From: Acidimicrobiaceae bacterium
GTDB lineage: Bacteria > Actinomycetota > Acidimicrobiia > Acidimicrobiales > RAAP-2
Direction: 5' to 3'
Assembly: GCA_003152015.1 (NCBI GenBank)
Contig: PLZF01000105.1
Span: forward strand, 1 to 64,000
Length of the DNA: 64,000 nt
Numbering within the stretch: the stretch's first letter is position 1; each line of letters opens with the position of its first letter. The position numbers were made by a program, and so were the translations under genes. Shown here in pieces: positions 1-64,000 of this stretch. The notes beneath the pieces are model-generated. The model worked only from the letters and a program-made list of their open reading frames with translations. It was not told the origin of the DNA and did no database searches.

Positions 1-2105
1 CCGTGGAAGCCTGCGTCGCCGAAGGAGAAGATGCCGCCGTCGGAGGCCACCAGCCAGTAGCCGTTGCCGGTGGCATCGGCAGCCATGCCGACGATGGGGT
101 GGGCGGTAGTGATCGGGGTCGCTACCGTCAGGGCGTCGCCGCAGGCCACCACCTGGCCGGCGAAGTTGGCAATCCAGTAGCCAGTGCCGCCAGCTGAGGC
201 GGCGGTGCCCACCACCGTCCCCGGCGCCAGCGCTTGGCTACAGCCGACCGGTGGCGTGGCCAGGTTGGGGTCGGCCGCCGGCGCCCCGAGGAGGATCCCC
301 ATCAGGGCGGTGAACTCGCTGGCCAGGGATCGGTCGACGGCCGGGGACCCCGGTGCGCCCAGGGCGGCGACGTACGCATCGAGCTGGGCCCGGGCCTGGG
401 GCTCGGCCAGGGGGGCCAGCGACGGGGTGGCCTGGGTGGGCGGTGGTGGGGACCCGGTGCCGTCGAAGGTCGGGTTCGAAGTGAGCAGGGCCAGCCGTGC
501 GGTGTCGAGCGGCCCGTTCTGGGACAGGGTGCCCCCGGACGGCACCGGGGGGCTGTAGACGCCCCAGCCGTTGGGGCATGGCCCGGTCGGTGCCCCGCAG
601 TTCTCCTTCCACGTCCAGAAGACGGTCCCCACCTCGGCCTGGCGCTGAGCGGCGACCATCCCGGCGAGGATCGTTCCGTCGCTCGATGGGGCGTCGCCGA
701 ACTCGGTCACCAGCAGCGCCGCCCCGTAGGCTGCGGCCTCCGACTCGGCGGTGGCGTAGCCGTAGGAGTACGACGGCGGGTACTGCGGCCCCGATGGCGA
801 GGCACCGCCGAGCAAGGTGTCGAGGGTGAAGACGTGGGTGTAGACGTGGGGGGCGAAGACCAGGTCGGGGTACTGGCTGAAGGGATGCCCGGGCGGGGCG
901 GGCAGCGACAGCTGGGGGGCGAAGTCGACCAGGTTGCTGTACCCGGTGGGCTCGAAGAGCACCATCTGCCCGGTGATCGGCGTGGGTCCGGGCGGGTAGG
1001 CGCACGGATCGACCTCGGAAGGGACCTGCGGCACCACCGTCCGGTCGAGGGCGGCCTGGGCGGCGGTACCCGAAGGGTCGGAGGCCGGGCAGGTCGGCTT
1101 GTCGTCACGCACGCCGGTCAGCGCTTCGATGGCCCGCTCGGTGAAGGGCAGGAGCTGCTGGTCGGAGAAGTTGTAGAGATTGGTGAACGGCAGGGATGCC
1201 GAGCTACCCGGCTGCGGTTCGTTCATCACCTCGTAGCCGAGGACGGCCGGGTTGCCGGCGAAGCGAGTGGCCAGTGCCTCGAGCGCCCCGAGGTAGTGGT
1301 CCTGAAGGCCGGTGCCGGGCGCTTCACCCTGGGGGCCCGGAACCGTTCGGTTGTCCCAGAAGTTCAGGAACGCCTCCGACTCCGCCAGGTTGACCCCGTC
1401 GAGAGTGCAGCTCGGCTTGCCGTCGGTGAACACCGCCCAGGCGGGGGCGCCGTCCTGACCGTCGCCGGGGCTGCAGCCGGACGGTGCCGGTTGCTGGGGC
1501 ACCGAGGCGTCGGCCGGCGAGGTGAGGAAGCGCGAGTAGTTGTCCTGATGCATGTCGAGGATCACCCTGATCCCCTGCTGGCCGGCCCACCCGACCACCT
1601 GGGCGATCCGGTCGAGGAACGTCGTCGAGTAGGTGCCGGGGGTCGGCTCCAGCTCGCTCCAGTTGATGGTCAGCCGGACCAGGTTGAACCCGTCGGCCTG
1701 CATCTGGGTGAAGTCGTCCTGGCACACCGGTGGATCGGGGGCCAGCCCGTCGTTGGCCGGGCAGGTACCGGCATAGGAGGTCGGGTCGATCGGGTAGTGG
1801 GGCGTGGTGCCGGTGGCCCCGGTATAGGCCTGGTCCTCGAAGCCGCTGGCCGCCACCCCGCGCAGGATCACCCGCTGCCCGGCCGGGTCGGCCAGGTAGG
1901 GGACGGCCGCCGCCGAGCCGGAGGCGGCTCCGGTCGGGTGCACCACGTGCAGCGGTGGGAGCGGTGCCACCACCCGGCCGGTCGGTGCGGCTCCGGCCGT
2001 CGCATCGAAGCCCGGCACGACGAGCGGCAAGGTTGCCGCCAGCACGAAGCCGGCCATGACCAGTGCCCGCACAATCCCCCCGGATCTCTCCATGGGTCCG
2101 ATCAT
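1..2105 (-). CDS. Secreted GH5 glycoside hydrolase (endoglycoceramidase/cellulase-like) with C-terminal GYWL repeats, 3' end outside window
   Basis: The frame is open from an ATG at 2105 (alternative ATG at 2093) to the left edge, about 701 residues, so the C-terminus is missing. Residues ~11-32 are a hydrophobic signal peptide. A (beta/alpha)8 catalytic domain follows. DMHQDNYSR lies at ~residue 180. NEPQPG near residue 294 carries the acid/base Glu, and LLVTEFGD near residue 467 carries the nucleophile Glu. The HQD.YS signature is typical of endoglycoceramidase-like GH5 enzymes, so the substrate may be a glycolipid or beta-glucan; this is inference. From about residue 630 the chain enters repeats of the type NGYWLVASDGGIFSFGDA, the same unit as in the genes at 3602 and 48772. 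The protein is probably exported and held at or near the cell surface. No strong ribosome binding site is visible at either start. Confidence 0.85.
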   Translation of the reverse strand, partial: MIGPMERSGGIVRALVMAGFVLAATLPLVVPGFDATAGAAPTGRVVAPLPPLHVVHPTGAASGSAAAVPYLADPAGQRVILRGVAASGFEDQAYTGATGTTPHYPIDPTSYAGTCPANDGLAPDPPVCQDDFTQMQADGFNLVRLTINWSELEPTPGTYSTTFLDRIAQVVGWAGQQGIRVILDMHQDNYSRFLTSPADASVPQQPAPSGCSPGDGQDGAPAWAVFTDGKPSCTLDGVNLAESEAFLNFWDNRTVPGPQGEAPGTGLQDHYLGALEALATRFAGNPAVLGYEVMNEPQPGSSASLPFTNLYNFSDQQLLPFTERAIEALTGVRDDKPTCPASDPSGTAAQAALDRTVVPQVPSEVDPCAYPPGPTPITGQMVLFEPTGYSNLVDFAPQLSLPAPPGHPFSQYPDLVFAPHVYTHVFTLDTLLGGASPSGPQYPPSYSYGYATAESEAAAYGAALLVTEFGDAPSSDGTILAGMVAAQRQAEVGTVFWTWKENCGAPTGPCPNGWGVYSPPVPSGGTLSQNGPLDTARLALLTSNPTFDGTGSPPPPTQATPSLAPLAEPQARAQLDAYVAALGAPGSPAVDRSLASEFTALMGILLGAPAADPNLATPPVGCSQALAPGTVVGTAASAGGTGYWIANFAGQVVACGDALTVATPITTAHPIVGMAADATGNGYWLVASDGGIFSFGDAGFH

Positions 2106-2221
2106 AATGAAGCCGCCGCTCCGCCACCGGCCGACCGGGGCCTGTGTCCGGACAGCCGCCCGGAGAGTCCGGTGCGGATGCACGGTGCCGTCCCCAGGCC
2201 GATCTCGACCCCGGGGGTCGG

Positions 2222-2761
2222 TCAATCTCCTCCGAGGTCCCGGCCGTACCGGTAGTCGGTGACCACCTGCCCGCCGAACTCCTGCGAGCGGACGCCTTCC
2301 ACCACCGACCAGCCCAGACGCTGGTAGAAGCCCCGGGCACGATGGTTGGTGCCGAGCACCCACAGTGTTGCCCGGTCGAAGCCGTCAGCGGCCAGCCGGT
2401 GGCACGCGTGCCCCATCGACGCCCGGCCCGCACCGGAGCCCCAGCGGTCGGGACCGACGTAGAGGGTGGTGATCTCACCGGTGGAGGCTCCGACGTCGGC
2501 ATCGACGGAGGGACCGGAGGCGACGAAGCCGACCAGCTCGGCCTCTACCTCGGCAACCACCATCCGACCTGCGGCGCCGTCCCCGAGGTAGGCCTCCCAG
2601 GTGGCAACCCGCTCGTCGACCGACAGTGTGTCGAGGTAGTGGTCGGGCAGGTGACCGCGGTACGCGACCTGCCAGCTGACCACGTGGAGGGCGGCCACCG
2701 CCCGGGCATCGGCTGGGTAGGCGTCCCGCAAGCTCGGCCGGTCCGGTGCGGGTCCGTTCAC
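2222..2761 (-). CDS. GNAT family N-acetyltransferase
   Basis: This 179-residue protein is a single GNAT fold that transfers an acyl group from acyl-CoA to an amine. It has an N-terminal strand (SLRDAYPADARAVAALH), a central strand ITTLYVGPDRWGSGAG containing the pyrophosphate-binding Q/R-x-x-G-x-G/A loop as RWGSGAG, and a C-terminal FYQRLGW motif. All are diagnostic of the family. The length is normal for a one-domain member. The substrate cannot be read from the sequence. It ends about 115 bases downstream of the glycosidase start on the same strand. The pseudogene at 2771 lies immediately upstream on the same strand with a gap of only 9 bases, so the original promoter arrangement may have been disturbed. 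Confidence 0.85.
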   Translation of the reverse strand: MNGPAPDRPSLRDAYPADARAVAALHVVSWQVAYRGHLPDHYLDTLSVDERVATWEAYLGDGAAGRMVVAEVEAELVGFVASGPSVDADVGASTGEITTLYVGPDRWGSGAGRASMGHACHRLAADGFDRATLWVLGTNHRARGFYQRLGWSVVEGVRSQEFGGQVVTDYRYGRDLGGD

Positions 2762-2770
2762 CGGAAGCGG

Positions 2771-3424
2771 CTACTCCCCGATGGGATGCACGTCGGAAGC
2801 TGCGCCCACCCGGAGGGCCTCCGCCCGGATGGCCGCCAGCATCACCGGGTCGGCGCTGTCGGCGTTGCCCTCGGCAATGGCGAGGAACTGGGCCGGCGCC
2901 ACCTCGATGAACAGGCCGTCGGCCTCGGCGGTCAACGTGTCTCCGTGGTAGATGCCGGCCCACGAGAAGATCTTCCGTCCCTCGCGGCGCTGGCATCGCG
3001 CCTCGAGTCGGAGATCGGTCCGGAGCGGTGTCGGCTTCCGGTAGCGCACGGTCAGGGTGCCGGTCATCCCGGGGTTCCCGGCCGCCAGGTTGGCAGCTCC
3101 CAGCAGCTCGTCGAACGTCTCGGCGATGACGACCCTGCCCGAAAGGGCAAGGGGTGCGAGCAGCGCCTCGCTCAAGGAATCGAGTTGTCGGACGTGACCA
3201 AAGGTGAAGGCCCGCAAGAAGGTGCCCAACGTCAAGGGTGCCATCACGCCATGTCCGAGGACTCGACCGGTCGCACCCGAGCGCAATACGTCACAGTCGT
3301 CGATACAGTCCGCTCCGGCCATCATGGCGTGGACCAAGGTCAGCACCTTGCGCCCGGGTGTCGCGTGACCGGGCACGCCACCAAGGTCGATCAGCTCATT
3401 GGCCAGCTTGAAGGTACCTGCTTC
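2771..3424 (-). pseudogene. Chimeric pseudogene: IS1380-type transposase N-terminal piece joined in frame to the C-terminal part of a PaaI-type hotdog thioesterase
   Basis: The open frame (longest ATG/GTG form from 3376, 201 residues) reads as two unrelated families. Residues 1-73 contain GRKVLTLVHAMMAGADCIDD, the RSGAT segment and LGTFLRAFTFGHVRQLD, the hallmark N-terminal region of IS1380-like DDE transposases. The same frame continues upstream to about 3424 as ELIDLGGVPGHATPG, so the transposase also lost its own start. From about residue 80 the chain is hotdog thioesterase: TFDELLGAANLAAGNPGMTG, TLTVRYRKPTP and AEADGLFIEV. The N-terminal part of that domain, including the usual HGG motif, is absent. 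The junction lies near 3136-3158. The transposase has no catalytic residues left and the thioesterase lacks part of its active site. It is probably a dead deletion product, although it could be translated. Confidence 0.75.
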
Positions 3425-3601
3425 GCTCGCCCACCTGGAGCAGAACTTGGGCGCATCGCAGATCGAGCTCGACGATGAGACCCGCGAGGTCCGCGAGGCC
3501 CTCGAGGCCCTCGAGGACCTCGGCGCGGATAGGCCTGACGGCCCCGCTTTGAGTCAGAACGGAATGTTTGTGACACGGTCGGCCGCCAGTCCGGCCTCTG
3601 C

Positions 3602-5323
3602 TCAGTCCCCCCCGAAGTAGCCCGCATTGTAGGAGAACACCTGGCCGGCTGCGTCAACCAGCCAGTATCCCGGCGAGGAGCTGGTCTGATTGGAGGCCAT
3701 GCCCACCACGGGGGTAGCCGGAGGAGTGGTTCCGGTCGAGCCGTGGAAGGCGGCGTCCCCGAAGGCGAAGATCCCGCCGTCGGAGGCCACCAGCCAATAA
3801 CCCTTGCCGTCTGCAGTCGGGGCCATGCCATTTACCGGTTTGTTGAGGGCGATCGCCCCGGTGGAGCCGTAGAAGTGGGCGTCGCCGAAGGAGAAGATTC
3901 CGCCGTCGGTGGCCACCAGCCAGTACCCACCTCCGTCGGTGGTGGCGATCCCCACCACCGGCTTGTTCAAGTGGGCTCCTCCCATAGAGCCCAAGAAGGT
4001 GGCGTCGCCGAAGGCGAAAATGCCCCCATCAGAGGCAACTAACCAGTATCCCTTGCCGTCCTTGGTCGGAGCCAGGTCGACGACACGAGCATTGAGGCGT
4101 TGTCCGCCCATTGACCCGTAGAAGCTGGCGTCTCCGAAGGCGAACGTCCCACCGTCACCGGCCACCAGCCAATAACCCTTGCCGTCGGGTGTGGCCACAA
4201 TATGGGCGATCGGAGAGTTGAGGGCTTGGCCGGCCATCAAGCCAAAGGAGACGGCATCCCCGTGTGGCGACACACCACCCGCCGCATCGGCCAACCAGTA
4301 GCCACCACCATCAGGCGTTGCCGCCATCCCTACCACTGGTGCGCCCAAGGTCCCAACGGTGGCAGTGGGGGGCGGGGATGTCGTCGGAGCTCCCGGGACA
4401 TCCGTGCATCCAGGCAGGACCGTGTTGCCGGTGCCCACCCCGGCGTTGTAGGCGACCACACAAATCCGGTGGGGTGAGCCATCCAGGCCGACTTTGAAAT
4501 CGAAGCCGTGAGGTCCAACGTCACTGCGTGGGAGAGCAGCCGTTCCTATCGGGCCGGTCGGCGTGCCATCCACCAGCATCTGAACAGATACAGGGTTGTT
4601 TCCGGCGTTCGGGTCGGCAGCCCATCCCACCACTTCGACACCTCCACTGGTCCGCGCGGCAAGTTCGAGATTTCCCGAAGGGTTCCCCGACGGATCGGTG
4701 GCGACAAGATCGCGCACATGGATAAACCCGCTGAACGATGCTGTCGACAACCCGTAACGGATGTCGTACCCGCCAACAATGTTGGCGTTGTACTCTTCGA
4801 TATCGACCGTGCCGTTTGCCTCGACATTGGCAACCCAGGCCACGTGGCCCTCGCTCCCGTCGGCACCTCCGTTCGTTGCGTTCCAGGCAACCGATCCAAC
4901 CGCGGGGGAGTTGTCCACCGCAATGCCGACTGACCGTGCCGCCACTCCCCAGTTGCTGGCGTTTCCCCATTGCGGTCCTCCGTAGAAGTCGTTGAACGCG
5001 ACACCGTTGGTGTTATTGAGGCGCCAGGCGACAAATGATGTGCACTCTCGGTTATAGAACCTCCAAGGATCAATGACCGAGTCTATCGGCGCGTTTGCCA
5101 GGTTGGCTGGGTAGTCGTTGCCCAGAACAGCCGCGCCAGCTGTGGGTGAAGGGACGTTCATCTGGACGAGAGAAACGACCAACACAACCAGAAACAGACG
5201 GCTGAGGGCACGGACCCCCCATCCAGCCCGGTGGTGATCGGGTGATCTCGGGAAGGACACATATTCGGTGGAGTGATGTGCTTTCAACTTGGCGCGAATC
5301 CGCGCACTTGCCACTAGGGCCAT
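3602..5323 (-). CDS. Secreted CHAP-domain peptidoglycan hydrolase with six C-terminal GYWL repeats
   Basis: The preferred start (ATG 5323) gives 573 residues; an in-frame ATG at 5449 and a GTG at 5260 are alternatives. A hydrophobic segment LSRLFLVVLVVSLVQ followed by SPTAGAA is the export signal. The next ~130 residues are a CHAP amidase/endopeptidase domain. The catalytic Cys sits in FYNRECTSFVAW, the His in SEGHVAWVAN, and an acidic/Asn segment follows (DIEEYNAN). Such domains cut peptide bonds in peptidoglycan. After an Ig-like linker come six GYWL(V/A) repeats of about 42 residues, each ending in a GDA.F.GS-type segment. They match the glycosidase at the left edge and the collagen-like protein at 48772. 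The repeats may fold as a propeller or bind the wall; no function is established here. The gene is divergent from the sigma factor at 5684. Confidence 0.85.
   Translation of the reverse strand: MALVASARIRAKLKAHHSTEYVSFPRSPDHHRAGWGVRALSRLFLVVLVVSLVQMNVPSPTAGAAVLGNDYPANLANAPIDSVIDPWRFYNRECTSFVAWRLNNTNGVAFNDFYGGPQWGNASNWGVAARSVGIAVDNSPAVGSVAWNATNGGADGSEGHVAWVANVEANGTVDIEEYNANIVGGYDIRYGLSTASFSGFIHVRDLVATDPSGNPSGNLELAARTSGGVEVVGWAADPNAGNNPVSVQMLVDGTPTGPIGTAALPRSDVGPHGFDFKVGLDGSPHRICVVAYNAGVGTGNTVLPGCTDVPGAPTTSPPPTATVGTLGAPVVGMAATPDGGGYWLADAAGGVSPHGDAVSFGLMAGQALNSPIAHIVATPDGKGYWLVAGDGGTFAFGDASFYGSMGGQRLNARVVDLAPTKDGKGYWLVASDGGIFAFGDATFLGSMGGAHLNKPVVGIATTDGGGYWLVATDGGIFSFGDAHFYGSTGAIALNKPVNGMAPTADGKGYWLVASDGGIFAFGDAAFHGSTGTTPPATPVVGMASNQTSSSPGYWLVDAAGQVFSYNAGYFGGD
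3605..4306 (-). repeat. Tandem ~42-residue GYWL repeats at the DNA level
   Basis: Six copies of a ~126-bp unit lie in tandem within the CHAP hydrolase gene. The core of each copy encodes GYWLVASDGG, then (I/T)F(A/S)FGDA and a GS.G spacer. The middle copies are the most alike, and the first and last copies are more diverged (GYWLADAAGG, GYWLVDAAGQ). This pattern is expected when repeats expand from the centre. The first 70 bases of the window carry a near match to one unit. Confidence 0.8.
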
Positions 5324-5490
5324 GCCGTCTTCTACCACGTGCCACCCCGCGGTTGCGGGATGAAGAACGCGAAATGATTGAGTGGGTACCCGCGACCAGT
5401 CACAAACGGTCGCTGCGAGGTCCAGCTTCGACCGCCGCTTCGAGCACATAGTTATTCGGTTCGTCGGAAACGGCGGCGAGGCGGTTGTCG

Positions 5491-5507
5491 GTGATCTCTG
5501 AGATCAC
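5491..5507. promoter_or_regulatory. 17-bp palindrome between divergent CHAP hydrolase and ECF sigma factor genes
   Basis: The sequence GTGATCTC-T-GAGATCAC is a perfect inverted repeat with 8-bp arms around one central base. It sits in the 360-bp divergent region between the cell-wall hydrolase (minus strand) and the sigma factor operon (plus strand). Its symmetry and location suit a dimeric repressor site. No binding protein can be named from sequence alone. Confidence 0.4.
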
Positions 5508-5683
5508 GGGCCAGACCGTCGAACGGCTGGCCCTCCCCTACCTGATCTTGTAACGCCGTGTCCCATGCCGGCGACAGGCGCCATGTGAAGTCTGTCGATG
5601 TGCCGTTTGACCGCCGCATTCGACAACTTCTACGAGCATGTCAACCTTTGGGGACTCTCGTTCGTGAAGATAGGCAGAGACGT

Positions 5684-6151
5684 ATGGAATATGCCGCCGA
5701 GATTGAAAGTTTCGACGATGCCTTCGACCGCCTATTTCGAATTGCCTACCGTTCCGCCTACCGGCTCCTCGGCTCGCGGGAAGATGCCGAGGACGTGGCC
5801 ATCGACGCGCTCACTCGGGCCTCCCTCCACTGGCGAACGGTTCGTACCGAGCCGGCGCCGTGGGTTACAACCGTTTCGGCCAACCTTGCCATCGACATCT
5901 GGCGTCGGCGAAGACGGACACCGACCTACCAACCAGCCCAACCCGCCGACCCGTTCGACAGCCGGCGGATCGACCTGGTCCGGGCGCTGGAACGCCTACC
6001 GCGCCGTCAACGGGACACAGTTGTTCTCCGCTACTTCGCCGATCTCTCCGAATCGCAGACCGCACATGCTCTGGGCATTTCTACCGGAAGCGTCAAGCAG
6101 CACACGTCGCGGGCGATGGCCAGTCTCAAGCGGGAGTTGGGGGAACCATGA
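5684..6151 (+). CDS. ECF-type RNA polymerase sigma factor
   Basis: With the ATG at 5684, preceded by AGGCAGAG, the protein has 155 residues and a sigma-70 region 2/region 4 layout. Region 2 includes FDRLFRIAYRSAYRLLGSREDAEDVAIDAL, and region 2.4 ends in WVTTVSANLAIDIWRRRRR. Region 4 is the helix-turn-helix ALERLPRRQRDTVVLRYF...SESQTAHALGISTGSVKQHTSRA. There is no region 1.1 or 3, as is normal for ECF factors and SigE/SigM-like short members. It redirects RNA polymerase to stress or surface promoters. The stop codon overlaps the start of the next gene (ATGA at 6148), so the two are translationally coupled. An in-frame start at 5558 would add an unlikely leader. Confidence 0.9.
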   Translation: MEYAAEIESFDDAFDRLFRIAYRSAYRLLGSREDAEDVAIDALTRASLHWRTVRTEPAPWVTTVSANLAIDIWRRRRRTPTYQPAQPADPFDSRRIDLVRALERLPRRQRDTVVLRYFADLSESQTAHALGISTGSVKQHTSRAMASLKRELGEP

Positions 6152-6948
6152 CCCTCGCCCGTGGTCCTGCCATGTTTGACGACCTCGATGACCCGTCCCC
6201 CCCGGTGCCGGCTCCGACACATCGACTCGAAGTGGACCGGCGTATCCGGCGTATCCGGCACCAACGGCGGGCAATGATCGGCGGTCTGGCGGTGGCCATC
6301 ATGTTCGGAGGCACATTCACCGCCATCAACGTCAGGAGCTCGGTGCCGGTCAAAAGCGCACTGAAGTCCACCCGATCCGCCCCTCACAACCAGATGTCCT
6401 GGCCATCGGTTAGCGCTACACCTGATCTCAGCCAAGCACAACGAGGATTGTCCACATTAGGTCCGTCGGGCGGAACGACCGCGTCGGGCGCATCAGGAGA
6501 CTCGGCATCCCGAGCTACGTCGGCACCGGCACCGGCAGCGGCAGCGGCACCGGCGCCGTGCCCGGCTCACTCGCCCAATCCATCGTGGCAGAACGGCCGC
6601 TACTGCGGACCGGCCCCACGCGCCGGGAACGGCAGTGGTCCCGACGGGCTTTGCTCGGGCCGCGAAACGACCCCTCCATGTGGCCCGGGTGTGGTGGTTG
6701 ACAAGTACTACTCCTACACGCTCCCCGAGCGGTGCGATGGGCGGATCACCTTCGGCGGGCGCCTCTGGGACTCGGAACTGCCCCCACCAGCCAACGGCCC
6801 CGATCTGTGGGTGTGGATGCGGCTCGGTCCCGGCGGTGAATTGCGATTCATCAGTCCGGAAGGAACTGTCGGGTTCACCCCTGACAAGGGGCAGCCCCCG
6901 CCGAGTTGCGACGGCACCCCATTGTCCACCCCATCCTCGACTGGTTAA
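6148..6948 (+). CDS. Single-pass membrane protein coupled to the ECF sigma factor (possible anti-sigma or sensor protein)
   Basis: This 266-residue protein starts in the ATGA overlap with the sigma factor. Residues 1-40 are polar and Arg-rich (DRRIRRIRHQRRA). Residues ~42-60 form one transmembrane helix (MIGGLAVAIMFGGTFTA), followed by a long Ser/Ala/Pro-rich stretch. The extracellular C-terminal domain has paired Cys residues and many aromatics. The position is typical of an anti-sigma factor, but the usual HxxxCxxC zinc finger is absent and the cytoplasmic part is very short. An anti-sigma role is therefore only inferred from context. No family could be assigned to the outer domain. Confidence 0.7.
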   Translation: MTLARGPAMFDDLDDPSPPVPAPTHRLEVDRRIRRIRHQRRAMIGGLAVAIMFGGTFTAINVRSSVPVKSALKSTRSAPHNQMSWPSVSATPDLSQAQRGLSTLGPSGGTTASGASGDSASRATSAPAPAAAAAPAPCPAHSPNPSWQNGRYCGPAPRAGNGSGPDGLCSGRETTPPCGPGVVVDKYYSYTLPERCDGRITFGGRLWDSELPPPANGPDLWVWMRLGPGGELRFISPEGTVGFTPDKGQPPPSCDGTPLSTPSSTG

Positions 6949-7001
6949 CCAGTCCGCCTGGCATCCCCGCTGACGTCAACCCACTACCGCAGGAGAGCTC
7001 C

Positions 7002-7793
7002 ATGAGACACATCATCCCGAACCGACGACGGTTGTTCACCACCATCGGTCCCCTGGCCCTGGCCGGCATCGCCGGCATCGCACTGTCGGCCTGCACCAAC
7101 TCGGGCGCCAGTGCGGCGACACCCACTCCGACATGTGGGAGTACCGCGCCCAAGCTCACCGTGCAAGCGTCGGGTAACGCAACAGCTACGCCGAACCTGC
7201 TCACCCTCGATATCGGAGTCGACGTTTCCGATCCCACCGCGTCGGCCGCTCTCTCCGACGCCAACGACAAAGCGACGGCACTGTCGAATACGCTCCAACT
7301 GGTCGGGGTATCGAAAGCCGATATCCAAACAACGAACTTCTCCATACAGCCGAATTTCGCCACCAATGGCACCATCACCGGCTACCAGGTCACGAACTCG
7401 GTGCACGTGAAGTTGCACAACCTGTCCGCTTCGGGCGCGGTGATCGACGCTGCCGCCCGTTCGGCGGGCAATGCCATCCGCATCAACGGGCTGACGTTCT
7501 CAGTGGACGACACCACCACGGTGGACGGCACCGCCCGTGCCGACGGCATCCAGGTGGCCTCCGACCACGCCCGTTCGATGGCCAGCGCCGCAGGGGAATC
7601 GATCAGTGGGGTGTGCTCGATCACCGACTCCACCACCAACTATCCCATTACGAGTTCATTTGACCAGGCCTCGGCCGGAGCGGGTGCGCTATCAGCAAGT
7701 CAGGTTCCCGTACAACCCGGAACCCAGCAGACCACTGCGCAGGTCACCGTGGTCTATGCACTCACCCGATCCACGGCCAGCCACAAGGGATAA
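7002..7793 (+). CDS. SIMPL-domain (DUF541) lipoprotein
   Basis: The ATG at 7002 follows a clear AGGAGAG at 6991. The 263-residue product begins with RRLFTTIGPLALAGIAGIALSAC, a signal peptide ending in a lipobox (LSAC), so the mature protein is lipid-anchored at Cys30. The rest is a SIMPL domain. It starts with LTVQASGNATATPNLLTLDIGV, shows the DANDKATALSNTL helix, and has the GYQVTNSVHVKLHNL segment seen in YggE/BP26-like proteins. These form ring-like oligomers in the envelope and have been linked to oxidative stress tolerance in other bacteria. It may belong to the same transcript as the sigma factor, although a 53-base gap separates it from the membrane protein. Confidence 0.85.
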   Translation: MRHIIPNRRRLFTTIGPLALAGIAGIALSACTNSGASAATPTPTCGSTAPKLTVQASGNATATPNLLTLDIGVDVSDPTASAALSDANDKATALSNTLQLVGVSKADIQTTNFSIQPNFATNGTITGYQVTNSVHVKLHNLSASGAVIDAAARSAGNAIRINGLTFSVDDTTTVDGTARADGIQVASDHARSMASAAGESISGVCSITDSTTNYPITSSFDQASAGAGALSASQVPVQPGTQQTTAQVTVVYALTRSTASHKG

Positions 7794-7821
7794 ATCCTCT
7801 CCCTCGGGCGCACCTTCAGAC

Positions 7822-9027
7822 TCAGCTGGCTGCCTTCTCCAAAATATGAACGCCACAGGCGGAGCCCAGGCCGATGACGTGGGCAAGGCCCACCGTTGCG
7901 CCCTCGATCTGCCGGTCACCGGCTTCTCCACGAAGATGGTGGGCAACTTCCCAAACGTTGGCGATTCCGGTGGCGGCGATGGGATGGCCCTTGGACTCGA
8001 GGCCGCCTGACACGTTGACCGGCTTCGAACCGTCGCGCCAGGTGGCCCCGGATTCGAAGAAGTCCACCGCCCCGCCCACCGGGCACAGCATCAGGTTGTC
8101 GTAGTGCACCAACTCGGCAGTGGCGAAACAGTCGTGCAACTCGACCAGGTCAAGGTCTTCGGGTCCGACTCCGGCCTGTTCGTACGCCAACTTGGCGGCG
8201 TTGCGGGTGAGGGTGTTGACGTCAGGCAGTACCTGGCATGACTCTTCCCATGGATCGCTGGTCAGAACCGAGGCCGAGACTTTCACCGCCCGTCGGCGCT
8301 GATCGGGATCGAGGGTCCGGAGTTTGGCGTCGCTCACGATCACCGCCGCCGCCGCACCATCACAGTTGGCCGAACACATCGGTCGGGTATTCGGGTAGGC
8401 GATCATCATGTCGCCCATGATCTGCTCGAGACTCATCGCCTTGGAGTAGGAGGCCAGCGGATTCAGGGTGGAGTGCGAGTGGTTCTTCTCCGAGATCCGG
8501 GCAAACAGCTCAAAACTGGTGCCACCGTATTTATGCCCGTACTCCATGCCGATCTGCGCAAATACTCCCGGCATGGTCTCGGTTCCGATACGTCCGTCAA
8601 CCGGCGCCACCGCGCCGTAGCGGCCATGACGAGTCCAGGTGTCGTCGTCGGACTTACGAGAACCCCCCGACAGCAGCCCCGCACCCGACAGCTTCTCGAC
8701 CCCAACGGCCAGGCCCATGTCACATTCACCGGCTCTCACCGCCATGATCACCGTGCGCAAGGCGGTAGCGCCGGTGGCACAGGCATTGGCGACGTTGTAC
8801 ACCGGGATACCTGTCTGCCCGATCTGCTTTTGGAGCTGTTGGCCGATTCCCGCCGATGCCATCATCAGGCAACCGGCCGCCAGCACGCCCATGTCCTTGA
8901 TGCCGACCCCACCATCGTTGAGCGCACCCATGGCTGCCTCGGCGGCCAGGTCGACCACGTCGAGATCAGGATGCTTGCCGAACTTGGTCATGTGAATTCC
9001 GAGAATCCAAACATCATCATTTGCCAT
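7822..9027 (-). CDS. Thiolase-family acetyl-CoA acetyltransferase / lipid-transfer-type thiolase
   Basis: The ATG at 9027 has AGGAGG a few bases upstream and gives 401 residues. The fold is a thiolase of the SCP2-associated/Ltp type. NVANACATGATALR carries the nucleophilic Cys, ELHDCFATAELVHYD lies in the C-terminal half, and GGLESKGHPIAATGIA is the conserved His-containing loop. Such enzymes cleave or form C-C bonds in acyl-CoA thioesters. Some (Ltp2 type) work as retro-aldolases with a DUF35 partner during steroid side-chain removal. Here a DUF35 gene (9017-9430) precedes it and overlaps its start by 11 bases, which strongly suggests a complex. The exact substrate is unknown. Confidence 0.88.
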   Translation of the reverse strand: MANDDVWILGIHMTKFGKHPDLDVVDLAAEAAMGALNDGGVGIKDMGVLAAGCLMMASAGIGQQLQKQIGQTGIPVYNVANACATGATALRTVIMAVRAGECDMGLAVGVEKLSGAGLLSGGSRKSDDDTWTRHGRYGAVAPVDGRIGTETMPGVFAQIGMEYGHKYGGTSFELFARISEKNHSHSTLNPLASYSKAMSLEQIMGDMMIAYPNTRPMCSANCDGAAAAVIVSDAKLRTLDPDQRRRAVKVSASVLTSDPWEESCQVLPDVNTLTRNAAKLAYEQAGVGPEDLDLVELHDCFATAELVHYDNLMLCPVGGAVDFFESGATWRDGSKPVNVSGGLESKGHPIAATGIANVWEVAHHLRGEAGDRQIEGATVGLAHVIGLGSACGVHILEKAAS

Positions 9028-9430
9028 TGTCGTGTGCCTCCTGTGGCTCGAATCCAAATCCGATCGCTTCGGTTCCGTTGCTGTCTTCCCCTAGTGAGTA
9101 GGTGGCCAAGCGCACCTTCATCCCCAGACTCACGTGTTCAGGATCAGCCTCCACGTTGATCAGGTTGGCGCGAACGCTGGTTCCGTCGCAGTCGACCAGG
9201 GCAGCGACGAACGGGACTGGTACTCCGGGAGCGGCGTAGGACACGATGGTGAACGCCCGGACCTCACCGTCACCGGCGACGCGGACTCGTTGAAATTCCG
9301 TCTTCCCGCACGAGGCGCAGGCGTTACGTCGGTCGAAGAACTTCGCCCCGCACGCACAACACTCGTTGGCCACCAGGTGGGGGTCGTCCCCCAGCTCCAA
9401 GTAGTCAACCAACGTTATCTGGTCACTCAA
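9017..9430 (-). CDS. Zn-ribbon/OB-fold protein (DUF35 family), thiolase partner
   Basis: A TTG start at 9430 is chosen because GGAGGGG lies 6-8 bases upstream and the protein then begins at the usual place for the family (137 residues). Two Cys pairs (CCACG...NACASCGK) form the rubredoxin-like zinc ribbon. The C-terminal half (EVRAFTIVSYAAPGVPVPFVAALVDCDG) is the OB-fold. DUF35 proteins bind acyl-CoA and assemble with thiolase-like partners such as Ltp2. The 11-base overlap with the thiolase at 7822 supports co-translation. A longer in-frame start at 9616 would add an Arg-rich leader with no homology and is rejected. Confidence 0.85.
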   Translation of the reverse strand: MSDQITLVDYLELGDDPHLVANECCACGAKFFDRRNACASCGKTEFQRVRVAGDGEVRAFTIVSYAAPGVPVPFVAALVDCDGTSVRANLINVEADPEHVSLGMKVRLATYSLGEDSNGTEAIGFGFEPQEAHDNGK

Positions 9431-9594
9431 CTGATCCCCTCCGCGTTCATCGGACGTTCCATTAGCTGATCCGTGGCCATGACCGTACTTGACGTTCCCT
9501 GTGGTGATCCAAGTGAACGATGTCGCCCTGATCGGGCGGGCCCGCAGTCGGAGCTCTTCGTCCTCCTCGATGAGCAGCGTCCGGGAGCCCTGGC

Positions 9595-10560
9595 CTAGCG
9601 CGGGGTGATGCCCCACGATCCGGTCCAGCGGGCACCGGGGCCCAACACGGTGACGCCGTTTCCGGAGCGGAACGCATCCGGCGGGCAGGTCATCGGCTCG
9701 ATGGCCAATGCCCGGCGCCGTTCGCCCACGCCGAGGGTGTCGCCGCTGTAGACCATCACATACTCGAAGCGCTGATCAGCCCAGAGGGTGACACCCATCG
9801 TCCCGTCGGGGTGGCCGAGGTCGACCCGTACACGTCCGTCCCCGTCGCGCCGAAGTGAGGTGAAGCCGGTATCCAATCGAGACGTCCCCAGAAGACGGCC
9901 TGTGGTGAAATCAAACTCGGTCCCCGCTACCGGGGCTTCCCCGGTAGGAAGTCCTCGGTCGTCAGTAATCAGCCGACGATCAGCAGGCACCGTCAGGCGC
10001 ACCATGTCGACAGTGGGTGTGCCGACCGTCAGATAGGGATGGAAGCCCAGTCCGAACGGCAGCCCCGTCGGCCCCAGATTCTCGGCCTCGGTGATGACGG
10101 TGAGGCCGTCACGCCCGAGCCGATACTCGATGGAGAGGCCCAGGGTGAACGGATAGCCGGGGGACGGATGGAGGACACAGGCCATGGTGACCCGGTTCTG
10201 GGCCCGTCCAGCCATCGACCATGGCAGCCAACGGACCAACCCGTGGATGGCATTCTGCCGGGAAGGTTCATCGAGAGCGGCCTGAGCGCTCACGCCTTCG
10301 AATTCGTAGCGACCATCCCCCAAGCGGTTGGGCCACGGGGCGAGGACCTGACCCCGTCCACCGTGGCTCCACTCGTCGGTCCCGAAGCCATCGATGACCG
10401 GAACGTCGCCCACCGTGAACGCTCGGAGAGTGGCACCCACTTCGGTGATCACCGCCCGCTGGTGGCCGTGGCCGATGACCCACTGGTCCCCGGTAGCGGG
10501 GGAGGTCTCAGACGATCGCTTACCGTCGGCAGTGGTTCGTGGTGTCATTGTCTTCGGCAT
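9595..10560 (-). CDS. Aldose 1-epimerase (galactose mutarotase family)
   Basis: The ATG at 10560 follows GGAAGACCAGA and yields 321 residues, normal for the family. The start of the domain reads HQRAVITEVGATLRAFTVGDVPVIDGF. APWPNRLGDGRYEF is the conserved N-R-I/L motif. AIHGLVRWLPW carries the catalytic His, LGFHPYLTVG the second His, and EPMTCPPDAF the catalytic Glu region. These enzymes interconvert alpha and beta anomers of hexoses in the cytoplasm. The gene is divergent from surE with a 143-base gap. It lies on the same strand as the thiolase pair but 164 bases upstream, so shared transcription is uncertain. Confidence 0.9.
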   Translation of the reverse strand: MPKTMTPRTTADGKRSSETSPATGDQWVIGHGHQRAVITEVGATLRAFTVGDVPVIDGFGTDEWSHGGRGQVLAPWPNRLGDGRYEFEGVSAQAALDEPSRQNAIHGLVRWLPWSMAGRAQNRVTMACVLHPSPGYPFTLGLSIEYRLGRDGLTVITEAENLGPTGLPFGLGFHPYLTVGTPTVDMVRLTVPADRRLITDDRGLPTGEAPVAGTEFDFTTGRLLGTSRLDTGFTSLRRDGDGRVRVDLGHPDGTMGVTLWADQRFEYVMVYSGDTLGVGERRRALAIEPMTCPPDAFRSGNGVTVLGPGARWTGSWGITPR

Positions 10561-10703
10561 TCTGGTCTTCCCGGGAAGGGCGGCGGATCTCGCCCGGTAT
10601 GGTAGGCGATCGGGCCACCGTGGCCCGATGGAGGGCCACCGGGACCCGTCTCCTCGAGCCGTGACGCCCGGATCCCCCGACCTCTTCGATTGGATCGTCG
10701 ACG

Positions 10704-11573
10704 ATGCGCATTCTGGTGACAAACGACGACGGCGTGTTCGCACCGGGCATCGCCGCACTGGCCAGGGGCCTGGCCGCCGCCTTCGAGGACGAGCACGAAC
10801 TGATCGTGGTGGCGCCCCTCGTCGACCACAGCGGGGCCGGAGCCGCGGTCGGACCGGTCTACGAGCGGGAGTCGATCCCTTACGAGGCTGTGCAAGTCCC
10901 CGGGCTCGAACGAGTCCCCATCTACGGCATCGACGGCCCTCCGGCACTGGCCGTGATTCTGGCCTGCATCGAAGGCTTCGGCGACCGCCCCGACCTCATC
11001 GTGTCGGGGATCAACCATGGCATCAATGTAGGACGCTCGGCGCTCCATTCGGGCACCGTCGGGGCTACCCTCACCGGGGCGCAGTTCGGAATACGCGGGT
11101 TGGCGGTCAGCATCGCCTGGGGCACCGACCCGGTGCCGTGGGAGACGCCGGTGGCACTGGTGAACGAGGTGGTACCCGAGTTGGCCACCATGGTTCCGGG
11201 TACCGTGATGAACCTGAACGTCCCCGCCCTCCCCCTCGGGCAGCTCCGCGGTATCCGCCACGGGTCCCTCGGGTCGGTCGGACTGATCCGGTCCGCCCGC
11301 CAGGACCGTGCCGGTGCACCCTTGGACGACACCGCCATAGACAGGACCGGCGGGGCGATCACGCTCACCCTCCGAGGAGGCCGTGGTTCCAATCGAGCTG
11401 AGGAGCTGTCCGAATTGGACCCGGCCTCCGACATCGGGGTGATCTCCGATGGATGGGCTTCGCTGACTCCGTTGGTCGGGGTGAGGGAGGATGTGTCGAA
11501 CGACGGGGCTGACGCAGTGGCCAAAACCCTGGCCGCCGTCTCGTCCCGGTTGCTTCGACCATCGGTTGGCTGA
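10704..11573 (+). CDS. surE: 5'/3'-nucleotidase SurE
   Basis: The 289-residue protein starts MRILVTNDDGVFAPGI, where the paired Asp residues bind the divalent metal. It then has SGINHGINVGRSALHSGTVGAT, the second family signature. SurE removes phosphate from nucleoside monophosphates and is associated with stationary-phase survival. The size is slightly above the E. coli enzyme because of a longer C-terminal extension. The gene stands alone on the plus strand, divergent from the aldose epimerase and followed by a 440-base gene-free stretch. Confidence 0.93.
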   Translation: MRILVTNDDGVFAPGIAALARGLAAAFEDEHELIVVAPLVDHSGAGAAVGPVYERESIPYEAVQVPGLERVPIYGIDGPPALAVILACIEGFGDRPDLIVSGINHGINVGRSALHSGTVGATLTGAQFGIRGLAVSIAWGTDPVPWETPVALVNEVVPELATMVPGTVMNLNVPALPLGQLRGIRHGSLGSVGLIRSARQDRAGAPLDDTAIDRTGGAITLTLRGGRGSNRAEELSELDPASDIGVISDGWASLTPLVGVREDVSNDGADAVAKTLAAVSSRLLRPSVG

Positions 11574-12014
11574 CGGCCCCGAAGGCAGGCTGAGCTGCAC
11601 CCCCACTGACCACGTTGAGCACTGATAACACTACGCTTCGTAACGTAATTGCAACAATGTGACTCTGTCCGGTAGTGTGGCCGAACTCGCTCAGCCATTG
11701 GCAGACGGCGGTGATGCGGCAGCACAGAAGCTGGCGACTGAACCACACGAGGGTCGGCTCAAGCCGTTGACCACCTGTGTCGAGAACCTATGAACATCAC
11801 GTTCTACAACCGACTGCGCCGACCAGGAGCCGCCCCACGCTGACCTGACAAGGGTTACCCCGTCTGCACCTCGTACGGACCTCATTGAAAGTCCCGAGCC
11901 GTCTGCCCTCCCCGGCACCAGTTCGCGAGTCGAATGCACTCAAGACGGTTGCCCGCATTCCCATGCCACCCTCGAAGCCCTACGGGCTTCCGCGACTTTG
12001 AGGAGGCGCAAGAT
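11574..12014. other. Gene-free 441-bp region between surE and rpf
   Basis: No frame here has the codon pattern or homology of a real gene. The region is locally AT-richer around 11630-11665, where TTGCAA (11649) and TAGTGT (11673) are 18 bases apart and could be a weak promoter for rpf. A short stem-loop lies just upstream of the rpf ribosome binding site. The long leader (up to ~340 nt) suggests post-transcriptional control of rpf, but no known riboswitch could be matched by eye. Confidence 0.4.
11974..11990 (+). promoter_or_regulatory. Leader hairpin upstream of rpf
   Basis: GAAGCCC-TAC-GGGCTTC is a perfect 7-bp stem with a 3-nt loop. It ends 10 bases before the AGGAGG ribosome binding site of rpf (12001). 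Flanking CCTC and GAGG could extend it and partly cover the binding site. A role in translation control is inferred from position only. Confidence 0.3.
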
Positions 12015-12638
12015 ATGCGCAAGCACCGCTTTTTCTTATTGATTACTGCATTCCTGGCAATACTTGGTGTTGCCCTCTATCAATCAACTTCATCACAGGC
12101 GGCTGCCGGGAATTCCGCGGCTGTCCTGGGTTCACAGCTGGCTGCCGACAGCCTGTCGGGGAACCAAAACGGGTTCAACTCCGTTCCCGGCTCGGCCGAT
12201 GGCCCGATGGGTGGGCTCGATATCGCCCTGGCCTCGCTGCACCTTCCGGCGCCCGTAGCGGCTCCGGCGGTTGCCAGCGTCCCCGCCGCACCTACCACCA
12301 CAACCGCCGCACCGGCTCCGGCTCCGGTCGCCACTCCGGCACCGACCCCGGCTCCACCGGCAGCGGGGGCACAGCCAGCCGCGTCGGGTTATGCCCCTGC
12401 CTCCGGCGATTGGGCTCACCTCCGACAATGTGAGTCGGGCGGTAACTACAGCGAGAACAGTGGCAACGGCTACTACGGCGCCTACCAGTTCTCTCTCGAG
12501 ACGTGGCAGGGCCTGGGGTATTCGGGGCTTCCCAGTGATGCCGCGCCTGCCGTTCAGGATCAGGCCGCCCAGCAACTTCAGGCTCGCAGCGGATGGGGCC
12601 AGTGGCCGTCATGTTCGAGGCAACTCGGGCTGAGCTAG
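12015..12638 (+). CDS. rpf: Resuscitation-promoting factor (Rpf), secreted transglycosylase-like protein
   Basis: The ATG at 12015 has a perfect AGGAGG at 12001-12006. The 207-residue product has a signal peptide (FFLLITAFLAILGVALY) and a long Pro/Ala/Thr-rich linker (residues ~75-130). It ends in a ~75-residue Rpf domain starting GDWAHLRQCESGGNY, where the Glu of CESGG is the catalytic residue, followed by GYYGAYQFSLETWQGLG. Rpf proteins cleave peptidoglycan glycan strands and help dormant cells resume growth. No LysM or G5 domain is present. A hairpin overlaps the stop codon. Similar proteins are confined to Actinobacteria, which supports the taxonomic reading. Confidence 0.93.
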   Translation: MRKHRFFLLITAFLAILGVALYQSTSSQAAAGNSAAVLGSQLAADSLSGNQNGFNSVPGSADGPMGGLDIALASLHLPAPVAAPAVASVPAAPTTTTAAPAPAPVATPAPTPAPPAAGAQPAASGYAPASGDWAHLRQCESGGNYSENSGNGYYGAYQFSLETWQGLGYSGLPSDAAPAVQDQAAQQLQARSGWGQWPSCSRQLGLS

Positions 12639-12656
12639 CCGGATCTAGCCCGAGTT
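12622..12656 (+). terminator. Stem-loop overlapping the rpf stop codon
   Basis: AACTCGGGCT (12622-12631) pairs perfectly with AGCCCGAGTT (12647-12656) around a 15-nt loop that includes the rpf stop codon. An overlapping second pairing, CCGGAT (12639) with ATCCGG (12657), is also possible. There is no T-run, so this would be a weak intrinsic terminator or an mRNA-stabilising 3' hairpin. Confidence 0.45.
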
Positions 12657-12698
12657 ATCCGGACCAGGAGCGTAAGACTTGGCTCCGAGGACCAGACG

Positions 12699-12739
12699 CG
12701 CCAGGCTTTCGGGGATGGACAATTCCCGAAAGCCTGGCG
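12699..12739 (+). repeat. Perfect 15-bp inverted repeat with the nucleosidase ATG in its loop
   Basis: CGCCAGGCTTTCGGG (12699-12713) and its exact reverse complement (12725-12739) flank an 11-nt loop (12714-12724). The loop holds the likely ATG start at 12715. In mRNA the arms would form a strong hairpin covering the ribosome binding region and the first codons. It could gate translation or terminate rpf read-through, or the true start may be the GTG at 12739. Confidence 0.7.
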
Positions 12740-13443
12740 TGATCGCCTTCGTATGCGCCATGCCGATGGAATTGCGCCCCCTGGTCCGGAAGTTGTCGCT
12801 CCACAAGTCCCAGATCGGCGACCTCCGGGTTCGCGCCGGAACTCTTGGGGGACACCAGCTTGTCGCCATCGTGACGGGAATGGGCACCCAGTTGGCGAAG
12901 ACCGAGACGGGCCGTTTCCTCGACGCGGTCGGCGTTCAACGAGTAGTCGTGGTCGGGATCACAGGAGCGGTGGACAACACGACACCCATCGGGACACTCG
13001 TTCTCCCCGAAGTCGTTGTAGACAGCGTGAGCGGCGTCGAATACCGTCCAGCACCGTTCGGCGGCGGCTCGCCGCACGGCAAGATGTGGACGACCGATCT
13101 GCTCCTGACCGACACAGACGAGGTCGCCGGTCTGCGGGCGAGGGGGGTCGTCTCATTCGATATGGAAACGGCCGCGGTCGCCGAAGTCTGTGAGGGGCGC
13201 GGCATCCCGTGGTCAGTGTTCCGGGCCATCAGTGATCGAGCCACCGACGGGAGCATCGACGAGGAGATCTTTCATCTCAGCCACCGAGACGGGACTCCCA
13301 ACGGACCCGCGGTTGCCCGGTACCTCCTGAGGCACCCGGCGCGCATCCCTCGCATGGTCCGTCTCGGTCGAGGGGCGACACGTGCCGCCGAAACCGCCGC
13401 CGCAGCCGCCGCCGCCGCGGTTCGAGCCTGCTCCCAGCCCTAG
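12715..13443 (+). CDS. Nucleoside phosphorylase / MTA-SAH nucleosidase family protein
   Basis: This 242-residue protein has the PNP/UDP phosphorylase fold. VIAFVCAMPMELRPLVRKL forms the first strand and helix, AIVTGMGTQLAKTETGRFLD and VVVVGITGAVDN make the nucleoside-binding loops, and SFDMETAAVAEVC is the diagnostic Met-Glu motif contacting ribose. FRAISDRATD follows. Family members split purine nucleosides or S-adenosylhomocysteine/methylthioadenosine; the substrate cannot be chosen here. The C-terminus ends in an Ala-rich tail. The start could be ATG 12715 or GTG 12739, because a 15-bp inverted repeat surrounds the ATG. The gene is convergent with the hydrolase at 13478. Confidence 0.8.
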   Translation: MDNSRKPGVIAFVCAMPMELRPLVRKLSLHKSQIGDLRVRAGTLGGHQLVAIVTGMGTQLAKTETGRFLDAVGVQRVVVVGITGAVDNTTPIGTLVLPEVVVDSVSGVEYRPAPFGGGSPHGKMWTTDLLLTDTDEVAGLRARGVVSFDMETAAVAEVCEGRGIPWSVFRAISDRATDGSIDEEIFHLSHRDGTPNGPAVARYLLRHPARIPRMVRLGRGATRAAETAAAAAAAAVRACSQP

Positions 13444-13477
13444 CCGCAGCCGGCCATCACCCTCTGGCCGACGCAGT

Positions 13478-14716
13478 TCAGGCGAATCGTTCGTCCAGCC
13501 AATCGAAGACGACCTGGGCCAGCAGCCTGATGTTGTCGGATTGACAATGGGTCGACGCCCCATCGTCCGCGTTGAATCGACGGGTGCTGACCTGACCCGG
13601 CAGGGCGCCGACAAAGGCATCGAACTGGGAGAGAGGCTCGTTACCCTCACGGTCCCCGATGAGGGCGAGCACCGGGCAGGTGATCGCCCCGACCAGGTCG
13701 CCGAGTCGGTACTCGGTGATGGCGTCCCGCCAGGCGGAGAACGACGGCACGCCGAAACGACGGCAGATGGACTCGATCCCCCACTGCATCTGCTTGGGCA
13801 TCAGGTCCTCGGGAACACCCAGTACGTCTTCGGGTCGGATGTCCCGAGACATCCCGAAGACGTCGCTTCCCACCCACGCCTCCATGTAGCGGCGCATATC
13901 GATGACCGGCGGATTGGCCACCAATGCCCGTACCCGGGGATCGGTGGCGGCACTGCGGGCGGCGAAGCACGAGCCGAAGCTTTGGCCGACCAGGGCCACC
14001 CGGCCGGGATCCACGTCGTCACGGGCACAGATCACATCGAGCACCGCGGCCAGGGGAGCCTCGTAGTCTGGGCGGAAGGGCAATGCCGGGTTGAGACGCA
14101 TGCAGCCCGGTTGTCCCGGGCCATCGAAGGCAAACACGTTCCACCCCCGCTCCACCCCCGGGGCCCCGTAGTGGAAGTAGAGCTCTTCCGCACTGGAGTC
14201 GAAGCCGCCGACGCACACCAGGGTGGGAAGCCGCCCGGGATCAGCCGCCACCGTCGCACGTGGACGCAGAAAGTAACCGGGCAGCATGGATCCGTCGAAC
14301 GGCACGTCGACCAGTTCCAACGGCGGCACAAACAGTGATCCGGCCTCGGTGAAGCATTCCCGACTCCGTGCTCCGGTGTGACGGGACGCCTCGGTGGCCG
14401 GGTCCACGTAGTACTCGGCCGTCCGGTAGTAGGTCGACGCTCGCAACAGGTGATCGCGCCCGCTCACCCAGTGGCCGGCCGCAAGACAGGTTCGAGCTGT
14501 CGCCTCCACCCGATGGGCCAACTCGTCAAAACACCGGGCCCAACTCTGTGGGCTGCCGTCGGTGATCTCGGCCGCCACCGCTAGGCACTCCCCTATCGTC
14601 GAGCCGCCGTAGTCGGCTACTCCCAACGTCTTGATCAACTGGTAGTCGAACTCGTCGTCGCGGAAGCCTTCCACCCGGATCGCGCTGCGGACAATGTCTG
14701 AGTCTCCGAAGGACAC
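13478..14716 (-). CDS. Alpha/beta hydrolase (FrsA / pseudooxynicotine hydrolase-like)
   Basis: The 412-residue protein, read from a GTG at 14716, has a ~130-residue helical N-terminal region followed by an alpha/beta-hydrolase core. VCVGGFDSSAEELYFHYG forms the oxyanion segment, FAFDGPGQPGC follows strand 4, and VALVGQSFGSCFAARSA is the nucleophile elbow with Ser in GQSFGS. LALIGDREGNEPL supplies the acidic residue and GASTHCQSDN the His. Similar proteins with a helical lid hydrolyse C-C or ester bonds (2,6-dihydroxypseudooxynicotine hydrolase type) or act as FrsA-like esterases. The substrate is unknown. No clear ribosome binding site marks the start. Confidence 0.8.
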   Translation of the reverse strand: MSFGDSDIVRSAIRVEGFRDDEFDYQLIKTLGVADYGGSTIGECLAVAAEITDGSPQSWARCFDELAHRVEATARTCLAAGHWVSGRDHLLRASTYYRTAEYYVDPATEASRHTGARSRECFTEAGSLFVPPLELVDVPFDGSMLPGYFLRPRATVAADPGRLPTLVCVGGFDSSAEELYFHYGAPGVERGWNVFAFDGPGQPGCMRLNPALPFRPDYEAPLAAVLDVICARDDVDPGRVALVGQSFGSCFAARSAATDPRVRALVANPPVIDMRRYMEAWVGSDVFGMSRDIRPEDVLGVPEDLMPKQMQWGIESICRRFGVPSFSAWRDAITEYRLGDLVGAITCPVLALIGDREGNEPLSQFDAFVGALPGQVSTRRFNADDGASTHCQSDNIRLLAQVVFDWLDERFA

Positions 14717-14831
14717 GACGGCTCGATTCTTCTCGGTTGCTTCTCGGTTGCTTCTCGGTGACTGCCTCGATGGCGGTTCCGACCTCTGCCTGGGCGGTCA
14801 TTGTGCCCGATGGCTGCCCTACCATGTCACC

Positions 14832-15728
14832 ATGCGAGTAGCGGCGATCCAGACGACCGCCACCGCAGATCTCCACACCAACCTGGATGCCGCGTCTGAA
14901 CTGGTCAACCGGGCCGCCGGGGACGGTGCCGAGCTGGTGGTGCTCCCCGAGTACTTTTCGGTGGCCGGTGGCGACGCCCACCTTCGATCCAATGCCGAAG
15001 CCATGGACGGGCCCACCATGACCTGGGCATCGGACCTCGCTCATCGTCATCGGATCTGGTTGCTGGCCGGAAGCTTCCCCGAGCGGCCACCGGTCGACCC
15101 CGGCCCCGGAGCCGGTACCGACGGACGGCTCCGCAATACCAGCTGCCTGGTCGATCCCGGAGGCTCACTGGCCGCCACCTACCGGAAGATCCATCTCTTC
15201 GACGTCAGCGTGCCCGGGGCAGAACACCGAGAGTCGGAGACCATCGCCCCTGGTGGCGCCCTCTGCCTGGTTCCATTGCCCTCACCACCGGGCAGCGATG
15301 ACCCGCCCCCCGTCCTCGGGCTCTCCATCTGTTACGACCTCCGTTTTCCTGAGATCTATCGGGCCCTCGCCCTGGGTGGCGCCTCCATGGTGGCCGTTTC
15401 TGCGGCCTTCACCACCTCCACCGGGCCGGGCCACTGGGAGGTATTGCTGCGGGCCCGGGCCATCGAAGACCAGGTCTTCGTCATCGGTGCTGGTCAGGTC
15501 GGTGTACTGCCCGCCGGGATGCCGCCCTGTCATGGTCACTCGATGATCGTCGATCCGTGGGGAACGGTGATGGCCGAGCGAGTCGACCCCTCACCGGGCG
15601 TGGTCACCGCCGACCTCGATTTCGAGTTGCAGCGGCGTATTCGCCTCGAGCTACCGGTCCTGGTAAATCGCCGTCCTGGCACCTACTCTTGCCCCGATGA
15701 CAACTCAGGGCGCGATGTCAAACACTGA
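14832..15728 (+). CDS. Carbon-nitrogen hydrolase (nitrilase superfamily, omega-amidase/Nit-like)
   Basis: The ATG at 14832 gives 298 residues beginning MRVAAIQTTATADLHTN, the normal start of the family. The Glu-Lys-Cys triad is visible: ELVVLPEYFS, TYRKIHLFD and LSICYDLRFPEIYRALA. Those contexts, especially YRKIHLFDV and CYDLRFPE, match the Nit1/Nit2 branch. Nit1 hydrolyses deaminated glutathione and Nit2 hydrolyses alpha-keto acid amides. It acts in the cytoplasm. The last 32 bases overlap the start of the next hydrolase, so the two are probably co-transcribed. Confidence 0.9.
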   Translation: MRVAAIQTTATADLHTNLDAASELVNRAAGDGAELVVLPEYFSVAGGDAHLRSNAEAMDGPTMTWASDLAHRHRIWLLAGSFPERPPVDPGPGAGTDGRLRNTSCLVDPGGSLAATYRKIHLFDVSVPGAEHRESETIAPGGALCLVPLPSPPGSDDPPPVLGLSICYDLRFPEIYRALALGGASMVAVSAAFTTSTGPGHWEVLLRARAIEDQVFVIGAGQVGVLPAGMPPCHGHSMIVDPWGTVMAERVDPSPGVVTADLDFELQRRIRLELPVLVNRRPGTYSCPDDNSGRDVKH

Positions 15729-16626
15729 TGGTAGGAGTGACCCGACGGTAACCGGGTCGCTGGCGTCGACCGTGGCCCCCTCTGGTGCCGCACCGTTCGA
15801 GGTCGGGGAGTTCGAATCGAGTGGCCTGCGCCTGTACTACGAGATCCATGGGCACGGACCGAAGATCCTCGTCTACGTCCATGGGATCTTGATGGATGCC
15901 AACCTCAACCGGCGTCTCGCCGTTGACCTGGCCGCCAAAGGCAACCGGGTCATGTTGCTCGATCTACCGGGTCACGGTCTCTCCGACAAGCCCCGACGAG
16001 CGTCGTTCCACCGGATGGACACCTACGCCCGCCACGTGGTGGCCCTGCTCGATCATCTCGGCATCGACAAAGCGGTGATCGGTGGCGTGTCGCTGGGTGC
16101 CAGTGTCGCCCTCATGTCGGCGGCCCAGTCGCCCGAGCGGGTCCAGGGGCTGGTCATCGAAATGCCGGTCCTCGAATGGGCAGTCCCTTCAGCTGCGCTC
16201 ACCTTTGTCCCCATGCTGCTGGCCGTCCATTTCGCCAGGCCGGTGGTGCGGGCGTTCGCCAGTGTGATGCGACGCCTCCCCCGTACCGGCGTCGGTGCCC
16301 TCGACAGTGTGATGAACTCCCTCTCCAACGACCCTGTGGAGATTGCCGCGGTTCTGCACGGAGTCCTCGCCGGGCCCATCACCCCGACCGTGGACGAGCG
16401 AGCAGCCATGATGATGCCGACTTTGGTCATCGGGCACGGTTCCGACCGCATCCACCCGTTTCACGATGCCGAACGTCTGGCTCTCCGGATGCCGAACGCC
16501 CGGTTGGTGCGGGCCAACTCGCTGCTCGAGTTGCGGGTGCGCCCCGAGCGGATCACCAACGAAATAGCTGATCTGCTCGACACCGCGTGGCAAGCTTCCG
16601 AACCGGTTCACCGCATCGCCGGGTGA
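15697..16626 (+). CDS. Alpha/beta-fold hydrolase
   Basis: The 309-residue protein may begin at ATG 15697 or ATG 15715. Its core is a classic alpha/beta hydrolase. It has LVYVHGILMDANLNRRLA (oxyanion loop), MLLDLPGHGLSDKPRR, and VIGGVSLGASVALMSA with the nucleophile Ser in GVSLGA. TLVIGHGSDRIHPFHDAE supplies the acid. The usual final catalytic His is not obvious in the C-terminal segment (LLELRVRPERI), where it is expected, so activity should be treated with caution. The 32-base overlap with the nitrilase points to an operon. Confidence 0.82.
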   Translation: MTTQGAMSNTDGRSDPTVTGSLASTVAPSGAAPFEVGEFESSGLRLYYEIHGHGPKILVYVHGILMDANLNRRLAVDLAAKGNRVMLLDLPGHGLSDKPRRASFHRMDTYARHVVALLDHLGIDKAVIGGVSLGASVALMSAAQSPERVQGLVIEMPVLEWAVPSAALTFVPMLLAVHFARPVVRAFASVMRRLPRTGVGALDSVMNSLSNDPVEIAAVLHGVLAGPITPTVDERAAMMMPTLVIGHGSDRIHPFHDAERLALRMPNARLVRANSLLELRVRPERITNEIADLLDTAWQASEPVHRIAG

Positions 16627-16670
16627 CCCGTCGGGTCCACCACGACCCCTGACCAGGCCCCGATGTAGGC

Positions 16671-17150
16671 CTATGTCGAGAACGCGGTGGGCTCGTCGTC
16701 CACCTCGAGGCGCCTCGTCCAGGTGTCCACCACGATGAGCGTCTTGGTCCCGGTGACCCGCCCGCTCCGTCGTAGCTGCTCGATGACGTGCCCGAGCCGT
16801 TCCACGTCGGGCACCCGAAGCCACACCAGGGCGTCGGGGTCACCGGCGGTGGCGAAGACCGCCTGTACCTCCGGCAGGGTGCTGGCCGTGGCCCGGATCT
16901 CCTCGAGGTCGGCAGTGCCGGAGAACCGAACCTCGGTGAACGCCTGAAGGGGACGACCAGCCTTGGCGTGGTCGATGACCACTGTGTATCCGCTGATGAC
17001 CCCGTCCCGTTCGAGCCGGTCGATCCGTCGGGTGACGGCGGACGGCGAGAGCGAGACCCGTTCGGCGATATCGGCCATGGTGCGCCGGGCGTTGCGGGAC
17101 AACAGCTCGAGGATCTGATGATCGATGATGTCCAGTTCGCGCTCGGCCAC
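16671..17150 (-). CDS. Lrp/AsnC family transcriptional regulator
   Basis: A GTG at 17150 gives 159 residues starting AERELDIIDHQILELL; an in-frame TTG at 17186 is a weaker alternative. The N-terminus is the Lrp helix-turn-helix (RRTMADIAERVSLSPSAVTRRIDRLERDGVI). The C-terminal part is an AsnC/RAM ligand-binding domain (EVRFSGTADLEEIRATASTLPEVQAVFATAGDPDALVWL contains the family GDxD signature as GDPDALV). These proteins sense amino acids. It is divergent from the amino-acid dehydrogenase at 17288 and very likely controls it and the following oxidoreductase. Confidence 0.9.
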   Translation of the reverse strand: MAERELDIIDHQILELLSRNARRTMADIAERVSLSPSAVTRRIDRLERDGVISGYTVVIDHAKAGRPLQAFTEVRFSGTADLEEIRATASTLPEVQAVFATAGDPDALVWLRVPDVERLGHVIEQLRRSGRVTGTKTLIVVDTWTRRLEVDDEPTAFST

Positions 17151-17287
17151 CCTTCCAACGGTAGCGGAGGCCGATTCAACGCACAATCAGTGCGGCCGCA
17201 ATGCTCTATCCGTTGTTTTGCTGCGTGTGAGTGCACATTTGCTGATATTTTCACCTATTAGCGGGCATGGCGGTGTTGAGTTGAAGC
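17151..17287. promoter_or_regulatory. Divergent promoter region between Lrp-type regulator and amino-acid dehydrogenase
   Basis: This 137-bp region contains the most AT-rich stretch in the neighbourhood (about 17205-17265, with runs such as TTGTTTTGC and TGATATTTTCACC). Lrp-type proteins favour AT-rich, loosely palindromic sites spaced over such stretches. No exact operator could be defined by eye. Confidence 0.4.
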
Positions 17288-18334
17288 GTGAGTACCGTGA
17301 TCAACGTGGCGGACACCACGCCGGGAATTCGAACCGCGAGGCTGGCCGTCGGCCACGACGATGCCACCGGTATGCAAGCGGTCATCGCCATCGACGACAC
17401 CACCCTGGGCCCGGCCTTGGGTGGGGTGCGATGGGTGCCCTACCCCGACATGGACGCCGCCGTCACCGAGGCCTGCCGGCTGGCCCGGGGGATGACCCTC
17501 AAGAACGCTCTGGCCCAGTTGCCCTACGGCGGGGCCAAGTCGGTCATCCTGAGCCAGGACGGCGAGGCGGATCGAGTCTCGGTGCTGCGGGCCTTCGGGC
17601 GGTTGGTGGCCGAGTTCGATGGCACCTATATCCCCGGTGTCGATATGGGGACGACCGTCGAGGACTTGGCGGTCATCGGGACAGTCGCCCCCGACGTCGC
17701 CTGCAACCACGCCGACCCGTCACCGTGGACTGCACTCGGGGTCTACTCCGGCATCGTCGCCGCGGTCCGCCACCTCGACCACAGTGGCCTCGCCGGGCAC
17801 CGGGTGGTCATCCAAGGAGTCGGCCACGTCGGTGCGAACCTCGCCCAACGGCTGGCCAATGCGGGGGCCGAGGTGGTGGTGTGCGACATCGATCCGGCAA
17901 GGTCCGAGCGCATCGCCGCATCGGTGGGCGGCCGGTCGGTGGCGCCGGAGAAGGCGCTCGGCGTCCCGTGCGACGTGCTGGCTCCGTGCGCACAGGCCCG
18001 GGTGATCACCACCGCGACCGTGCCCACCCTCGGGTGCCGCATAGTGGCCGGCGCCGCCAACGACGTGCTCTCCGAGCGATCATGCGCCGACGAGCTGGCC
18101 GGGATGGGGATCACCTACGTCCCCGATTTTCTGCTCAATGCCGGGGGCGTCATCCACATCTATGCCATCCGGTCGGGGTGGGATCACACACGGTTGGAGG
18201 GAGTGGTCATGGGAATCGGTCATCGAACCGGCGACGTGCTCGAACGGGCCAGGGCGACCGGGCGGACCCCGCTCGACATCGCCGAGGAGTTGGCCGACGA
18301 GCGACTCGGGCACCCGGCCTCCGTACCGATCTGA
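17288..18334 (+). CDS. Glu/Leu/Phe/Val dehydrogenase (leucine/valine dehydrogenase-like)
   Basis: The GTG at 17288 yields 348 residues, the length of leucine and valine dehydrogenases. GPALGGVRWVPYPD carries the substrate Gly-rich motif, LAQLPYGGAKSVI holds the catalytic Lys, and YIPGVDMGTTVEDL follows. VVIQGVGHVGANLAQRLANAGAEVVVCDID is the Rossmann NAD-binding loop, with an acidic residue that favours NAD over NADP. It deaminates branched-chain or aromatic amino acids to 2-oxoacids. The neighbours fit: an Lrp regulator is divergent, and a 2-oxoacid ferredoxin oxidoreductase lies 118 bases downstream. Confidence 0.9.
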   Translation: MSTVINVADTTPGIRTARLAVGHDDATGMQAVIAIDDTTLGPALGGVRWVPYPDMDAAVTEACRLARGMTLKNALAQLPYGGAKSVILSQDGEADRVSVLRAFGRLVAEFDGTYIPGVDMGTTVEDLAVIGTVAPDVACNHADPSPWTALGVYSGIVAAVRHLDHSGLAGHRVVIQGVGHVGANLAQRLANAGAEVVVCDIDPARSERIAASVGGRSVAPEKALGVPCDVLAPCAQARVITTATVPTLGCRIVAGAANDVLSERSCADELAGMGITYVPDFLLNAGGVIHIYAIRSGWDHTRLEGVVMGIGHRTGDVLERARATGRTPLDIAEELADERLGHPASVPI

Positions 18335-18452
18335 ACCGGCGAACGTGTCCACCATCCCGTTCCGATCCCCGCGACAACCAGGAGGGCGACGGCAACCAGC
18401 CGCGCGGCAAGCCGGGCGGCATGTCGTTGGGCGTAGCCGATCGGGAGTCGGA

Positions 18453-21400
18453 GTGGACAACGTGGTCGATCTGGTAACGGGCCCGGCCGGTCCGGCGCCC
18501 CGGGTGACCTTGGAGGAGAAGTACACCACTCGCCAGGGGCGGGTGCTCATGTCGGGAATCGACGCCATCGTGAGGACCGCGCTCGACCAGCGACGGCTCG
18601 ACGACGCCAGGGGCCTCAACACCGCCGCGTTCGTCAGCGGCTACGAGGGTTCCCCGCTCGGCGGCCTCGACCTCGAGATGCAGCGGAACCGTTCACTGCT
18701 CGACGGTGCCGGCATCGTGGTCAGTCCGGGAGTAAACGAGGAGCTGGCTGCCACCGCGGTGGGCGGGACCCAACTCCTCGAAGAGCTCCCGGGACGTCGC
18801 TACCGCGGTGTCGCCGGCTTCTGGTACGGGAAGAACCCCGGGTTCGACCGAGCCGCCGACGCCATCCGGCACGGCAACTACTCGGGGACGGCCCCGCTCG
18901 GCGGAGCGGTGGCGTGGATCGGCGACGACCCGACGTGCAAGTCCTCCACCATCCCGAGCTCGTGCGAAGCCATGGCCAAGAGCCTGCTGATTCCCCTGTT
19001 GGCCCCGTCCACGGTGGCCGAGGTCCGCCAGTTCGGCCTTCACGCCGTGGCGCTCTCCCGCTTCGCCGGAACCTGGTCGGGAGTGAAAGTGGTGGCCGAC
19101 ATCGCCGACGCCGCTGCCACCGTCGACCTCACTGATCCCGCCGGGTGGATTCCCGCACCCGATCTCTCCCGCCAGTGGCGACCGTCGATGTTGATCGGGG
19201 CCCAGTCGATGGTGGCCGAGGAGGACCTGATCGAGGTGCGACTCCCCCGGGCCACGGAGTACTCCGACTCGACCTCGTTGAACCATGTGGCCTACCAGCC
19301 GGCGCGGCCCCGCCTCGGGGTGGTGGCCTCCGGCCTGGCCTACGCCGCCGTCCTGCGCGCCCTGGTCGATCTCGGGATCGACCACGACGGACTCGAGGCT
19401 CTGGGGATCCGCCTGGTGAAGATGGCCATGGTGTGGCCGGTCGATCCGGGGCACCTGTGCCGGATGCTGGCCGGGCTCGAAGAGGTGGTGGTCATCGAGG
19501 ACAAGGCGGCGTTCCTCGAGACCCAGGTGAAAGAAGCCCTCTACCGGCAGCCGCACCCGCCGTTGGTGGTGGGCAAGCGCGACCACGAGGGGCGTCCGCT
19601 GGTTCCCGAGCACGCCACGGTGACCAGCGATCTGGCCGCCCGGGTTTTGGCCGCCAGAATCGGGGACGCGCTCCCCGAACGCGCCCGCCACCATCTGGAG
19701 CAACTGAATCGAGCCGATCAGCTCCGAGTCAGTGCCTCTCCCCTGTTGGCCCGGACCCCGTACTTCTGTTCGGGATGTCCTCACAATCGTTCCACCCGGG
19801 CCGGCGACGACGTCCTGGTCGGTATGGGTATCGGGTGCCACATCATGGCGTCGTTCGACCCGCACGGCCGAGGTCACCCCGTCGGCATCACCCAGATGGG
19901 CGGCGAGGGTGCCCAATGGAACGGCCTGTTCCCCTTCACCGACGATGCCCACTTCGTCCAAAACCTCGGCGACGGGACGTTCTTCCATTCGGGATCACTG
20001 GCCGTCCGGGCGGCGGTGGACAGCGGGGCCAACATCACCTACAAGCTCCTCTACAACCGGGCGGTGGCCATGACCGGGGGGCAGGAGCCGGTCGGCCTCA
20101 TGCCGGTACCCGAGCTGACCCGGTGGTTGGCCCTCGAAGGCGTGAAGCGGATAGTGGTGACCACGCCCGAACCGGCGGACTATCGGGGGGTCACCCTCGA
20201 CCCCATCGCTCAGGTCCGCCACCGCGACGAGTTGGACGAAGTGCAGACCGAGTTGGCCGAGGTGCGCGGGGTCACGGTTCTCATCCACGACGACCGCTGT
20301 GCTGCCGAGGAGCGCCGGATGCGCAAGCGCCACCAGCTCCCGACGCCCACCATGCGCCTGTGGATCAATGAACGGGTGTGCGAGGGTTGCGGCGACTGCG
20401 GTCAACAGTCGACCTGCTTGTCGGTGGTGCCTGTCGACACCGAGTTCGGCCGGAAGACCGCCATCCACCAGGGATCGTGCAACCAGGACTACTCATGCCT
20501 GAAGGGTGACTGCCCCTCGTTCGTACAGGTCTTCCCGAAACGGCCGGCAAAACGAACGGCAAAACGAACGGCCACACCGCCGGCCCTCTCCGAGCCGCCG
20601 GTCGTCCTGGTGCAACCGGTCGGGCGGGTGCCCGCCGACGACTTCCTCATCCGGATGCCCGGCATCGGCGGCACCGGGGTCGTCACCATCTCTCGGGTCC
20701 TGCAGATGGCCGCCCTCCTCGATGGTCGCTTCGCCGCCGGACTCGAGCAGACCGGGCTTTCCCAAAAAGGGGGGCCGGTGATCTCCGACCTGCGGATCTC
20801 GTCCCACCCCATCGAGGCCGCTGTCCGGGCCGGGGGCCGAAGCGTCGATGTCCTGCTCGCCTTCGACATACTCGGCGCAGCCAGTCCCACCAATCTGGCC
20901 ACCGCCGATCGGCGGCGGACAGTGGCCGTGGTCAATACCGCCGAAGTAGCGACGGCGGAGATGGTCACCGACCCGACCGTCACCTTTCCGGAGCGGGCCA
21001 AGGTGGTGGCTCGGATCGACCGGGAGACCTGCCGACGGGAGAACCTCTACCTCGACGCCAACTGGATCGCCGAGCGGATCTCGGGTGACCACCTGGCCAC
21101 CAACATGGTCCTCACCGGCGCGGCGTTCCAGCACGGGTGCCTGCCCATCACGGCGGGATCGATCGAAGAGGCCATCCGGCTCAACGGCACCGCGGTGGCG
21201 GCCAACATGGCGGCCTTCCGGTGGGGGCGGGCGGCGGTCGTCGACCCCATTGCTGTCCACCGGGTACTGGCATCCCCCGACCGCGGGCCGTTGCCGACCG
21301 GTCAGGCCGCCCGTCTATTGCTCGGGGACCACGACATCCCCGATGTCCTCAGACCCATTCTCGAGCGGCGGCTCGATGATCTGGTCGCCTATCAGAGCAC

Positions 21401-21995
21401 CGGGTATGCCCGCGGCTATCTGCACCATGTCCTCTCTGTATCGGCGGTCGAAGTGGCCAAGGCACCGAGCCACCAGCTGCCGGTCACGACCGCTTTCGCC
21501 ATGGGCCTCCACAAGCTCATGGCCTACAAGGACGAGTACGAAGTGGCCAGGCTCCACCTCGACGCCATGGAACAGGCCAAGCTGAGCGACGAGTTCGGTC
21601 CGAGGGCACGGATCCGGATCATGCTCCTGCCTCCCCTGCTGCGGAGGCTCGGCCTGCGCAAGAAGATCAGCCTCGGCCCGGCCACAGCACCCGCCTTCCG
21701 TCTGTTGCAGACCGCCCGCCACCTGCGGGGGACACCATTCGATCCCTTTGGCTACGCCCGCATGCGCCGGACCGAGCGGGCCCTGGTGACCGAATACCTC
21801 CGCCTGGTCGGGAAAGCCTTGACCCATCTCACCCCGGATACCGCCGCGGCGGTGACCGAGGTGGCCGGCCTCCCCGAGCTGGTCCGGGGCTACGAGGGAG
21901 TGAAGAAAGAGGGCATCGATCGGTTCCGGTCAGAGAGCGCCTTACGGCTTGGTGCCCTTTCGGAAGCGAACCGACCGGCGGTGCGATGGGCCTGA
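18453..21995 (+). CDS. Indolepyruvate ferredoxin oxidoreductase family, fused alpha/beta/gamma protein
   Basis: A GTG at 18453 with GGGAG nearby gives 1180 residues, the usual size of fused IOR-type enzymes. The N-terminal part has FVSGYEGSPLGGLD and WIGDDPTCKSSTIPSS. PYFCSGCPHNRST and NLGDGTFFHSGSL...YNRAVAMTGGQ form the thiamine-diphosphate region. A Cys-rich [4Fe-4S] segment follows (CEGCGDCGQQSTC, then SCNQDYSCLKGDCPSF). After a Lys/Arg/Thr linker comes the gamma domain (GIGGTGVVTISRVLQMA, EQTGLSQKGGPV). The enzyme decarboxylates aryl or branched 2-oxoacids to acyl-CoA, reducing ferredoxin. Placement after the amino-acid dehydrogenase suggests a two-step amino-acid to acyl-CoA route. Much longer in-frame upstream starts overlap the dehydrogenase and are rejected. 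Confidence 0.92.
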   Translation: MDNVVDLVTGPAGPAPRVTLEEKYTTRQGRVLMSGIDAIVRTALDQRRLDDARGLNTAAFVSGYEGSPLGGLDLEMQRNRSLLDGAGIVVSPGVNEELAATAVGGTQLLEELPGRRYRGVAGFWYGKNPGFDRAADAIRHGNYSGTAPLGGAVAWIGDDPTCKSSTIPSSCEAMAKSLLIPLLAPSTVAEVRQFGLHAVALSRFAGTWSGVKVVADIADAAATVDLTDPAGWIPAPDLSRQWRPSMLIGAQSMVAEEDLIEVRLPRATEYSDSTSLNHVAYQPARPRLGVVASGLAYAAVLRALVDLGIDHDGLEALGIRLVKMAMVWPVDPGHLCRMLAGLEEVVVIEDKAAFLETQVKEALYRQPHPPLVVGKRDHEGRPLVPEHATVTSDLAARVLAARIGDALPERARHHLEQLNRADQLRVSASPLLARTPYFCSGCPHNRSTRAGDDVLVGMGIGCHIMASFDPHGRGHPVGITQMGGEGAQWNGLFPFTDDAHFVQNLGDGTFFHSGSLAVRAAVDSGANITYKLLYNRAVAMTGGQEPVGLMPVPELTRWLALEGVKRIVVTTPEPADYRGVTLDPIAQVRHRDELDEVQTELAEVRGVTVLIHDDRCAAEERRMRKRHQLPTPTMRLWINERVCEGCGDCGQQSTCLSVVPVDTEFGRKTAIHQGSCNQDYSCLKGDCPSFVQVFPKRPAKRTAKRTATPPALSEPPVVLVQPVGRVPADDFLIRMPGIGGTGVVTISRVLQMAALLDGRFAAGLEQTGLSQKGGPVISDLRISSHPIEAAVRAGGRSVDVLLAFDILGAASPTNLATADRRRTVAVVNTAEVATAEMVTDPTVTFPERAKVVARIDRETCRRENLYLDANWIAERISGDHLATNMVLTGAAFQHGCLPITAGSIEEAIRLNGTAVAANMAAFRWGRAAVVDPIAVHRVLASPDRGPLPTGQAARLLLGDHDIPDVLRPILERRLDDLVAYQSTGYARGYLHHVLSVSAVEVAKAPSHQLPVTTAFAMGLHKLMAYKDEYEVARLHLDAMEQAKLSDEFGPRARIRIMLLPPLLRRLGLRKKISLGPATAPAFRLLQTARHLRGTPFDPFGYARMRRTERALVTEYLRLVGKALTHLTPDTAAAVTEVAGLPELVRGYEGVKKEGIDRFRSESALRLGALSEANRPAVRWA

Positions 21996-22007
21996 GTCGT
22001 CGCTCGG

Positions 22008-22436
22008 TCAGTCGTCGAAATCCGGACGCCGGGACCGCTTCCGCTCGGAGAGCTGTCGCTTGGCGGTGAGCCGACGCTCCTTGGCGCCCTTGGATGGTCG
22101 GGTCGGACGCCGGGGTTTGTCGACGTGGAGGGCGGCGGCCATCCGCTCACCGAACCGGGTGACCGCCAGTTGACGGTTGCGACCCTGGGATCGCTCATCG
22201 TCGGCGACCACCCTGATCTCGGCACCCAGCTTCTCGAGGAGTCGGACCCGCTGGCGGGGTCCGAGCGACGGAGACCCGGCCACATCAAAGCGAAGCTCCA
22301 CCCGGGTGTTGACCTTGTTGGCGTGTTGGCCGCCGGGCCCGCCGCTCGGGGTGAAGCGGAACTGGAGCTCGGACAGCGGGATGGACAATGACGACGTAAT
22401 CCGCACCCGGTCGGGGCCGCCTGACGGAGCGGTCAT
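22008..22436 (-). CDS. arfB: Alternative ribosome-rescue factor ArfB/YaeJ-like peptidyl-tRNA hydrolase
   Basis: The ATG at 22436 gives 142 residues. RFTPSGGPGGQHANKVNTRVELRFD contains the catalytic GGQ motif of class I release factors without the codon-recognition domain. The C-terminal tail is strongly basic (RRPTRPSKGAKERRLTAKRQLSERKRSRR). That tail inserts into the empty mRNA channel in ArfB. The protein frees stalled ribosomes by hydrolysing peptidyl-tRNA. The start overlaps the stop of the upstream FAH gene (ATGA), so it is translationally coupled. The convergent neighbour at 21995 ends 12 bases away. Confidence 0.92.
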   Translation of the reverse strand: MTAPSGGPDRVRITSSLSIPLSELQFRFTPSGGPGGQHANKVNTRVELRFDVAGSPSLGPRQRVRLLEKLGAEIRVVADDERSQGRNRQLAVTRFGERMAAALHVDKPRRPTRPSKGAKERRLTAKRQLSERKRSRRPDFDD

Positions 22437-23350
22437 GGCGAGCCGGGCCGATCCCGATCGGGCCGGCCCCGGTTCGCTCCTGGTTCGTCGACCACCGGGT
22501 TGGACAGCTCGCCGATGCCCTCCACCACTATCCGCACGGTGTCGCCGGCCGCGAGCCAACGAGGCGGGTCGTCCTTCGCCCCCACACCCGCCGGTGTCCC
22601 GGTGGAGATGACCATGCCCGGCTCGAGGGTGAATGCCGTCGACAAGTGCTCGATCATCTGCGCACAGCTGAAGATCATGTCGCCGGTGGCGCCATCCTGC
22701 CGGAGTTCGTCATTGACCCAGGTGCGCAAGCTGAGGTCCTGTGGGTCTCCGAGTTCGTCGGCGGTCACCAACCACGGACCGGTCGGACCATGGGTATCGA
22801 AACCCTTGCCCATCATCATGGTGGGGGTTCGCCACTGCCAATCTCGGACGCTGACGTCATTGACCACGGTGTACCCGGCCACCACCTCGAGCGCATGCTC
22901 CACCGGCACATGGCGACACCGTCGGCCGATGACCATGCCGACCTCGCCCTCGTAGTCGACGTCGGTCGACACCGAGGGGACTTCGATGGCGGCACCGGGC
23001 CCGATCACACAGGTGGGTTGCTTGGAGAACCAGGTCTGACACTCCGGCCGCTCGTGCCCGAGCTCACGGATATGGGCGTCGTAGTTGCCGGCGATGGCCA
23101 AAAAAGACGGCGGCCGCGGCACCGGCGCCAACAGGAGGGTCGAGGCCATCGACAGGCGGCGAGCGCCGGTGGTCGCCGCTCGCCGGAGAGGATCGGCGGC
23201 ATCGGGGCCCAACGTCAGCAAGGCGACCATATCGCCGGGCAGTCCGATGGCCGGGTCGGTGAGATCGACGATCTCGTCCCCCTCCACCAGGCCGGTCCGA
23301 ACCCGGTCATCGAGCATGCTCACCAGTCGCACGGACAGACCGTACGCCAC
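22433..23350 (-). CDS. Fumarylacetoacetate hydrolase (FAH) family protein
   Basis: This 305-residue protein has a short N-terminal domain and the FAH catalytic fold. FLAIAGNYDAHIRELG leads in. DVDYEGEVGMVIGRRC holds the Glu metal ligands, YTVVNDVSVRDWQWR holds the Asp ligand, GKGFDTHGPTGPWLV follows, and ISTGTPAGVG closes the site. Members cleave C-C bonds of acylpyruvates or act as decarboxylases/hydratases in aromatic degradation. A GTG start at 23350 is used. It is divergent from the SDR at 23371 with only 20 bases between the coding regions, so the two promoters must lie inside the genes or share a very tight region. Confidence 0.9.
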   Translation of the reverse strand: MAYGLSVRLVSMLDDRVRTGLVEGDEIVDLTDPAIGLPGDMVALLTLGPDAADPLRRAATTGARRLSMASTLLLAPVPRPPSFLAIAGNYDAHIRELGHERPECQTWFSKQPTCVIGPGAAIEVPSVSTDVDYEGEVGMVIGRRCRHVPVEHALEVVAGYTVVNDVSVRDWQWRTPTMMMGKGFDTHGPTGPWLVTADELGDPQDLSLRTWVNDELRQDGATGDMIFSCAQMIEHLSTAFTLEPGMVISTGTPAGVGAKDDPPRWLAAGDTVRIVVEGIGELSNPVVDEPGANRGRPDRDRPGSP

Positions 23351-23370
23351 GGTAGTCCTACACTCCTCTC

Positions 23371-24141
23371 ATGTCCCAGATCACCAACCCCACCAGTGCC
23401 GATCCCCTCTCGCCCCTCCATGGTCAGGTGGCGTTGATCACCGGGTCGTCGTCGGGGATCGGTGCCGCCACCGCCCGGCAACTGGCCTCGGTCGGCGCCA
23501 CGGTGGTGATCAACTCGGTGCACTCGGTGACCGCGGGGGAAGCGTTGGCGGGCGAGCTTCCCGGGGCCGATTACGTCCAAGCCGACGTCGCCGATGAGGA
23601 GCAGGCCCACCGCTTGATCGAGACGGTGATCCAACGTCACGGACGGCTGGATGTCCTGGTCAACAACGCCGGTGCGACCGTGGTCATCCCCCACGAGGAC
23701 CTCGAGGCCGCCACCCCCGAGATCTGGCGCCGCATCTTCGACGTGAATGTAATCGGCACGTGGCAGGTCACCGTGGCCGCGGTCCCTCATCTAGTGGCTT
23801 CCGGACGCGGCCAGGTGGTCAATGTGTCGTCGGTCGCCGGGGAACGACCAATCGGCAGCTCTATTCCCTATGCGTGCTCCAAGGCCGCGCTCTCGCACAT
23901 GACCCGGTTGTTGGCCAACACCCTCGGTCCCGACATCCGGGTGAACGCGGTGGCTCCGGGATTGGTCGACACCCCGTGGACGGCCGAATGGGACACCGTC
24001 CGGGCCTTCGTGCACGCCCAGGCACCGCTGAGGCGGAGTGCTACGCCCGAGGACGTCGCCGAGGTGATCTACGGCCTGATCCGGGCCTCCTACGTGACCG
24101 GCGACGTCGTTCTGGTCGATGGCGGGCTCAACCTACGCTGA
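23371..24141 (+). CDS. Short-chain dehydrogenase/reductase (SDR, classical)
   Basis: The protein has 256 residues. ALITGSSSGIGAATARQLA is the TGxxxGIG nucleotide-binding motif, LVNNAGA the NNAG motif, and VNVSSVAGERPIGSSIPYACSKAAL gives the catalytic Ser and YxxxK. NAVAPGLVDTPW follows. The N-S-Y-K tetrad is complete, so it should be active with NAD(P). The first basic residue after the glycine motif is absent, giving no firm cofactor choice. The substrate is unknown. The AbrB-PIN toxin-antitoxin pair begins 46 bases after its stop. Confidence 0.9.
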   Translation: MSQITNPTSADPLSPLHGQVALITGSSSGIGAATARQLASVGATVVINSVHSVTAGEALAGELPGADYVQADVADEEQAHRLIETVIQRHGRLDVLVNNAGATVVIPHEDLEAATPEIWRRIFDVNVIGTWQVTVAAVPHLVASGRGQVVNVSSVAGERPIGSSIPYACSKAALSHMTRLLANTLGPDIRVNAVAPGLVDTPWTAEWDTVRAFVHAQAPLRRSATPEDVAEVIYGLIRASYVTGDVVLVDGGLNLR

Positions 24142-24187
24142 CCGGCGGGTTTTCTCCTCCCCTTTCTTGAGTAGGAATGACTACACT

Positions 24188-24424
24188 ATGAGTATGAAGA
24201 GTGTCGTATCCGAAAAAGGCCAGGTCACTATCCCTAAAGCCCTCCGCGATCGCCTGGGTCTGGTTCCGGGACAAGTTGTTGATTTCTCCGAAGACCGAGG
24301 CACACTGGTCGGTCGCAAGGTGGCGACGGTGGATCCTGTGGCGGCGAGTTTCGGTATCGTGCAGCTGGGTCGCTCCACAGATGCATGGATGACCGGTTTG
24401 CGCGGCGAAGAGGAACCAGTGTGA
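24188..24424 (+). CDS. AbrB/MazE-type antitoxin
   Basis: This 78-residue protein (ATG 24188, alternative ATG 24194) starts with a swapped-hairpin AbrB DNA-binding domain: KSVVSEKGQVTIPKALRDRLGLVPGQVVDFSEDRG. The C-terminal tail (ending GRSTDAWMTGLRGEEEPV) is the typical toxin-binding extension of VapB antitoxins. It should bind its own promoter and neutralise the PIN toxin next to it. Its stop overlaps the GTG start of the toxin (GTGA at 24421), so the pair is co-translated. Confidence 0.9.
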   Translation: MSMKSVVSEKGQVTIPKALRDRLGLVPGQVVDFSEDRGTLVGRKVATVDPVAASFGIVQLGRSTDAWMTGLRGEEEPV

Positions 24425-24837
24425 TCAGCGCTGTCGACACCAATGTGCTGCTTGACGTGTTCGGCGCGGACTACGCCTTCGGAAGACTTTCGGCCGACGC
24501 GCTTCGCTCCGCTCTGGTTGAAGGCGCCCTGATTGCATGTCCAGTGGTGTGGGCCGAAGTGGCGACAGCATTCCCCGACCACCTTGCCGCCATCGACGCC
24601 ATGGGAGCACTCGGTGTCACCTTCAGCGGGTTCGACAGAGATTCAGCGCTACTGGCGTCAACCGCATGGCACGCTCACCGAGCGGCCGGTGGACGTCGGG
24701 ACCGTAGAGCTGCTGACTTTCTGATCGGCGCGCACTCAATTGTCTTTGCCGATCAATTGTTGACCAGGGACAAGGGATTCTTCCGTTCATACTTCGACGA
24801 GGTCAGGATCACCGACCCGACGGAGATGGCTTTCTGA
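24421..24837 (+). CDS. vapC: PIN-domain toxin (VapC-like ribonuclease)
   Basis: The GTG at 24421 gives 138 residues beginning ISAVDTNVLLDVF, where the first Asp is a Mg ligand. CPVVWAEVATAF carries the conserved Glu, RRAADFLIGAHSI the third acidic residue, and LLTRDKGFFRSYF the fourth. VapC toxins cut tRNA or rRNA when free of antitoxin. The length and motif spacing are normal, so the toxin looks intact. Its last 29 bases overlap the end of the convergent acetyltransferase gene at 24809. Confidence 0.9.
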   Translation: MISAVDTNVLLDVFGADYAFGRLSADALRSALVEGALIACPVVWAEVATAFPDHLAAIDAMGALGVTFSGFDRDSALLASTAWHAHRAAGGRRDRRAADFLIGAHSIVFADQLLTRDKGFFRSYFDEVRITDPTEMAF

Positions 24838-25393
24838 CCGCGGGTCTCTCAGGCCAGGGTTGCCACTCGTCGCGCCCGCGGCGCCAGATCCCGTGGGGCA
24901 TCTCGGAGAAGTGGGCCATCACCCGTTCTTCGACGAACGTGAAACCGAGCCGCATCGCCACCGCGATCGAGCGGGTGTTCTCGGGCAGGATGACGCTGAA
25001 GAGCCCATCCGCACCGACCACGTCGAATCCATACTCGACGGCACAGGTCGCGGCTTCGTTGGCATAGCCGTGTCCCCACTGTTTCGGATCCATGGTCCAC
25101 CCGACTTCGATCCCGGGCCAGTCGGGCCGCTCCGGTAGGTTGAGCCCGGCCCGCCCGAGCAGCGTTCCACCGGACTTATCGACCACCGCCCACTGCCCGG
25201 TCCCCCGAAGCTCCCACTGACCGAGCCACTTGGCCATGTCTATCCACGCGTCCGCACGCGAGAACCCATCGGGGAGATGCAACGCGGCACGCACCTCGGG
25301 CGAGGTGACGATGGCGGTGTAGGCATCGAGATCGGACTCTTCGAACGGACGGAGGATCAACCGCTCGGTGGTGAGGGTCGGGCAGGCGCTCAC
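24809..25393 (-). CDS. GNAT family acetyltransferase, RimJ/RimL type
   Basis: Read from a GTG at 25393 the protein has 194 residues and begins SACPTLTTERLILRPFEESDLDAYTAI, the standard start of the RimJ/RimL-like group. PGIEVGWTMDPKQWGHGYANEAATCAVEYGF includes the acetyl-CoA loop QWGHGYA, and SIAVAMRLGFTFVEERV is motif B. It acetylates N-termini or small amines; the target is unknown. The start lies 5 bases after the stop of the OsmC gene, so the two form an operon. The 3' end overlaps the convergent VapC-like toxin gene by 29 bases. Confidence 0.85.
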   Translation of the reverse strand: MSACPTLTTERLILRPFEESDLDAYTAIVTSPEVRAALHLPDGFSRADAWIDMAKWLGQWELRGTGQWAVVDKSGGTLLGRAGLNLPERPDWPGIEVGWTMDPKQWGHGYANEAATCAVEYGFDVVGADGLFSVILPENTRSIAVAMRLGFTFVEERVMAHFSEMPHGIWRRGRDEWQPWPERPAVRKPSPSGR

Positions 25394-25397
25394 GGTG

Positions 25398-25826
25398 TTA
25401 CCCGCGAACGGTGTCGATGGCCACACCGGCACGCAGCGTGCGAGTGACGGGTGTCCGCTCGGCGATCTCCATCAGCCGATCGACCTGCTCCTCAGTGAGT
25501 TGGGCCCCGAATCGGATGGACCGCTCGACATGTTCGGTCTTGGACGGCCCATCCCCGATCCGGACCAACCGGGCCTCAACCCGGGTCTCCCCCAGCTTCC
25601 AGCCTTTCCGGTCGCCGTACATGCGCAGCGTCGCCGATGTGCACTGGCACAGGGCGGTCATCAGTAGTTGATACGGGTTCGGGCCTTCATCCTTACCGCC
25701 GGCCGCCGGGTCCTCGTCGACCACGAATTGGTGGGTGCCGGTGCGAGCCTCGCCCCGATATCCATCGGAACTGGTCACCGTGGCCATGGCGATGGGCTTG
25801 GCTGCAGCTGTTTCGTTGTCGGCCAT
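25398..25826 (-). CDS. OsmC family protein (peroxiredoxin-like)
   Basis: The ATG at 25826 gives 142 residues. The OsmC fold is shown by DEGPNPYQLLMTALCQCTSATLRMYGDRKGW, with the first active Cys in the LCQCT segment, and by the following EARLVRIGDG and IERSIRF-like segments. In classical OsmC/Ohr proteins two Cys residues reduce organic peroxides. Here the second conserved Cys, normally found in the C-terminal helix region near the CP(V/I) motif, is not visible (ERTPVTRTLRAG is in its place). This fits the YhfA-like subgroup of uncertain activity. It is probably co-transcribed with the acetyltransferase downstream. Confidence 0.82.
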   Translation of the reverse strand: MADNETAAAKPIAMATVTSSDGYRGEARTGTHQFVVDEDPAAGGKDEGPNPYQLLMTALCQCTSATLRMYGDRKGWKLGETRVEARLVRIGDGPSKTEHVERSIRFGAQLTEEQVDRLMEIAERTPVTRTLRAGVAIDTVRG

Positions 25827-25891
25827 GCTCGCCAGGTTACCCAGGCGGGATGACACCGCCGAGCGAAGGTGCGCGGGCCATCTCTCCGCCG

Positions 25892-26401
25892 CTACTCCTG
25901 TGTGACCAGGCCGCGTAGGTAGGCCGCCTGCCCGGCGTGCTGCAGGTCGTCGGAGATCACACTGATGAGCCGCACGCCGAGGGTGACGGGAGGATCCCAC
26001 GACTTGTCGACGACCCGATCGAGCGAGCTATCGGTGAGGGTGGAGAGGAAACGGGTCGTCTGCTGGTACACCGCATCGTGATAGCCGGTCAGGAGCTCCC
26101 CCGATGCCACCGTGACCTTGGCGACGTCATCGGCGCCGTGGTCGTAACCGGTGTCCTCGGCGTCGAAGGGCAGTCCGAAGCGTTTGAGCCAACCCTTGGA
26201 GGTCCAGGCCTGCTCGAAGTCGGCCACCCCGGCCACGTGGTCATCTTGGATGCGGGTCAGGTGCCAGATCAGCCACGCTATGGAGTTGGCATCATTGTCG
26301 GGGCGGTAGTCCAGCTGATCGACGGTGAGACCGTCGACAATGTGATGCACCAACTTGTGAATGCGGTCGAAGGCGTCGGACAGCAGTTCGTCGGTTGTCA
26401 T
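25892..26401 (-). CDS. DinB/DUF664 family four-helix protein
   Basis: The ATG at 26401 gives 169 residues. The N-terminal helix ELLSDAFDRIHKLVHHIVDGLTVDQLDYRP and SIAWLIWHLTRIQDDHVAGV are the hallmark of the DinB_2/mycothiol-dependent enzyme superfamily. A His-rich metal site is built from HLTRIQDDH and the late DDLQHAGQAAYLRGL. Members include thiol-dependent S-transferases and maleylpyruvate isomerase-like enzymes of Actinobacteria. A specific reaction cannot be assigned. It is a monocistronic gene, divergent from the P450 at 26509. Confidence 0.82.
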   Translation of the reverse strand: MTTDELLSDAFDRIHKLVHHIVDGLTVDQLDYRPDNDANSIAWLIWHLTRIQDDHVAGVADFEQAWTSKGWLKRFGLPFDAEDTGYDHGADDVAKVTVASGELLTGYHDAVYQQTTRFLSTLTDSSLDRVVDKSWDPPVTLGVRLISVISDDLQHAGQAAYLRGLVTQE

Positions 26402-26508
26402 AGGTGTTCTCCCTTCGGCCCCAGAGTAGCGCCGCACCTCACCCTGTTCCGACGCGAGTTCCCCAGTACCTGCTGACGTAACCTCCTGATTGCTCTTAGA
26501 ATCTGGGC

Positions 26509-27708
26509 ATGAAGACAGCTATGTCGCCTGCGGTGGCATTCGTGCCGCGTAGTGGCGAAACCTGGCGCGACCCATTCGGGATGTATGCCGCACTCAGGGA
26601 TCACGACCCGATCCATCACGTTGAGCACGGGGACTACTGGGTGCTATCGAGATTTGACCACGTCTTCGCGGCGGTCCGGGATACCGAGAGGTTCTCCTCG
26701 GAACAGGGGCTGACCCCTGGCTATGGGGACATGGAGCAGGCCGGGCTCGACGAGGTGCGGCCCATCGTGATGCTCGATCCCCCTGAGCACACCGCGTTTC
26801 GGCGGCTGGTAGGGCGGGGCTTCACACCCAGACAGGTCAGCGAAGTCGAGCCCGACGTGCGGGCGTTTGTCATCGAGCGAATCGAGCGGCTCCGGGAGCA
26901 AGGAGGTGGGGACGTTGTCGGAGAGCTGTTCAAGCCGCTGCCGAGCATGGTGGTGGCTCACTATCTCGGGGTCCCGAAGGCGGACCGGGCGCAATTCGAC
27001 ACGTGGTCCCAAGCCATCGTGGCCGCCAGTGCCCTTGGTGATCCCCTGGGCGCATCAAATGCAGTAGGCCAGCTGTTCGCGTATTTCTCCGACCTGATCG
27101 AAAAGCGTCGCTCCAACCCAGGAGAGGACACCATCTCGCAGATGGCCACAACCGGCGAGGAGACGGTGACGGTGCTGCAGGCGCTCGGGTTCGCCTTCAC
27201 CATGGTGGCGGGCGGCAACGACACCACTACCGGACTGCTGGGTGGAGCCGCCGAGCTGCTGACGGCGCGACCGGATCAGCGTGCCGTCCTCATCGCCGAC
27301 CCCGGCGCTATTCCGGTCGCGGTCGAGGAACTGCTCCGGCTCACCTCACCCGTCCAGGGGCTGGCCCGCACTGTCATTGCCGATGTGGAGATCGAGGGGA
27401 CCACCATTCCGGGCGGGCGAAAGGTGATGCTCATGTACGCCGCGGCCAACCGGGATCCCAGGCAATTCGGCGATGACGCCGGTGAGCTCAACGTGACCCG
27501 CGCCCCGCGCCCGATCCTGTCCTTTGGCTACGGGCCCCATCACTGCCTGGGCGCGGCGGCGGCGCGGCTTCAGGCCAAGTTGGCCTTGGAGGAACTGCTG
27601 GCTCGGTGTCCGGACTTCAGTGTGGATGCCGAACGGGGAACGTTTGCGCCGGGGAACTTCGTACGGCGTTACCTCAGCCTCCCTTTCGAAGCCGGGGGAT
27701 TGGCCTGA
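26509..27708 (+). CDS. Cytochrome P450
   Basis: This 399-residue soluble bacterial P450 is complete. It has LDPPEHTAFRRLVGRGFTPR (C-helix), the I-helix FTMVAGGNDTTTGLL with the acid/alcohol pair, and the ExxR motif VEELLRLTSPVQGLAR. YAAANRDPRQFGDDA follows, and the heme loop FGYGPHHCLGAAAARLQ carries the thiolate Cys. It inserts one oxygen atom into an unknown substrate, using electrons from a ferredoxin and reductase. No ferredoxin gene is adjacent, unlike the second P450 at 41839. The downstream gene at 27808 is on the same strand, 99 bases away. Confidence 0.92.
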   Translation: MKTAMSPAVAFVPRSGETWRDPFGMYAALRDHDPIHHVEHGDYWVLSRFDHVFAAVRDTERFSSEQGLTPGYGDMEQAGLDEVRPIVMLDPPEHTAFRRLVGRGFTPRQVSEVEPDVRAFVIERIERLREQGGGDVVGELFKPLPSMVVAHYLGVPKADRAQFDTWSQAIVAASALGDPLGASNAVGQLFAYFSDLIEKRRSNPGEDTISQMATTGEETVTVLQALGFAFTMVAGGNDTTTGLLGGAAELLTARPDQRAVLIADPGAIPVAVEELLRLTSPVQGLARTVIADVEIEGTTIPGGRKVMLMYAAANRDPRQFGDDAGELNVTRAPRPILSFGYGPHHCLGAAAARLQAKLALEELLARCPDFSVDAERGTFAPGNFVRRYLSLPFEAGGLA

Positions 27709-27807
27709 CCATGCCCGGGTGGTAGCGGGACAAGCGTGGAGATATGGCCAGCGGGGGAATCCTCGGCGAACCCGTCTTCGCCGGGCAACTCGGTAGCATC
27801 GAGTCCC

Positions 27808-28962
27808 ATGGCGACTACCGACCGTACCTTCGACATCGCTCTTTTGGGGGCCACCGGATTTACGGGGGGGCTGATTGCCCACTATCTCGACCAATACGCG
27901 CCGTCCACCACCCGCATCGTTCTGGCCGGTCGCAACCCGGCCAAGTTGGAGTCGGTGACCGGCGGACTGGGCCGAAGGATCGAAGTTGTCCGGGTTGACG
28001 TGACCGATCCGGTCAGCGTCCGGGAGCTGGCCGAATCGACCCGGGTGCTCATCACCACCGTGGGGCCGTACATCGAACACGGGGAGCCGGTGGTGGCCGC
28101 CTGCGCCGCGGCGGGAACCGACTATCTCGACCTCACCGGTGAGCCCGAGTTCCTCGACCAGATGTACCTGAAGTACCACGCCACCGCGGCCGGCACCGGC
28201 GCCCGGTTGATCCACGCCTGCGGCTTCGATTCCATGCCTCATGATCTCGGGGCCCAATTCACTGTTGAGCACCTGCCCGAGGACGTTCCTCTCACCGTCT
28301 CGGGGACGGTCCGATTCAAGGGCACCTTCTCGGGGGGAACCGTCGCCTCCGCTCTCACCACCATGTCCCGGTACCGATCGGGGAAGTCGGTGCACGCGCA
28401 GCGGGTGCGGACCGAGCCGGTGGCCGCCGGCCGCCGGGCCCGGACCATCACCGCACGATTCGGCAAAGACCCGGAAGGCAAGGGTTGGGTTCTCCCCATG
28501 CCCACCATCGATCCCCAGATCGTGGTGCAGTCCGCCCGTGGGCTCCCCCGCTACGGACCTGACTTCTCCTACTCTCACCGGATGGCCGTCCCCAACCCGG
28601 TGGTGGGGGTCGGTATGGCCCTCGGGGCCGGGGCCCTGTTCGGGGTCTCGCATATCCGGGTGGCCCGCGAAGCCCTGCTCCGGAGGCGACCATCCGGTTC
28701 GGGACCCACCGAGGCCCAACGGGCCGCCGCCTGGTTCACCGTCCGGTTCGTGGGCGAAGGCGGAGGAAAGAAAGTAATCACCGAGGTAGCCGGCGGCGAC
28801 CCTGGCTATACCGAGACCTCCAAGATGATCAGCGAAGCGGCGCTCTGCCTGGCCCACGACGACCTACCCCCCACGAGCGGCCAGGTCACCACGGCCATGG
28901 CCATGGGCGGGGTGTTGCGGAGACGGCTCGAAGAGGCCGGCATGACCTTTCGGATTCTCTGA
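27808..28962 (+). CDS. Saccharopine dehydrogenase-like trans-acting enoyl reductase
   Basis: The ATG at 27808 gives 384 residues. FDIALLGATGFTGGLIAHYL is the NAD(P)-binding loop, and RIVLAGRNPAKLESV follows with an Arg that suits NADPH. LITTVGPYIEHGEPVVAACAAAGTDYLDLTGE and HACGFDSMPHDLGAQ are strongly conserved in mycobacterial trans-acting enoyl reductases (Rv2953 family) and related membrane-associated saccharopine dehydrogenase-like oxidoreductases. Rv2953 reduces double bonds on polyketide lipids. Here the partner is unknown, so a lipid-reducing role is inference. A hydrophobic segment near NPVVGVGMALGAGALFGV may touch membrane. Confidence 0.87.
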   Translation: MATTDRTFDIALLGATGFTGGLIAHYLDQYAPSTTRIVLAGRNPAKLESVTGGLGRRIEVVRVDVTDPVSVRELAESTRVLITTVGPYIEHGEPVVAACAAAGTDYLDLTGEPEFLDQMYLKYHATAAGTGARLIHACGFDSMPHDLGAQFTVEHLPEDVPLTVSGTVRFKGTFSGGTVASALTTMSRYRSGKSVHAQRVRTEPVAAGRRARTITARFGKDPEGKGWVLPMPTIDPQIVVQSARGLPRYGPDFSYSHRMAVPNPVVGVGMALGAGALFGVSHIRVAREALLRRRPSGSGPTEAQRAAAWFTVRFVGEGGGKKVITEVAGGDPGYTETSKMISEAALCLAHDDLPPTSGQVTTAMAMGGVLRRRLEEAGMTFRIL

Positions 28963-28974
28963 TCTGCCGGGACA

Positions 28975-30144
28975 ATGAGCGACTACAAGATACTGGTACC
29001 TCCGCCCAAACGACACGGTCCCGCCTGGATCGCCGGCGCCATCGTGATCGTGGCCCTCATCGTGGCCGGCGTGGTGGTGATCACCCACCACAGCCAAGGC
29101 TCCGGCCACCGCGCCACTCCACCTTCGGGCCACTCCACCACCATCGCCGCCCCACCCCTGAGCGTCGTCTCCACCACGCCGGCAACGGGAGCCACCAACG
29201 TGGCCTCCGATGCCACCATCACCGTCCAGCTCTCGGCGCCCATCACCACCGTCGCCGACCTCCCACCATTGAATCCACCGGTACCCGGCGCCTGGAAAAA
29301 GACAAGTGCCACCGTCGTCACCTTCGCTGCCACCGCCGCCTTCACACCCACCTCCACCGAGTCACTCACTATCCCGGCCGGACCGACCGGGTTACGGAGT
29401 ACCGCGGGAGGGACACTCGCCGCCCCCGTCACCGTCAGCTTCACCGTGGCGCAGGCCAGTACCGAGCGGTTGCAGCAACTTCTCGCCCAGGGCAACTATC
29501 TGCCCCTCTCATTCACACCCACCGCTCCGTTGAGCTCTCCGGTGGAAGCCTTCACCTCGCAGCCGGGCACCTTTGCCTGGAAGTGGCCCGGCACTCCTCC
29601 GTCGCTCACCTCCCTGTGGAGCGAAGGAACGGAGAACGTCATTACCAAAGGTGCGGTGATGAACTTCGAAAACCAACACAAGCTGACGGTGGACGGAGTG
29701 GCCGGTAAGCAGGTATGGACAGCGCTGTTCGCCGACATCACCGCGGGCAAGGCCAACGCTGATCCCTACACCTACGTCTCGGTCTCCAAGACACTGCCGG
29801 AGAACCTGACCCTCTACAACAACGGCGCTGTGCAGTTCGCCGGCATTGCCGTCAACACCGGGGTACCCGGTGCCGATACCGCCGATGGCACGTATCCGGT
29901 GTTCGAACACATCACCTCGTCGCGGATGAAGGGCACCAATCCCGACGGCTCCACCTACGACGATCCCAACGTCCCCTGGGCCGCCTATTTCAACGGCGGC
30001 GATGCTTTGCATGGATTTCCGCGAGCCACCTACGGCAGCCCACAGAGCAACGGGTGCGTGGAGATGGCCATACCCGATGCCGCCACAACGTGGCCCCTGA
30101 CCCCGATCGGCACGCTGGTCACGGTGGCGGGTCCCGCGTCGTAG
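28975..30144 (+). CDS. L,D-transpeptidase (YkuD) with Ig-like and peptidoglycan-binding domains
   Basis: This 389-residue membrane-anchored protein has an N-terminal transmembrane helix (WIAGAIVIVALIVAGVVVI). An Ig-like/Big_5 domain starts STTPATGATNVASDATITV. Next is a peptidoglycan-binding type-1 segment (VITKGAVMNFENQHKLTVDGVAGKQVWTAL), and the YkuD catalytic domain is last. The YkuD signature HGFPRATYGSPQSNGCVEM holds the catalytic His, Ser-x-Gly and Cys. The enzyme makes 3-3 crosslinks in peptidoglycan, as in mycobacteria. It lies 12 bases after the enoyl reductase and 11 bases before the next gene, so all three may share a transcript. Confidence 0.92.
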   Translation: MSDYKILVPPPKRHGPAWIAGAIVIVALIVAGVVVITHHSQGSGHRATPPSGHSTTIAAPPLSVVSTTPATGATNVASDATITVQLSAPITTVADLPPLNPPVPGAWKKTSATVVTFAATAAFTPTSTESLTIPAGPTGLRSTAGGTLAAPVTVSFTVAQASTERLQQLLAQGNYLPLSFTPTAPLSSPVEAFTSQPGTFAWKWPGTPPSLTSLWSEGTENVITKGAVMNFENQHKLTVDGVAGKQVWTALFADITAGKANADPYTYVSVSKTLPENLTLYNNGAVQFAGIAVNTGVPGADTADGTYPVFEHITSSRMKGTNPDGSTYDDPNVPWAAYFNGGDALHGFPRATYGSPQSNGCVEMAIPDAATTWPLTPIGTLVTVAGPAS

Positions 30145-30155
30145 CATCGGCGTTC

Positions 30156-31232
30156 GTGCATCGGCCCACCGTCGACATCTACAACGAGCGGGGCCTGGAC
30201 TGGGCCTCCGCTCACCGGGTGCCGGGCCGCCGGGCCGGTGCCGAAAGATTCGCCGGCGAAGTGGCTCGTGGGTCACTCCGCCTCGATGTCGGATGTGGTG
30301 CCGGTCGGTACACGGGCCTTCTCGGAACCCCGGTGGTCGGACTGGACGCCTCGGGGGTGATGCTCGGCGAAAGCCGATCACTCGTCCCCGAAGCGATGTA
30401 CGTCCAAAGCGACATCGAGGCACTCCCCTTCGCCCGGGGATCGCTGTCCGGAGCTTGGTCGTGGATGACCCATCACCACATTCCCCGGGTCAGACTGCCG
30501 ATGGCCCTGTGGGACCTGCACCGGGTTCTCTCTGAGGGGTCACCATTCGAGCTGCAGGTCCTCCAGGGTGACGATGAGGGCAGTGACCTCGTTGATCATG
30601 AGGTGGGGGGACGCTTCTTCGCCAAATGGACACCTGAGCGGCTGGTGGATGTGATCGTCGGAGCCGGCTTCGAGATCGACACGGGATCTGTGGTGGTCTC
30701 GGGCGACGAGGTACGGCTGTCAGCCATACGATCCCGCACGTTGGCCGACACTGTCGGGCCGGACATGCGGCTGCTGATCTGCGGATCGAATCCGAGCCTG
30801 CATTCGGCCGATGCCGGAGTGGGGTACTTCCGGGCTGGCAACCGGTTCTGGAAGGCGGCGCTGGCCAGCGGCCTGGTCTCCCGGGATCGTGACCCCCTCC
30901 ACGCTCTCCGAGCCGAAGGCATCGGCATGACCGACCAGGTCAAACGGGCCACCCGTGCCGCCGACGAAGTGACCACCGACGAGTACCGCCAGGGTCTGGG
31001 TCGGCTGGAGCGACTGGTCCAGTGGTTGCAACCGAAAGCAGTGTGCTTTGTGGGCTTGGGTGGATGGAGGGCGGTGGTCGGGTCGCGGGCCCGCGCCGGT
31101 CTGCAGGATGCGTCCCTGGGTGGCCGTCCGGTCTATGTGATGCCGTCCACCAGTGGGCTCAATGCCCGGACCTCCCCCGACCAGCTGGCCGACCACCTCC
31201 GGGCGGCGATGGCCGTGGCCGACGGGCCGTGA
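30156..31232 (+). CDS. Fusion of SAM-dependent methyltransferase and mismatch-specific uracil-DNA glycosylase (MUG-like)
   Basis: A GTG at 30156 gives 358 residues. Residues ~10-190 are a class I methyltransferase: motif I LRLDVGCGAGRYTGLL, acidic strand VVGLDAS, and the later ALPFARGSLSGAWSWMTHHHI. Residues ~205-358 match mismatch-specific uracil/thymine glycosylases: DMRLLICGSNPSLHSADAGVGYFRAGNRFWKAA in place of the usual L-I-C-G-I-N-P-G-L, and YVMPSTSGLNAR as the second motif. In MUG the catalytic Asn lies in G-x-N-P, and it is retained here as GSNPS. The two domains are in one uninterrupted frame. A link between methylation and base excision is only suggested. Confidence 0.85.
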   Translation: MHRPTVDIYNERGLDWASAHRVPGRRAGAERFAGEVARGSLRLDVGCGAGRYTGLLGTPVVGLDASGVMLGESRSLVPEAMYVQSDIEALPFARGSLSGAWSWMTHHHIPRVRLPMALWDLHRVLSEGSPFELQVLQGDDEGSDLVDHEVGGRFFAKWTPERLVDVIVGAGFEIDTGSVVVSGDEVRLSAIRSRTLADTVGPDMRLLICGSNPSLHSADAGVGYFRAGNRFWKAALASGLVSRDRDPLHALRAEGIGMTDQVKRATRAADEVTTDEYRQGLGRLERLVQWLQPKAVCFVGLGGWRAVVGSRARAGLQDASLGGRPVYVMPSTSGLNARTSPDQLADHLRAAMAVADGP

Positions 31233-31235
31233 AGG

Positions 31236-31457
31236 GACCCGGAGAGGTTCGGTTACGCGAAGTCCGACGACGCCCCACAACAGGTACGAGGCCGCGGGAG
31301 ACCGTCGCTATCGGAGTCGGGCGAGTCACCACTGCTTCGGGTCCGCTTGTCCCGCGACTTGAATGAGGCTGTCCAAAAGGCCGCCAAGGTGGCCGGAACG
31401 TCTCGTTCCGACTGGGTCCGACAGGTCCTGGCAGATGCGATCCGCAAGGTTGGTTGA
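31236..31457 (+). pseudogene. Ribbon-helix-helix antitoxin remnant
   Basis: The frame is open from just after the TGA at 31233-31235 to a stop at 31455-31457, but it has no ATG, GTG or TTG start before its conserved part. The C-terminal 50 residues are a clear RHH domain: LLRVRLSRDLNEAVQKAA, then GTSRSDWVRQVLADAIRKVG. A preceding RGRGRPSLS segment is also found in intact antitoxins such as the one at 46455. The N-terminal toxin-contact part has been lost and no toxin gene is next to it. It is probably a dead relic of a toxin-antitoxin locus; translation from a CTG is possible. Confidence 0.6.
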
Positions 31458-31468
31458 ACCCGGTCCGA

Positions 31469-32254
31469 TCAGTCAGAGAGCGAGAGGATCGCAGTGAGCA
31501 CGCCTTCGACCTGTGAAGACGGGAGCAGGCTCCCGCCGTCGACCGGAAGGTTGATGCCTGTCACGTAAGCCGCCATGTCCGAACAAAGAAAGGCGATCAC
31601 CGACGCCACATCCTCCGCGGTACCCACCCGACCCAGGGGTGTCTTGCGGTCGAAGCTGGCCCGGGTTTTCTCGTCACCCATGAGTGGTGCGGTCAGTGGT
31701 GTCTCGATCAGACCCGGGGATACGCAGTTGACTCTGAGTATCGGACCGTACTCGAGAGCGGCCGACTGGGTAAGGGCGATGACCGCCGCCTTCGAAGCGG
31801 CATAGGGCGCTTCGCCTCGGGTCGGTCGCATGCCGCTGATCGAGGACACGTTGACGATCGACCCGCGACCCGCTTCGAGCATCATCGGCGCCGCCGCCCG
31901 GATGCCATTGAACGTCCCCCTCATGGAGACATCGACGATGCGGTCGTACTCGCGGTCACTGTAGCGATGCAGCGGCTTGACCGCCCCGACGCCGGCATTG
32001 TTGACCAGAATGGTCAGCCCACCCAGCTCGGCGGCGACCCGTTGCACGGCCGCATCCATCGCCTCACCGTCACTGACATCGGCCACCACCACCGGACCGC
32101 CCCCCAGCTCTTCGGCCACCACCGCCGCCGCTTCCCCATCGATGTCGAGGAGGGCCACCAAGGCGCCCTCCTGTCGCAATCGCAGGCAGGTGGCCCGGCC
32201 GATTCCCGAACCGGCTCCGGTGACCAGCGCCTGGTGACCATCGAGCAGACCCAT
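31469..32254 (-). CDS. Short-chain dehydrogenase/reductase (SDR, classical)
   Basis: The ATG at 32254 gives 261 residues. ALVTGAGSGIGRATCLRLR is the cofactor loop, VALLDID gives an Asp after strand 2 and so NAD preference, LVNNAGVGAV the NNAG motif, and NVSSISGMRPTRGEAPYAASKAAV the Ser and YxxxK. LRVNCVSPGLIETPL follows, and a typical C-terminus YVTGINLPVDGG. The start shares one base with the stop of the ABM gene (TGATG), so both are translated from the same message. A longer start at 32389 would overlap that gene extensively and is rejected. Confidence 0.9.
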   Translation of the reverse strand: MGLLDGHQALVTGAGSGIGRATCLRLRQEGALVALLDIDGEAAAVVAEELGGGPVVVADVSDGEAMDAAVQRVAAELGGLTILVNNAGVGAVKPLHRYSDREYDRIVDVSMRGTFNGIRAAAPMMLEAGRGSIVNVSSISGMRPTRGEAPYAASKAAVIALTQSAALEYGPILRVNCVSPGLIETPLTAPLMGDEKTRASFDRKTPLGRVGTAEDVASVIAFLCSDMAAYVTGINLPVDGGSLLPSSQVEGVLTAILSLSD

Positions 32255-32553
32255 CAGGCCAACCCGTCGACGGGTGCGAGGTGGGTCACTTCCGGGGGTG
32301 ACTGGAAGTACGACCCGATGAGGGCTCTCCACTGGGTGAAGCGTTCGGACTGGCGGAAACCGACAGTGTGGTCTTCGAGCGTCTCCCACTGGATCAACAG
32401 GACGTACTGGTCAGGTGTTTCGATCCCTCGGTGCAGCTCCAAGGAGACAAACCCGTGGGATTCGGCCACTATCGATCTGGCCTCGGTGAGAGCGGCCTCG
32501 AACTCGCGGTTGACTCCTGGTTTGATGGTGATCACCGCGTGTTCGAGAACCAT
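32254..32553 (-). CDS. Antibiotic biosynthesis monooxygenase (ABM) domain protein
   Basis: The 99-residue protein is a single ABM ferredoxin-like fold. It starts with HAVITIKPGVNREFEAALTEARSIVAESHGFVSLELHRGI and has YVLLIQWETLEDHTVGFRQSERFTQW in the second half, the usual pattern for the family. Such dimers act as cofactor-independent quinone-forming monooxygenases, as heme-degrading enzymes, or have no known activity. The gene is translationally coupled to the SDR downstream through a TGATG overlap, suggesting that both act on one substrate. Confidence 0.87.
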   Translation of the reverse strand: MVLEHAVITIKPGVNREFEAALTEARSIVAESHGFVSLELHRGIETPDQYVLLIQWETLEDHTVGFRQSERFTQWRALIGSYFQSPPEVTHLAPVDGLA

Positions 32554-32612
32554 GGCGGCACGTTAGCGCCCGCGGTCGATAGGTTCCCATCCTGGGCGAG
32601 CCGGAGGACCGG

Positions 32613-33314
32613 TTACCCGATCGGAGCCTGGTCGCTGGTCAACAGCTGGTCGAGCCGGACCAACGTCCGTTCCATGTCACGTCGGGTCTTGCTCGAATAG
32701 ATACCGCCCAACTTCAGCAATGACCGCTGGTGGTCGGAAGTGATATCCCAGCTCTCCCGAACCCGCGTGCCACCCTCTACCGGCTCGAGTTCGTACCGCC
32801 AAATCCTTCCACCGACGAGTCGACCCCAGGTACCCTCCGGGCCGGTCTGCCAGGCAACCTTTCGGTTCTCCTCGAACTCGACGACTTTGTTCACCGTCGA
32901 ATAGCGAACTCCCAGCTTCATCTTCATGCCGAACGTCATTCCCAAAGCCAGGCGCTGGCAGGGACCAGCCAGCGCCCCTTGGAGCATGCCCGATCCGTCG
33001 TACAGAGTGTGTTGACCAGCATCGGCCACCACATCGAACACCGCTTCGGGCGCGACGGGAATGGTCCGTTCCACCGAGAGCACATAGCCCTTCATCGTCG
33101 TCTTCTCACGTCGGCGCCTTGGCGGAGTGGCTTCGGACCCGGTACCGACGGGTCGACCGGCCCCGGCCGCCCCGGCCGCCGGGGACGCCGGGGACGCCGG
33201 GTCGGCACCCGCCCACGAGGATTGCGGGTCACTGGCCGGAAACGATTCGTTCTCCGCCTCATCGATGGCCGCATCGAGAGGATGATCACTTTGCCCGGCA
33301 TGGTCATCGTGCAT
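32613..33314 (-). CDS. SRPBCC (polyketide cyclase/START-like) protein with N-terminal FPASDP segment
   Basis: The ATG at 33314 follows GGAGAT and gives 233 residues. The first ~40 residues contain LDAAIDEAENESFPASDPQSSW, a short acidic motif usually found as a stand-alone small protein. An Ala/Pro/Gly linker and a basic patch (RRRREKT) follow. From about residue 74 a full SRPBCC fold begins (YVLSVERTIPVAPEAVFDVVADAGQHTLYDG). It binds hydrophobic ligands in a deep cavity. An internal ATG at 33095, also preceded by GAGAAG, could produce the SRPBCC domain alone, so both forms may exist. Confidence 0.75.
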   Translation of the reverse strand: MHDDHAGQSDHPLDAAIDEAENESFPASDPQSSWAGADPASPASPAAGAAGAGRPVGTGSEATPPRRRREKTTMKGYVLSVERTIPVAPEAVFDVVADAGQHTLYDGSGMLQGALAGPCQRLALGMTFGMKMKLGVRYSTVNKVVEFEENRKVAWQTGPEGTWGRLVGGRIWRYELEPVEGGTRVRESWDITSDHQRSLLKLGGIYSSKTRRDMERTLVRLDQLLTSDQAPIG

Positions 33315-33464
33315 GGCGGATCTCCGTGACTCCGGGTGGTGGTGGTGGTGCCATCCTTGCACGTTGACCTGCCCGGGCATCCGGAATACCCGGCCCGGGC
33401 CGAGCGTTTCCCAATACAGGGGCTACGCCCGAGGAGGCGCAGCCGGAGAACTGAGGGGTCGAAC

Positions 33465-34184
33465 ATGCTGGTGGAGATCTGGTCGGACGTGGTGTGCCCC
33501 TGGTGTTACATCGGGAAGCGGCAGTTCGAAGCGGCGCTGGCCTCGTTCGCACATAGAGATGACGTCACCGTGGAGTGGCGGAGTTTCGAGCTCGATCCCA
33601 ATGCTCCGGCCCGGCGCCAACTGTCGACCAACCAGCAGCTGGCCAAGAAGTACGGGATGAGCGAGGAGCAGGCTCAGGCCGCCACCGCCCGGGTGACCGG
33701 GGTGGCCACCGAGGTCGGTCTCGATTTCCGGTGGGACGTCGCCAAGTCGGGTAACACCTTCGACGCCCACCGCCTCATCCATCTGGCTGCCACCCACGGC
33801 CTCGGGGACGCCACCAAGGAAGCCCTCATGGCCGCCTACTTCACCCACGGCGCGCCAATCGGCGAACGAGCCACGCTGGAGAAGGTGGCCGCCGAAGTCG
33901 GTCTCGATGCCGAGGAAGTAACCACCGCCATGGACGGCGCGGCCTTTGCCGACGATGTCCGCCACGACGAGCAGATGGCCGGGACCCTCGGCATCAGCGC
34001 GGTTCCGTTCTTCGTGATCGATCAGGCCATCGGAGTGCCCGGCGCCCAGACTCCCGATGTGCTGCTGTCGGCCCTCGAACAGGCATGGTCGAAGTCGCAC
34101 CCGCTCACCATGGTCAATTCCGCACTCGTTGACGATATCGATGACTCCGGTGAGGCCTGCAGCGACGGAACCTGCGCCGTCTGA
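33465..34184 (+). CDS. DsbA family oxidoreductase, FrnE-like
   Basis: The ATG at 33465 follows GAGGGG and gives 239 residues. EIWSDVVCPWCYIGKRQFE contains the CPWC redox motif in the context typical of FrnE and 2-hydroxychromene-2-carboxylate isomerase relatives. NTFDAHRLIHLA and GISAVPFFVIDQAIGVPGAQ (the cis-Pro loop) complete the thioredoxin fold. There is no signal peptide, so it acts in the cytoplasm as a disulfide isomerase or glutathione S-transferase-like enzyme. The C-terminus has an extra Cys pair (EACSDGTCAV). It converges with the thiolase-like gene at 34210. Confidence 0.9.
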   Translation: MLVEIWSDVVCPWCYIGKRQFEAALASFAHRDDVTVEWRSFELDPNAPARRQLSTNQQLAKKYGMSEEQAQAATARVTGVATEVGLDFRWDVAKSGNTFDAHRLIHLAATHGLGDATKEALMAAYFTHGAPIGERATLEKVAAEVGLDAEEVTTAMDGAAFADDVRHDEQMAGTLGISAVPFFVIDQAIGVPGAQTPDVLLSALEQAWSKSHPLTMVNSALVDDIDDSGEACSDGTCAV

Positions 34185-34209
34185 TCGGTTGGATTCACCT
34201 GGACGCGAC

Positions 34210-35661
34210 TCAGCCCAGGTGAAAAGAGCCATTCTCCACCGAGACCCGCTCGCCGATCAGCTCGTGGGTGGTGGCGAAACCGGCCAGCTCGGAATCCTCG
34301 GTGATGGCCACACAGCGCCTGCCATCGTCGGTGTCGCATAGCACCACCGTGCGGGCCGCTTCCACCTCGTCGGGGGTCACCGTGTAGGTCACAACGGTGG
34401 CGCCCCCGGTGTACCCCGCCAGGGTCTCCACCACCTCACGCGTGCCGGTGGCCCTCTCCGCCTCACCGCAGAAGTCGCCGAGCAACGGAGCCTGCCCATC
34501 CGGTTCGGTCGACCATACGCCGATGCCGGGTTTGGTGAGGAGGCCACTCACCGTGGTGACCACACCCAACGAACCCGGTTCGGCCCGGAGAGCACGAGCC
34601 ACCGCGGCAGTGGCCTGCAAGACGAAATTGTTGAACGGTCCTCCGGCGAACGCCATCCCTCCGGTAATGGTGGGGGTCCCCTGCACATCGAGCCCGAGCT
34701 CACGTTGCTGTACCCGGACCGCGGCCGGAAAGCAGCTGTAGACCTCGATCACTTCGGCGTCGGCCACCGGGCGCCCGATCCGGGCCGATGCCGCCCGACC
34801 GAGGATGCCCATCGCCGGCCAGGTATCGGGCTGCTGGCGACCGAGCAGGGACGCCGCGTGGCTCGATTCGATGCCCACCCTCGGAAAGACCCAACGGTCG
34901 GACGAGATCCCGAACCGAAGAGCGGCCTGCAGCGAGCACAGCAGTAGTGCCGACGCCTGGTCCACTGTCCACTGGGTGGAGTGCCACTTGTTGTACGGGA
35001 AGGCCAAGGGTCGGTTGGCCGGCGATGCCAGTTCGATCTCCCCCGCGGTCATCGGGGCGGGAAAGGCGGCCAGCGGGTTTCCCTGCGCCACACCGTTGAA
35101 CCGAGCCCACAACTCGGCCACATCCCGGCGGTGCTCGCCGATCGACTGCCCTTCGGCGGCCCGGAGTGCGTTGTCGATCATGGCGTACTGCTGCACCGGG
35201 TCCCATAGCCGGGTGACTACCTCCACCGGCTCGAGAAGCGCCCCCGTGCGGCGGCGGACTACGTCCGGGACCAGGTCGGGTTGACCGGTTTCGACCGGGT
35301 CGGCGCTCCGGGCCCACTTCTTTGCCTCACCGCCCATCACCACCGCCACGTCGGACGACCCGTCCAGGATGGCCGAGAGTGCCTCGTTGACGAGGCTCTG
35401 CTGCGGGATACCCAGCTCGACGAGATGGGTGCGCACCTCCCGTGCCCCTACCGCCTCGGCCACCAATCGAGCCGGGTCGGGATAGGCCCAACTCCCCTGG
35501 GGCACTGCCATCCGGTCGATGGCTTCGAGTATCTCGGGTGCGCCGGCATCCCGGGCTGCATCCTGCAGCGCCAAGGTCATCAGCTCGGTTGCCTCGGCAT
35601 GGTCGGATGCCGTGCCCACCCCGACCAGCACCGGGGTACGGGGATCCATGGGTGCAACCAT
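34210..35661 (-). CDS. Thiolase-like acetyl-CoA acetyltransferase family protein without the usual nucleophilic Cys
   Basis: This 483-residue protein (ATG or GTG at 35661, ATG 35649) begins PRTPVLVGVGTASDHAEA, as thiolase-like type-1 proteins do. The segment at the first-Cys position reads LGIPQQSLVNEALSAI, with no Cys. VMGGEAKKWAR and GGMAFAGGPFNNFVLQATAAV follow. The C-terminal 80 residues form the extra OB-like domain of this subgroup. The canonical two-Cys, His-His thiolase chemistry is therefore not expected to work unchanged. It may bind acyl-CoA or catalyse decarboxylation or retro-aldol steps. DUF4031 and rhodanese genes lie upstream on the same strand. Confidence 0.83.
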   Translation of the reverse strand: MVAPMDPRTPVLVGVGTASDHAEATELMTLALQDAARDAGAPEILEAIDRMAVPQGSWAYPDPARLVAEAVGAREVRTHLVELGIPQQSLVNEALSAILDGSSDVAVVMGGEAKKWARSADPVETGQPDLVPDVVRRRTGALLEPVEVVTRLWDPVQQYAMIDNALRAAEGQSIGEHRRDVAELWARFNGVAQGNPLAAFPAPMTAGEIELASPANRPLAFPYNKWHSTQWTVDQASALLLCSLQAALRFGISSDRWVFPRVGIESSHAASLLGRQQPDTWPAMGILGRAASARIGRPVADAEVIEVYSCFPAAVRVQQRELGLDVQGTPTITGGMAFAGGPFNNFVLQATAAVARALRAEPGSLGVVTTVSGLLTKPGIGVWSTEPDGQAPLLGDFCGEAERATGTREVVETLAGYTGGATVVTYTVTPDEVEAARTVVLCDTDDGRRCVAITEDSELAGFATTHELIGERVSVENGSFHLG

Positions 35662-35665
35662 CGGG

Positions 35666-35971
35666 TCAGTATGCCCGAGGCACGACCGAACCCGGTGCGC
35701 CGGTGCGCCGGTCCCGCATCATGCGACCGATCTGGCGCCAGGTGATGGACACGGCTCCCTGTTCGAGGGCGTCGGCCCGCAGGCGTTCAGGAACGTCATA
35801 GTGAGCTTGATACGGTCGGCGTTCGCTGCATTGGAACCACGCTCGTTGCATGCCGAGACGGACGGCGAAGGCGTGGAGCTCCTCGTCGCTGTCGGCAACC
35901 AGGTGCGACCAGAGGTCGTCGACCGGTCCGAGACGAGCGCGCTGGCACCAATCGTCGAGGTAGATGGTCAT
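35666..35971 (-). CDS. DUF4031 domain protein
   Basis: The 101-residue protein matches the DUF4031 family in full: TIYLDDWCQ at the N-terminus, WSHLVADSDEELHAFAVRLGMQRAWFQC in the middle, and HYDVPERLRADALEQGAVSITWR near the C-terminus. The function of the family is not known. The coding region ends 4 bases before the thiolase-like gene on the same strand and starts 21 bases after the rhodanese stop, so the three probably form one operon. Confidence 0.88.
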   Translation of the reverse strand: MTIYLDDWCQRARLGPVDDLWSHLVADSDEELHAFAVRLGMQRAWFQCSERRPYQAHYDVPERLRADALEQGAVSITWRQIGRMMRDRRTGAPGSVVPRAY

Positions 35972-35992
35972 CCGGGTCGCTCTCGTCCGCCG

Positions 35993-36340
35993 TCAGATGA
36001 TCCGGCCGGTAGCGCCGGCATCGGTGACCACCGGCAGGCCGGCGATCTCCCAGGCCGTCATCCCCCCGTTGAGGTTATGGACATCGAAGCCACCCTCGAC
36101 CAACGCGATGGCGACAGCGCCCGAACGGCCGCCCAGCCGGCATACACAGATGACCGTCCGGTCGGTGGGGATCTCTCCCACCCTCTCGGAGACCAGCCCC
36201 ATGGCGATATGGACGGCCTCGGCGGCGTGGCCCGCCTCCCACTCGTCATCCTCCCGGACATCGAGAAGGAATGCGCCGGTATCCAGCAACTCGTGGGCGT
36301 CTTCTGCAGTGATCTCAGAAATCTGGATGGGGTCGGTCAT
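35993..36340 (-). CDS. Rhodanese-like domain protein
   Basis: A start at ATG 36340 with GGGG upstream gives 115 residues. The fold begins EITAEDAHELLDTGAFLLDVREDDEWEAGHAAEAVHI. The active-site loop reads VICVCRLGGRSGAVA, so Cys is followed by RLGGRS as in GlpE/PspE-like sulfurtransferases. NLNGGMTAWEIAGLP completes the domain. It should transfer sulfane sulfur from thiosulfate or persulfides in the cytoplasm. The gene lies upstream of the DUF4031 and thiolase-like genes. Confidence 0.9.
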   Translation of the reverse strand: MTDPIQISEITAEDAHELLDTGAFLLDVREDDEWEAGHAAEAVHIAMGLVSERVGEIPTDRTVICVCRLGGRSGAVAIALVEGGFDVHNLNGGMTAWEIAGLPVVTDAGATGRII

Positions 36341-36425
36341 CCCCGTCACGGTAACCGGAGAGGGCCGCCAACCGTCCGGAGAGACACCTTCGGGTTCGGG
36401 TTCGGGGCCATCGGATACACGGTGA

Positions 36426-36605
36426 ATGGTCGATGCCGCCTATGGGGCCTTTGCCCATGGGCTCGACATGGCCCTCACCGCGTCGGGTGGGTTGCTGCTG
36501 GCGTCCGCCATCGTGGCGTACACCACCGGGAAGTCGGTTGCCGACGACGGACTCCGGCATAAGCGGGTCGACCCGACGTCTGCCCCCAGCCGGTGTCAGC
36601 CGGTG
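36426..36605 (+). pseudogene. Possible fragment of an MFS transporter C-terminus
   Basis: The first ~40 residues of this open frame read DAAYGAFAHGLDMALTASGGLLLASAIVAYT, one transmembrane helix preceded by a segment resembling the last loop of drug-type major facilitator transporters. The frame is closed by a stop directly before the ATG, so the preceding helices are missing. From 36596 it overlaps the end of the esterase on the other strand, where it no longer looks coding. It is either a transporter relic or a small membrane protein. The assignment is weak. Confidence 0.3.
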
Positions 36606-37684
36606 CGACGCGGAACGGTCACGATCTCTGCCGGTGCCACCTCGGCGTCGGGCAGCCGTAGGTCGACGAAGGTTGCCACCGCCCGGAACACCCTGCGGCT
36701 GGCCTCGGCCCACGGCATCAGAATAGGGAACACGTGGAACATGCCGGGCTCTTCGAGACCGACGGTCTCCACCCCCGCGGTTTGAAGGTGTTCCACAAAC
36801 TGCCTTATGGAGTCCCTGAACATCTCGTCGTGGCCGTAGGCGACAAACGTAGAGGGCCATCCGGCCATGTCCTGATCCACGGCTGATACGTACGCCGCAC
36901 CCGGGTCCCGACCATGCAGGTACGCGGTGGTCGGAATGTTCCACGGGAGGATGTCCTTGCCGGCATTTTCGGATACTGACGGCTGGTCGAGACGGAGGTC
37001 CACCTCCGGAGAGAACAGCAGGACGCCGGCGATCTGTCGATGCGAGTCCTTTTCCACCACATAGAGGAGTGTGGATGCCAATCCTCCTCCCGACGAGTCA
37101 CCGGCGATGAACAGGCGGGCCGGGTCGACACCCCTGTGGAGCAGCGCTTCGAACACCAACACGGCATCCTCCAGCCCGGCCGGGAAGGGGAACTCGGGAG
37201 CCAACCGGTAGTCGGCGACGAAGATTTCGCACCGGGTCCGTCGAGCCAGCCACGAGGTGAACGCCGCGTACATCCGGGGAGAGGTCCCGATATATCCGCC
37301 ACCGTGCAGGTAGAGGATGGTCCCCCGGGGCGGCACATCCTTGGGTCGGTACCAGATGCCGGGGACCCCGGCGATGGTCTCGGGCTCGGCGTCGGCGCCG
37401 AGCGATCGGACCACCGGTGGCATCGCCCACCGGCACAGATCGTCGAGCACCAGCTCGATGGAGCGGAACTCGTCGATGGGGAGAGACGACGAGTAGCCCA
37501 TGAAGGAACGGATGGTCTCCCGGGTCACCGCCACCGCCAGGTTGTGGGGCACGCTGCCTTCGCCGGCGAAGGGGCTCCGGAACGGCACTCGGACCATGGC
37601 CGTCACCATCTGGCCGGCCAACCCGATCAGATCGGTGGTGGCAATCGGCCACGACGACCTGGCCACACCGGGCCGTCGGGCCAT
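36596..37684 (-). CDS. Alpha/beta hydrolase fold-3 esterase (hormone-sensitive lipase family)
   Basis: From ATG 37684 the protein has 362 residues. ILYLHGGGYIGTSPRMY is the HGGG oxyanion motif of the HSL family. VADYRLAPEFPFPAGLEDA follows, and LFIAGDSSGGGLASTLL is the nucleophile elbow GDSSGG. AYGHDEMFRDSIRQF provides the Asp and PGMFHVFPIL the His. All catalytic residues are present. Such enzymes cleave short to medium acyl esters; some act on sterol esters. The N-terminal ~90 residues are a helical cap. It is not closely linked to its neighbours. Confidence 0.88.
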   Translation of the reverse strand: MARRPGVARSSWPIATTDLIGLAGQMVTAMVRVPFRSPFAGEGSVPHNLAVAVTRETIRSFMGYSSSLPIDEFRSIELVLDDLCRWAMPPVVRSLGADAEPETIAGVPGIWYRPKDVPPRGTILYLHGGGYIGTSPRMYAAFTSWLARRTRCEIFVADYRLAPEFPFPAGLEDAVLVFEALLHRGVDPARLFIAGDSSGGGLASTLLYVVEKDSHRQIAGVLLFSPEVDLRLDQPSVSENAGKDILPWNIPTTAYLHGRDPGAAYVSAVDQDMAGWPSTFVAYGHDEMFRDSIRQFVEHLQTAGVETVGLEEPGMFHVFPILMPWAEASRRVFRAVATFVDLRLPDAEVAPAEIVTVPRRTG

Positions 37685-37789
37685 CACCACGGGACGGCTC
37701 CGGACTTCATGGTGTCGATGGGATCACCGGTCGTGCCATGTTCGCCAATCGGGGCCCACACCATGGAGGCCGCTGCCGCCCGGCCAGAT

Positions 37790-38917
37790 TCAGACCGGCT
37801 CGGCGGCCAGGGTCGACCCCAGCCGGAGCAGCTGGTCGGTGGCTCCTCCCAGGGTCAACTCGATCTGCTTGGTCAACAGGAAATAGCGATGCAACGGGTA
37901 GTCGCGATCCACCCCCACGCCTCCGTGGAGGTGGACGGCGGCGTGCACCACCCGTTGGCCTCCGTCGGCGGCCCAAAATTTCGCCACCGCCACCGCGTCC
38001 TCGGCCGGAAGCCCTTCAGCGATTCTCCATGCCGCCTGCCAGGCGGTGAGCCGGATGGCCTCGGCGTCGACATAGGCATCGGCCGCCCGCTGGCCCACCG
38101 CCTGGAAGGTGGCGATCGGCTTGCCGAACTGCTCACGGGTCTTGGTGTACTCGGACACCAGTGCCAATGCCGCCGCGGTCACACCGGCCTCGGCGATCGA
38201 AAGCGCCGCCGTGGTCCGAAGGACCATCCATTCGACGATGGTCGATCCGTCCTCGACCGATCCGAGCACGGCTTCCTCACCCAACGACAGTCCATCAAAG
38301 ATGAGGACCGCCTCGAGGCGACCGGTGTTGGCCACCTGGCGCTGGCGGATGATGCCCTCGGACGACAGGTCCACCACGAACACCGCCACCGTCCCCCCAT
38401 CGGTGGAAGCCGGGACCAACACCACGTCGGCCACCATTCCCGAGGGGACACACGGCTTGGTCCCCGACAGCTTCCAGCCGGCACCGGCACGCTCGGCCCG
38501 GACCGAGGGGGCCAACGGGGAACCCAACAGCTCCACCAACGCGGTCGTGACCACCGACTCGCCACTGATGACACCGGGGAGCCATTGCTGGCGTTGGAGG
38601 TCCGACCCGAACCGGGCGATGGCGGCGGCACCGGTAGCCAGCGTCTCGATCACCGGCACATAGGCGGCGGTCCGACCAGCCGCCTCGACGATCAGCGACG
38701 TCTCGATGAAGCCGAGACCGGCCCCACCCACGTCTTCGGGCAGGGCGATGCCCAGCAATCCAGCTGAGGCCAGTTCCGCCCAGAGTTTGCGGTCAAACCG
38801 ATCGTCGGCGGGGTCCGCCTCGAATTGGCGCAGGCGCTCGTGAGTGGCCAGATCGCTGAAGATCCGATCGGCCAGCTCACGGACAGCCTCTTGTTCTTCG
38901 TTGAAGGAGAAATCCAT
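37790..38917 (-). CDS. Acyl-CoA dehydrogenase (partner subunit of a heteromeric pair)
   Basis: This 375-residue protein has the acyl-CoA dehydrogenase fold. It starts MDFSFNEEQEAVRELADRIFSD, then has LWAELASAGLLGIALPEDVGGAGLGF. The C-terminal helical domain begins SEYTKTREQFGKPIATFQAVGQRAADAYVD, and HLHGGVGVDRDYPLHRYF follows. It oxidises acyl-CoA to enoyl-CoA with FAD. It lies 19 bases downstream of a second, dissimilar acyl-CoA dehydrogenase. In steroid-degrading Actinobacteria such adjacent pairs form alpha2beta2 enzymes (FadE26-FadE27 type). That assignment is an inference from gene order. Confidence 0.88.
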   Translation of the reverse strand: MDFSFNEEQEAVRELADRIFSDLATHERLRQFEADPADDRFDRKLWAELASAGLLGIALPEDVGGAGLGFIETSLIVEAAGRTAAYVPVIETLATGAAAIARFGSDLQRQQWLPGVISGESVVTTALVELLGSPLAPSVRAERAGAGWKLSGTKPCVPSGMVADVVLVPASTDGGTVAVFVVDLSSEGIIRQRQVANTGRLEAVLIFDGLSLGEEAVLGSVEDGSTIVEWMVLRTTAALSIAEAGVTAAALALVSEYTKTREQFGKPIATFQAVGQRAADAYVDAEAIRLTAWQAAWRIAEGLPAEDAVAVAKFWAADGGQRVVHAAVHLHGGVGVDRDYPLHRYFLLTKQIELTLGGATDQLLRLGSTLAAEPV

Positions 38918-38936
38918 GTCGTGTGTCCTCTGTCTT

Positions 38937-40112
38937 CTATCGCAGCGACCGGGGCAGGCCCAGGCCGAAGATGGCGATCAGATCGCGCTGGATCTCATTG
39001 GTGCCACCGCCGAAGGTCAGGATGACCAGGCTGCGGGCGTACATCTCGAGCCGACCGGCCAGCACCGCCTCCGGCGTTCCCCGGGTGAGGTACCCGGCCT
39101 GGCCGATCACCTCCAGCATCAGCCTGAAGGCCTCCATGTAGAACTCGGTGCCGAACACCTTGATGGTCGAGGCGTCGGCCACGTCGAGGTGGCCCTGGGT
39201 CGCCGTCCACGCCACCTTCCAGTTGATCAGCTTGAGGAACTCAAGTTTGGCGTGGATGCGGGCCAAGTGGACCTGCACCCACTCCTGGTCGATGACCCGG
39301 CGACCGTCGGCCAACTTGGTGGCCTGCGCCCAGGCCCGGACATCGGCCAGGGCCCGCTCGATGATGCCCGGAGAGCACAAGGTCACCCGCTCGTGATTGA
39401 GCTGGTTGGTGATGAGGGTCCAGCCGTTGTTCTCGCCACCCACCAGGTTGGCGGCGGGGACCCGGACGTCCTCGTAGAAGGTGTAGTTGATGTTGTGCCC
39501 GCCCAACAACTGCATGGGCACCACGTTGATCCCGGGTGTGTCCATGGGGACGATGAAGATCGAGATCCCTTTGTGCTTGGAGACTTCGGGGTCGGTGCGG
39601 GTGGCCAACCAGATGTAGTCGGCGCCTCCGGCCAACGAGGTGAAGATCTTGGCCCCGTTGATCACGTACTCGTCGCCGTCCCGTACCGCTCGGGTCTCCA
39701 AGGCGGCCAGGTCGGTCCCGGCGTTGGGTTCGGTGTAGCCGATGCAGAAGTGGATGTCACCGGCCAGAATCCGGGGGAGGAAGTCGGCCTTCTGTTCGGG
39801 GGTCCCGAAGTCCATGATGGTCGGACCCACCGTATTGATCGTCAGCATTGGCACCGGTGCCCCGGCCCGCATCGACTCATCGAAGAAGATGAACTGCTCG
39901 AGGGCGGAACGGCCCTGGCCCCCATACTCCTTGGGCCAGCCGATCCCCAACCATCCGTCGTCGGCCATCTGCTTCACCACCCGGCGCATATCGGGCCCGA
40001 TACCACCACCGGCCGCCAACTGCTCCTCCACCTCGGGGGTGAGCAACTCGGCGTAGTAGGTGCGGAGCTCGCGCTGTAAGGCCTGTTGTTCCTCGGTATA
40101 GCCGATCTCCAT
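38937..40112 (-). CDS. Acyl-CoA dehydrogenase (first gene of a heteromeric pair)
   Basis: The ATG at 40112 follows GGGAGG and gives 391 residues. MEIGYTEEQQALQRELRTYYAELL leads in. HFCIGYTEPNAGTDLAALETRAVRDGDEYVINGAKIFTS carries the FAD-contacting YTEP.AGTD motif. The C-terminal LVILTFGGGTNEIQRDLIAIFGLGLPR is the conserved FAD-binding end found in fully active subunits. Together with the downstream gene it probably forms a two-subunit dehydrogenase acting on bulky acyl-CoA. A KstR-like palindrome lies 41 bases upstream of the start and is shared with the divergent thiolase. Confidence 0.9.
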   Translation of the reverse strand: MEIGYTEEQQALQRELRTYYAELLTPEVEEQLAAGGGIGPDMRRVVKQMADDGWLGIGWPKEYGGQGRSALEQFIFFDESMRAGAPVPMLTINTVGPTIMDFGTPEQKADFLPRILAGDIHFCIGYTEPNAGTDLAALETRAVRDGDEYVINGAKIFTSLAGGADYIWLATRTDPEVSKHKGISIFIVPMDTPGINVVPMQLLGGHNINYTFYEDVRVPAANLVGGENNGWTLITNQLNHERVTLCSPGIIERALADVRAWAQATKLADGRRVIDQEWVQVHLARIHAKLEFLKLINWKVAWTATQGHLDVADASTIKVFGTEFYMEAFRLMLEVIGQAGYLTRGTPEAVLAGRLEMYARSLVILTFGGGTNEIQRDLIAIFGLGLPRSLR

Positions 40113-40152
40113 CGAGGCCTCCCTCTCAGTGGTTTCCCGCACAAAAAAAAAC

Positions 40153-40164
40153 GGAACGCGTTCT
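40153..40164. promoter_or_regulatory. Palindrome GGAACGCGTTCT, candidate TetR/KstR-type operator
   Basis: The core GAACGCGTTC (40154-40163) is a perfect 10-bp palindrome and contains AAC-N2-GTT, the core of the operator recognised by the steroid-catabolism repressor KstR in Actinobacteria. It lies in the 235-bp divergent region between the acyl-CoA dehydrogenase pair and the thiolase. A 9-A run is immediately next to it. The match is to the published consensus as remembered, so identity of the binding protein is inference. Confidence 0.5.
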
Positions 40165-40347
40165 ATTCTTGCTGATCCCTGACACCAGCGCCAGCGCAGT
40201 CGGCTCCCGGGGTTGGACTGCACCGCCTTGCGATACCCGGGGGGGGACGCAGTATCGTGGCCGGTCGTACGTGGTGCGGCCAACACGCCCAGCACCGCCT
40301 ATCTACAACCAGCGCGGTCCAGGCCGCCACAACCTCAGGAGTACCGC

Positions 40348-41553
40348 ATGCCCGAAGCCGTTATCGTCGCCACCGGTCGCACCCCGATCGGACGGGCCGT
40401 CAAGGGCTCGCTGAAGGACTGTCGACCCGATGACCTTGCCGCCCTGGTCATCAAAGAAGTGCTGGCCAAGGTCCCCCAACTCGACCCCCAGACCGTCGAA
40501 GATGTGATCCTCGGGTGCGGACAGCCCGGTGGTGAGGCGGGCTACAACGTGGGTCGGGTGGCCGCCCTGTTGGCCGGGTTGCCCAACGTCCCCGGAGTCA
40601 CCGTCAACCGGTACTGCTCCTCGTCTCTCCAGACGATTCGGATGGCCGCCCATGCCATCAGGGCGGGCGAGGGTGACGTCTTTGTGGCGGCGGGCGTGGA
40701 ATCGGTCAGCAGCTATCGCCATGGCGCCTCCGACACCGGCCCGCACAATCCCCTCTTCGCCGACGCCGAGGCCCGCACCGTGGCCCGCACCCCGGCAGCG
40801 GGGGAGCCGTGGACCCCGTTGTCCGGTCTTCCCGACGTGTACCTCGCCATGGGTCAGACCGCCGAGAACGTGGCTGAGTTCAAGAAGGTGAGCCGCCAGG
40901 AGCAGGATGAGTTCGCGTTGCAGTCACAGCTCCGGGCGGTGGCCTCCCAGGAGTCGGGCTTCTTCGACCGTGAGATCATTCCGGTGACCACACCTGACGG
41001 GACGGTGGTGACCAAGGATGACGGGCCCCGCCCCGGTACCACCCTGGAGGGACTGGCCGGCCTGCAGCCGGTGTTCCGTGAGGGTGGCACCATCACCGCC
41101 GGCAACGCCTGCCCGCTCAACGACGGTGCCGCCGCGGTGATCGTGATGAGCGACACCCGGGCCCGTGAGCTCGGCATCACCCCGATAGCGCGGATTGTGG
41201 CCAGCGGTGTGACCGGCATCAACCCCGAGATTATGGGCCTCGGCCCCATCGAGGCCATCCGTCAGGTTCTGGGTCGGGCCAACATGACCATCGACGACAT
41301 CGACCTGGTGGAGATCAACGAGGCTTTCGCCGCTCAGGTGGTTCCCTCGGCCAAGGAGCTGGGCATCAGCCACGACAAGCTGAATGTCCACGGTGGGGCC
41401 ATCGCCCTCGGTCATCCGTTCGGCCAGACCGGTGCCCGCATCATGACCACCCTGCTCAACGGCCTGGAGGACGCCGGGAAGACCTTCGGTCTCGAGTCGA
41501 TGTGCATAGGCGGCGGCCAGGGCATGGCCATGATCGTCGAACGCCTGTCCTAA
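40348..41553 (+). CDS. Thiolase (acetyl-CoA C-acyltransferase, FadA type)
   Basis: The ATG at 40348 follows AGGAG and gives 401 residues. All catalytic elements are present: VNRYCSSSLQTIRMA with the nucleophilic Cys, EINEAFAAQVVPSA, GGAIALGHPFGQTGARI with the His, and CIGGGQGMAMI with the second Cys. It splits 3-oxoacyl-CoA into acetyl- or propionyl-CoA and a shortened acyl-CoA. Its partners across the shared palindrome are two acyl-CoA dehydrogenases, which would perform the first step of the same beta-oxidation cycle. FadA5-like action on steroid side chains is possible but not proven. Confidence 0.92.
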   Translation: MPEAVIVATGRTPIGRAVKGSLKDCRPDDLAALVIKEVLAKVPQLDPQTVEDVILGCGQPGGEAGYNVGRVAALLAGLPNVPGVTVNRYCSSSLQTIRMAAHAIRAGEGDVFVAAGVESVSSYRHGASDTGPHNPLFADAEARTVARTPAAGEPWTPLSGLPDVYLAMGQTAENVAEFKKVSRQEQDEFALQSQLRAVASQESGFFDREIIPVTTPDGTVVTKDDGPRPGTTLEGLAGLQPVFREGGTITAGNACPLNDGAAAVIVMSDTRARELGITPIARIVASGVTGINPEIMGLGPIEAIRQVLGRANMTIDDIDLVEINEAFAAQVVPSAKELGISHDKLNVHGGAIALGHPFGQTGARIMTTLLNGLEDAGKTFGLESMCIGGGQGMAMIVERLS

Positions 41554-41644
41554 GAGCGGGGCGACCGGCCCCGGCCACCACCCCAGATCTCCAGATCGCC
41601 GCCATCCGGATTCGGGTGGCGGCGATCTGCGTGAACCACCCGGT

Positions 41645-41842
41645 TCAGTCGGCGATCTCCTCGATGGCGTACTCGGGACAGTTGGCGATGGCCAAGCGGG
41701 CCTTGACCTCCAGTGCGACCGGGACCGTGCCGTCCCCCACCACTGTCGACTGACCGTAGTCATCCACGTTGAACAGCTCGGGAACCAGTCCGTAACACCG
41801 GGCGTTCCCTTCACACTTTTCGGGATCCACCCGGATTTTCAC
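41645..41842 (-). CDS. Small 3Fe-4S ferredoxin, P450 redox partner
   Basis: A GTG at 41842 gives 65 residues beginning KIRVDPEKCEGNARCYGLVPELFNVDD. The motif C-x5-C, with a late NCPEYAI, matches single-cluster [3Fe-4S] ferredoxins that serve actinobacterial P450s. The start overlaps the stop of the upstream P450 gene (GTGA at 41839), so they are translated together and very likely form an electron-transfer pair. It acts in the cytoplasm, with a reductase encoded elsewhere. Confidence 0.9.
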   Translation of the reverse strand: MKIRVDPEKCEGNARCYGLVPELFNVDDYGQSTVVGDGTVPVALEVKARLAIANCPEYAIEEIAD

Positions 41843-43044
41843 GGGAACACCACCGGGAGGATGCGGGGACCCCTCACCTGCCCACCGGCCCAGGTGACCT
41901 CGGCATCGTCGGACAGGTAGAACTCGGGGATGCGGGCCAGCCACTCTTCGAGGGCGATCCGCAGCTCCATGCGGGCCAGATTGGAGCCGGCACAGCGATG
42001 GATGCCCGAGCCGAAGGCCACGTGGCGATTGAGGGCCCGATCCAACACCACCTGATCAGGATCCTCAAACGCCTCCGGATCGCGGTTCGCCGCGGGGAAG
42101 TTCATCAACACCCTGTCCCCCGCTTTCATCGGACAGCCCTCGAACTTCACGTCGCCGGTCACCACCCGGGCCATGGTCACCGGCGAATAGGCCCGTAGCA
42201 ACTCCTCGATGGCCACCGGCATCAGGGAGGGCTCGGCCACCAGGCGCGCTCGGTCGTCAGAATGGGTGGCCAGATGCCACAAGGAGGATCCGATGGCGCT
42301 CCAGGTGGTGTCGACACCGGCGATGAGCACCAGCGCGGCCATGCCGAGGACGACACTCTCTTCGACAGGAGCACCGTCGAATTCGGTATGCAACAACTCG
42401 CTCAGCAGATCGTCACCGGGTTGGGTGCGCCGTTGGACCACCTCCTCGGTGAAGAAGGTGAGCAGCCCCTCGATACCGTGGGCCCGTCGCTCCGGGTCAT
42501 CGGCGAACTCGAGGACGTCGCGTACCCACCCGGTGAAGGTACCGGCCAGGGTGGGCGGCACTCCGAGGATGTTGGCGATCACCCGGGCGGGAATCTGCTG
42601 GGCGTAGTCCACCGCCGCATCCGCGCGGCCATTGGCCTTGAACCCGTCGATGAGTGTGGCACACAGCTCACGGGTGAGCGCCTCATAGCCCTTCACCCGG
42701 CGATGGGAGAACCACGGCAGTAACAGGCGCCGGGTCCAGGTGTGCAGGGGTGGATCCGAGGAAATGGGGGGGAGACCGTAGAGGAGCACCGGATCCTCGG
42801 GCTCCTCGCCGTCGAACGGGATGACCGCCACCTCGAGCGAGCTGAAGTGCTCGACATCGTGAGCCAGGGCGACCACGTCCTCGTAACGGGTGGGGAGCCA
42901 GGTGCTCCCCCGCCTGTCGCTGTGGGCCACCGGGCAGGTGTTTCGCAGCTCGTCCCAAATTCTGAATGGATCGGCAATGTAGCCGGCGTCGAGAACGTCG
43001 AAGTCGGTGTCCCACCCGTGTACCTCTTGCGTGCGTGCCATCAC
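41839..43044 (-). CDS. Cytochrome P450 coupled to a ferredoxin
   Basis: The 401-residue protein shows all P450 landmarks. It has DPPLHTWTRRLLLPWFSHRRV (C-helix), the I-helix ALVLIAGVDTTWSAIGS, the ExxR motif IEELLRAYSPVTMARVV, FPAANRDPEAFEDPD, and the heme loop FGSGIHRCAGSNLARMELR with its Cys ligand. The next gene is its [3Fe-4S] ferredoxin, overlapping by four bases. The genes between 37.8 and 44.8 kb (acyl-CoA dehydrogenases, thiolase, acyl-CoA ligase) suggest that it hydroxylates a lipid or terpenoid that is then oxidised. The start could be either of two adjacent ATGs (43044, 43041). Confidence 0.92.
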   Translation of the reverse strand: MMARTQEVHGWDTDFDVLDAGYIADPFRIWDELRNTCPVAHSDRRGSTWLPTRYEDVVALAHDVEHFSSLEVAVIPFDGEEPEDPVLLYGLPPISSDPPLHTWTRRLLLPWFSHRRVKGYEALTRELCATLIDGFKANGRADAAVDYAQQIPARVIANILGVPPTLAGTFTGWVRDVLEFADDPERRAHGIEGLLTFFTEEVVQRRTQPGDDLLSELLHTEFDGAPVEESVVLGMAALVLIAGVDTTWSAIGSSLWHLATHSDDRARLVAEPSLMPVAIEELLRAYSPVTMARVVTGDVKFEGCPMKAGDRVLMNFPAANRDPEAFEDPDQVVLDRALNRHVAFGSGIHRCAGSNLARMELRIALEEWLARIPEFYLSDDAEVTWAGGQVRGPRILPVVFP

Positions 43045-43075
43045 CCGACGCTATCGGACGCGGGGTCGGATTGGT

Positions 43076-43087
43076 CATCGATCGATG
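43076..43087. promoter_or_regulatory. 12-bp palindrome upstream of the P450-ferredoxin operon
   Basis: CATCGATCGATG is a perfect 12-bp palindrome starting 32 bases upstream of the P450 start codon, in the short gap between the P450 and the acyl-CoA ligase. Both genes are on the minus strand. The location suits a repressor site. No protein is known from this sequence to bind it, and the motif differs from the GAACGCGTTC site at 40153. Confidence 0.35.
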
Positions 43088-43188
43088 CCGGGAGGACCGG
43101 GATCCCCATGCTCGGGGCTCTGGGTGTTCTCTTCCGTTCCACGTCCCGGCGAATTGACCCATGTTGCTGTGCGGCGGGTTCCGATCAT

Positions 43189-44844
43189 CTACCCCAGGGC
43201 AGCTGCCCGTCCGTGCTCGGTGAATCGGCCACGGAGTTCGTCAACCTGGGCGGCGGTCAGAACTTCATAGGGCCCATTCCGATCCCGTTGCCAGAACACC
43301 GGATCCGAGGTCTCCCACCGTTCGCTCCGCAGCGCCTGCTTGACCACCTTGTTCGACGCGGTGAGCGGCATCTCCGGCACGATCCGGACAAACCGGGGCA
43401 TCCACTTGGTCCCGAGGTCGGGCTGGCCGGACAGGAACCCAAAGAACCCGACCGGATCGAACGACGATCCGGGCACCAGTTCGATAGCCACCATCACCTG
43501 ATCACCGGTTCGGACATCGGGTACCGGGTAGACCGCCACCATCACCGCGGGCGGGTAGCGGGCGACTATCCGCTCGATGGGGGCGGCAGCGAAGTTCTCA
43601 CTGTCGACCCGAAGCCAGTCCCCTCCCCGGCCGGCGAAGTAGAGCCATCCGTCGTCATCCCGGTAACCGAGGTCACCACTCCAGTACCAACCGTGGCGTA
43701 TCCGTTCGGCATCGGCTTCGGCGTTGTTGTAGTACCCCTCGAAGGAACCGACCACGTTCCGTCCCACGATCTCACCGATGGCCTCATGGCCATTGACCAG
43801 TCGGCCCGCTGTATCGAAGACGGCCGGAGGACACTCGCTCAGGGTGACGGGGTCGACAATGGCCAGGTCCATTCCCGGCGGAGAGTGACCAATCGAGTTG
43901 GCCGGTGCCCCGGGGGGCTTCTGGGTGTTGATGGCCCCTTCACTCGAGCCGTAGTTCTCCAAGAGCTCGCACCCGAATCGGCGGGTGAATATCTCCATGT
44001 CCCGGGCCGACGCCTCGGTCCCGAACCCCAACCGCAGGGGATTGTCGGCATCGTTGTCGGCTTCAGAGGTAGCCAGCACGTAGGCCAGCGATCGGCCCAC
44101 GTAGTTGAAGAACGAAGCTCCGAATCTACGCACGTCGGGTAGGAACCCGGTGGCGGAGAACCTCTTCGCCATTGCCATGGTCGCTCCCTGGCCGAGTACC
44201 GGTGCCCAGTTGGCCATCAGCGCGTTGCCATGGAACAGCGGCATCGACTGGTAGGTGACGGTGTGCCGGGTGATGCCGAACATGACCGGCGTGCGGGAGG
44301 CGATGGCGGCAAGGCGTCCTTGGGTGCAGACCACCGCCTTGGGCGCCCCGGTGGAGCCGGAGGTGAATAACAACAACAGCCGATCATTCGGGGCCACGTC
44401 GACGGTCGGCAACCCAACCCCGACATGGGCCGTGACCATCGCCACATAGGCAGGGCTGTCAATCAGCAGGAGCTGCTCCGGAGCCACACCGGTGTCGAGG
44501 CCTTCGAGGAGTGAAGCGTGGTCAGTATCAGTGATGATCACCCGACAGTCGGTGTGGCGGATGTCGTAGGCCAGCTCATCCCCGCGACGGGTCGGGTTGA
44601 TCCCCACCACCGTGGCACCAACCAGCGCCGAGCCCGCGATCCAAAACAGGAACTCGGGCACGTTGTCGAGGAGGATGCCGATGTGGAAGGGCCCGTCCCG
44701 GCGCAGGGCCACTGCCATCTGCGCTCGGATGGCGGCGGCTGCGACGAATTCGGCCCACGAGTAGCGCTCGTCCTCGAAGAGCAGCGCCGGGTGGTTGTCA
44801 CCGGCCCGGGCTCGCAGTAGATCGGCGACCGTCTCTTCGCTCAT
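43189..44844 (-). CDS. Acyl-CoA synthetase (FadD, very-long-chain/steroid FadD17-like)
   Basis: This 551-residue adenylate-forming enzyme has LLLLFTSGSTGAPKAVVCTQG (P-loop), YQSMPLFHGNALMANWAP, LLENYGSSEGAINT (A5), and WYWSGDLGYRDDDGWLYFAGRGGDWLRVDSENFAA (A7-A8). The C-terminal MPLTASNKVVKQAL holds the catalytic Lys. It activates a carboxylic acid to acyl-AMP and then acyl-CoA. The short N-terminus (ADLLRARAGDNHPALLFEDERYSW) resembles FATP/FadD17-like enzymes that act on branched or steroid acids. Gene order with the P450, ferredoxin, thiolase and dehydrogenases fits substrate activation for the same pathway. Confidence 0.88.
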   Translation of the reverse strand: MSEETVADLLRARAGDNHPALLFEDERYSWAEFVAAAAIRAQMAVALRRDGPFHIGILLDNVPEFLFWIAGSALVGATVVGINPTRRGDELAYDIRHTDCRVIITDTDHASLLEGLDTGVAPEQLLLIDSPAYVAMVTAHVGVGLPTVDVAPNDRLLLLFTSGSTGAPKAVVCTQGRLAAIASRTPVMFGITRHTVTYQSMPLFHGNALMANWAPVLGQGATMAMAKRFSATGFLPDVRRFGASFFNYVGRSLAYVLATSEADNDADNPLRLGFGTEASARDMEIFTRRFGCELLENYGSSEGAINTQKPPGAPANSIGHSPPGMDLAIVDPVTLSECPPAVFDTAGRLVNGHEAIGEIVGRNVVGSFEGYYNNAEADAERIRHGWYWSGDLGYRDDDGWLYFAGRGGDWLRVDSENFAAAPIERIVARYPPAVMVAVYPVPDVRTGDQVMVAIELVPGSSFDPVGFFGFLSGQPDLGTKWMPRFVRIVPEMPLTASNKVVKQALRSERWETSDPVFWQRDRNGPYEVLTAAQVDELRGRFTEHGRAAALG

Positions 44845-45306
44845 TTCCCTTTGCTACCAGGGATCGGCACTGCCGGTGCACGCTGCACGGGAAACAACAA
44901 GTGCGGCGCAAAGAACCCACTCGGGGTCAGTCGTCCATCGGCACCCAGTCGGCAGCAAGGCACGAGGTCGGGTGGCGGGTGAATCTGCAAGTGGCGCCCG
45001 GACTGGCAGGGTCTACCTCCAAGGGATCGGGCACGTGAAGGCCACCGTCCACCGGTTGGTCGAAGGCCGGATGAAGACGATCTCGATCAAGCGGGAAGGT
45101 GGGTCGGCTAATGCAGTGACCAACAACGTTTGCCCGGTTTGTGTCGAGCCAATCCGCCGGCGCCGGCGCCCGATCCGTCTGATCTGGCGCGACTCGGCCC
45201 TGCCGTCGCTCTGCGTGCCTCGCGTCCAGATCGGGTGTTCGTGCTCTCCCGCTTTCGGGAGATCAGATCGTCATCGACGCTCACGGTGCAGTGGTAGCAT
45301 GACACC
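44845..45306. other. Gene-poor region holding a TnpB remnant
   Basis: Between the acyl-CoA ligase and the toxin-antitoxin pair there is no intact gene. The only recognisable content is a ~105-bp TnpB fragment at 45003. The rest has no family match in any frame and no clear terminator. The stretch directly before 45307 (GTGGTAGCATGACACC) includes possible antitoxin promoter sequence. Confidence 0.5.
45003..45107 (+). pseudogene. Fragment of a TnpB-type (IS200/IS605 OrfB) protein
   Basis: One frame encodes RVYLQGIGHVKATVHR, then VEGRMKTISIKREGG. This is the beta-barrel segment just before the RuvC domain in many TnpB proteins (typical form: L-x-G-I/V-G-x-V-K-V-x-x-H-R-P-V-E-G). Both flanks lose similarity at once and no catalytic motif remains. 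It is a relic of a third TnpB element, distinct from those at 46943 and 54384. Confidence 0.65.
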
Positions 45307-45516
45307 ATGACCAAGAACTTCACAGTCCGGTTACCAGACGACGTGGCTCGCGATGCCGAAGCGCTCGCCCGGGTGGAAGGAAAGAGCGTGAACGAAACGG
45401 TCCGCTCGGCGCTTGTCGAGGCTGTCGAACGCCGCCGGGCAGACCCGGAGTTCAAGAAGCGGCTCCGCCGCATCATCGATGAAGACCGGGAGCTCCTCGA
45501 GCGCCTGGCCAGGTGA
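45307..45516 (+). CDS. Ribbon-helix-helix antitoxin (CopG/Phd-like role)
   Basis: This 69-residue protein starts TKNFTVRLPDDVARDAEALARVEGKSVNETVRSALVEAVERRR, a complete RHH DNA-binding domain. It ends in an acidic/basic helix (FKKRLRRIIDEDRELLERLAR) that would wrap the toxin. It should bind its own promoter and block the Doc toxin downstream. The stop overlaps the toxin GTG (GTGA at 45513). Confidence 0.9.
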   Translation: MTKNFTVRLPDDVARDAEALARVEGKSVNETVRSALVEAVERRRADPEFKKRLRRIIDEDRELLERLAR

Positions 45517-45938
45517 GGACCCAGTACCTGGATCTGGCAGACTTCCTGGCTGTCGCCTGCGAGGTTACCGGCCTCGACCTCGACACGTTAACGGCAGTGG
45601 CCAACCTCGACATGGCCGACTCGGCGTTGCACGCCCCGATGGCCGGGTTCGCCGGTCAGGAGCTCTACCCCGCCTTCGTGGACAAGGCAGCGGTGCTGCT
45701 CGTCCGGCTCGCGAAAAACCACCCGCTTCCCGACGGCAACAAGCGCACCGCGTGGGTGTGCCTTCGGCTGTTCATGGAGACAAACGGCTGGGGCTTCGAC
45801 ACGCAACCACCGATCGACGAGTCCGAAGCCGCCGTCCTCGCCATCGCCGCTGGTCAGTGGCGGGAGGAGGAGGCGAAGGACTGGCTGTTAGGGTTCCTCG
45901 TTCGCCGCGAAGAATGGGAACCTGGAGGGAGCCGGTGA
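45513..45938 (+). CDS. doc: Doc-type toxin (Fic fold, death-on-curing family)
   Basis: From the GTG at 45513 the protein has 141 residues. The Fic core motif reads KNHPLPDGNKRTAWVCLRLF, with the His, the Gly-Asn-Lys-Arg anion loop, and Asp instead of Glu/Asp at the usual metal position, as in Doc. LALHAPMAGFAG-like and ESEAAVLAIAAG segments match the family. Doc phosphorylates elongation factor EF-Tu and stops translation. The toxin looks intact. Its 3' end overlaps the next gene (GTGA at 45935), after a GGAGGGA ribosome binding site inside its own C-terminus. Confidence 0.9.
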   Translation: MRTQYLDLADFLAVACEVTGLDLDTLTAVANLDMADSALHAPMAGFAGQELYPAFVDKAAVLLVRLAKNHPLPDGNKRTAWVCLRLFMETNGWGFDTQPPIDESEAAVLAIAAGQWREEEAKDWLLGFLVRREEWEPGGSR

Positions 45939-46462
45939 GCGATCAGCATCGTGCAGATCGAGACGAGCACGTGCGCAGCACTCGCGACGCCTACGACCGG
46001 CTCGCTCCGGTGTGGTCGAAGGCGACCGACGAAGGACCGTTCAACGGCTTCCTCGAGCGACCAGCGTTACGTTCCCTGGTTCCCCGCCCGCTCACTGGTA
46101 TGACGATCCTGGACGCAGGCTGCGGGTCGGGAGCGCAGTGCGAGTGGCTGCTCGGAGAGGGTGCAGACGTGGTCGGAGTCGACCTGAGCCCAGGCATGGT
46201 GGAGCAGGCAGATCGCCGTTGCCACGGTCACGGGCGTTTCCTCGTCGCCGATCTCAGCGAGCCTCTACCGCTGGAACCGTCCTCGATACACGGCATCACC
46301 TGCTCACTGGCGCTCCACTACCTCGGGCCTGATCGAGCCGGGAACCTCTTGGAGATCGTCTCGGTGTTCCGTGAGGACGGTACGGAGATCGTGATCCACA
46401 CCATGAGGATGCGCCGCACCTACGAACCGCTGCTCCGCGAAACGGGAAATGCCAATGACTGA
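45935..46462 (+). CDS. Chimeric protein: N-terminal half of a SAM methyltransferase fused to C-terminal half of a toxin
   Basis: The GTG at 45935, preceded by GGAGGGA, gives 175 residues. Residues 1-~127 are the front of a class I methyltransferase: AYDRLAPVWSKATDEGPFN, TILDAGCGSGAQCEWLL (motif I) and VVGVDLSPGMVEQA. From about residue 129 the sequence switches to YLGPDRAGNLLEIVSVFREDG, then EIVIHTMRMRRTYEPLL, the end of a small toxin family encoded next to GRARSGVEL-type antitoxins. The last strands of the methyltransferase and the first half of the toxin are both missing, so neither activity is likely. The junction lies near 46315-46330. The 3' end overlaps the antitoxin gene, exactly as the original toxin gene would have. 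Confidence 0.65.
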   Translation: MSDQHRADRDEHVRSTRDAYDRLAPVWSKATDEGPFNGFLERPALRSLVPRPLTGMTILDAGCGSGAQCEWLLGEGADVVGVDLSPGMVEQADRRCHGHGRFLVADLSEPLPLEPSSIHGITCSLALHYLGPDRAGNLLEIVSVFREDGTEIVIHTMRMRRTYEPLLRETGNAND

Positions 46463-46733
46463 CAAGAAGACATACGGCCGGGCCAGGTCCGGCGTCGAAT
46501 TAACCGAGGATGTCCTGAAGGAGATGGCCAGTGAGGCCGAAGCGGGTCTCGACGTCGCAAAACTCCGGCGACGACCAGGCCGACCCGCTATGGGGAGCGC
46601 GCCGGCCGAGGCACTCCCAGTGCGGCTGGATCCAGAACTGCGCCGTGCAGTCGACGAACGCGCTACGGCAGAACACACGACCGCTTCCGATGTCGTTCGA
46701 GAGGCACTCCGTCGCTACCTGAAGGTGGGCTGA
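46455..46733 (+). CDS. Ribbon-helix-helix antitoxin, orphaned
   Basis: From ATG 46455 (alternative ATG 46449) the protein has 92 residues. The N-terminus GRARSGVELTEDVLKEMASEAEAGLDV is the toxin-contact region, RRRPGRPAMGSAPAEALPV a linker, and RLDPELRRAVDERATAEHTTASDVVREALRRYLKVG a full RHH fold. It looks intact. Its expected toxin has been reduced to the C-terminal piece fused to the methyltransferase upstream, so it is an antitoxin without an active partner. It could still act as a repressor or counter a related toxin. Confidence 0.87.
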   Translation: MTDKKTYGRARSGVELTEDVLKEMASEAEAGLDVAKLRRRPGRPAMGSAPAEALPVRLDPELRRAVDERATAEHTTASDVVREALRRYLKVG

Positions 46734-46884
46734 CCCCAGCATCGGGGTCGCTTTCTCGAGGCACGCCAGAACGTGCAGTCGATGGATGCCCCGAGCCCGA
46801 CTTGGCGGACGCCGATTCGGCATAGGTGCTCTCCGACGACCGAGCAGGAGCCGTCAAATGGAGCAAACGTTACCGGTCGTCTCC

Positions 46885-47050
46885 AATAAATCAAGACACG
46901 GGCTTTGAATTCTCCCCACGGTAAATCCGGGGGATTCCTAGCTCACGCTGCTCGGGTCTCCGTCGGAGAATCGAGTCTGATGCGATCAACGCCAGCAGGG
47001 AGGAAACCAGCCCTGTTGATCATCACCTGCGCCGAGTTCTTGTCCCGCGG
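46885..47050 (-). ncRNA. Predicted omega (right-end) RNA of tnpB with guide
   Basis: In IS605 elements the 3' part of tnpB and the right end are transcribed as an omega RNA that guides TnpB. Here the 3' hairpin (CCCC-CGGATTTACCG-TGGGG on the minus strand, within 46912-46938) precedes TTCAA. The next ~20 bases (46904 down to 46885, starting AGCCCGTGTC) would be the guide. That guide matches the sequence that would follow TTGAT in the empty site. The 5' limit is a guess. Confidence 0.5.
46912..46938 (-). repeat. Right-end subterminal hairpin of the IS605-type element
   Basis: This imperfect palindrome, CTCCCCACGG followed by TAAATCCGGGGGATTCC on the plus strand, lies between the tnpB stop and the proposed end. 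It is close to the copy at 48625-48653 and in the same direction. Confidence 0.7.
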
Positions 47051-48124
47051 CTTGACGACGCTGCAGGCGGAACAGGTGTAGGTCCGCTCAGACAGTAGGA
47101 GACGGTGCTTGGCTCTCGCACCGCAGTCCCCACAGTCCATGGTCGTGTAGGCGGGATCGACCAGTCGGAGATCCCGCTCGTGCTTTGCTGCCATCCAGAT
47201 GAGTTCCCGCTTGGCCTGTCCGATGGCACCATCGGCTGCCTTGCGGGCCATCGTTGAGTTGGCGAGGAACTTCGGCTTGAAGTCCTCGACGGCAATCTGG
47301 TCGTGGGCACGAACCACGCCTTTGGCCCACTTGCGGGCGTGGTCGGTCCGCCTCCGGGCAACTTGCCCGTAGACCTCGGCTGCCTGCCGCTTGGCTGTCT
47401 GATAGCCCTTGGATGCCGGCTTCCCTTTGGGTGGCCGACGCCTCGCCATCATCCGCTGGTACCGGGCCAGCTTGGCGGCAGCGGTCTTGCCGTGTTGGGG
47501 GTGGGCAAGGTCGAACTCCGAGTCGGTGGTGGTAGCGATCTCGGTCACGCCCCAGTCGATACCGATGACTCGTCCGGTTTCGAGCAACGGCTCCGAGTCG
47601 ACCTTGACCACGAATGACGCCCACCACCTTTCCGCAGCGTCCCTCGACACCCGAACACTGGTGGGGTCTGATGGCAGCCCTCTCGACCACACCACCGAGA
47701 GCACGATTCCGCCAGCCAGGTGCAACTGCCCGTCCTGGAGGGAGAAACCTCTTCGGGTGTAGTTCATCGACGGGTGGGCCAGTGCCTTCTTCTTCAGCAC
47801 AGGAAACCCCCGGCGCTGCCTCATCGCCAGTCGCTTCTGAATGTCTTTGATGGCCTTGGTCCTGGCAGCACCGAAATCCCGAATCGTCTGTTGTTGAGCG
47901 ACGGAAGATCCATCCCTCAACCACTGGTTCGCCTGTCGGGCCTGGGTCAGATCTTTGTCCAGCCGGGCGGGGCCACACATTTCACCGGCCAGCCGGAGTG
48001 CCCTGGATCGGGCCACACACTCGTTCCATACCCAACGGTCCCGATTCCACTCGGCCAGAAGCAGCCCTTCTGCGGTACGGGAGGGTCGCACCCGGTAGGT
48101 GTAGCGCACACTCATCTCGGCCAT
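46943..48124 (-). CDS. tnpB: TnpB, RNA-guided nuclease of IS605-type element (intact)
   Basis: This 393-residue protein has the N-terminal helix-turn-helix and wedge region (YTYRVRPSRTAEGLLLAEWNRDRWVWNECV) followed by a split RuvC nuclease. RuvC-I Asp is in VIGIDWGVTEIA, RuvC-II Glu in IAVEDFKPKFL, and RuvC-III Asp in PRDKNSAQVMINRAG. The zinc finger CGDCGA...RTYTCSACS has all four Cys. All catalytic residues are present, so it should be active. TnpB cuts DNA next to a short TAM using the element's omega RNA, keeping the donor site occupied. The start ATG 48124 faces tnpA across 74 bases. Confidence 0.93.
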   Translation of the reverse strand: MAEMSVRYTYRVRPSRTAEGLLLAEWNRDRWVWNECVARSRALRLAGEMCGPARLDKDLTQARQANQWLRDGSSVAQQQTIRDFGAARTKAIKDIQKRLAMRQRRGFPVLKKKALAHPSMNYTRRGFSLQDGQLHLAGGIVLSVVWSRGLPSDPTSVRVSRDAAERWWASFVVKVDSEPLLETGRVIGIDWGVTEIATTTDSEFDLAHPQHGKTAAAKLARYQRMMARRRPPKGKPASKGYQTAKRQAAEVYGQVARRRTDHARKWAKGVVRAHDQIAVEDFKPKFLANSTMARKAADGAIGQAKRELIWMAAKHERDLRLVDPAYTTMDCGDCGARAKHRLLLSERTYTCSACSVVKPRDKNSAQVMINRAGFLPAGVDRIRLDSPTETRAA

Positions 48125-48198
48125 GTGCCTAGCTTCCCAACCAGGTGTGACATGGCATCATAGGCACAGTATATTGCACCGGCCTGTATACTGTGTCC

Positions 48199-48594
48199 AT
48201 GGTAGCGGTCAAATCCAACAACAACGTTGTCTACAGGTGCGCCTATCACGTTGTCTGGTGCCCGAAGTACCGCCGCTCGGTGATCACCGGAGATATCGAC
48301 ACCCGGCTGAAGGAGATCATCGAAGACGTATGCCAGGAACGAGGGGCTGAAATCATCGAGCTGGGTACCATGCCCGACCACGTCCACCTCCTGGTGGGAG
48401 TCGACCCCCAGTTCGGGATTCATCGGCTCACCAAACAGATCAAAGGCCGGTCCTCCCGGCTCTTGCGCCAGGAGTTCCAATCCCTTCGGTCGCGGCTCCC
48501 AACGCTCTGGACCAACAGCTACTTCGTTGCGACGGTTGGCGGTGCTCCGTTGGAGATGATCAAGCAGTACGTCGCCAACCAGAGAGGGGCATAG
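48199..48594 (+). CDS. tnpA: TnpA, Y1 HUH single-strand transposase of IS605-type element (intact)
   Basis: The ATG at 48199 gives 131 residues. YRCAYHVVWCPKYRRSVI begins the fold. TMPDHVHLLVG contains the HUH metal-binding motif (HVH), and the C-terminal helix MIKQYVANQRG carries the catalytic Tyr. It cuts and joins single-stranded DNA at the hairpin ends. The size is standard for the family. It is divergent from tnpB with a 74-base promoter region, and a GC-rich stem-loop (48597-48611) follows its stop. Confidence 0.93.
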   Translation: MVAVKSNNNVVYRCAYHVVWCPKYRRSVITGDIDTRLKEIIEDVCQERGAEIIELGTMPDHVHLLVGVDPQFGIHRLTKQIKGRSSRLLRQEFQSLRSRLPTLWTNSYFVATVGGAPLEMIKQYVANQRGA

Positions 48595-48596
48595 AT

Positions 48597-48611
48597 CGGG
48601 CCTCCGGCCCG
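48597..48611 (+). terminator. Stem-loop after tnpA
   Basis: CGGGCC-TCC-GGCCCG is a perfect 6-bp stem with a 3-nt loop three bases after the tnpA stop. A second stem, GTGGGG (48613) with CCCCAC (48627), follows. The hairpins probably end tnpA transcription before it crosses the left end. Confidence 0.5.
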
Positions 48612-48624
48612 AGTGGGGCTCTGC

Positions 48625-48653
48625 CTCCCCACGGATAAAGCCGGGGGCTTCCC
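48625..48653 (-). repeat. Left-end subterminal hairpin of the IS605-type element
   Basis: CCTCCCCACGG followed by ATAAAGCCGGGGGCTTCC on the plus strand mirrors the right-end copy at 46912-46938 with only a few changes. It is in the same orientation, as expected for TnpA recognition hairpins. Confidence 0.7.
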
Positions 48654-48771
48654 GCCCCACACCCCATTTCGGTGATCAAGCTCAATGTGAAGGTATCCGA
48701 ATTTCATCGTTGCCCGGGACTCACGAGACCACCTCGGAGCTTTCTGGGCAGGCACTCGTCGTGTCTGTTAC

Positions 48772-49899
48772 TCAGCCCAGTTGTTGGATCTCGAGCGTCG
48801 CGCTGACCGGATCGATGCCTCCGGCATGAGGGGTGATGGTCAGAGCGGGTGATTCCCCGGCCGGGTTCCGTACCGTGAGTATTGAATTCGCGATTGTGGT
48901 GGTGACAAAAGACTGCCCGACAATCTCCGTGGTGCCGGTACCCCTCCCCACCACGGTTGTGGGGAGTTCCGAATTGTTGAGAGTCAAAACGAGTTGACCC
49001 TGTTCGGTGACCGGAACCTCAAAGAACACTTGGTAGGTGCCGATGTTGGTCAGTTGGAATGTGCTGGTGCCGGTCCTGAGGATTGTTCCCGAAGTTGGAC
49101 CGGTTTGGGGAAACTGCACATCGGTTCCGGCTGCCACCGTGGCAGAGTTGTCACCGGGCATGCGAGCGAAGAACTCTGCAAATGTCGAAGGGCCACTCGG
49201 GCCCACCGGTCCGGACGCCCCCGGGACCCCCGGGATTCCTTGAGCACCGGTTGCACCGGTTGCACCGGTCGCACCGGTTGCGCCGGTTGCGCCGGTTGCG
49301 CCGGTTGCGCCCGCCGGTCCCGTCGCACCGATGAGCCTGGTACCGGTCTGCGGCCAAGTGCCATTGGCCTTCGGTCCGTAGAGCACCGATGCCTGTGTGT
49401 CGAGGTAGAAGTCGCCGTCGTTGCCAATGGTCCCAGTGGGCGCGCCGATCCCGCTGTCGAGCTGGTTTCCGTTTACGCCTGCCGGGACACCGCTACTCGA
49501 AGCCATGCCGACAACGGGTACGTTGAGGGTCGCGTTGCCCATTGACCCGTTGAAGGTCGCGTCACCAAAGCTGAACACACCGCCGTCCTTGGCAACCAAC
49601 CAGTACCCGTGGTCATCCGCAGTCGGAACGATGCCGGTAATCGGTGAGTTGAGTGTCTGGCCTGCCATCGATCCGTAGAACTGGGCTGTACCAAAGCTGA
49701 ACACACCACCGTCCGAAGCGACAAGCCAGTAGCCACTGCCATTGTCCGTCGTGGCGACTCGAGTGGCCGAAGCCAGGCGAGCTGAAAGCTCGACAGTGCG
49801 GGAGGGGGCCGTTGAGCTCTGGGCGGATATGACCCCGGCTCCGAAGATCAAAAGTGCGCCCACTGCCATTATCAGCTTGCTTCGGTGTCCGGTTTTCAT
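48772..49899 (-). CDS. Secreted collagen-like protein with GYWL-repeat head and BclA-type C-terminal domain
   Basis: The 375-residue protein starts with a signal peptide (LIMAVGALLIFGAGVISAQ). Two or three GYWLVASDGGVFSFG-type repeats follow at residues ~55-140. A linker leads to a collagen-like stretch from about residue 190, dominated by GAT triplets and then GIPGVPGASGPVGPSGP. The last ~130 residues are all-beta: FFARMPGDNSATVAAGTDVQFPQTGP, TFQLTNIGTYQVFFEV and QLVLTLNNSELPTTVVGRGTG. They resemble the TNF/C1q-like C-terminal domain of BclA exosporium glycoproteins. The architecture suggests a trimeric surface fibre. The gene starts inside the stop of the upstream gene (ATGA), with AAGGAG provided by it. 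Confidence 0.85.
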   Translation of the reverse strand: MKTGHRSKLIMAVGALLIFGAGVISAQSSTAPSRTVELSARLASATRVATTDNGSGYWLVASDGGVFSFGTAQFYGSMAGQTLNSPITGIVPTADDHGYWLVAKDGGVFSFGDATFNGSMGNATLNVPVVGMASSSGVPAGVNGNQLDSGIGAPTGTIGNDGDFYLDTQASVLYGPKANGTWPQTGTRLIGATGPAGATGATGATGATGATGATGATGAQGIPGVPGASGPVGPSGPSTFAEFFARMPGDNSATVAAGTDVQFPQTGPTSGTILRTGTSTFQLTNIGTYQVFFEVPVTEQGQLVLTLNNSELPTTVVGRGTGTTEIVGQSFVTTTIANSILTVRNPAGESPALTITPHAGGIDPVSATLEIQQLG

Positions 49900-50336
49900 A
49901 GTCTGAACTCCTTATTGAATGGTTCCGGTGCAGGGTAGCGGTCCACGGGTATGACTGTAAGTTCCACGACGACTTTCTCGTAGATGTGAACACCGGCCCG
50001 GTTGAACTGCAGTTCCCGATGTGCTGCTCCCGAACGCTGACACACAGATCGCCGCACCGAACCACGGACTGTCCGGGTGGGGCGGCCGCACCGATCGACG
50101 GCTTTGCGCTCGTCCGCGCCAGCCAAGCGGAGGCTGTTGACAGCTGCGATGAGCAGGGAGAGCGGGTGCTGCCCTTCTCGTTCTCGCTGGTCGCGTATGA
50201 CCTGTGCTTCGTCCAGCATCAGCAGGTAGCCGCTGTACCCGTGCTGGTCGGCGCCGCCACCGGGCCCGAGAGACACCTCGATGTCCTGCCAGGTCACACG
50301 GACCAGCCCTCGAGCCGACGCGGTGACACCATTCAT
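49896..50336 (-). CDS. Hypothetical protein coupled to the collagen-like protein gene
   Basis: No family is recognised. From ATG 50336, with GGAAG four bases upstream, the frame encodes 146 residues with strongly GC-biased third positions, as in real genes of this window. Its stop overlaps the ATG of the collagen-like gene, and its last codons provide that gene's AAGGAG. The sequence has no signal peptide or membrane helix. It includes a polar helix-like region (LLMLDEAQVIRDQREREGQHPLSLLIAAVNSLRLAGADERKAVDR) and a beta-rich end (VHIYEKVVVELTVIPVDRY). The same frame stays open for more than 50 codons upstream without a canonical start. Confidence 0.5.
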   Translation of the reverse strand: MNGVTASARGLVRVTWQDIEVSLGPGGGADQHGYSGYLLMLDEAQVIRDQREREGQHPLSLLIAAVNSLRLAGADERKAVDRCGRPTRTVRGSVRRSVCQRSGAAHRELQFNRAGVHIYEKVVVELTVIPVDRYPAPEPFNKEFRL

Positions 50337-50496
50337 GGTCTTCCGGATGCGAGCCGTTCTGGAGATTTGGAGCTCTGCGTTGTGGCAGAGGCCAAAGATG
50401 AGCTCGGACAGGTCGTCTTCGGTGTTGTGGCGCGGCTCGGCCTGTACCCGGCTGGTGAGCCAGCCCGGCGAGTATCGGCAGACCGGGTCGGGATGA

Positions 50497-51327
50497 TCAA
50501 TCCCAGAGACGCACTCTCATGGACTGGCTGGCCGTGGCCAGGAGCGAACCCCCTTGCGACCACAGGTAGGCGACCCCTTGTCCATACCCGCCGACCAGCG
50601 CCTGAATGCGGATATCGCAGAGCACCCATTCGGTCGGCTCCAAGCTGACCACCCTCAGCGTGTTGTCGAGGCTGTGGGACATCACATTTCGGCCAATTGG
50701 CTGGGACACCCCTCCGGGGACATAGTCACCCAATATCGCCAGGGTTGCCGCCGACGGTTCGAGATGCCCCGGCACCCGTGCCCACAGGGCACTGGTGGCG
50801 TCGGCTGTTTCGCCCGGCCCAGCATTGAGTTCCTCAAATGATCGGCCTTTAGCCAGCCGCAGTTCGATGAGGTCGAAGATGGAGGCGGTGTCGAGGAACG
50901 GCAACCGCCGTGGTGGGCACTCATCCGGCGGAGGCACCTCGGGTGGGGTGACCCACACCCCACCGACATCCAGCGAACCGGCGGTACCGACCGCCGCGTT
51001 CACCGTCAGTATCTCCTTGTCCCCAACGTTGCCGACCACTCTGCCCTGAGTGACCCGCTTCCCGACCGCGGCCAAGGTGACTGTCAGATCGAGGACGGCG
51101 TCGGTGGGGGCATAGGAGAGATATTGCGCTGTTGCCCAAATGGTGGGTCGACCTGATGCGTGTTCGAGAGCAACCAGCGCGGCGGCCAAACCGCAACCGC
51201 CGAAGAGGAAGTTGCCCGGCGTGGTCAGCTCGGGGACGACGTGGAGCCGCCAATGAAGGTCATCGCCAATCGGTTCGATACCCAAAAACTTTCTGGCATC
51301 TGTCAATTTCTCGGTACCTCCGACCAT
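50497..51327 (-). CDS. Acyl-CoA thioesterase (TesB-like double hotdog)
   Basis: The 276-residue protein reads as two hotdog domains. The first has PGNFLFGGCGLAAALVALEHASGRPTIWATAQYLSYAP, with the central helix and the start of the second strand pair. The second has ALWARVPGHLEPSAATLAILGDYVPGGV and NTLRVVSLEPTEWVLCDIRIQALVGGYGQGVAYLWSQGGSLLATASQSMRVR, which is the conserved TesB-like ending. It hydrolyses acyl-CoA to free acid and CoA. It begins inside the last 25 bases of the acyl-CoA dehydrogenase gene, so both are made from one transcript. Confidence 0.88.
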   Translation of the reverse strand: MVGGTEKLTDARKFLGIEPIGDDLHWRLHVVPELTTPGNFLFGGCGLAAALVALEHASGRPTIWATAQYLSYAPTDAVLDLTVTLAAVGKRVTQGRVVGNVGDKEILTVNAAVGTAGSLDVGGVWVTPPEVPPPDECPPRRLPFLDTASIFDLIELRLAKGRSFEELNAGPGETADATSALWARVPGHLEPSAATLAILGDYVPGGVSQPIGRNVMSHSLDNTLRVVSLEPTEWVLCDIRIQALVGGYGQGVAYLWSQGGSLLATASQSMRVRLWD

Positions 51328-52499
51328 GACATCGCCTTGTCCACTCGGACGTCGCCGGGCAAACCCAGGATTCGCTCCCCCAGAATGTTCCGCTGGATCT
51401 CCGAGGTGCCCCCTTCGATGGAGTTGGCCCGGGAACGGAGGAACATCTTGCGCGACGAGCCGGGCCGGCCGACCAGGCCCAACGCCTCGGACCGCCGCAT
51501 GGTGTAGTCGTAGTCGACCAGCGCTGCCGGCCCGAGCAAATCAACACACAGTTCGTAGACCCGCTTGTTGACCTCAGCAAACATCAACTTGGCGATCGAA
51601 CCCTCCGGGCCCGGATTGCCCGCCTTCCGGTTCTGACTGGCCCGCATGTTGGTGAGCCGCAGAGCCTCGGATTCGATCCACGACCTCATCAACCGGTCCC
51701 GATCGACCGGGTTCTGGCGGCTCGGATCGTTCTGCCAGATACGCACGGCTTCGGCGATCGAACCCGATCCCCGGGTCGGCGGCCCACTACCCCCGCCGAT
51801 GGTGGTGCGTTCATTGGAGAGTGTCGTCATCGCCACTCGCCAACCCTCGTCGATGTCCCCGATGCGATCGGCATCGGGTACCCGCACTTCGGTGAGGTAG
51901 ACCTCGTTGAACTCCGCCTCACCCGTCATCTGGCGGAGTGGGCGTACTTCCACGCCGGGCGCGTGCATATCCAGGGCAAAGTAGGTCAGACCCTTGTGCT
52001 TGGGCTGATCGGGGTCCGTACGGGTCACCAGCATGCCCCGATCGGCGATGTGGGCCAGGGTGTTCCATACCTTCTGTCCGGTCACAATCCATTCGTCACC
52101 GTCCCGCACCGCCCGGGTCGCCAATCCGGCCAGGTCTGAACCCGCTCCGGGCTCACTGAAGAGTTGGCACCACACCTCCTCACCCGTGAAGGTCTTGCGC
52201 AGAAGACGAGTCCGCAGTTCTTCGGATCCATGGGTGGCCATGGTCGGGGCCGCCATGGTCCATCCGAAAAACTCCCGTGCCCCACCCGGTTGGGCCCCGG
52301 CCTCTGCCAGCCGTCTGTCGATCTCCCGTTGGAGCCCGGGAGGCAACAGGAGACCGCCGCTTCCCTCGGGGAAGGACACCCAGGCCAAGCCCAGGTCGAA
52401 CTGGCGTCCACGGAACTCGTCGACCGGTGTCTTTCGGGGATCGAGCTCCGCCAGCAGCTGATTGACACGATCACCGACCAAGGAGAGTTCGTTTGGCAT
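51303..52499 (-). CDS. Acyl-CoA dehydrogenase
   Basis: From ATG 52499 the protein has 398 residues. WCQLFSEPGAGSDLAGLATRAVRDGDEWIVTGQKVWNT is the FAD/substrate motif, GLTYFALDMHAPGVEVRPLRQMTGEAEFNEVYLTEVRVP follows, and the end SRANSIEGGTSEIQRNILGERILGLP includes the Gly-Gly-Thr FAD-contact segment. The N-terminal helical domain is somewhat short. It oxidises an acyl-CoA of unknown chain. The thioesterase overlapping its 3' end suggests that the pair works on one substrate class. The 5' end overlaps the noise in front of the monooxygenase relic on the other strand. Confidence 0.9.
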   Translation of the reverse strand: MPNELSLVGDRVNQLLAELDPRKTPVDEFRGRQFDLGLAWVSFPEGSGGLLLPPGLQREIDRRLAEAGAQPGGAREFFGWTMAAPTMATHGSEELRTRLLRKTFTGEEVWCQLFSEPGAGSDLAGLATRAVRDGDEWIVTGQKVWNTLAHIADRGMLVTRTDPDQPKHKGLTYFALDMHAPGVEVRPLRQMTGEAEFNEVYLTEVRVPDADRIGDIDEGWRVAMTTLSNERTTIGGGSGPPTRGSGSIAEAVRIWQNDPSRQNPVDRDRLMRSWIESEALRLTNMRASQNRKAGNPGPEGSIAKLMFAEVNKRVYELCVDLLGPAALVDYDYTMRRSEALGLVGRPGSSRKMFLRSRANSIEGGTSEIQRNILGERILGLPGDVRVDKAMSWSEVPRN

Positions 52500-52619
52500 G
52501 CCAAGAACATACTTGGCAGGAGACACCCGGTCGGCGGCTCGGCCCTTTCTCTCAGGTTCACTCGCACCGTCCCGGTGGGAGCGGGTCGGCCGGCAAAACG
52601 GGCTCCAATCCACTGGCCG

Positions 52620-52914
52620 ATCTGGGCGCACCGGATTCCACGTCACCTATATGCCGTCGGCCACCCACATCCGTGGCCGCAACGGGGTTCTGTTGGCCGA
52701 CGCGTGCCAGGACGGGATGGAGGCGTCCTTGGGCACTGCCATCGCCGGCTCCCCCAATTTGTTCATGTTGGTGGGTCCCAATACCGGGCTGGGGCATACC
52801 TCGATGGTGATCATGATCGAAGCCCAGGCCGCCTACATTATGGACGCCTTGCAGAAGATGGCGGGCCGCGAGTTGGCAACCGTCGAAGTCCGCCCCGAAG
52901 TCCGGACCTCGTAG
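52620..52914 (+). pseudogene. C-terminal relic of a Baeyer-Villiger-type flavin monooxygenase
   Basis: The conserved part reads GRTGFHVTYMPSATHIRGRN, then GVLLADACQDGMEASLGTAIAGSPNLFMLVGPNTGLGHTS and MVIMIEAQAAYIMDALQKM. This is the last ~90 residues of FAD/NADPH Baeyer-Villiger monooxygenases. Both dinucleotide-binding motifs and the BVMO fingerprint are missing because the region before 52620 is occupied by the acyl-CoA dehydrogenase on the other strand. The rest was evidently deleted. The open frame can be translated from 52462, but that upstream part has no homology. Confidence 0.7.
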
Positions 52915-53017
52915 AACGACCATCTCCAACCCCAAATGGAAGGCACCGTCCGGCGGTACTCGCCTCCGGCGTGCGTTCCGGCGAGCGCTGGCCGTCGACG
53001 TGTCTGGGGTGGGTACG

Positions 53018-53590
53018 TTACTGCTGCTCGCGTTCTCGGTAGAGCGCGTTGTCCGCCCGTGCCACAAGGCCGTGCGGTCCGTCGTCCGGTTGTAGTTCCG
53101 CAAACCCAACCATTACCGACCCGTACTCGGGAGCTTCCGCTAGGGCTGCATTGACGAGCGCGAGCCGCGTCGTTGCATCGGCGAGGTTCAGACCTGCGAT
53201 TGCGCAGACGAACTCGTCACCCCCATAGCGAAAGACCAGGTCGTAGGAGCGCAGCGTTGCCCTCAAGGTATTGGCGACCTCGAGCAGCATCCGGTCACCG
53301 GCAGCGTGGCCGCGCGAGTCGCTGATGGCGTTGAGGCCGACGACGACGACGAATGCCAGTACGAATGGCTGCTGTGACCGTCTCGCTCTCGCCATGTCGC
53401 GTTCCAACTCCACGAACCCTGCGCCCCGGAGATACACACCGGTTAAGGCATCGACGGAGCTGTCTTCTCGCTCCCTGGATTGGTCTCTGCCTTCGGCAAC
53501 CGAAGGCCCGCTACTCCCGCCTTCGGCTTCGCCTGAATCATCCCTATTGACCACACCCCAATCTATCCCGCCACGTGTCGCGGTATGCAT
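53018..53590 (-). CDS. GGDEF-domain protein, probably inactive diguanylate cyclase
   Basis: From ATG 53590 the protein has 190 residues: a short Ser/Asp/Glu-rich lead and one GGDEF domain. The signature is intact (VFRYGGDEFVCAIAG). The region that normally reads L-x-D-I-D-x-F-K-x-x-N-D instead reads FVVVVGLNAISDSRGHAAGD. The metal-binding Asp is replaced by Val and the guanine-contacting Asn by Ser. Loss of both makes cyclic-di-GMP synthesis unlikely; it may bind GTP or be decaying. There is no sensor domain or membrane anchor. The upstream end runs into a 25-bp tandem repeat that looks like an insertion-sequence end. Confidence 0.75.
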   Translation of the reverse strand: MHTATRGGIDWGVVNRDDSGEAEGGSSGPSVAEGRDQSREREDSSVDALTGVYLRGAGFVELERDMARARRSQQPFVLAFVVVVGLNAISDSRGHAAGDRMLLEVANTLRATLRSYDLVFRYGGDEFVCAIAGLNLADATTRLALVNAALAEAPEYGSVMVGFAELQPDDGPHGLVARADNALYREREQQ

Positions 53591-53643
53591 TGTTGCCGCA
53601 CGGTCGAACCAACACCGGTGATCCGGAGGCGCTTTCAGTGTCA

Positions 53644-53693
53644 CCCCGCCACCGTCATGGGACCACCTCCCCGCCACCGTCATGGGACCACCT
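53644..53693. repeat. Two perfect tandem copies of a 25-bp sequence (possible IS21-type end)
   Basis: Copy 1 is 53644-53668 and copy 2 is 53669-53693, with no difference and no spacer. Each copy contains CCACCGTCATGGGACCACCT. Direct repeats of TGGTCCCA-type motifs like these are seen at the ends of IS21-family elements in high-GC bacteria. No istA or istB gene is present, so it may be one end of a lost element lying between the GGDEF gene and the IS607-type element. Confidence 0.6.
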
Positions 53694-53791
53694 TTCCGCA
53701 CGAGCATGTGATCACCTCGTCCCCATTCGTCCTGCCGACCGGGGGGCTGTCAACTGCTGAGAGTCACACCCCTACGACATAGTGATCGGTG

Positions 53792-54391
53792 ATGAACTTG
53801 CGTGAGTGGGCCGAGGCCCAACATATCCATCCACAGACGGCCTACCGGTGGTTCCGGGAAGGAAGGCTGCCGGTTCCTGCCCAACGGGTTGATGGCCTCA
53901 TCGTGGTCGGGGATCTCACCAAGTGTGCATCTGTTCACGTAAGCAAGACCGTGATCTACGCCCGCGTCTCCTCCGCCGACCAGAAGTCCGACCTCGACCG
54001 ACAGGTGGCGAGGGTCACCACCTGGGCGACATCGAACGGGTACTCCATCGACTCGGTGGTGACCGAAGTCGGGTCCGCTCTCAACGGGAAGCGACGTAGG
54101 TTTCTCTCCCTTCTTCGGGATTCGGAGGTGACCACGATCGTCGTCGAGCACCGGGATCGGTTCGCCAGGTTCGGAGCCGAGTACGTCGCCGCTGCTCTCG
54201 ACGTTGAACATCGCCGCATGGTGATAGTCGATGACCCAGAAGTGGATGACGATCTGGTGAGAGACATGACCGAGCTGATGACCTCGCTCTGTGCCCGGCT
54301 CTATGGTCGACGGTCGGCCGCCCATCGTGCAGCCAGGGCCATCGAAGCCGTGACTGTCGACGCCGGACCCGGAGGCGGTTCCGATGGCTGA
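53792..54391 (+). CDS. tnpA: IS607-type serine recombinase (TnpA)
   Basis: ATG 53792 (or GTG 53789) gives 199 residues. The N-terminal MNLREWAEAQHIHPQTAYRWFREGRLPVPAQ is the MerR-like DNA-binding helix-turn-helix that precedes the catalytic domain in IS607 recombinases. VIYARVSSADQKSDLDRQVARV includes the catalytic Ser in YARVSS, and TIVVEHRDRFARFG holds the conserved Arg residues. The C-terminal helix RDMTELMTSLCARLYGRRSAAHRAARA completes the family pattern. It moves the element by a serine-linked double-strand exchange. It appears intact. Confidence 0.93.
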   Translation: MNLREWAEAQHIHPQTAYRWFREGRLPVPAQRVDGLIVVGDLTKCASVHVSKTVIYARVSSADQKSDLDRQVARVTTWATSNGYSIDSVVTEVGSALNGKRRRFLSLLRDSEVTTIVVEHRDRFARFGAEYVAAALDVEHRRMVIVDDPEVDDDLVRDMTELMTSLCARLYGRRSAAHRAARAIEAVTVDAGPGGGSDG

Positions 54392-55844
54392 TCCGGTGGT
54401 GACTGATCCAGCGACAGTGACGGTCAAGAAGAAGCGGTCTCCGAGGGAGAAATTCGAGATACCCGATGGCTGGATCGCCCGAGGCTTCGAGTTCGAGGTC
54501 GCCTGGCCCGACGATCCCGAGTTGGCGTCCAGGGTTCGGTCCCAGTTCGGTGGTCGCCGGTTCGCCTACAACTGGGCGCTCGCCCAGGTGAAGTCCGACA
54601 TGGACGCCCGCAAGCTCGACCCATCCCACGCCTCGGTGCAGTGGAATCTCTACGCACTCCGGAAGCGGTTCAACGCCGAGAAGCCGACCATCGCTCCATG
54701 GTGGGAAGCCAACTCGAAGGAGGTGTACTCCACCGGGATTGCCGACCTGTGTGTGGCCCTCAAGAACTGGTCCGACTCCAAGGCCGGAAAACGCAAGGGC
54801 AAGAAGGTCGGGTTCCCCAAGTTCCGATCTACGAGGAAAGACCAGGCCAGGGTGCGCTTCACCACCGGGGTCATGCGGGTCGAGCCGGACCGTCGGACCA
54901 TCACCTTGCCGGTGGTGGGGACCCTCCGGTCGAAGGAGAACACCCGCCGCCTCGAACGACTGGTCCGGACCGGCAAAGCCCGCATCCTGTCTGCCACTCT
55001 CAAAGAGAGGTGGGGACGGTTGTTCGTCTCGTTCTCCTGCATCGTCGAGGCTCACCGGTATCCGGCCCCTACCAAGGGCGGGCGGGCCGGCGTCGATCTC
55101 GGGATGCGAGTCCTGGCCACCATCGCCGACTCCGACGGCGTCGTCATCGAAGTCCCCAACCCCGCTCCACTGCGGGCGACACTGACCGAGCGCCGCCGGG
55201 TCGGTCGGCAACTTCCTAGACGCATCCCCGGCTCCCGAGGACACGATGCAGCGAAAGCCAAGCTCGCATCCCTCGACCGGAGGTGCGTCCACCTGCGCAA
55301 GCAGGCATCCCACCAGCTCACCACCATGCTGGCGGACACCTACAGCGAGGTGGTCATCGAAGACCTCGACCTCGCTGCCATGAAAAAGAGCATGGGACGG
55401 CGGGCATTCCGGCGTTCCGTCTCTGACGCTGCACTTGGCCAGATCAGACCACAACTCACCTACAAGATGGCCTGGCGAGGAACCACGCTGACGGTTGCTA
55501 ACCGTTGGTTCGCATCCTCGAAGATCCACCATGGGTGTGGGTGCCGCTTGATCGAACCGAGGAAGCTCGCCAAACAACTCGTCTGCACAGTGACAGGCGA
55601 GTTGGTCGACCGGGACGTCAATGCAGCACATAACCTCCGCGACTGGCCGGACATTGCCAGTTACAGCTCAGTTGGAGCTGTGGCCCCGAAGCCCAGCAGT
55701 CCCACCGGTAGCGGTGGGGGACTCGGCTCCGACATCGGACCATCCGACGCCGGAGGAGGGAGCGTAAGACCTTTGCAGTCTCGGAAGGCCGCACCCAGTG
55801 AGGCCAGGACCCGCAAGGGAACCCCGAGAAGGGGTGCGGCATGA
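54384..55844 (+). CDS. tnpB: IS607-type TnpB with degenerate zinc finger
   Basis: This 486-residue protein, starting ATG 54384 after GGAGGCGG, has complete RuvC residues: Asp in GVDLGMRVLATIA, Glu in VVIEDLDLAAM, and Asp in LVDRDVNAAHNL. The zinc-finger region that usually reads S-S-K-T-C-S-G-C-G ... C-x-x-C here reads SSKIHHGCGCRL and later LVCTVTGEL. The first Cys of pair one has become His and the second Cys of pair two has become Thr. Zinc binding is doubtful. The Gly/Ser-rich C-terminal tail, ending RKGTPRRGAA, is standard for actinobacterial IS607 TnpB and overlaps the omega RNA scaffold. Confidence 0.9.
   Translation: MADPVVTDPATVTVKKKRSPREKFEIPDGWIARGFEFEVAWPDDPELASRVRSQFGGRRFAYNWALAQVKSDMDARKLDPSHASVQWNLYALRKRFNAEKPTIAPWWEANSKEVYSTGIADLCVALKNWSDSKAGKRKGKKVGFPKFRSTRKDQARVRFTTGVMRVEPDRRTITLPVVGTLRSKENTRRLERLVRTGKARILSATLKERWGRLFVSFSCIVEAHRYPAPTKGGRAGVDLGMRVLATIADSDGVVIEVPNPAPLRATLTERRRVGRQLPRRIPGSRGHDAAKAKLASLDRRCVHLRKQASHQLTTMLADTYSEVVIEDLDLAAMKKSMGRRAFRRSVSDAALGQIRPQLTYKMAWRGTTLTVANRWFASSKIHHGCGCRLIEPRKLAKQLVCTVTGELVDRDVNAAHNLRDWPDIASYSSVGAVAPKPSSPTGSGGGLGSDIGPSDAGGGSVRPLQSRKAAPSEARTRKGTPRRGAA
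55821..55835 (+). ncRNA. 3' hairpin of a predicted omega RNA for the IS607-type TnpB
   Basis: ACCCC-GAGAA-GGGGT is a perfect 5-bp stem ending nine bases before the last base of the tnpB stop codon. In IS607 elements the guide RNA scaffold overlaps the 3' end of tnpB and ends with such a stem. The bases after the stop (from about 55850) would then be the guide. Scaffold limits are inferred. Confidence 0.4.
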
Positions 55845-56130
55845 GTGATGCTCACTATCGCTCACTCGGCTGCAACGGCACGGACCCCGCTTATTTCCGA
55901 AGTGCCGAACTACCACGCTGTGGCCCACCTTCACCTGGCGGTTCCGCCGGCTTACTCGTCGATTCGAGCTCGACAAGTACGTCACCACCGGGGTTGTCTC
56001 AGCCATGGTGACACCGAAGTCCACGCCAGAGATCGCCGGGTAGGTTCGGATTGGGGCCCGAGGGAACTCGGCCTCACCCGACCGGCCATGCGGCCAGGTA
56101 GCCCTTGCTCAACGCGCCGTCCCCGCTCAT
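55845..56130. other. Gene-free stretch between IS607-type element and acyl-CoA ligase
   Basis: No intact gene is visible. On the minus strand one frame around 55890-56024 has biased codons and reads MAETTPVVTYLSSSNRRVSR, but it matches no family known to me and runs into the tnpB end. It may be a truncated gene cut by the IS607 insertion. No strong hairpin or promoter stands out. Confidence 0.35.
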
Positions 56131-57639
56131 TCAGCGGATCGGCTCACCCCATTCAAGCTCCTTGCGGAGGACAGGCTTGAGCACTTTGCCGCCAGGGTTG
56201 CGCGGCATCAACTCGCCGCGGACCACCAGATACTGCGGCACCTTGAAGTCGGCCAGATTGGCTCGGGCATATTCGATGAATCCGTTCCGGTCGAGCATCG
56301 TTCCCGGGATTGGGACGACGATGGCGCCAACCTTCTCACCCATCATCTGGTCGGGTACCCCCACCACGGCAACTTCAAAGACTCCCGGTGCTGCGGAGAG
56401 CACATTCTCTACTTCCACGCAGTACACGTTCTCTCCCCCGCGGTTGATCATGTCCTTGACCCGGTCGACGATGTAGGTGAAACCATCGTCGTCTATGCGA
56501 GCCAGATCGCCGGTGTGCAACCAACCGCCGACGAAGGCTTCAGCGGTGGCTTCCGGATTATTCCAGTAGCCCATGACGACGTTGGCGCCCCGTATGAGCA
56601 ACTCCCCTACCCCCGTCCCGGGATCCGGGTCGACCACATGGAGATCGACCACCGGTGCGGCGAAACCCACCGAGTCGGCGTGGGTATCGGCATACTCGTC
56701 GGGCAGAAAGGTGGACACGCTCGAGGTCTCGGTCAGACCGAAACCGTTGCCGACCCTGGCACCTGGGAAACTCTCCTTTACCTGTCGTACCAGGTCCGGG
56801 GCGATGGGGGCACCGCCATAGGTGGCGAAGCGAACGCCGGTGACGTCGAAATCGGAGAAGTTGCTCTGGCTGATGGCCAGCCAAAAGATGGCCGGCACGG
56901 TGGTGACCACGGTGATCCGCTCGTCGGCGATGGCGGTGAGAAAACGCTGTACCTCGAAGGCCGGCATCACCACGGCCGTGCCGCCCTGTTGCAACGTAGG
57001 CAGCAGTTGACTGTTGCAGCCGGTGACATGGAACAACGGAACGCTGATCAGATTGCGCAACGTCGGGTCGTACTCGGGCATGTTGGCAATGCGACGACAG
57101 GTTTCGGAATTGGTGAGGAAATTGTCGTGGCTGGTCATGGCGCCCTTGGGAAACCCGGTTGTCCCCGAGGTATAGAAGATCGCGGCCAGATCGGTCGGTT
57201 TCAACCCCTCGGCGACGTACGGTGGGCCATCGGGCAGATCGGCACCGGGTTCGACGACGTAGGATGCCCCGGAGTCATCCACCACGTAGGCGACCTCGCT
57301 GTCGGTGAATCGGGTGTTGACCGGGACGACCACCCCGCCGGCCATCAAAGTGCCGAAGAAGGCCAGCACCCAGTCGAGGCCGTTACCGCTGCGGATGGCC
57401 ACCCGGTCACCGTCGTTGATGCCGACGGCGCGCAGTCCACCGGCCACTCGGGCGGACCGGTCCCACACTTCCGCGTACGACACCCGGGGTCCGTCCAACA
57501 CCACCACGGCCTCCGCGTCCCCATCGCGCTCCACCGACGACCGCAGCATGGCGACGACCGAAGAAGGCAATTCCGCATAGTGCTTGACACCGAGCTGGTC
57601 GCGGGTGACCCCGGTGTCATCGAAGGCGTGGGAGGGCAT
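56131..57639 (-). CDS. Long-chain fatty-acid/acyl-CoA ligase (FadD-type)
   Basis: From ATG 57639 the protein has 502 residues. AIFYTSGTTGFPKGAMTSHD is the P-loop, NGFGLTETSS motif A5, WLHTGDLARIDDDGFTYIVDRVKDMINRGGENVYCVEVEN motifs A7-A8, and RNPGGKVLKPVL carries the catalytic Lys. All are canonical. It converts a carboxylic acid to its CoA ester via acyl-AMP. The start shares one base with the stop of the phosphotriesterase-family gene (TGATG), which implies co-translation and a common pathway. A leader from 57864 in the same frame overlaps that gene and is rejected. Confidence 0.92.
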   Translation of the reverse strand: MPSHAFDDTGVTRDQLGVKHYAELPSSVVAMLRSSVERDGDAEAVVVLDGPRVSYAEVWDRSARVAGGLRAVGINDGDRVAIRSGNGLDWVLAFFGTLMAGGVVVPVNTRFTDSEVAYVVDDSGASYVVEPGADLPDGPPYVAEGLKPTDLAAIFYTSGTTGFPKGAMTSHDNFLTNSETCRRIANMPEYDPTLRNLISVPLFHVTGCNSQLLPTLQQGGTAVVMPAFEVQRFLTAIADERITVVTTVPAIFWLAISQSNFSDFDVTGVRFATYGGAPIAPDLVRQVKESFPGARVGNGFGLTETSSVSTFLPDEYADTHADSVGFAAPVVDLHVVDPDPGTGVGELLIRGANVVMGYWNNPEATAEAFVGGWLHTGDLARIDDDGFTYIVDRVKDMINRGGENVYCVEVENVLSAAPGVFEVAVVGVPDQMMGEKVGAIVVPIPGTMLDRNGFIEYARANLADFKVPQYLVVRGELMPRNPGGKVLKPVLRKELEWGEPIR

Positions 57640-58628
57640 CAGTAGGGTTCCACGTTCTCGAAGATCCGGCGCGGATTCCCGGTGAGCATTGTCTCGATCT
57701 GATCTTCGGTCACGCCCTTGTCGAGCAGATACGGCAACACGTCGTCGATAATGTGCAGGTAGTGCCACTGGGGTGTGGCAGCCAGGGCCCACGGCTCGAT
57801 CCAGTCGATGTAGCAGGCCGCATCGTGAGCCAGCACCATGTTCTCGGCGAAGCCGCGGCGACACATCTCGACCACCGTGTCGGCCCGTGACTCGAAGGTG
57901 GTTTCGAGATTGATGCCGAAGCGATCCATACCGAGGACAAAACCGGCTTCAGCCAGTGACTGTAGGTGGTCGGCGTCGGAGGAGTCACCGCTGTGACCGA
58001 GTACCACCCGGCGGGGATCGACCCCTTCGTCGTCCAGAACCCGCTGTGCAGCCAAGCCCTGCAGGCTGCCGGGGTGGGTGTGGATGGTGATGGGAGTACC
58101 TGTTCGGCGGTGCGCCTTGGCCACCGCACGCATGACCCGTTCCACCCCTCCTGTCATTCCCTGTTCGTCAATGGCGCACTTGAGCATGCCGGCCTTCACC
58201 CCGGTGCCGGCGATCCCTTCGGTGATGTCGCTCACGAACATGTCGACCATCGGATCGGGGACCGGTTGACCCAGGGCGGCCTCCAGGGCCGGGCCGCGGT
58301 AGTGGAAGAAGAACGGCACGTCGCTATAGGTGTAACAACCGGTGGCAACCACAATGTTGAGATCGGGCACCTGGGCGGCGATGCGCTGAATGCGGGGGAT
58401 GTAGCGGCCGAGCCCGATGACTGTAGGGTCGACGATGGTGCTCACCCCCCGGGTGGCCAGCTCGGTGAGCTTCTGGACGGCGTCGTCCACCCGGGAGTCT
58501 TCGTCGCCCCATTCGTCGGGATAGTTCTGCTGCACGTCGGGAGTGAGCACAAAGATGTGCTCGTGCATGTAGGTGCGACCGAGTGCGGCGCTATCGACGG
58601 GACCTCGGACGGTCTCAACCTGGGTCAT
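57639..58628 (-). CDS. Phosphotriesterase-family metal-dependent hydrolase (lactonase-like)
   Basis: The ATG at 58628 follows AGGAG and gives 329 residues. Binuclear metal ligands are visible: TYMHEHIFVL (HxH), the mid-barrel AGMLKCAIDE with the carboxylated Lys, ITIHTHPG and VVLGHSGD (His ligands), and FVLGMDRFGI (Asp). This is the PTE/PLL layout. Natural substrates of the family are usually lactones or esters, and organophosphate activity is secondary. Coupling with an acyl-CoA ligase suggests opening of a lactone to a hydroxy acid that is then activated; this is inference. Confidence 0.88.
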   Translation of the reverse strand: MTQVETVRGPVDSAALGRTYMHEHIFVLTPDVQQNYPDEWGDEDSRVDDAVQKLTELATRGVSTIVDPTVIGLGRYIPRIQRIAAQVPDLNIVVATGCYTYSDVPFFFHYRGPALEAALGQPVPDPMVDMFVSDITEGIAGTGVKAGMLKCAIDEQGMTGGVERVMRAVAKAHRRTGTPITIHTHPGSLQGLAAQRVLDDEGVDPRRVVLGHSGDSSDADHLQSLAEAGFVLGMDRFGINLETTFESRADTVVEMCRRGFAENMVLAHDAACYIDWIEPWALAATPQWHYLHIIDDVLPYLLDKGVTEDQIETMLTGNPRRIFENVEPY

Positions 58629-58795
58629 GACGCTCCTCGCTGTCTGTTGTCGGTGGCTGTGGAGAATCGCCTCTCCCCCGTCGTTACTCTGCCATCCCCA
58701 CCCGGCCTCTGCCACCGGACTGTCGAAGAACGGCTTGTCAGGCGCGCTCGGTCCGACATCCGCCCTGGGCGCGCATCGAACAATCGGTGCCGGGC

Positions 58796-59128
58796 CTACG
58801 AGAGGTTGGCGGCGTCGCAATCCACAGCCACCGAGAGAGCCGCACACAACGCCCTCATGGTGGCGGGTTGAGCTCGTCCGATCCGTCGGCGAAAGCGGTC
58901 GCGTGCGAGAAGCTGGACGTTGTCGAGGTTCACGACGGAGGGTTGCCTGATCCCATCGCCGGGGCCAAGGGGCACCTCGGTGGACAGACTCCGGATGGTG
59001 GAAGTGACAGGAGCGATGATCACGGAGTGGAGCAGTCGTCCCAGGGGATCACGGGTGAGGACCACAACCGGGCGAATCTTGTCGAGCTCGGCGAGCCAGA
59101 CCTCACCGCGGCGCACGGCGGCGGTCAC
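58796..59128 (-). CDS. mazF: MazF/PemK-type endoribonuclease toxin
   Basis: From a GTG at 59128 the protein has 110 residues. RRGEVWLAELDKIRPVVVLTR is the start of the fold, with the RPVVVL motif. VIIAPVTSTIRSLSTEVPLG carries the catalytic Thr/Ser-Arg region, and VVNLDNVQLLARDRF the conserved end. MazF cuts mRNA at short sequences. The GTG overlaps the stop of the antitoxin (GTGA at 59125). All expected motifs are present, so the toxin appears intact. Confidence 0.9.
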   Translation of the reverse strand: MTAAVRRGEVWLAELDKIRPVVVLTRDPLGRLLHSVIIAPVTSTIRSLSTEVPLGPGDGIRQPSVVNLDNVQLLARDRFRRRIGRAQPATMRALCAALSVAVDCDAANLS

Positions 59129-59388
59129 GAGAGGTCGTCGGCGTACAGCGCCTCCCAGTCGGTATCGTCGCCAATGCCGCTGATGTCGCCGAACGATGCC
59201 AAGTCGATCTCGTCCTCGGTCGGTGGCACCCGTTGGTAGGCGGCGACGTCAGCCCGAAGACGCTCGGCGCGGATGAGCCGATCCAACGCCACGTCGATGA
59301 CCTCGGAGGTCGACCCGACACCCAGGAGATCTCGAGCAGCTGCCGCCTTGGCACGGTCGAGAGTAATAGTGGCCTTCTCTTTTGCCAT
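59125..59388 (-). CDS. MazE-like antitoxin
   Basis: The ATG at 59388 gives 87 residues. The first part, KEKATITLDRAKAAAARDLLGVGSTSEVIDVALDRLIRAE, is a ribbon-helix-helix-like DNA-binding region. The acidic tail (PTEDEIDLASFGDISGIGDDTDWEALYADDLS) is typical for the toxin-wrapping segment. It is translationally coupled to the MazF gene. A perfect 7-bp-arm palindrome upstream of the start is a likely operator for self-repression. Confidence 0.87.
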   Translation of the reverse strand: MAKEKATITLDRAKAAAARDLLGVGSTSEVIDVALDRLIRAERLRADVAAYQRVPPTEDEIDLASFGDISGIGDDTDWEALYADDLS

Positions 59389-59396
59389 ACACAAGA

Positions 59397-59414
59397 TACT
59401 ACCATGAGGTAGTA
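59397..59414. promoter_or_regulatory. Operator-like palindrome upstream of mazEF
   Basis: TACTACC-ATGA-GGTAGTA is a perfect inverted repeat with 7-bp arms located 9 bases upstream of the antitoxin ATG. Such sites are bound by the antitoxin-toxin complex to repress their own operon. The position over the promoter and start region supports that role. Confidence 0.6.
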
Positions 59415-59547
59415 AACAATGGCTGGTCAGGCAATGCCAGCGACACAGCCTCCCGTTGGTGACCGTGATGGTGGAGGCAACCGAAACCGTCCGGAGCACG
59501 CCGCCGGCCGGTCAGGGTTTCTGAGCAGTCAGGACGATTGGGCCCAC

Positions 59548-61179
59548 CTACAGTTTCGGACGAGCCCGTTCGAGGATGGCGGAGGTGTCGACACCGGTCG
59601 GCAGGGTGCCGAAGGCAACGCCCCAATCCCCACCGAGGCGGGACGCGCAATACGCGTCCGCCACTGCCGGATGGCCGAACCGCACCAAGAGGGTGCCCTG
59701 CAGCGCCATGGCCATCGACTCGGCGATCGTGCGGGCCCGATGCTCCATGGCGTCGAGGTCACTGAGTTGGTGGCGCAATCGTCCAACCGCCGCGTCCAAC
59801 CGGGAGTCGGCCCCACCGCCGGCGTCGAGCTCATCGAAGAAGACCTCCACCGACTCGGGCTGTTTGGCCATGGCCCGGAGGGTGTCGAGAGCGGCCACGT
59901 TGCCCGATCCCTCCCACACCGATAGCACCGGTGCCTCCCGGTAGAGCCGGGGCATGCCTGAGTCCTCGGAGTAACCGTTTCCGCCCAGGCACTCCATCGC
60001 TTCCGCGGCGTGGACGGGGCCACGTTTACAGACGTAGTACTTGCTCGAGGCCAAGCCGACCCGCCGGAACAGGGCTTCCCGTTCGTCACCCTGGCCGGCC
60101 CGATCGGTGGCGCCGGCCAGTCGCATGGCCACGGCAATCGCTGCCTCGGTTTCGATGGCCAGATCGGCCAGGACATTGCGCATCAACGGCTGGTCGATGA
60201 GGTACTTCCCGAAGGCCTTCCGATGGGTGGCGTGGTGGACCGCCTCGAACAGGCCGAGCTGCATCCCCGCGGCCGCCCCGATGGTGCAGTCGAGCCGGGT
60301 CATGTTGACCATCTCCACGATGGTTCGTACGCCACGACCTTCGTCGCCGACCATCCAAGCTACGGCGTCGTCGTACTCGATCTCGGAGCTGGCGTTCGAC
60401 TTGTTGCCGAGCTTCTCCTTCAGTCGTTGCACCTGCATGCCGTTCAGGGAGCCGTCGGGAAGCACCCTGGGCATAAGGAAGCACGAGAGCCCACCGGGGG
60501 CCTGGGCCAACACCAGAAACAGATCTGACATCGGAGCCGAGGTGAACCATTTGTGGCCGGTGATCCGGTAAGAGCCGTCCGCGGTGGGCTGGGCCCGAGT
60601 GGTGTTGGCCCGGACATCGGAGCCGCCCTGTTTCTCCGTCATCGACATGCCGGCGATGAGCCCCCGTTTGGTGAGCGGCGGGCGCGACCCGAAGTCGTAG
60701 TCACGCGACGTGAGCAGGGGCTCGTACCGCGCGGAGAGCTCGGGATTGGCCCGTAGGGCCGGTACCACCGCATAGGTCATCGAGATGGGGCAACCGTGCC
60801 CGGCGTCGGTGGCCGTCCAGGCCAGAAACTTCGCCGCCCGGGACACATGGGCCCCTGGTCGCCCATCGCTCCAGGGACTGGCATGGAGCCCGAAGCCAAC
60901 CGCGTGCTCCATCAGATGGTGATAAGCGGCGTCGTACTCGACCTCGTCGATGCGATTGCCATAACGGTCGAAACTATGGAGTACCGGAGGATGTGCCTCG
61001 GCCAGGCGTCCCCACTCCTGGGCCTCGGCGCTACCGGCCAGACGGCCCACCGCGTGCAGCTCGTCTTCGGCCCATCCGGCCCCTTCGCGGTGGAGTGCCT
61101 CGAGAAGGGCCGGGCTGTCGGCGACGTCGAAATCGACAAGGGGTGGGGCCTGATTGGTAACGACATGGGTGTCAGGCAT
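59548..61179 (-). CDS. Acyl-CoA dehydrogenase, AidB/isovaleryl-type long form
   Basis: The ATG at 61179 follows AAGGAG and gives 543 residues, longer than standard dehydrogenases and equal to AidB-type enzymes. ISMTYAVVPALRANPELSARYEPLL leads to GMSMTEKQGGSDVRANTTRA, the AidB form of the substrate/FAD motif. WFTSAPMSDLFLVLAQAPGGLSCFLMPR follows, then AMECLGGNGYSEDSGMPRLYREAPVLSVWEGSGNV. AidB is induced by alkylating agents in E. coli and binds DNA, and relatives oxidise branched acyl-CoAs. The role here cannot be fixed. It is followed (in its own direction) by the MazEF pair. Confidence 0.9.
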   Translation of the reverse strand: MPDTHVVTNQAPPLVDFDVADSPALLEALHREGAGWAEDELHAVGRLAGSAEAQEWGRLAEAHPPVLHSFDRYGNRIDEVEYDAAYHHLMEHAVGFGLHASPWSDGRPGAHVSRAAKFLAWTATDAGHGCPISMTYAVVPALRANPELSARYEPLLTSRDYDFGSRPPLTKRGLIAGMSMTEKQGGSDVRANTTRAQPTADGSYRITGHKWFTSAPMSDLFLVLAQAPGGLSCFLMPRVLPDGSLNGMQVQRLKEKLGNKSNASSEIEYDDAVAWMVGDEGRGVRTIVEMVNMTRLDCTIGAAAGMQLGLFEAVHHATHRKAFGKYLIDQPLMRNVLADLAIETEAAIAVAMRLAGATDRAGQGDEREALFRRVGLASSKYYVCKRGPVHAAEAMECLGGNGYSEDSGMPRLYREAPVLSVWEGSGNVAALDTLRAMAKQPESVEVFFDELDAGGGADSRLDAAVGRLRHQLSDLDAMEHRARTIAESMAMALQGTLLVRFGHPAVADAYCASRLGGDWGVAFGTLPTGVDTSAILERARPKL

Positions 61180-61219
61180 GGTGGCTCCTTCTTCGTCGGT
61201 GACGCTACAGGCCGGTCTA

Positions 61220-63793
61220 CTACGCCTGACTGTCGGCTTCCGGACGAACATCGGTGTCGGACCGGGTAACGACGAATCGTGCTCCATCCCCGCCCACCGT
61301 GACCGAATGACGTATGTCACGAGAGGATGCCCCGATGTGGATCTCGAAGTCACCCCGGTCGACCGACCACCGATTGCCGTCCACATCCCAATGCGCGAAG
61401 GCCCGGTCGTCGAGGGTGAAGTGGACGGTCGCCGTCTCCGCCGGGGCCAACTCCACCTTCTCGAATGCCTTGAGCTGCTTCGAGGGTTGCTCCTCGGGCC
61501 CGGACACCGAACGCACATAGACCTGCACGACCTCGGAGGCTGCTCGGGCCCCCGTGTTGGTGACCGGCAACTCGACCTCTACGTTGGCGGACTCCCCCAC
61601 TGTCACCTTCGGCCTGTCGTAGTGGAACGTGGTGTAGGACAGGCCGTGCCCGAAACAGAACAGCGGTTCGATACCGTAGGCATCGAAGTGGCGATAGCCC
61701 ACCCGGGTGCCCTCGGCGTAGACGACCTTTCCGTCCTTGCCGGGATAGTGGCCAAAGGCCGGGGTGTCCTCCAGCCGGGCCGGGAAGGTGATGGGCAGCC
61801 GGCCCGACGGGCCGGTGTGGCCAAGGAGGTGATCAACCAGGGCCTCGGCCCCCTCTTCGCCCGGGTACCAGAGCATCATGTTGGCGCGCACGGTGCCCAC
61901 CCATGGCATGGCGATGGGAGAGCCGGCATTGACGATGACGACAGTGTTGGAGTTGGCGGCCGCCACCCGCTCCACCAACTCGACCTGGTCACCGGGAAGA
62001 TCGAGATCGTCACGGTCGAAGCCCTCGGACTCCCCGTCACTGTTGGACCCGACGATGACCACCGCCACCTCGGCGGAGGCGGCCGCCGCCACCGCGCGTT
62101 CCATGGCGTCGCCCGGCAAACCGGGAAGGGCACCGATCCGAAGCCCGGCACCGGGCAGTCCCATCGAAGAGAGCTCGAAGCGGAGTTGGTAGTGCCGGTC
62201 AGCGATGAGCTCAAACTCCCGCTCGACCGTGGTGCTGCCGAAGCCCATAAATGACGTCCCCGGAGATGGATCCCAATTGTCCACCACCAGCTGATCGTCG
62301 ATGAACAGCCGGCTACGCCCGGCACTTTCGAGGGAGAACCGCCACGGGCCGGACTGGCTGGCGTGAAACCCTGCCGACCCTCGAGCGGAGAAACGCTCCC
62401 CGGCAAGGCCGGGCACCGGATCGCCCAACCACAAGAAACGACCGCGATAACCGGATTGGGTGGCCACGGGAGCCCCAGCCAGGTCCTGGCCTTGGAAGAA
62501 TTGGACCCGAAAACCCGGGGCTCCATCCTCGGTCGGATCGAACCGGCGCGGGTCGATGGTCGGGCAGGTGGCATGTATCCGACACCCCGGTTCGTAGACC
62601 ACCTCCACGGTGTCTCCGAGCCGGGAGCGGAGGGCATCGAGGGGGGACGCCACCCGGTGCGGGTTCACGGTGGCGCTGCCTCCACCGCTGAACTCGAGGA
62701 CGTCGGCCGCCGGGCCGATGAGGGCGATGCGGCTCAGTTTGGTGGCGTCGAAGGGGAGGATCCCGTCGTTGGTCAGCAACACCGCCGATTCGGCCGCCGC
62801 CCGGTTGGCGATGCGGCGTCGTCCCGGATCGTCCTCGCTACGCTCGGGCACATCGTCGATCCCCCGGGCGAACGTGTCGGTGCGGACCATGAGCCGCAAG
62901 ATTCGACGGACTGACTCGTCCAGGACTCCGCCATCCAGTTCGCCACCTCGGACGGCGGCAGCAAGTTTGTCGCCCAGCCACCTCGGCGGCCCCGGCATCT
63001 CGATGTCGAGCCCGGCCGTGGCTGCCGGCACGGTGCTGTGAGCACCGAACCAGTCCGATACCACCACACCGTCGAAGGCCCATTCCTCCTTGAGGATCCG
63101 ACCGAGCAGCTCAGGGCTCTCCGCGGCATAGGTGCCGTTCACCCGGTTATAGGCCGACATCACCGCCCACACGCCGGCTTCTTTGACCGCAGCTTCGAAC
63201 GCTTGGAGATGGATCTCCCGCAGGGCGCGCTGATCGACTTCGGCACTGATCGTCATCCGCTCGAACTCCTGGTCGTTGCAGGCAAAGTGCTTGATACAAC
63301 TCCCGACTCCGTGTCGCTGCACGCCCCGTACATAGGCAACCGCGAGACGACTGGTGAGAAATGGGTCCTCGGAGTACGACTCGAAGGTCCGACCGGCCAG
63401 AGGAGTCCGCGGGATACATACGGTGGGGCCGAGAAGTAGGTGCACCCCCTTGGTGACAGCCTCCGCGGCCAGGACCTCACCCACCTGTTCGATCAGGTCC
63501 GGGTTCCAGGTGGCGCCGAGAGCACTGCCACACGGGAGCGACAGCGATCGGTCGATGAATCGGGCTCCCCTCACCCCTGAGGGTCCATCGGACATATTGA
63601 GACGCCCGATCCCGAGGCGGGCGATGGGCGGGAGGTGCCACAAGTCGTGACCGCCGGTGAGCGATGCCTTCTCTTCGAGGGTCAGCTGGTCCAGAAGGGA
63701 ATCGATGTGAGCCTCGTCGGCGCTTGCCCCGGTTACGGTCACGTTCGCATCTCGATTCGCCACTCCATGCTCTTCTCTTCTCGTCCCTGACAT
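61220..63793 (-). CDS. GH3 beta-glucosidase with PA14 insert
   Basis: From ATG 63793 the protein has 857 residues; a GTG at 63763 with GAAGAG upstream is an alternative start. The GH3 N-domain has LNMSDGPSGVRG, CIKHFACNDQEFER and FDGVVVSDWFGAHS, where the Asp of SDW is the nucleophile. A PA14 carbohydrate-binding module is inserted in the second domain (GFRVQFFQGQDLAG ... SLESAGRSRLFIDDQLVVDNWD). The C-terminal fibronectin-III-like domain closes it (VQVYVRSVSGPEEQPSKQLKAFEKVEL). There is no signal peptide, so it acts in the cytoplasm on imported glucosides. Confidence 0.92.
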   Translation of the reverse strand: MSGTRREEHGVANRDANVTVTGASADEAHIDSLLDQLTLEEKASLTGGHDLWHLPPIARLGIGRLNMSDGPSGVRGARFIDRSLSLPCGSALGATWNPDLIEQVGEVLAAEAVTKGVHLLLGPTVCIPRTPLAGRTFESYSEDPFLTSRLAVAYVRGVQRHGVGSCIKHFACNDQEFERMTISAEVDQRALREIHLQAFEAAVKEAGVWAVMSAYNRVNGTYAAESPELLGRILKEEWAFDGVVVSDWFGAHSTVPAATAGLDIEMPGPPRWLGDKLAAAVRGGELDGGVLDESVRRILRLMVRTDTFARGIDDVPERSEDDPGRRRIANRAAAESAVLLTNDGILPFDATKLSRIALIGPAADVLEFSGGGSATVNPHRVASPLDALRSRLGDTVEVVYEPGCRIHATCPTIDPRRFDPTEDGAPGFRVQFFQGQDLAGAPVATQSGYRGRFLWLGDPVPGLAGERFSARGSAGFHASQSGPWRFSLESAGRSRLFIDDQLVVDNWDPSPGTSFMGFGSTTVEREFELIADRHYQLRFELSSMGLPGAGLRIGALPGLPGDAMERAVAAAASAEVAVVIVGSNSDGESEGFDRDDLDLPGDQVELVERVAAANSNTVVIVNAGSPIAMPWVGTVRANMMLWYPGEEGAEALVDHLLGHTGPSGRLPITFPARLEDTPAFGHYPGKDGKVVYAEGTRVGYRHFDAYGIEPLFCFGHGLSYTTFHYDRPKVTVGESANVEVELPVTNTGARAASEVVQVYVRSVSGPEEQPSKQLKAFEKVELAPAETATVHFTLDDRAFAHWDVDGNRWSVDRGDFEIHIGASSRDIRHSVTVGGDGARFVVTRSDTDVRPEADSQA

Positions 63794-63919
63794 CAGGTGC
63801 CGCTCGGACGGGCCGAAGCCGGCACACCCGCTGGAGATTAGACGGGACAAACGACAGCTACCAGGTGGTACGTTCGGATGCCACGTACCGCGCCGAATGC
63901 CTTTCCATGGGGGGTAGCT

Positions 63920-64000
63920 ATGGATGTCGAACGGATGAGCCCGCTGGATGCGTCCTTCCTCCACATCGAAGATGACGTGAGTCATATGCATATTGCCTCA
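63920..64000 (+). CDS. Wax ester synthase/diacylglycerol acyltransferase (WS/DGAT), 5' fragment
   Basis: The ATG at 63920 is preceded by GGGGG and starts a frame that runs off the right edge after 27 codons. The visible residues (ERMSPLDASFLHIEDDVSHM) match the conserved N-terminus of actinobacterial WS/DGAT enzymes, which esterify acyl-CoA to diacylglycerol or fatty alcohol at the membrane to store lipid. The catalytic HHxxxDG lies outside the window. The gene is divergent from the GH3 gene. Confidence 0.85.
   Translation, partial: MDVERMSPLDASFLHIEDDVSHMHIAS

Follow-up and report, generated by a model that had tools for sequence, protein, structure and literature searches.

A perfect hairpin over the start codon of a nucleosidase gene: a candidate rpf 3'-end element without a U-tract

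A perfect 15-bp inverted repeat lies shortly beyond the stop codon of an rpf gene and contains the start region of the next gene, a nucleosidase, and we give roughly an even chance to the reading that it is a 3'-end hairpin of rpf that has no U-tract and overlaps the start of its neighbour. The repeat itself is real and far beyond chance. One 15-nt arm, CGCCAGGCTTTCGGG (12699-12713), is the exact reverse complement of the other, CCCGAAAGCCTGGCG (12725-12739), and the 11-nt loop between them, GATGGACAATT (12714-12724), holds the ATG of the nucleosidase frame (12715-12717), just as an earlier note on this DNA had described. It is the longest perfect stem with a loop of 3-20 nt in the window (i.e. 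the whole stretch of 64,000 nucleotides that was analysed), the runner-up being 13 bp long, at 41592-41629. Stems of at least 12 bp were absent from six order-1 Markov sequences, each of window length, and for stems of at least 15 bp the base composition predicts 0.003 per 64 kb, or about 0.04 per 819 kb.

Structure and setting of the repeat

In the predicted RNA the helix gains pairs on both sides, giving 20 pairs and a further two beyond a one-base bulge. The fold energy is -41.1 kcal/mol, which in a comparison with 200 shuffles corresponds to a z of -9.8. The outer bases of the loop pair in this fold, which leaves GGACA as a 5-nt unpaired loop. The stem occupies the region 61-101 nt beyond the rpf stop; ATG 12715 is placed near the tip of the hairpin and GTG 12739 at its foot, so that both codons lie within it. 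The features of the region are as follows, where G000 is this genome and G001 and G002 are two others of the genus.

11934 to 12638, + strand: rpf, longest frame, with a resuscitation-promoting-factor-type transglycosylase domain (PF06737)
12622 to 12656, + strand: a further, weaker hairpin across the rpf stop codon, with a stem of 10 bp and a loop of 15 nt
12666 to 12681, + strand: AGGAG (12666-12670), changed in G001 and G002, and then the in-frame TTG 12679, whose frame is broken in G002
12699 to 12713, + strand: left arm, exact complement of the right arm; non-coding if ATG 12715 is the start; 1-nt deletion in G002
12714 to 12724, + strand: loop, 11 nt in the perfect repeat
12715 to 12717, + strand: ATG, the likelier nucleosidase start; kept in G000, G001 and G002
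12715 to 13443, + strand: nucleosidase of the phosphorylase superfamily (PNP_UDP_1, PF01048), by profile match
12725 to 12739, + strand: right arm; within codons 4-9 of the nucleosidase if the start is ATG 12715
12739 to 12741, + strand: GTG, alternative start overlapping the last base of the right arm; the codon reads GCC in G002 and GTG in two mycobacterial loci

The likely real start of rpf is ATG 12015, which stands behind AGGAGG (12001-12006). The best NCBIfam matches of the nucleosidase are HpnG and MTA/SAH nucleosidase, both below their cut-offs; HpnG (hopanoid-associated phosphorylase) is the top match, yet it falls far under its cut-off. Relatives with at least 54% identity and a named record belong to Acidimicrobiales or Mycobacterium, and the nearest is in the Acidimicrobiaceae MAG palsa_655 (93% protein identity). 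Between G000 and G002 the protein is under purifying selection (dN 0.038, dS 0.102, ratio 0.37). The second hairpin keeps its stem in G002 with a loop 10 nt shorter (-26.1 kcal/mol), and in G001 two of its pairs read as G-U by eye; the G001 fold starts inside its left arm and is not comparable with that of G002.

ATG 12715 appears likelier than GTG 12739 as the nucleosidase start because it is kept in the three genomes with the locus and because an in-frame start codon stands exactly at this codon in 8 of the 19 loci compared (the window's own and that of G002 included), the presence of a start codon at a position not being the same as its use. Besides these two, the matching start codons come from four loci at 49-73% identity and two at about 41%, and one further locus has a start codon one codon away. 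The comparison took in 19 of 44 loci (12 of 30 and 7 of 14), with the more distant loci set aside, as well as L056, which duplicates G002; the starts of L031 and L064 are uncertain, as their alignments begin at residues 30 and 26. In favour of GTG 12739, both Mycobacterium loci have a GTG at this codon, which in one of them is the first possible start owing to a stop three codons before it, and a simple hexamer gene caller also picked it in the window.

The earlier note had stated that ATG 12715 is the only ATG of the gene. This is correct, but another in-frame start exists upstream of GTG 12739, namely TTG 12679. We rejected TTG 12679 because its AGGAG is altered in both G001 and G002 and because the left-arm deletion breaks its frame in G002, whereas the frame from ATG 12715 is open to the end in G002 despite that deletion. 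The remark that such perfection is unusual in a coding region applies to the right arm alone if the ATG is the start, since the left arm is then non-coding.

Hairpins at gene ends across the genome

We surveyed the window and 38 other stretches of the genome, together 818,593 bases (23% of the genome) with 752 genes, for perfect stems of at least 12 bp with loops of 3-20 nt; genes were called with a simple hexamer caller, which gives rough starts. The 28 stems found were densest in gaps between convergent genes (8 in 18.1 kb, 0.44 per kb), followed by codirectional gaps (8 in 60.0 kb, 0.13 per kb), divergent gaps (2 in 35.7 kb, 0.056 per kb) and called coding sequence (10 in 695.7 kb, 0.014 per kb). 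The convergent excess holds against all sequence (P 1e-7) and among gaps (P 0.004), whereas codirectional gaps exceed the density of all sequence (P 0.0007) but do not stand out among gaps. Each of the 8 convergent-gap hairpins is centred no more than 115 nt from a stop, and 7 of the 8 codirectional-gap hairpins are centred 29-80 nt beyond the upstream stop, the rpf hairpin at 80; it thus shares the placement of the genome's other gene-end hairpins. A first survey, of 424 kb with longest-frame genes, also found convergent gaps to be densest (4 in 8.7 kb), the other classes giving 2 in 24.9 kb, 1 in 10.7 kb and, for coding sequence, 4 in 316 kb; the rpf hairpin, lying near the called nucleosidase start, was counted in no class there. 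Stems of at least 15 bp numbered 7 in the 819 kb against the 0.04 expected, and long perfect hairpins are therefore over-represented in this genome, with the rpf hairpin among them.

A run of four T was found in none of the 18 gap hairpins within the 8 bases 3' of the stem, considering the + strand side only. Two of three other hairpins with an examined G001 or G002 match could be aligned across the stem. In the L101/L135 and L104/L136 hairpins pairing is kept in G001 by double (compensatory) changes, read by eye, and each has one unpaired change in G002. The genome is thus characterised by hairpins at gene ends that lack a T-run, and there is some sign that their pairing is kept. The rpf hairpin is the only one of the 18 with a called start inside its span, called starts being rough.

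Several individual hairpins deserve mention. The 13-bp one at 41592-41629 in the window lies between convergent genes. The closest look-alikes of the rpf hairpin in the sampled genome are perfect hairpins between codirectional genes at L123:6301-6339 (17 bp) and L126:2117-2149 (15 bp), whose centres are 54 and 80 nt beyond the stop and 46 and 24 nt ahead of the next called start. The genus match of the L123 hairpin ends short of it, and the L126 hairpin has no match in G001 or G002.

The suggestion in the earlier note that a mobile palindrome would recur in the genome was followed by searching for the arm. In the genome, which is 94% complete, the exact arm matched the two arms alone, and with up to 2 mismatches there were 24 hits, arms included, against 16 for a reversed control. 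A mobile repeat was rejected on these counts.

Related genomes and competing explanations

Among four other genomes of the genus that were searched, the rpf-nucleosidase locus was seen in G001 and G002; no nucleosidase was found in G003 or G004, which are 87% and 64% complete, the G003 contig stopping 153 nt after rpf. In G001 both arms are unchanged, an outer G-U pair has become A-U and the loop has one change; the hairpin is perfect, with 17 Watson-Crick pairs. The G001 nucleosidase is a pseudogene that carries two 1-nt deletions and has lost about 590 nt flanked by short direct repeats (L003:232-400). In G002 the hairpin has one bulge, one G-C changed to G-U, one outer G-U changed to G-C and one outer pair lost, and its predicted fold is weaker (-31.8 kcal/mol). 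The arms in G002 differ at 2 of 30 positions, which is no lower than the overall divergence of 7%. So small a number of changes is no proof of selection on pairing, and persistence of the hairpin in G001 is weak evidence, so few changes being expected. At the nucleosidase start of 17 loci outside the genus we found no stem of more than 8 bp (loop 3-20), so that among the loci compared the hairpin, and with it a start inside a stem, is found only in the three genomes of this genus. Conservation of the arms in relatives, whose absence was one of the two refuting conditions in the earlier note, is seen inside the genus but not in these 17 loci outside it, on which a regulatory hairpin common to the whole order was rejected.

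The sequence around the rpf stop was compared in 19 of 20 rpf loci and L003, with L067 dropped because it carries the opposite end of the G001 gene that L003 already represents. The 17 best-scoring loci outside the three genomes included one without downstream sequence, leaving 16. Three of these have a perfect 12-14-bp stem starting 24-69 nt past the rpf stop. In the remaining 13, which include the locus of G003, a member of the same genus, no perfect stem of at least 9 bp occurs between 30 nt upstream and 110 nt downstream of the stop.

On the reading to which we give an even chance, the long GC-rich stem would end rpf transcripts without a U-tract or, alternatively, would mark and protect rpf 3' ends following Rho-type termination. 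It would be one of a set of hairpins that this genome carries past stop codons, with the nucleosidase so near rpf that its start codon falls inside. On transcripts that read through from rpf, a stem of about -41 kcal/mol would then enclose the nucleosidase start, and translation would be poor. The analysis shows the sequence, the predicted fold, the position, the presence in three genomes of the genus and where like hairpins lie in 23% of the genome; termination or 3'-end protection and the hiding of the start are inferred. The rpf-end reading is the best supported because like hairpins in the genome lie mostly past stop codons and because the hairpin stays perfect in G001 despite the broken nucleosidase there; a stable GC-rich stem (-41.1 kcal/mol) does begin 61 nt past the stop codon. 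The compensatory changes in two other hairpins and the stems behind 3 of 16 other rpf genes also speak for it. The reading is weakened by the 13 of 16 rpf loci without a stem, G003 of the same genus included, and by the bulge, lost pair and weaker fold in G002, with only three genomes seen to have the locus. The earlier note had coupled the ending of rpf transcripts to a start at GTG 12739; the first half of this option gains support from the survey and from G001, and the second half is not favoured, since the codon is GCC in G002 and the ATG is kept in three genomes, the two mycobacterial GTGs and the choice of the gene caller notwithstanding.

The hairpin is not a classical intrinsic terminator. 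There is no T-run directly after the stem, which is followed by TGATCGCCTTCG, and a terminator scan of 11560-13560 found no classical terminator. Reported in vitro experiments have been taken to show that the polymerase of mycobacteria requires a U-tract; this and the missing T-run also weigh against the 3'-end reading.

A different role for the hairpin, and the first option of the earlier note, would be control of nucleosidase translation, with the hairpin keeping the start closed until some signal opens it. A stem of -41 kcal/mol with the ATG near its tip and the GTG at its foot would suit such a switch, as would the standing of this hairpin as the sole one of 18 gap hairpins with a (rough) called start in its span and the retention of the ATG and most pairs in G002. 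However, control of the nucleosidase is disfavoured because the hairpin is perfect where the gene is dead (G001) and damaged where it is intact (G002), and the option has no comparative support. The 17 loci outside the genus have no stem of more than 8 bp at the start, and no Rfam match came near a gathering score; the two matches obtained (E 0.58 and 0.86) were far under theirs, and a known RNA family was set aside. We consider a switch of this kind unlikely.

We also regard as improbable that the hairpin is a functionless by-product of template switching during replication, in which the right, coding arm would have been copied upstream as its reverse complement. Such switching can yield a perfect hairpin in one event (PMC8794818), and the hairpins treated there resemble this one as perfect, close inverted repeats in one lineage only. 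In favour of it, the left arm is outside coding sequence if the ATG is the start, the repeat is found only in the genus and the G002 copy is imperfect. However, the event cannot be reconstructed here, no alignable relative without the repeat having been found, and switching would not explain why like hairpins lie mostly past stop codons, or the compensatory changes in two other hairpins, although it can also restore pairing. Switching may also have given rise to a hairpin that was subsequently retained, and to that extent overlaps with the rpf 3'-end reading. Finally, a DNA dyad operator for a regulator of the nucleosidase, suggested by a palindromic site across the gene start, is very improbable indeed, as the exact arms are not repeated elsewhere in the genome, 15 exact pairs with an 11-nt spacer exceed what a dyad site usually needs and no sigma-70-type promoter was found nearby.

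Known relatives of the element and its meaning

Gene-end hairpins without U-tracts are a known kind of element; the placement of this one over the start of the next gene is unusual. In PMC8355165, which deals with such U-tract-less (I-shaped) terminators, 98% of the sites identified correctly are no more than 80 nt from the stop. Of 535 structured 3' ends mapped in Streptomyces clavuligerus, 353 lack U; the authors (PMC8269248) suggest that these are I-shaped terminators or ends of Rho-terminated transcripts, and they quote a loop of 4-8 nt as optimal for E. coli. The rpf hairpin resembles these elements in having a long GC-rich stem and no U-tract shortly past a stop, and by position and predicted structure it fits the I-shaped class. 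It differs from that class in overlapping the start codon of the next gene and in its loop of 11 nt rather than 4-8 nt (5 nt should the additional RNA pairs form). In our view the start lies inside the hairpin because a gene-end element here overlaps a gene that follows closely.

Hairpins that sequester start codons form on outside transcripts of the IS10 and IS50 transposase genes and in the replicase operator of phage MS2. The rpf hairpin would likewise hide a start codon on a read-through transcript; unlike them, it carries no sign of selection for start hiding and is kept where the gene is dead. A literature search on start-hiding hairpins and impinging transcription gave nothing useful. 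If the hairpin terminates efficiently, the nucleosidase needs a promoter of its own; a scan of 11560-13560 for sigma-70 promoters found none. A stronger version, that one element does two jobs by closing rpf transcripts and locking the nucleosidase start on those that read through, seems to us quite unlikely. If true, only a short-leader or leaderless transcript of its own would yield the nucleosidase, and the hairpin would be a chromosomal insulator like those of insertion sequences.

The locus is a clean case in which to ask how transcripts end without U-tracts in GC-rich actinobacteria that have been little studied, and what follows when a 3'-end element overlaps the next gene. It is also a warning for annotation, as a probable 3'-end element encloses the nucleosidase start.
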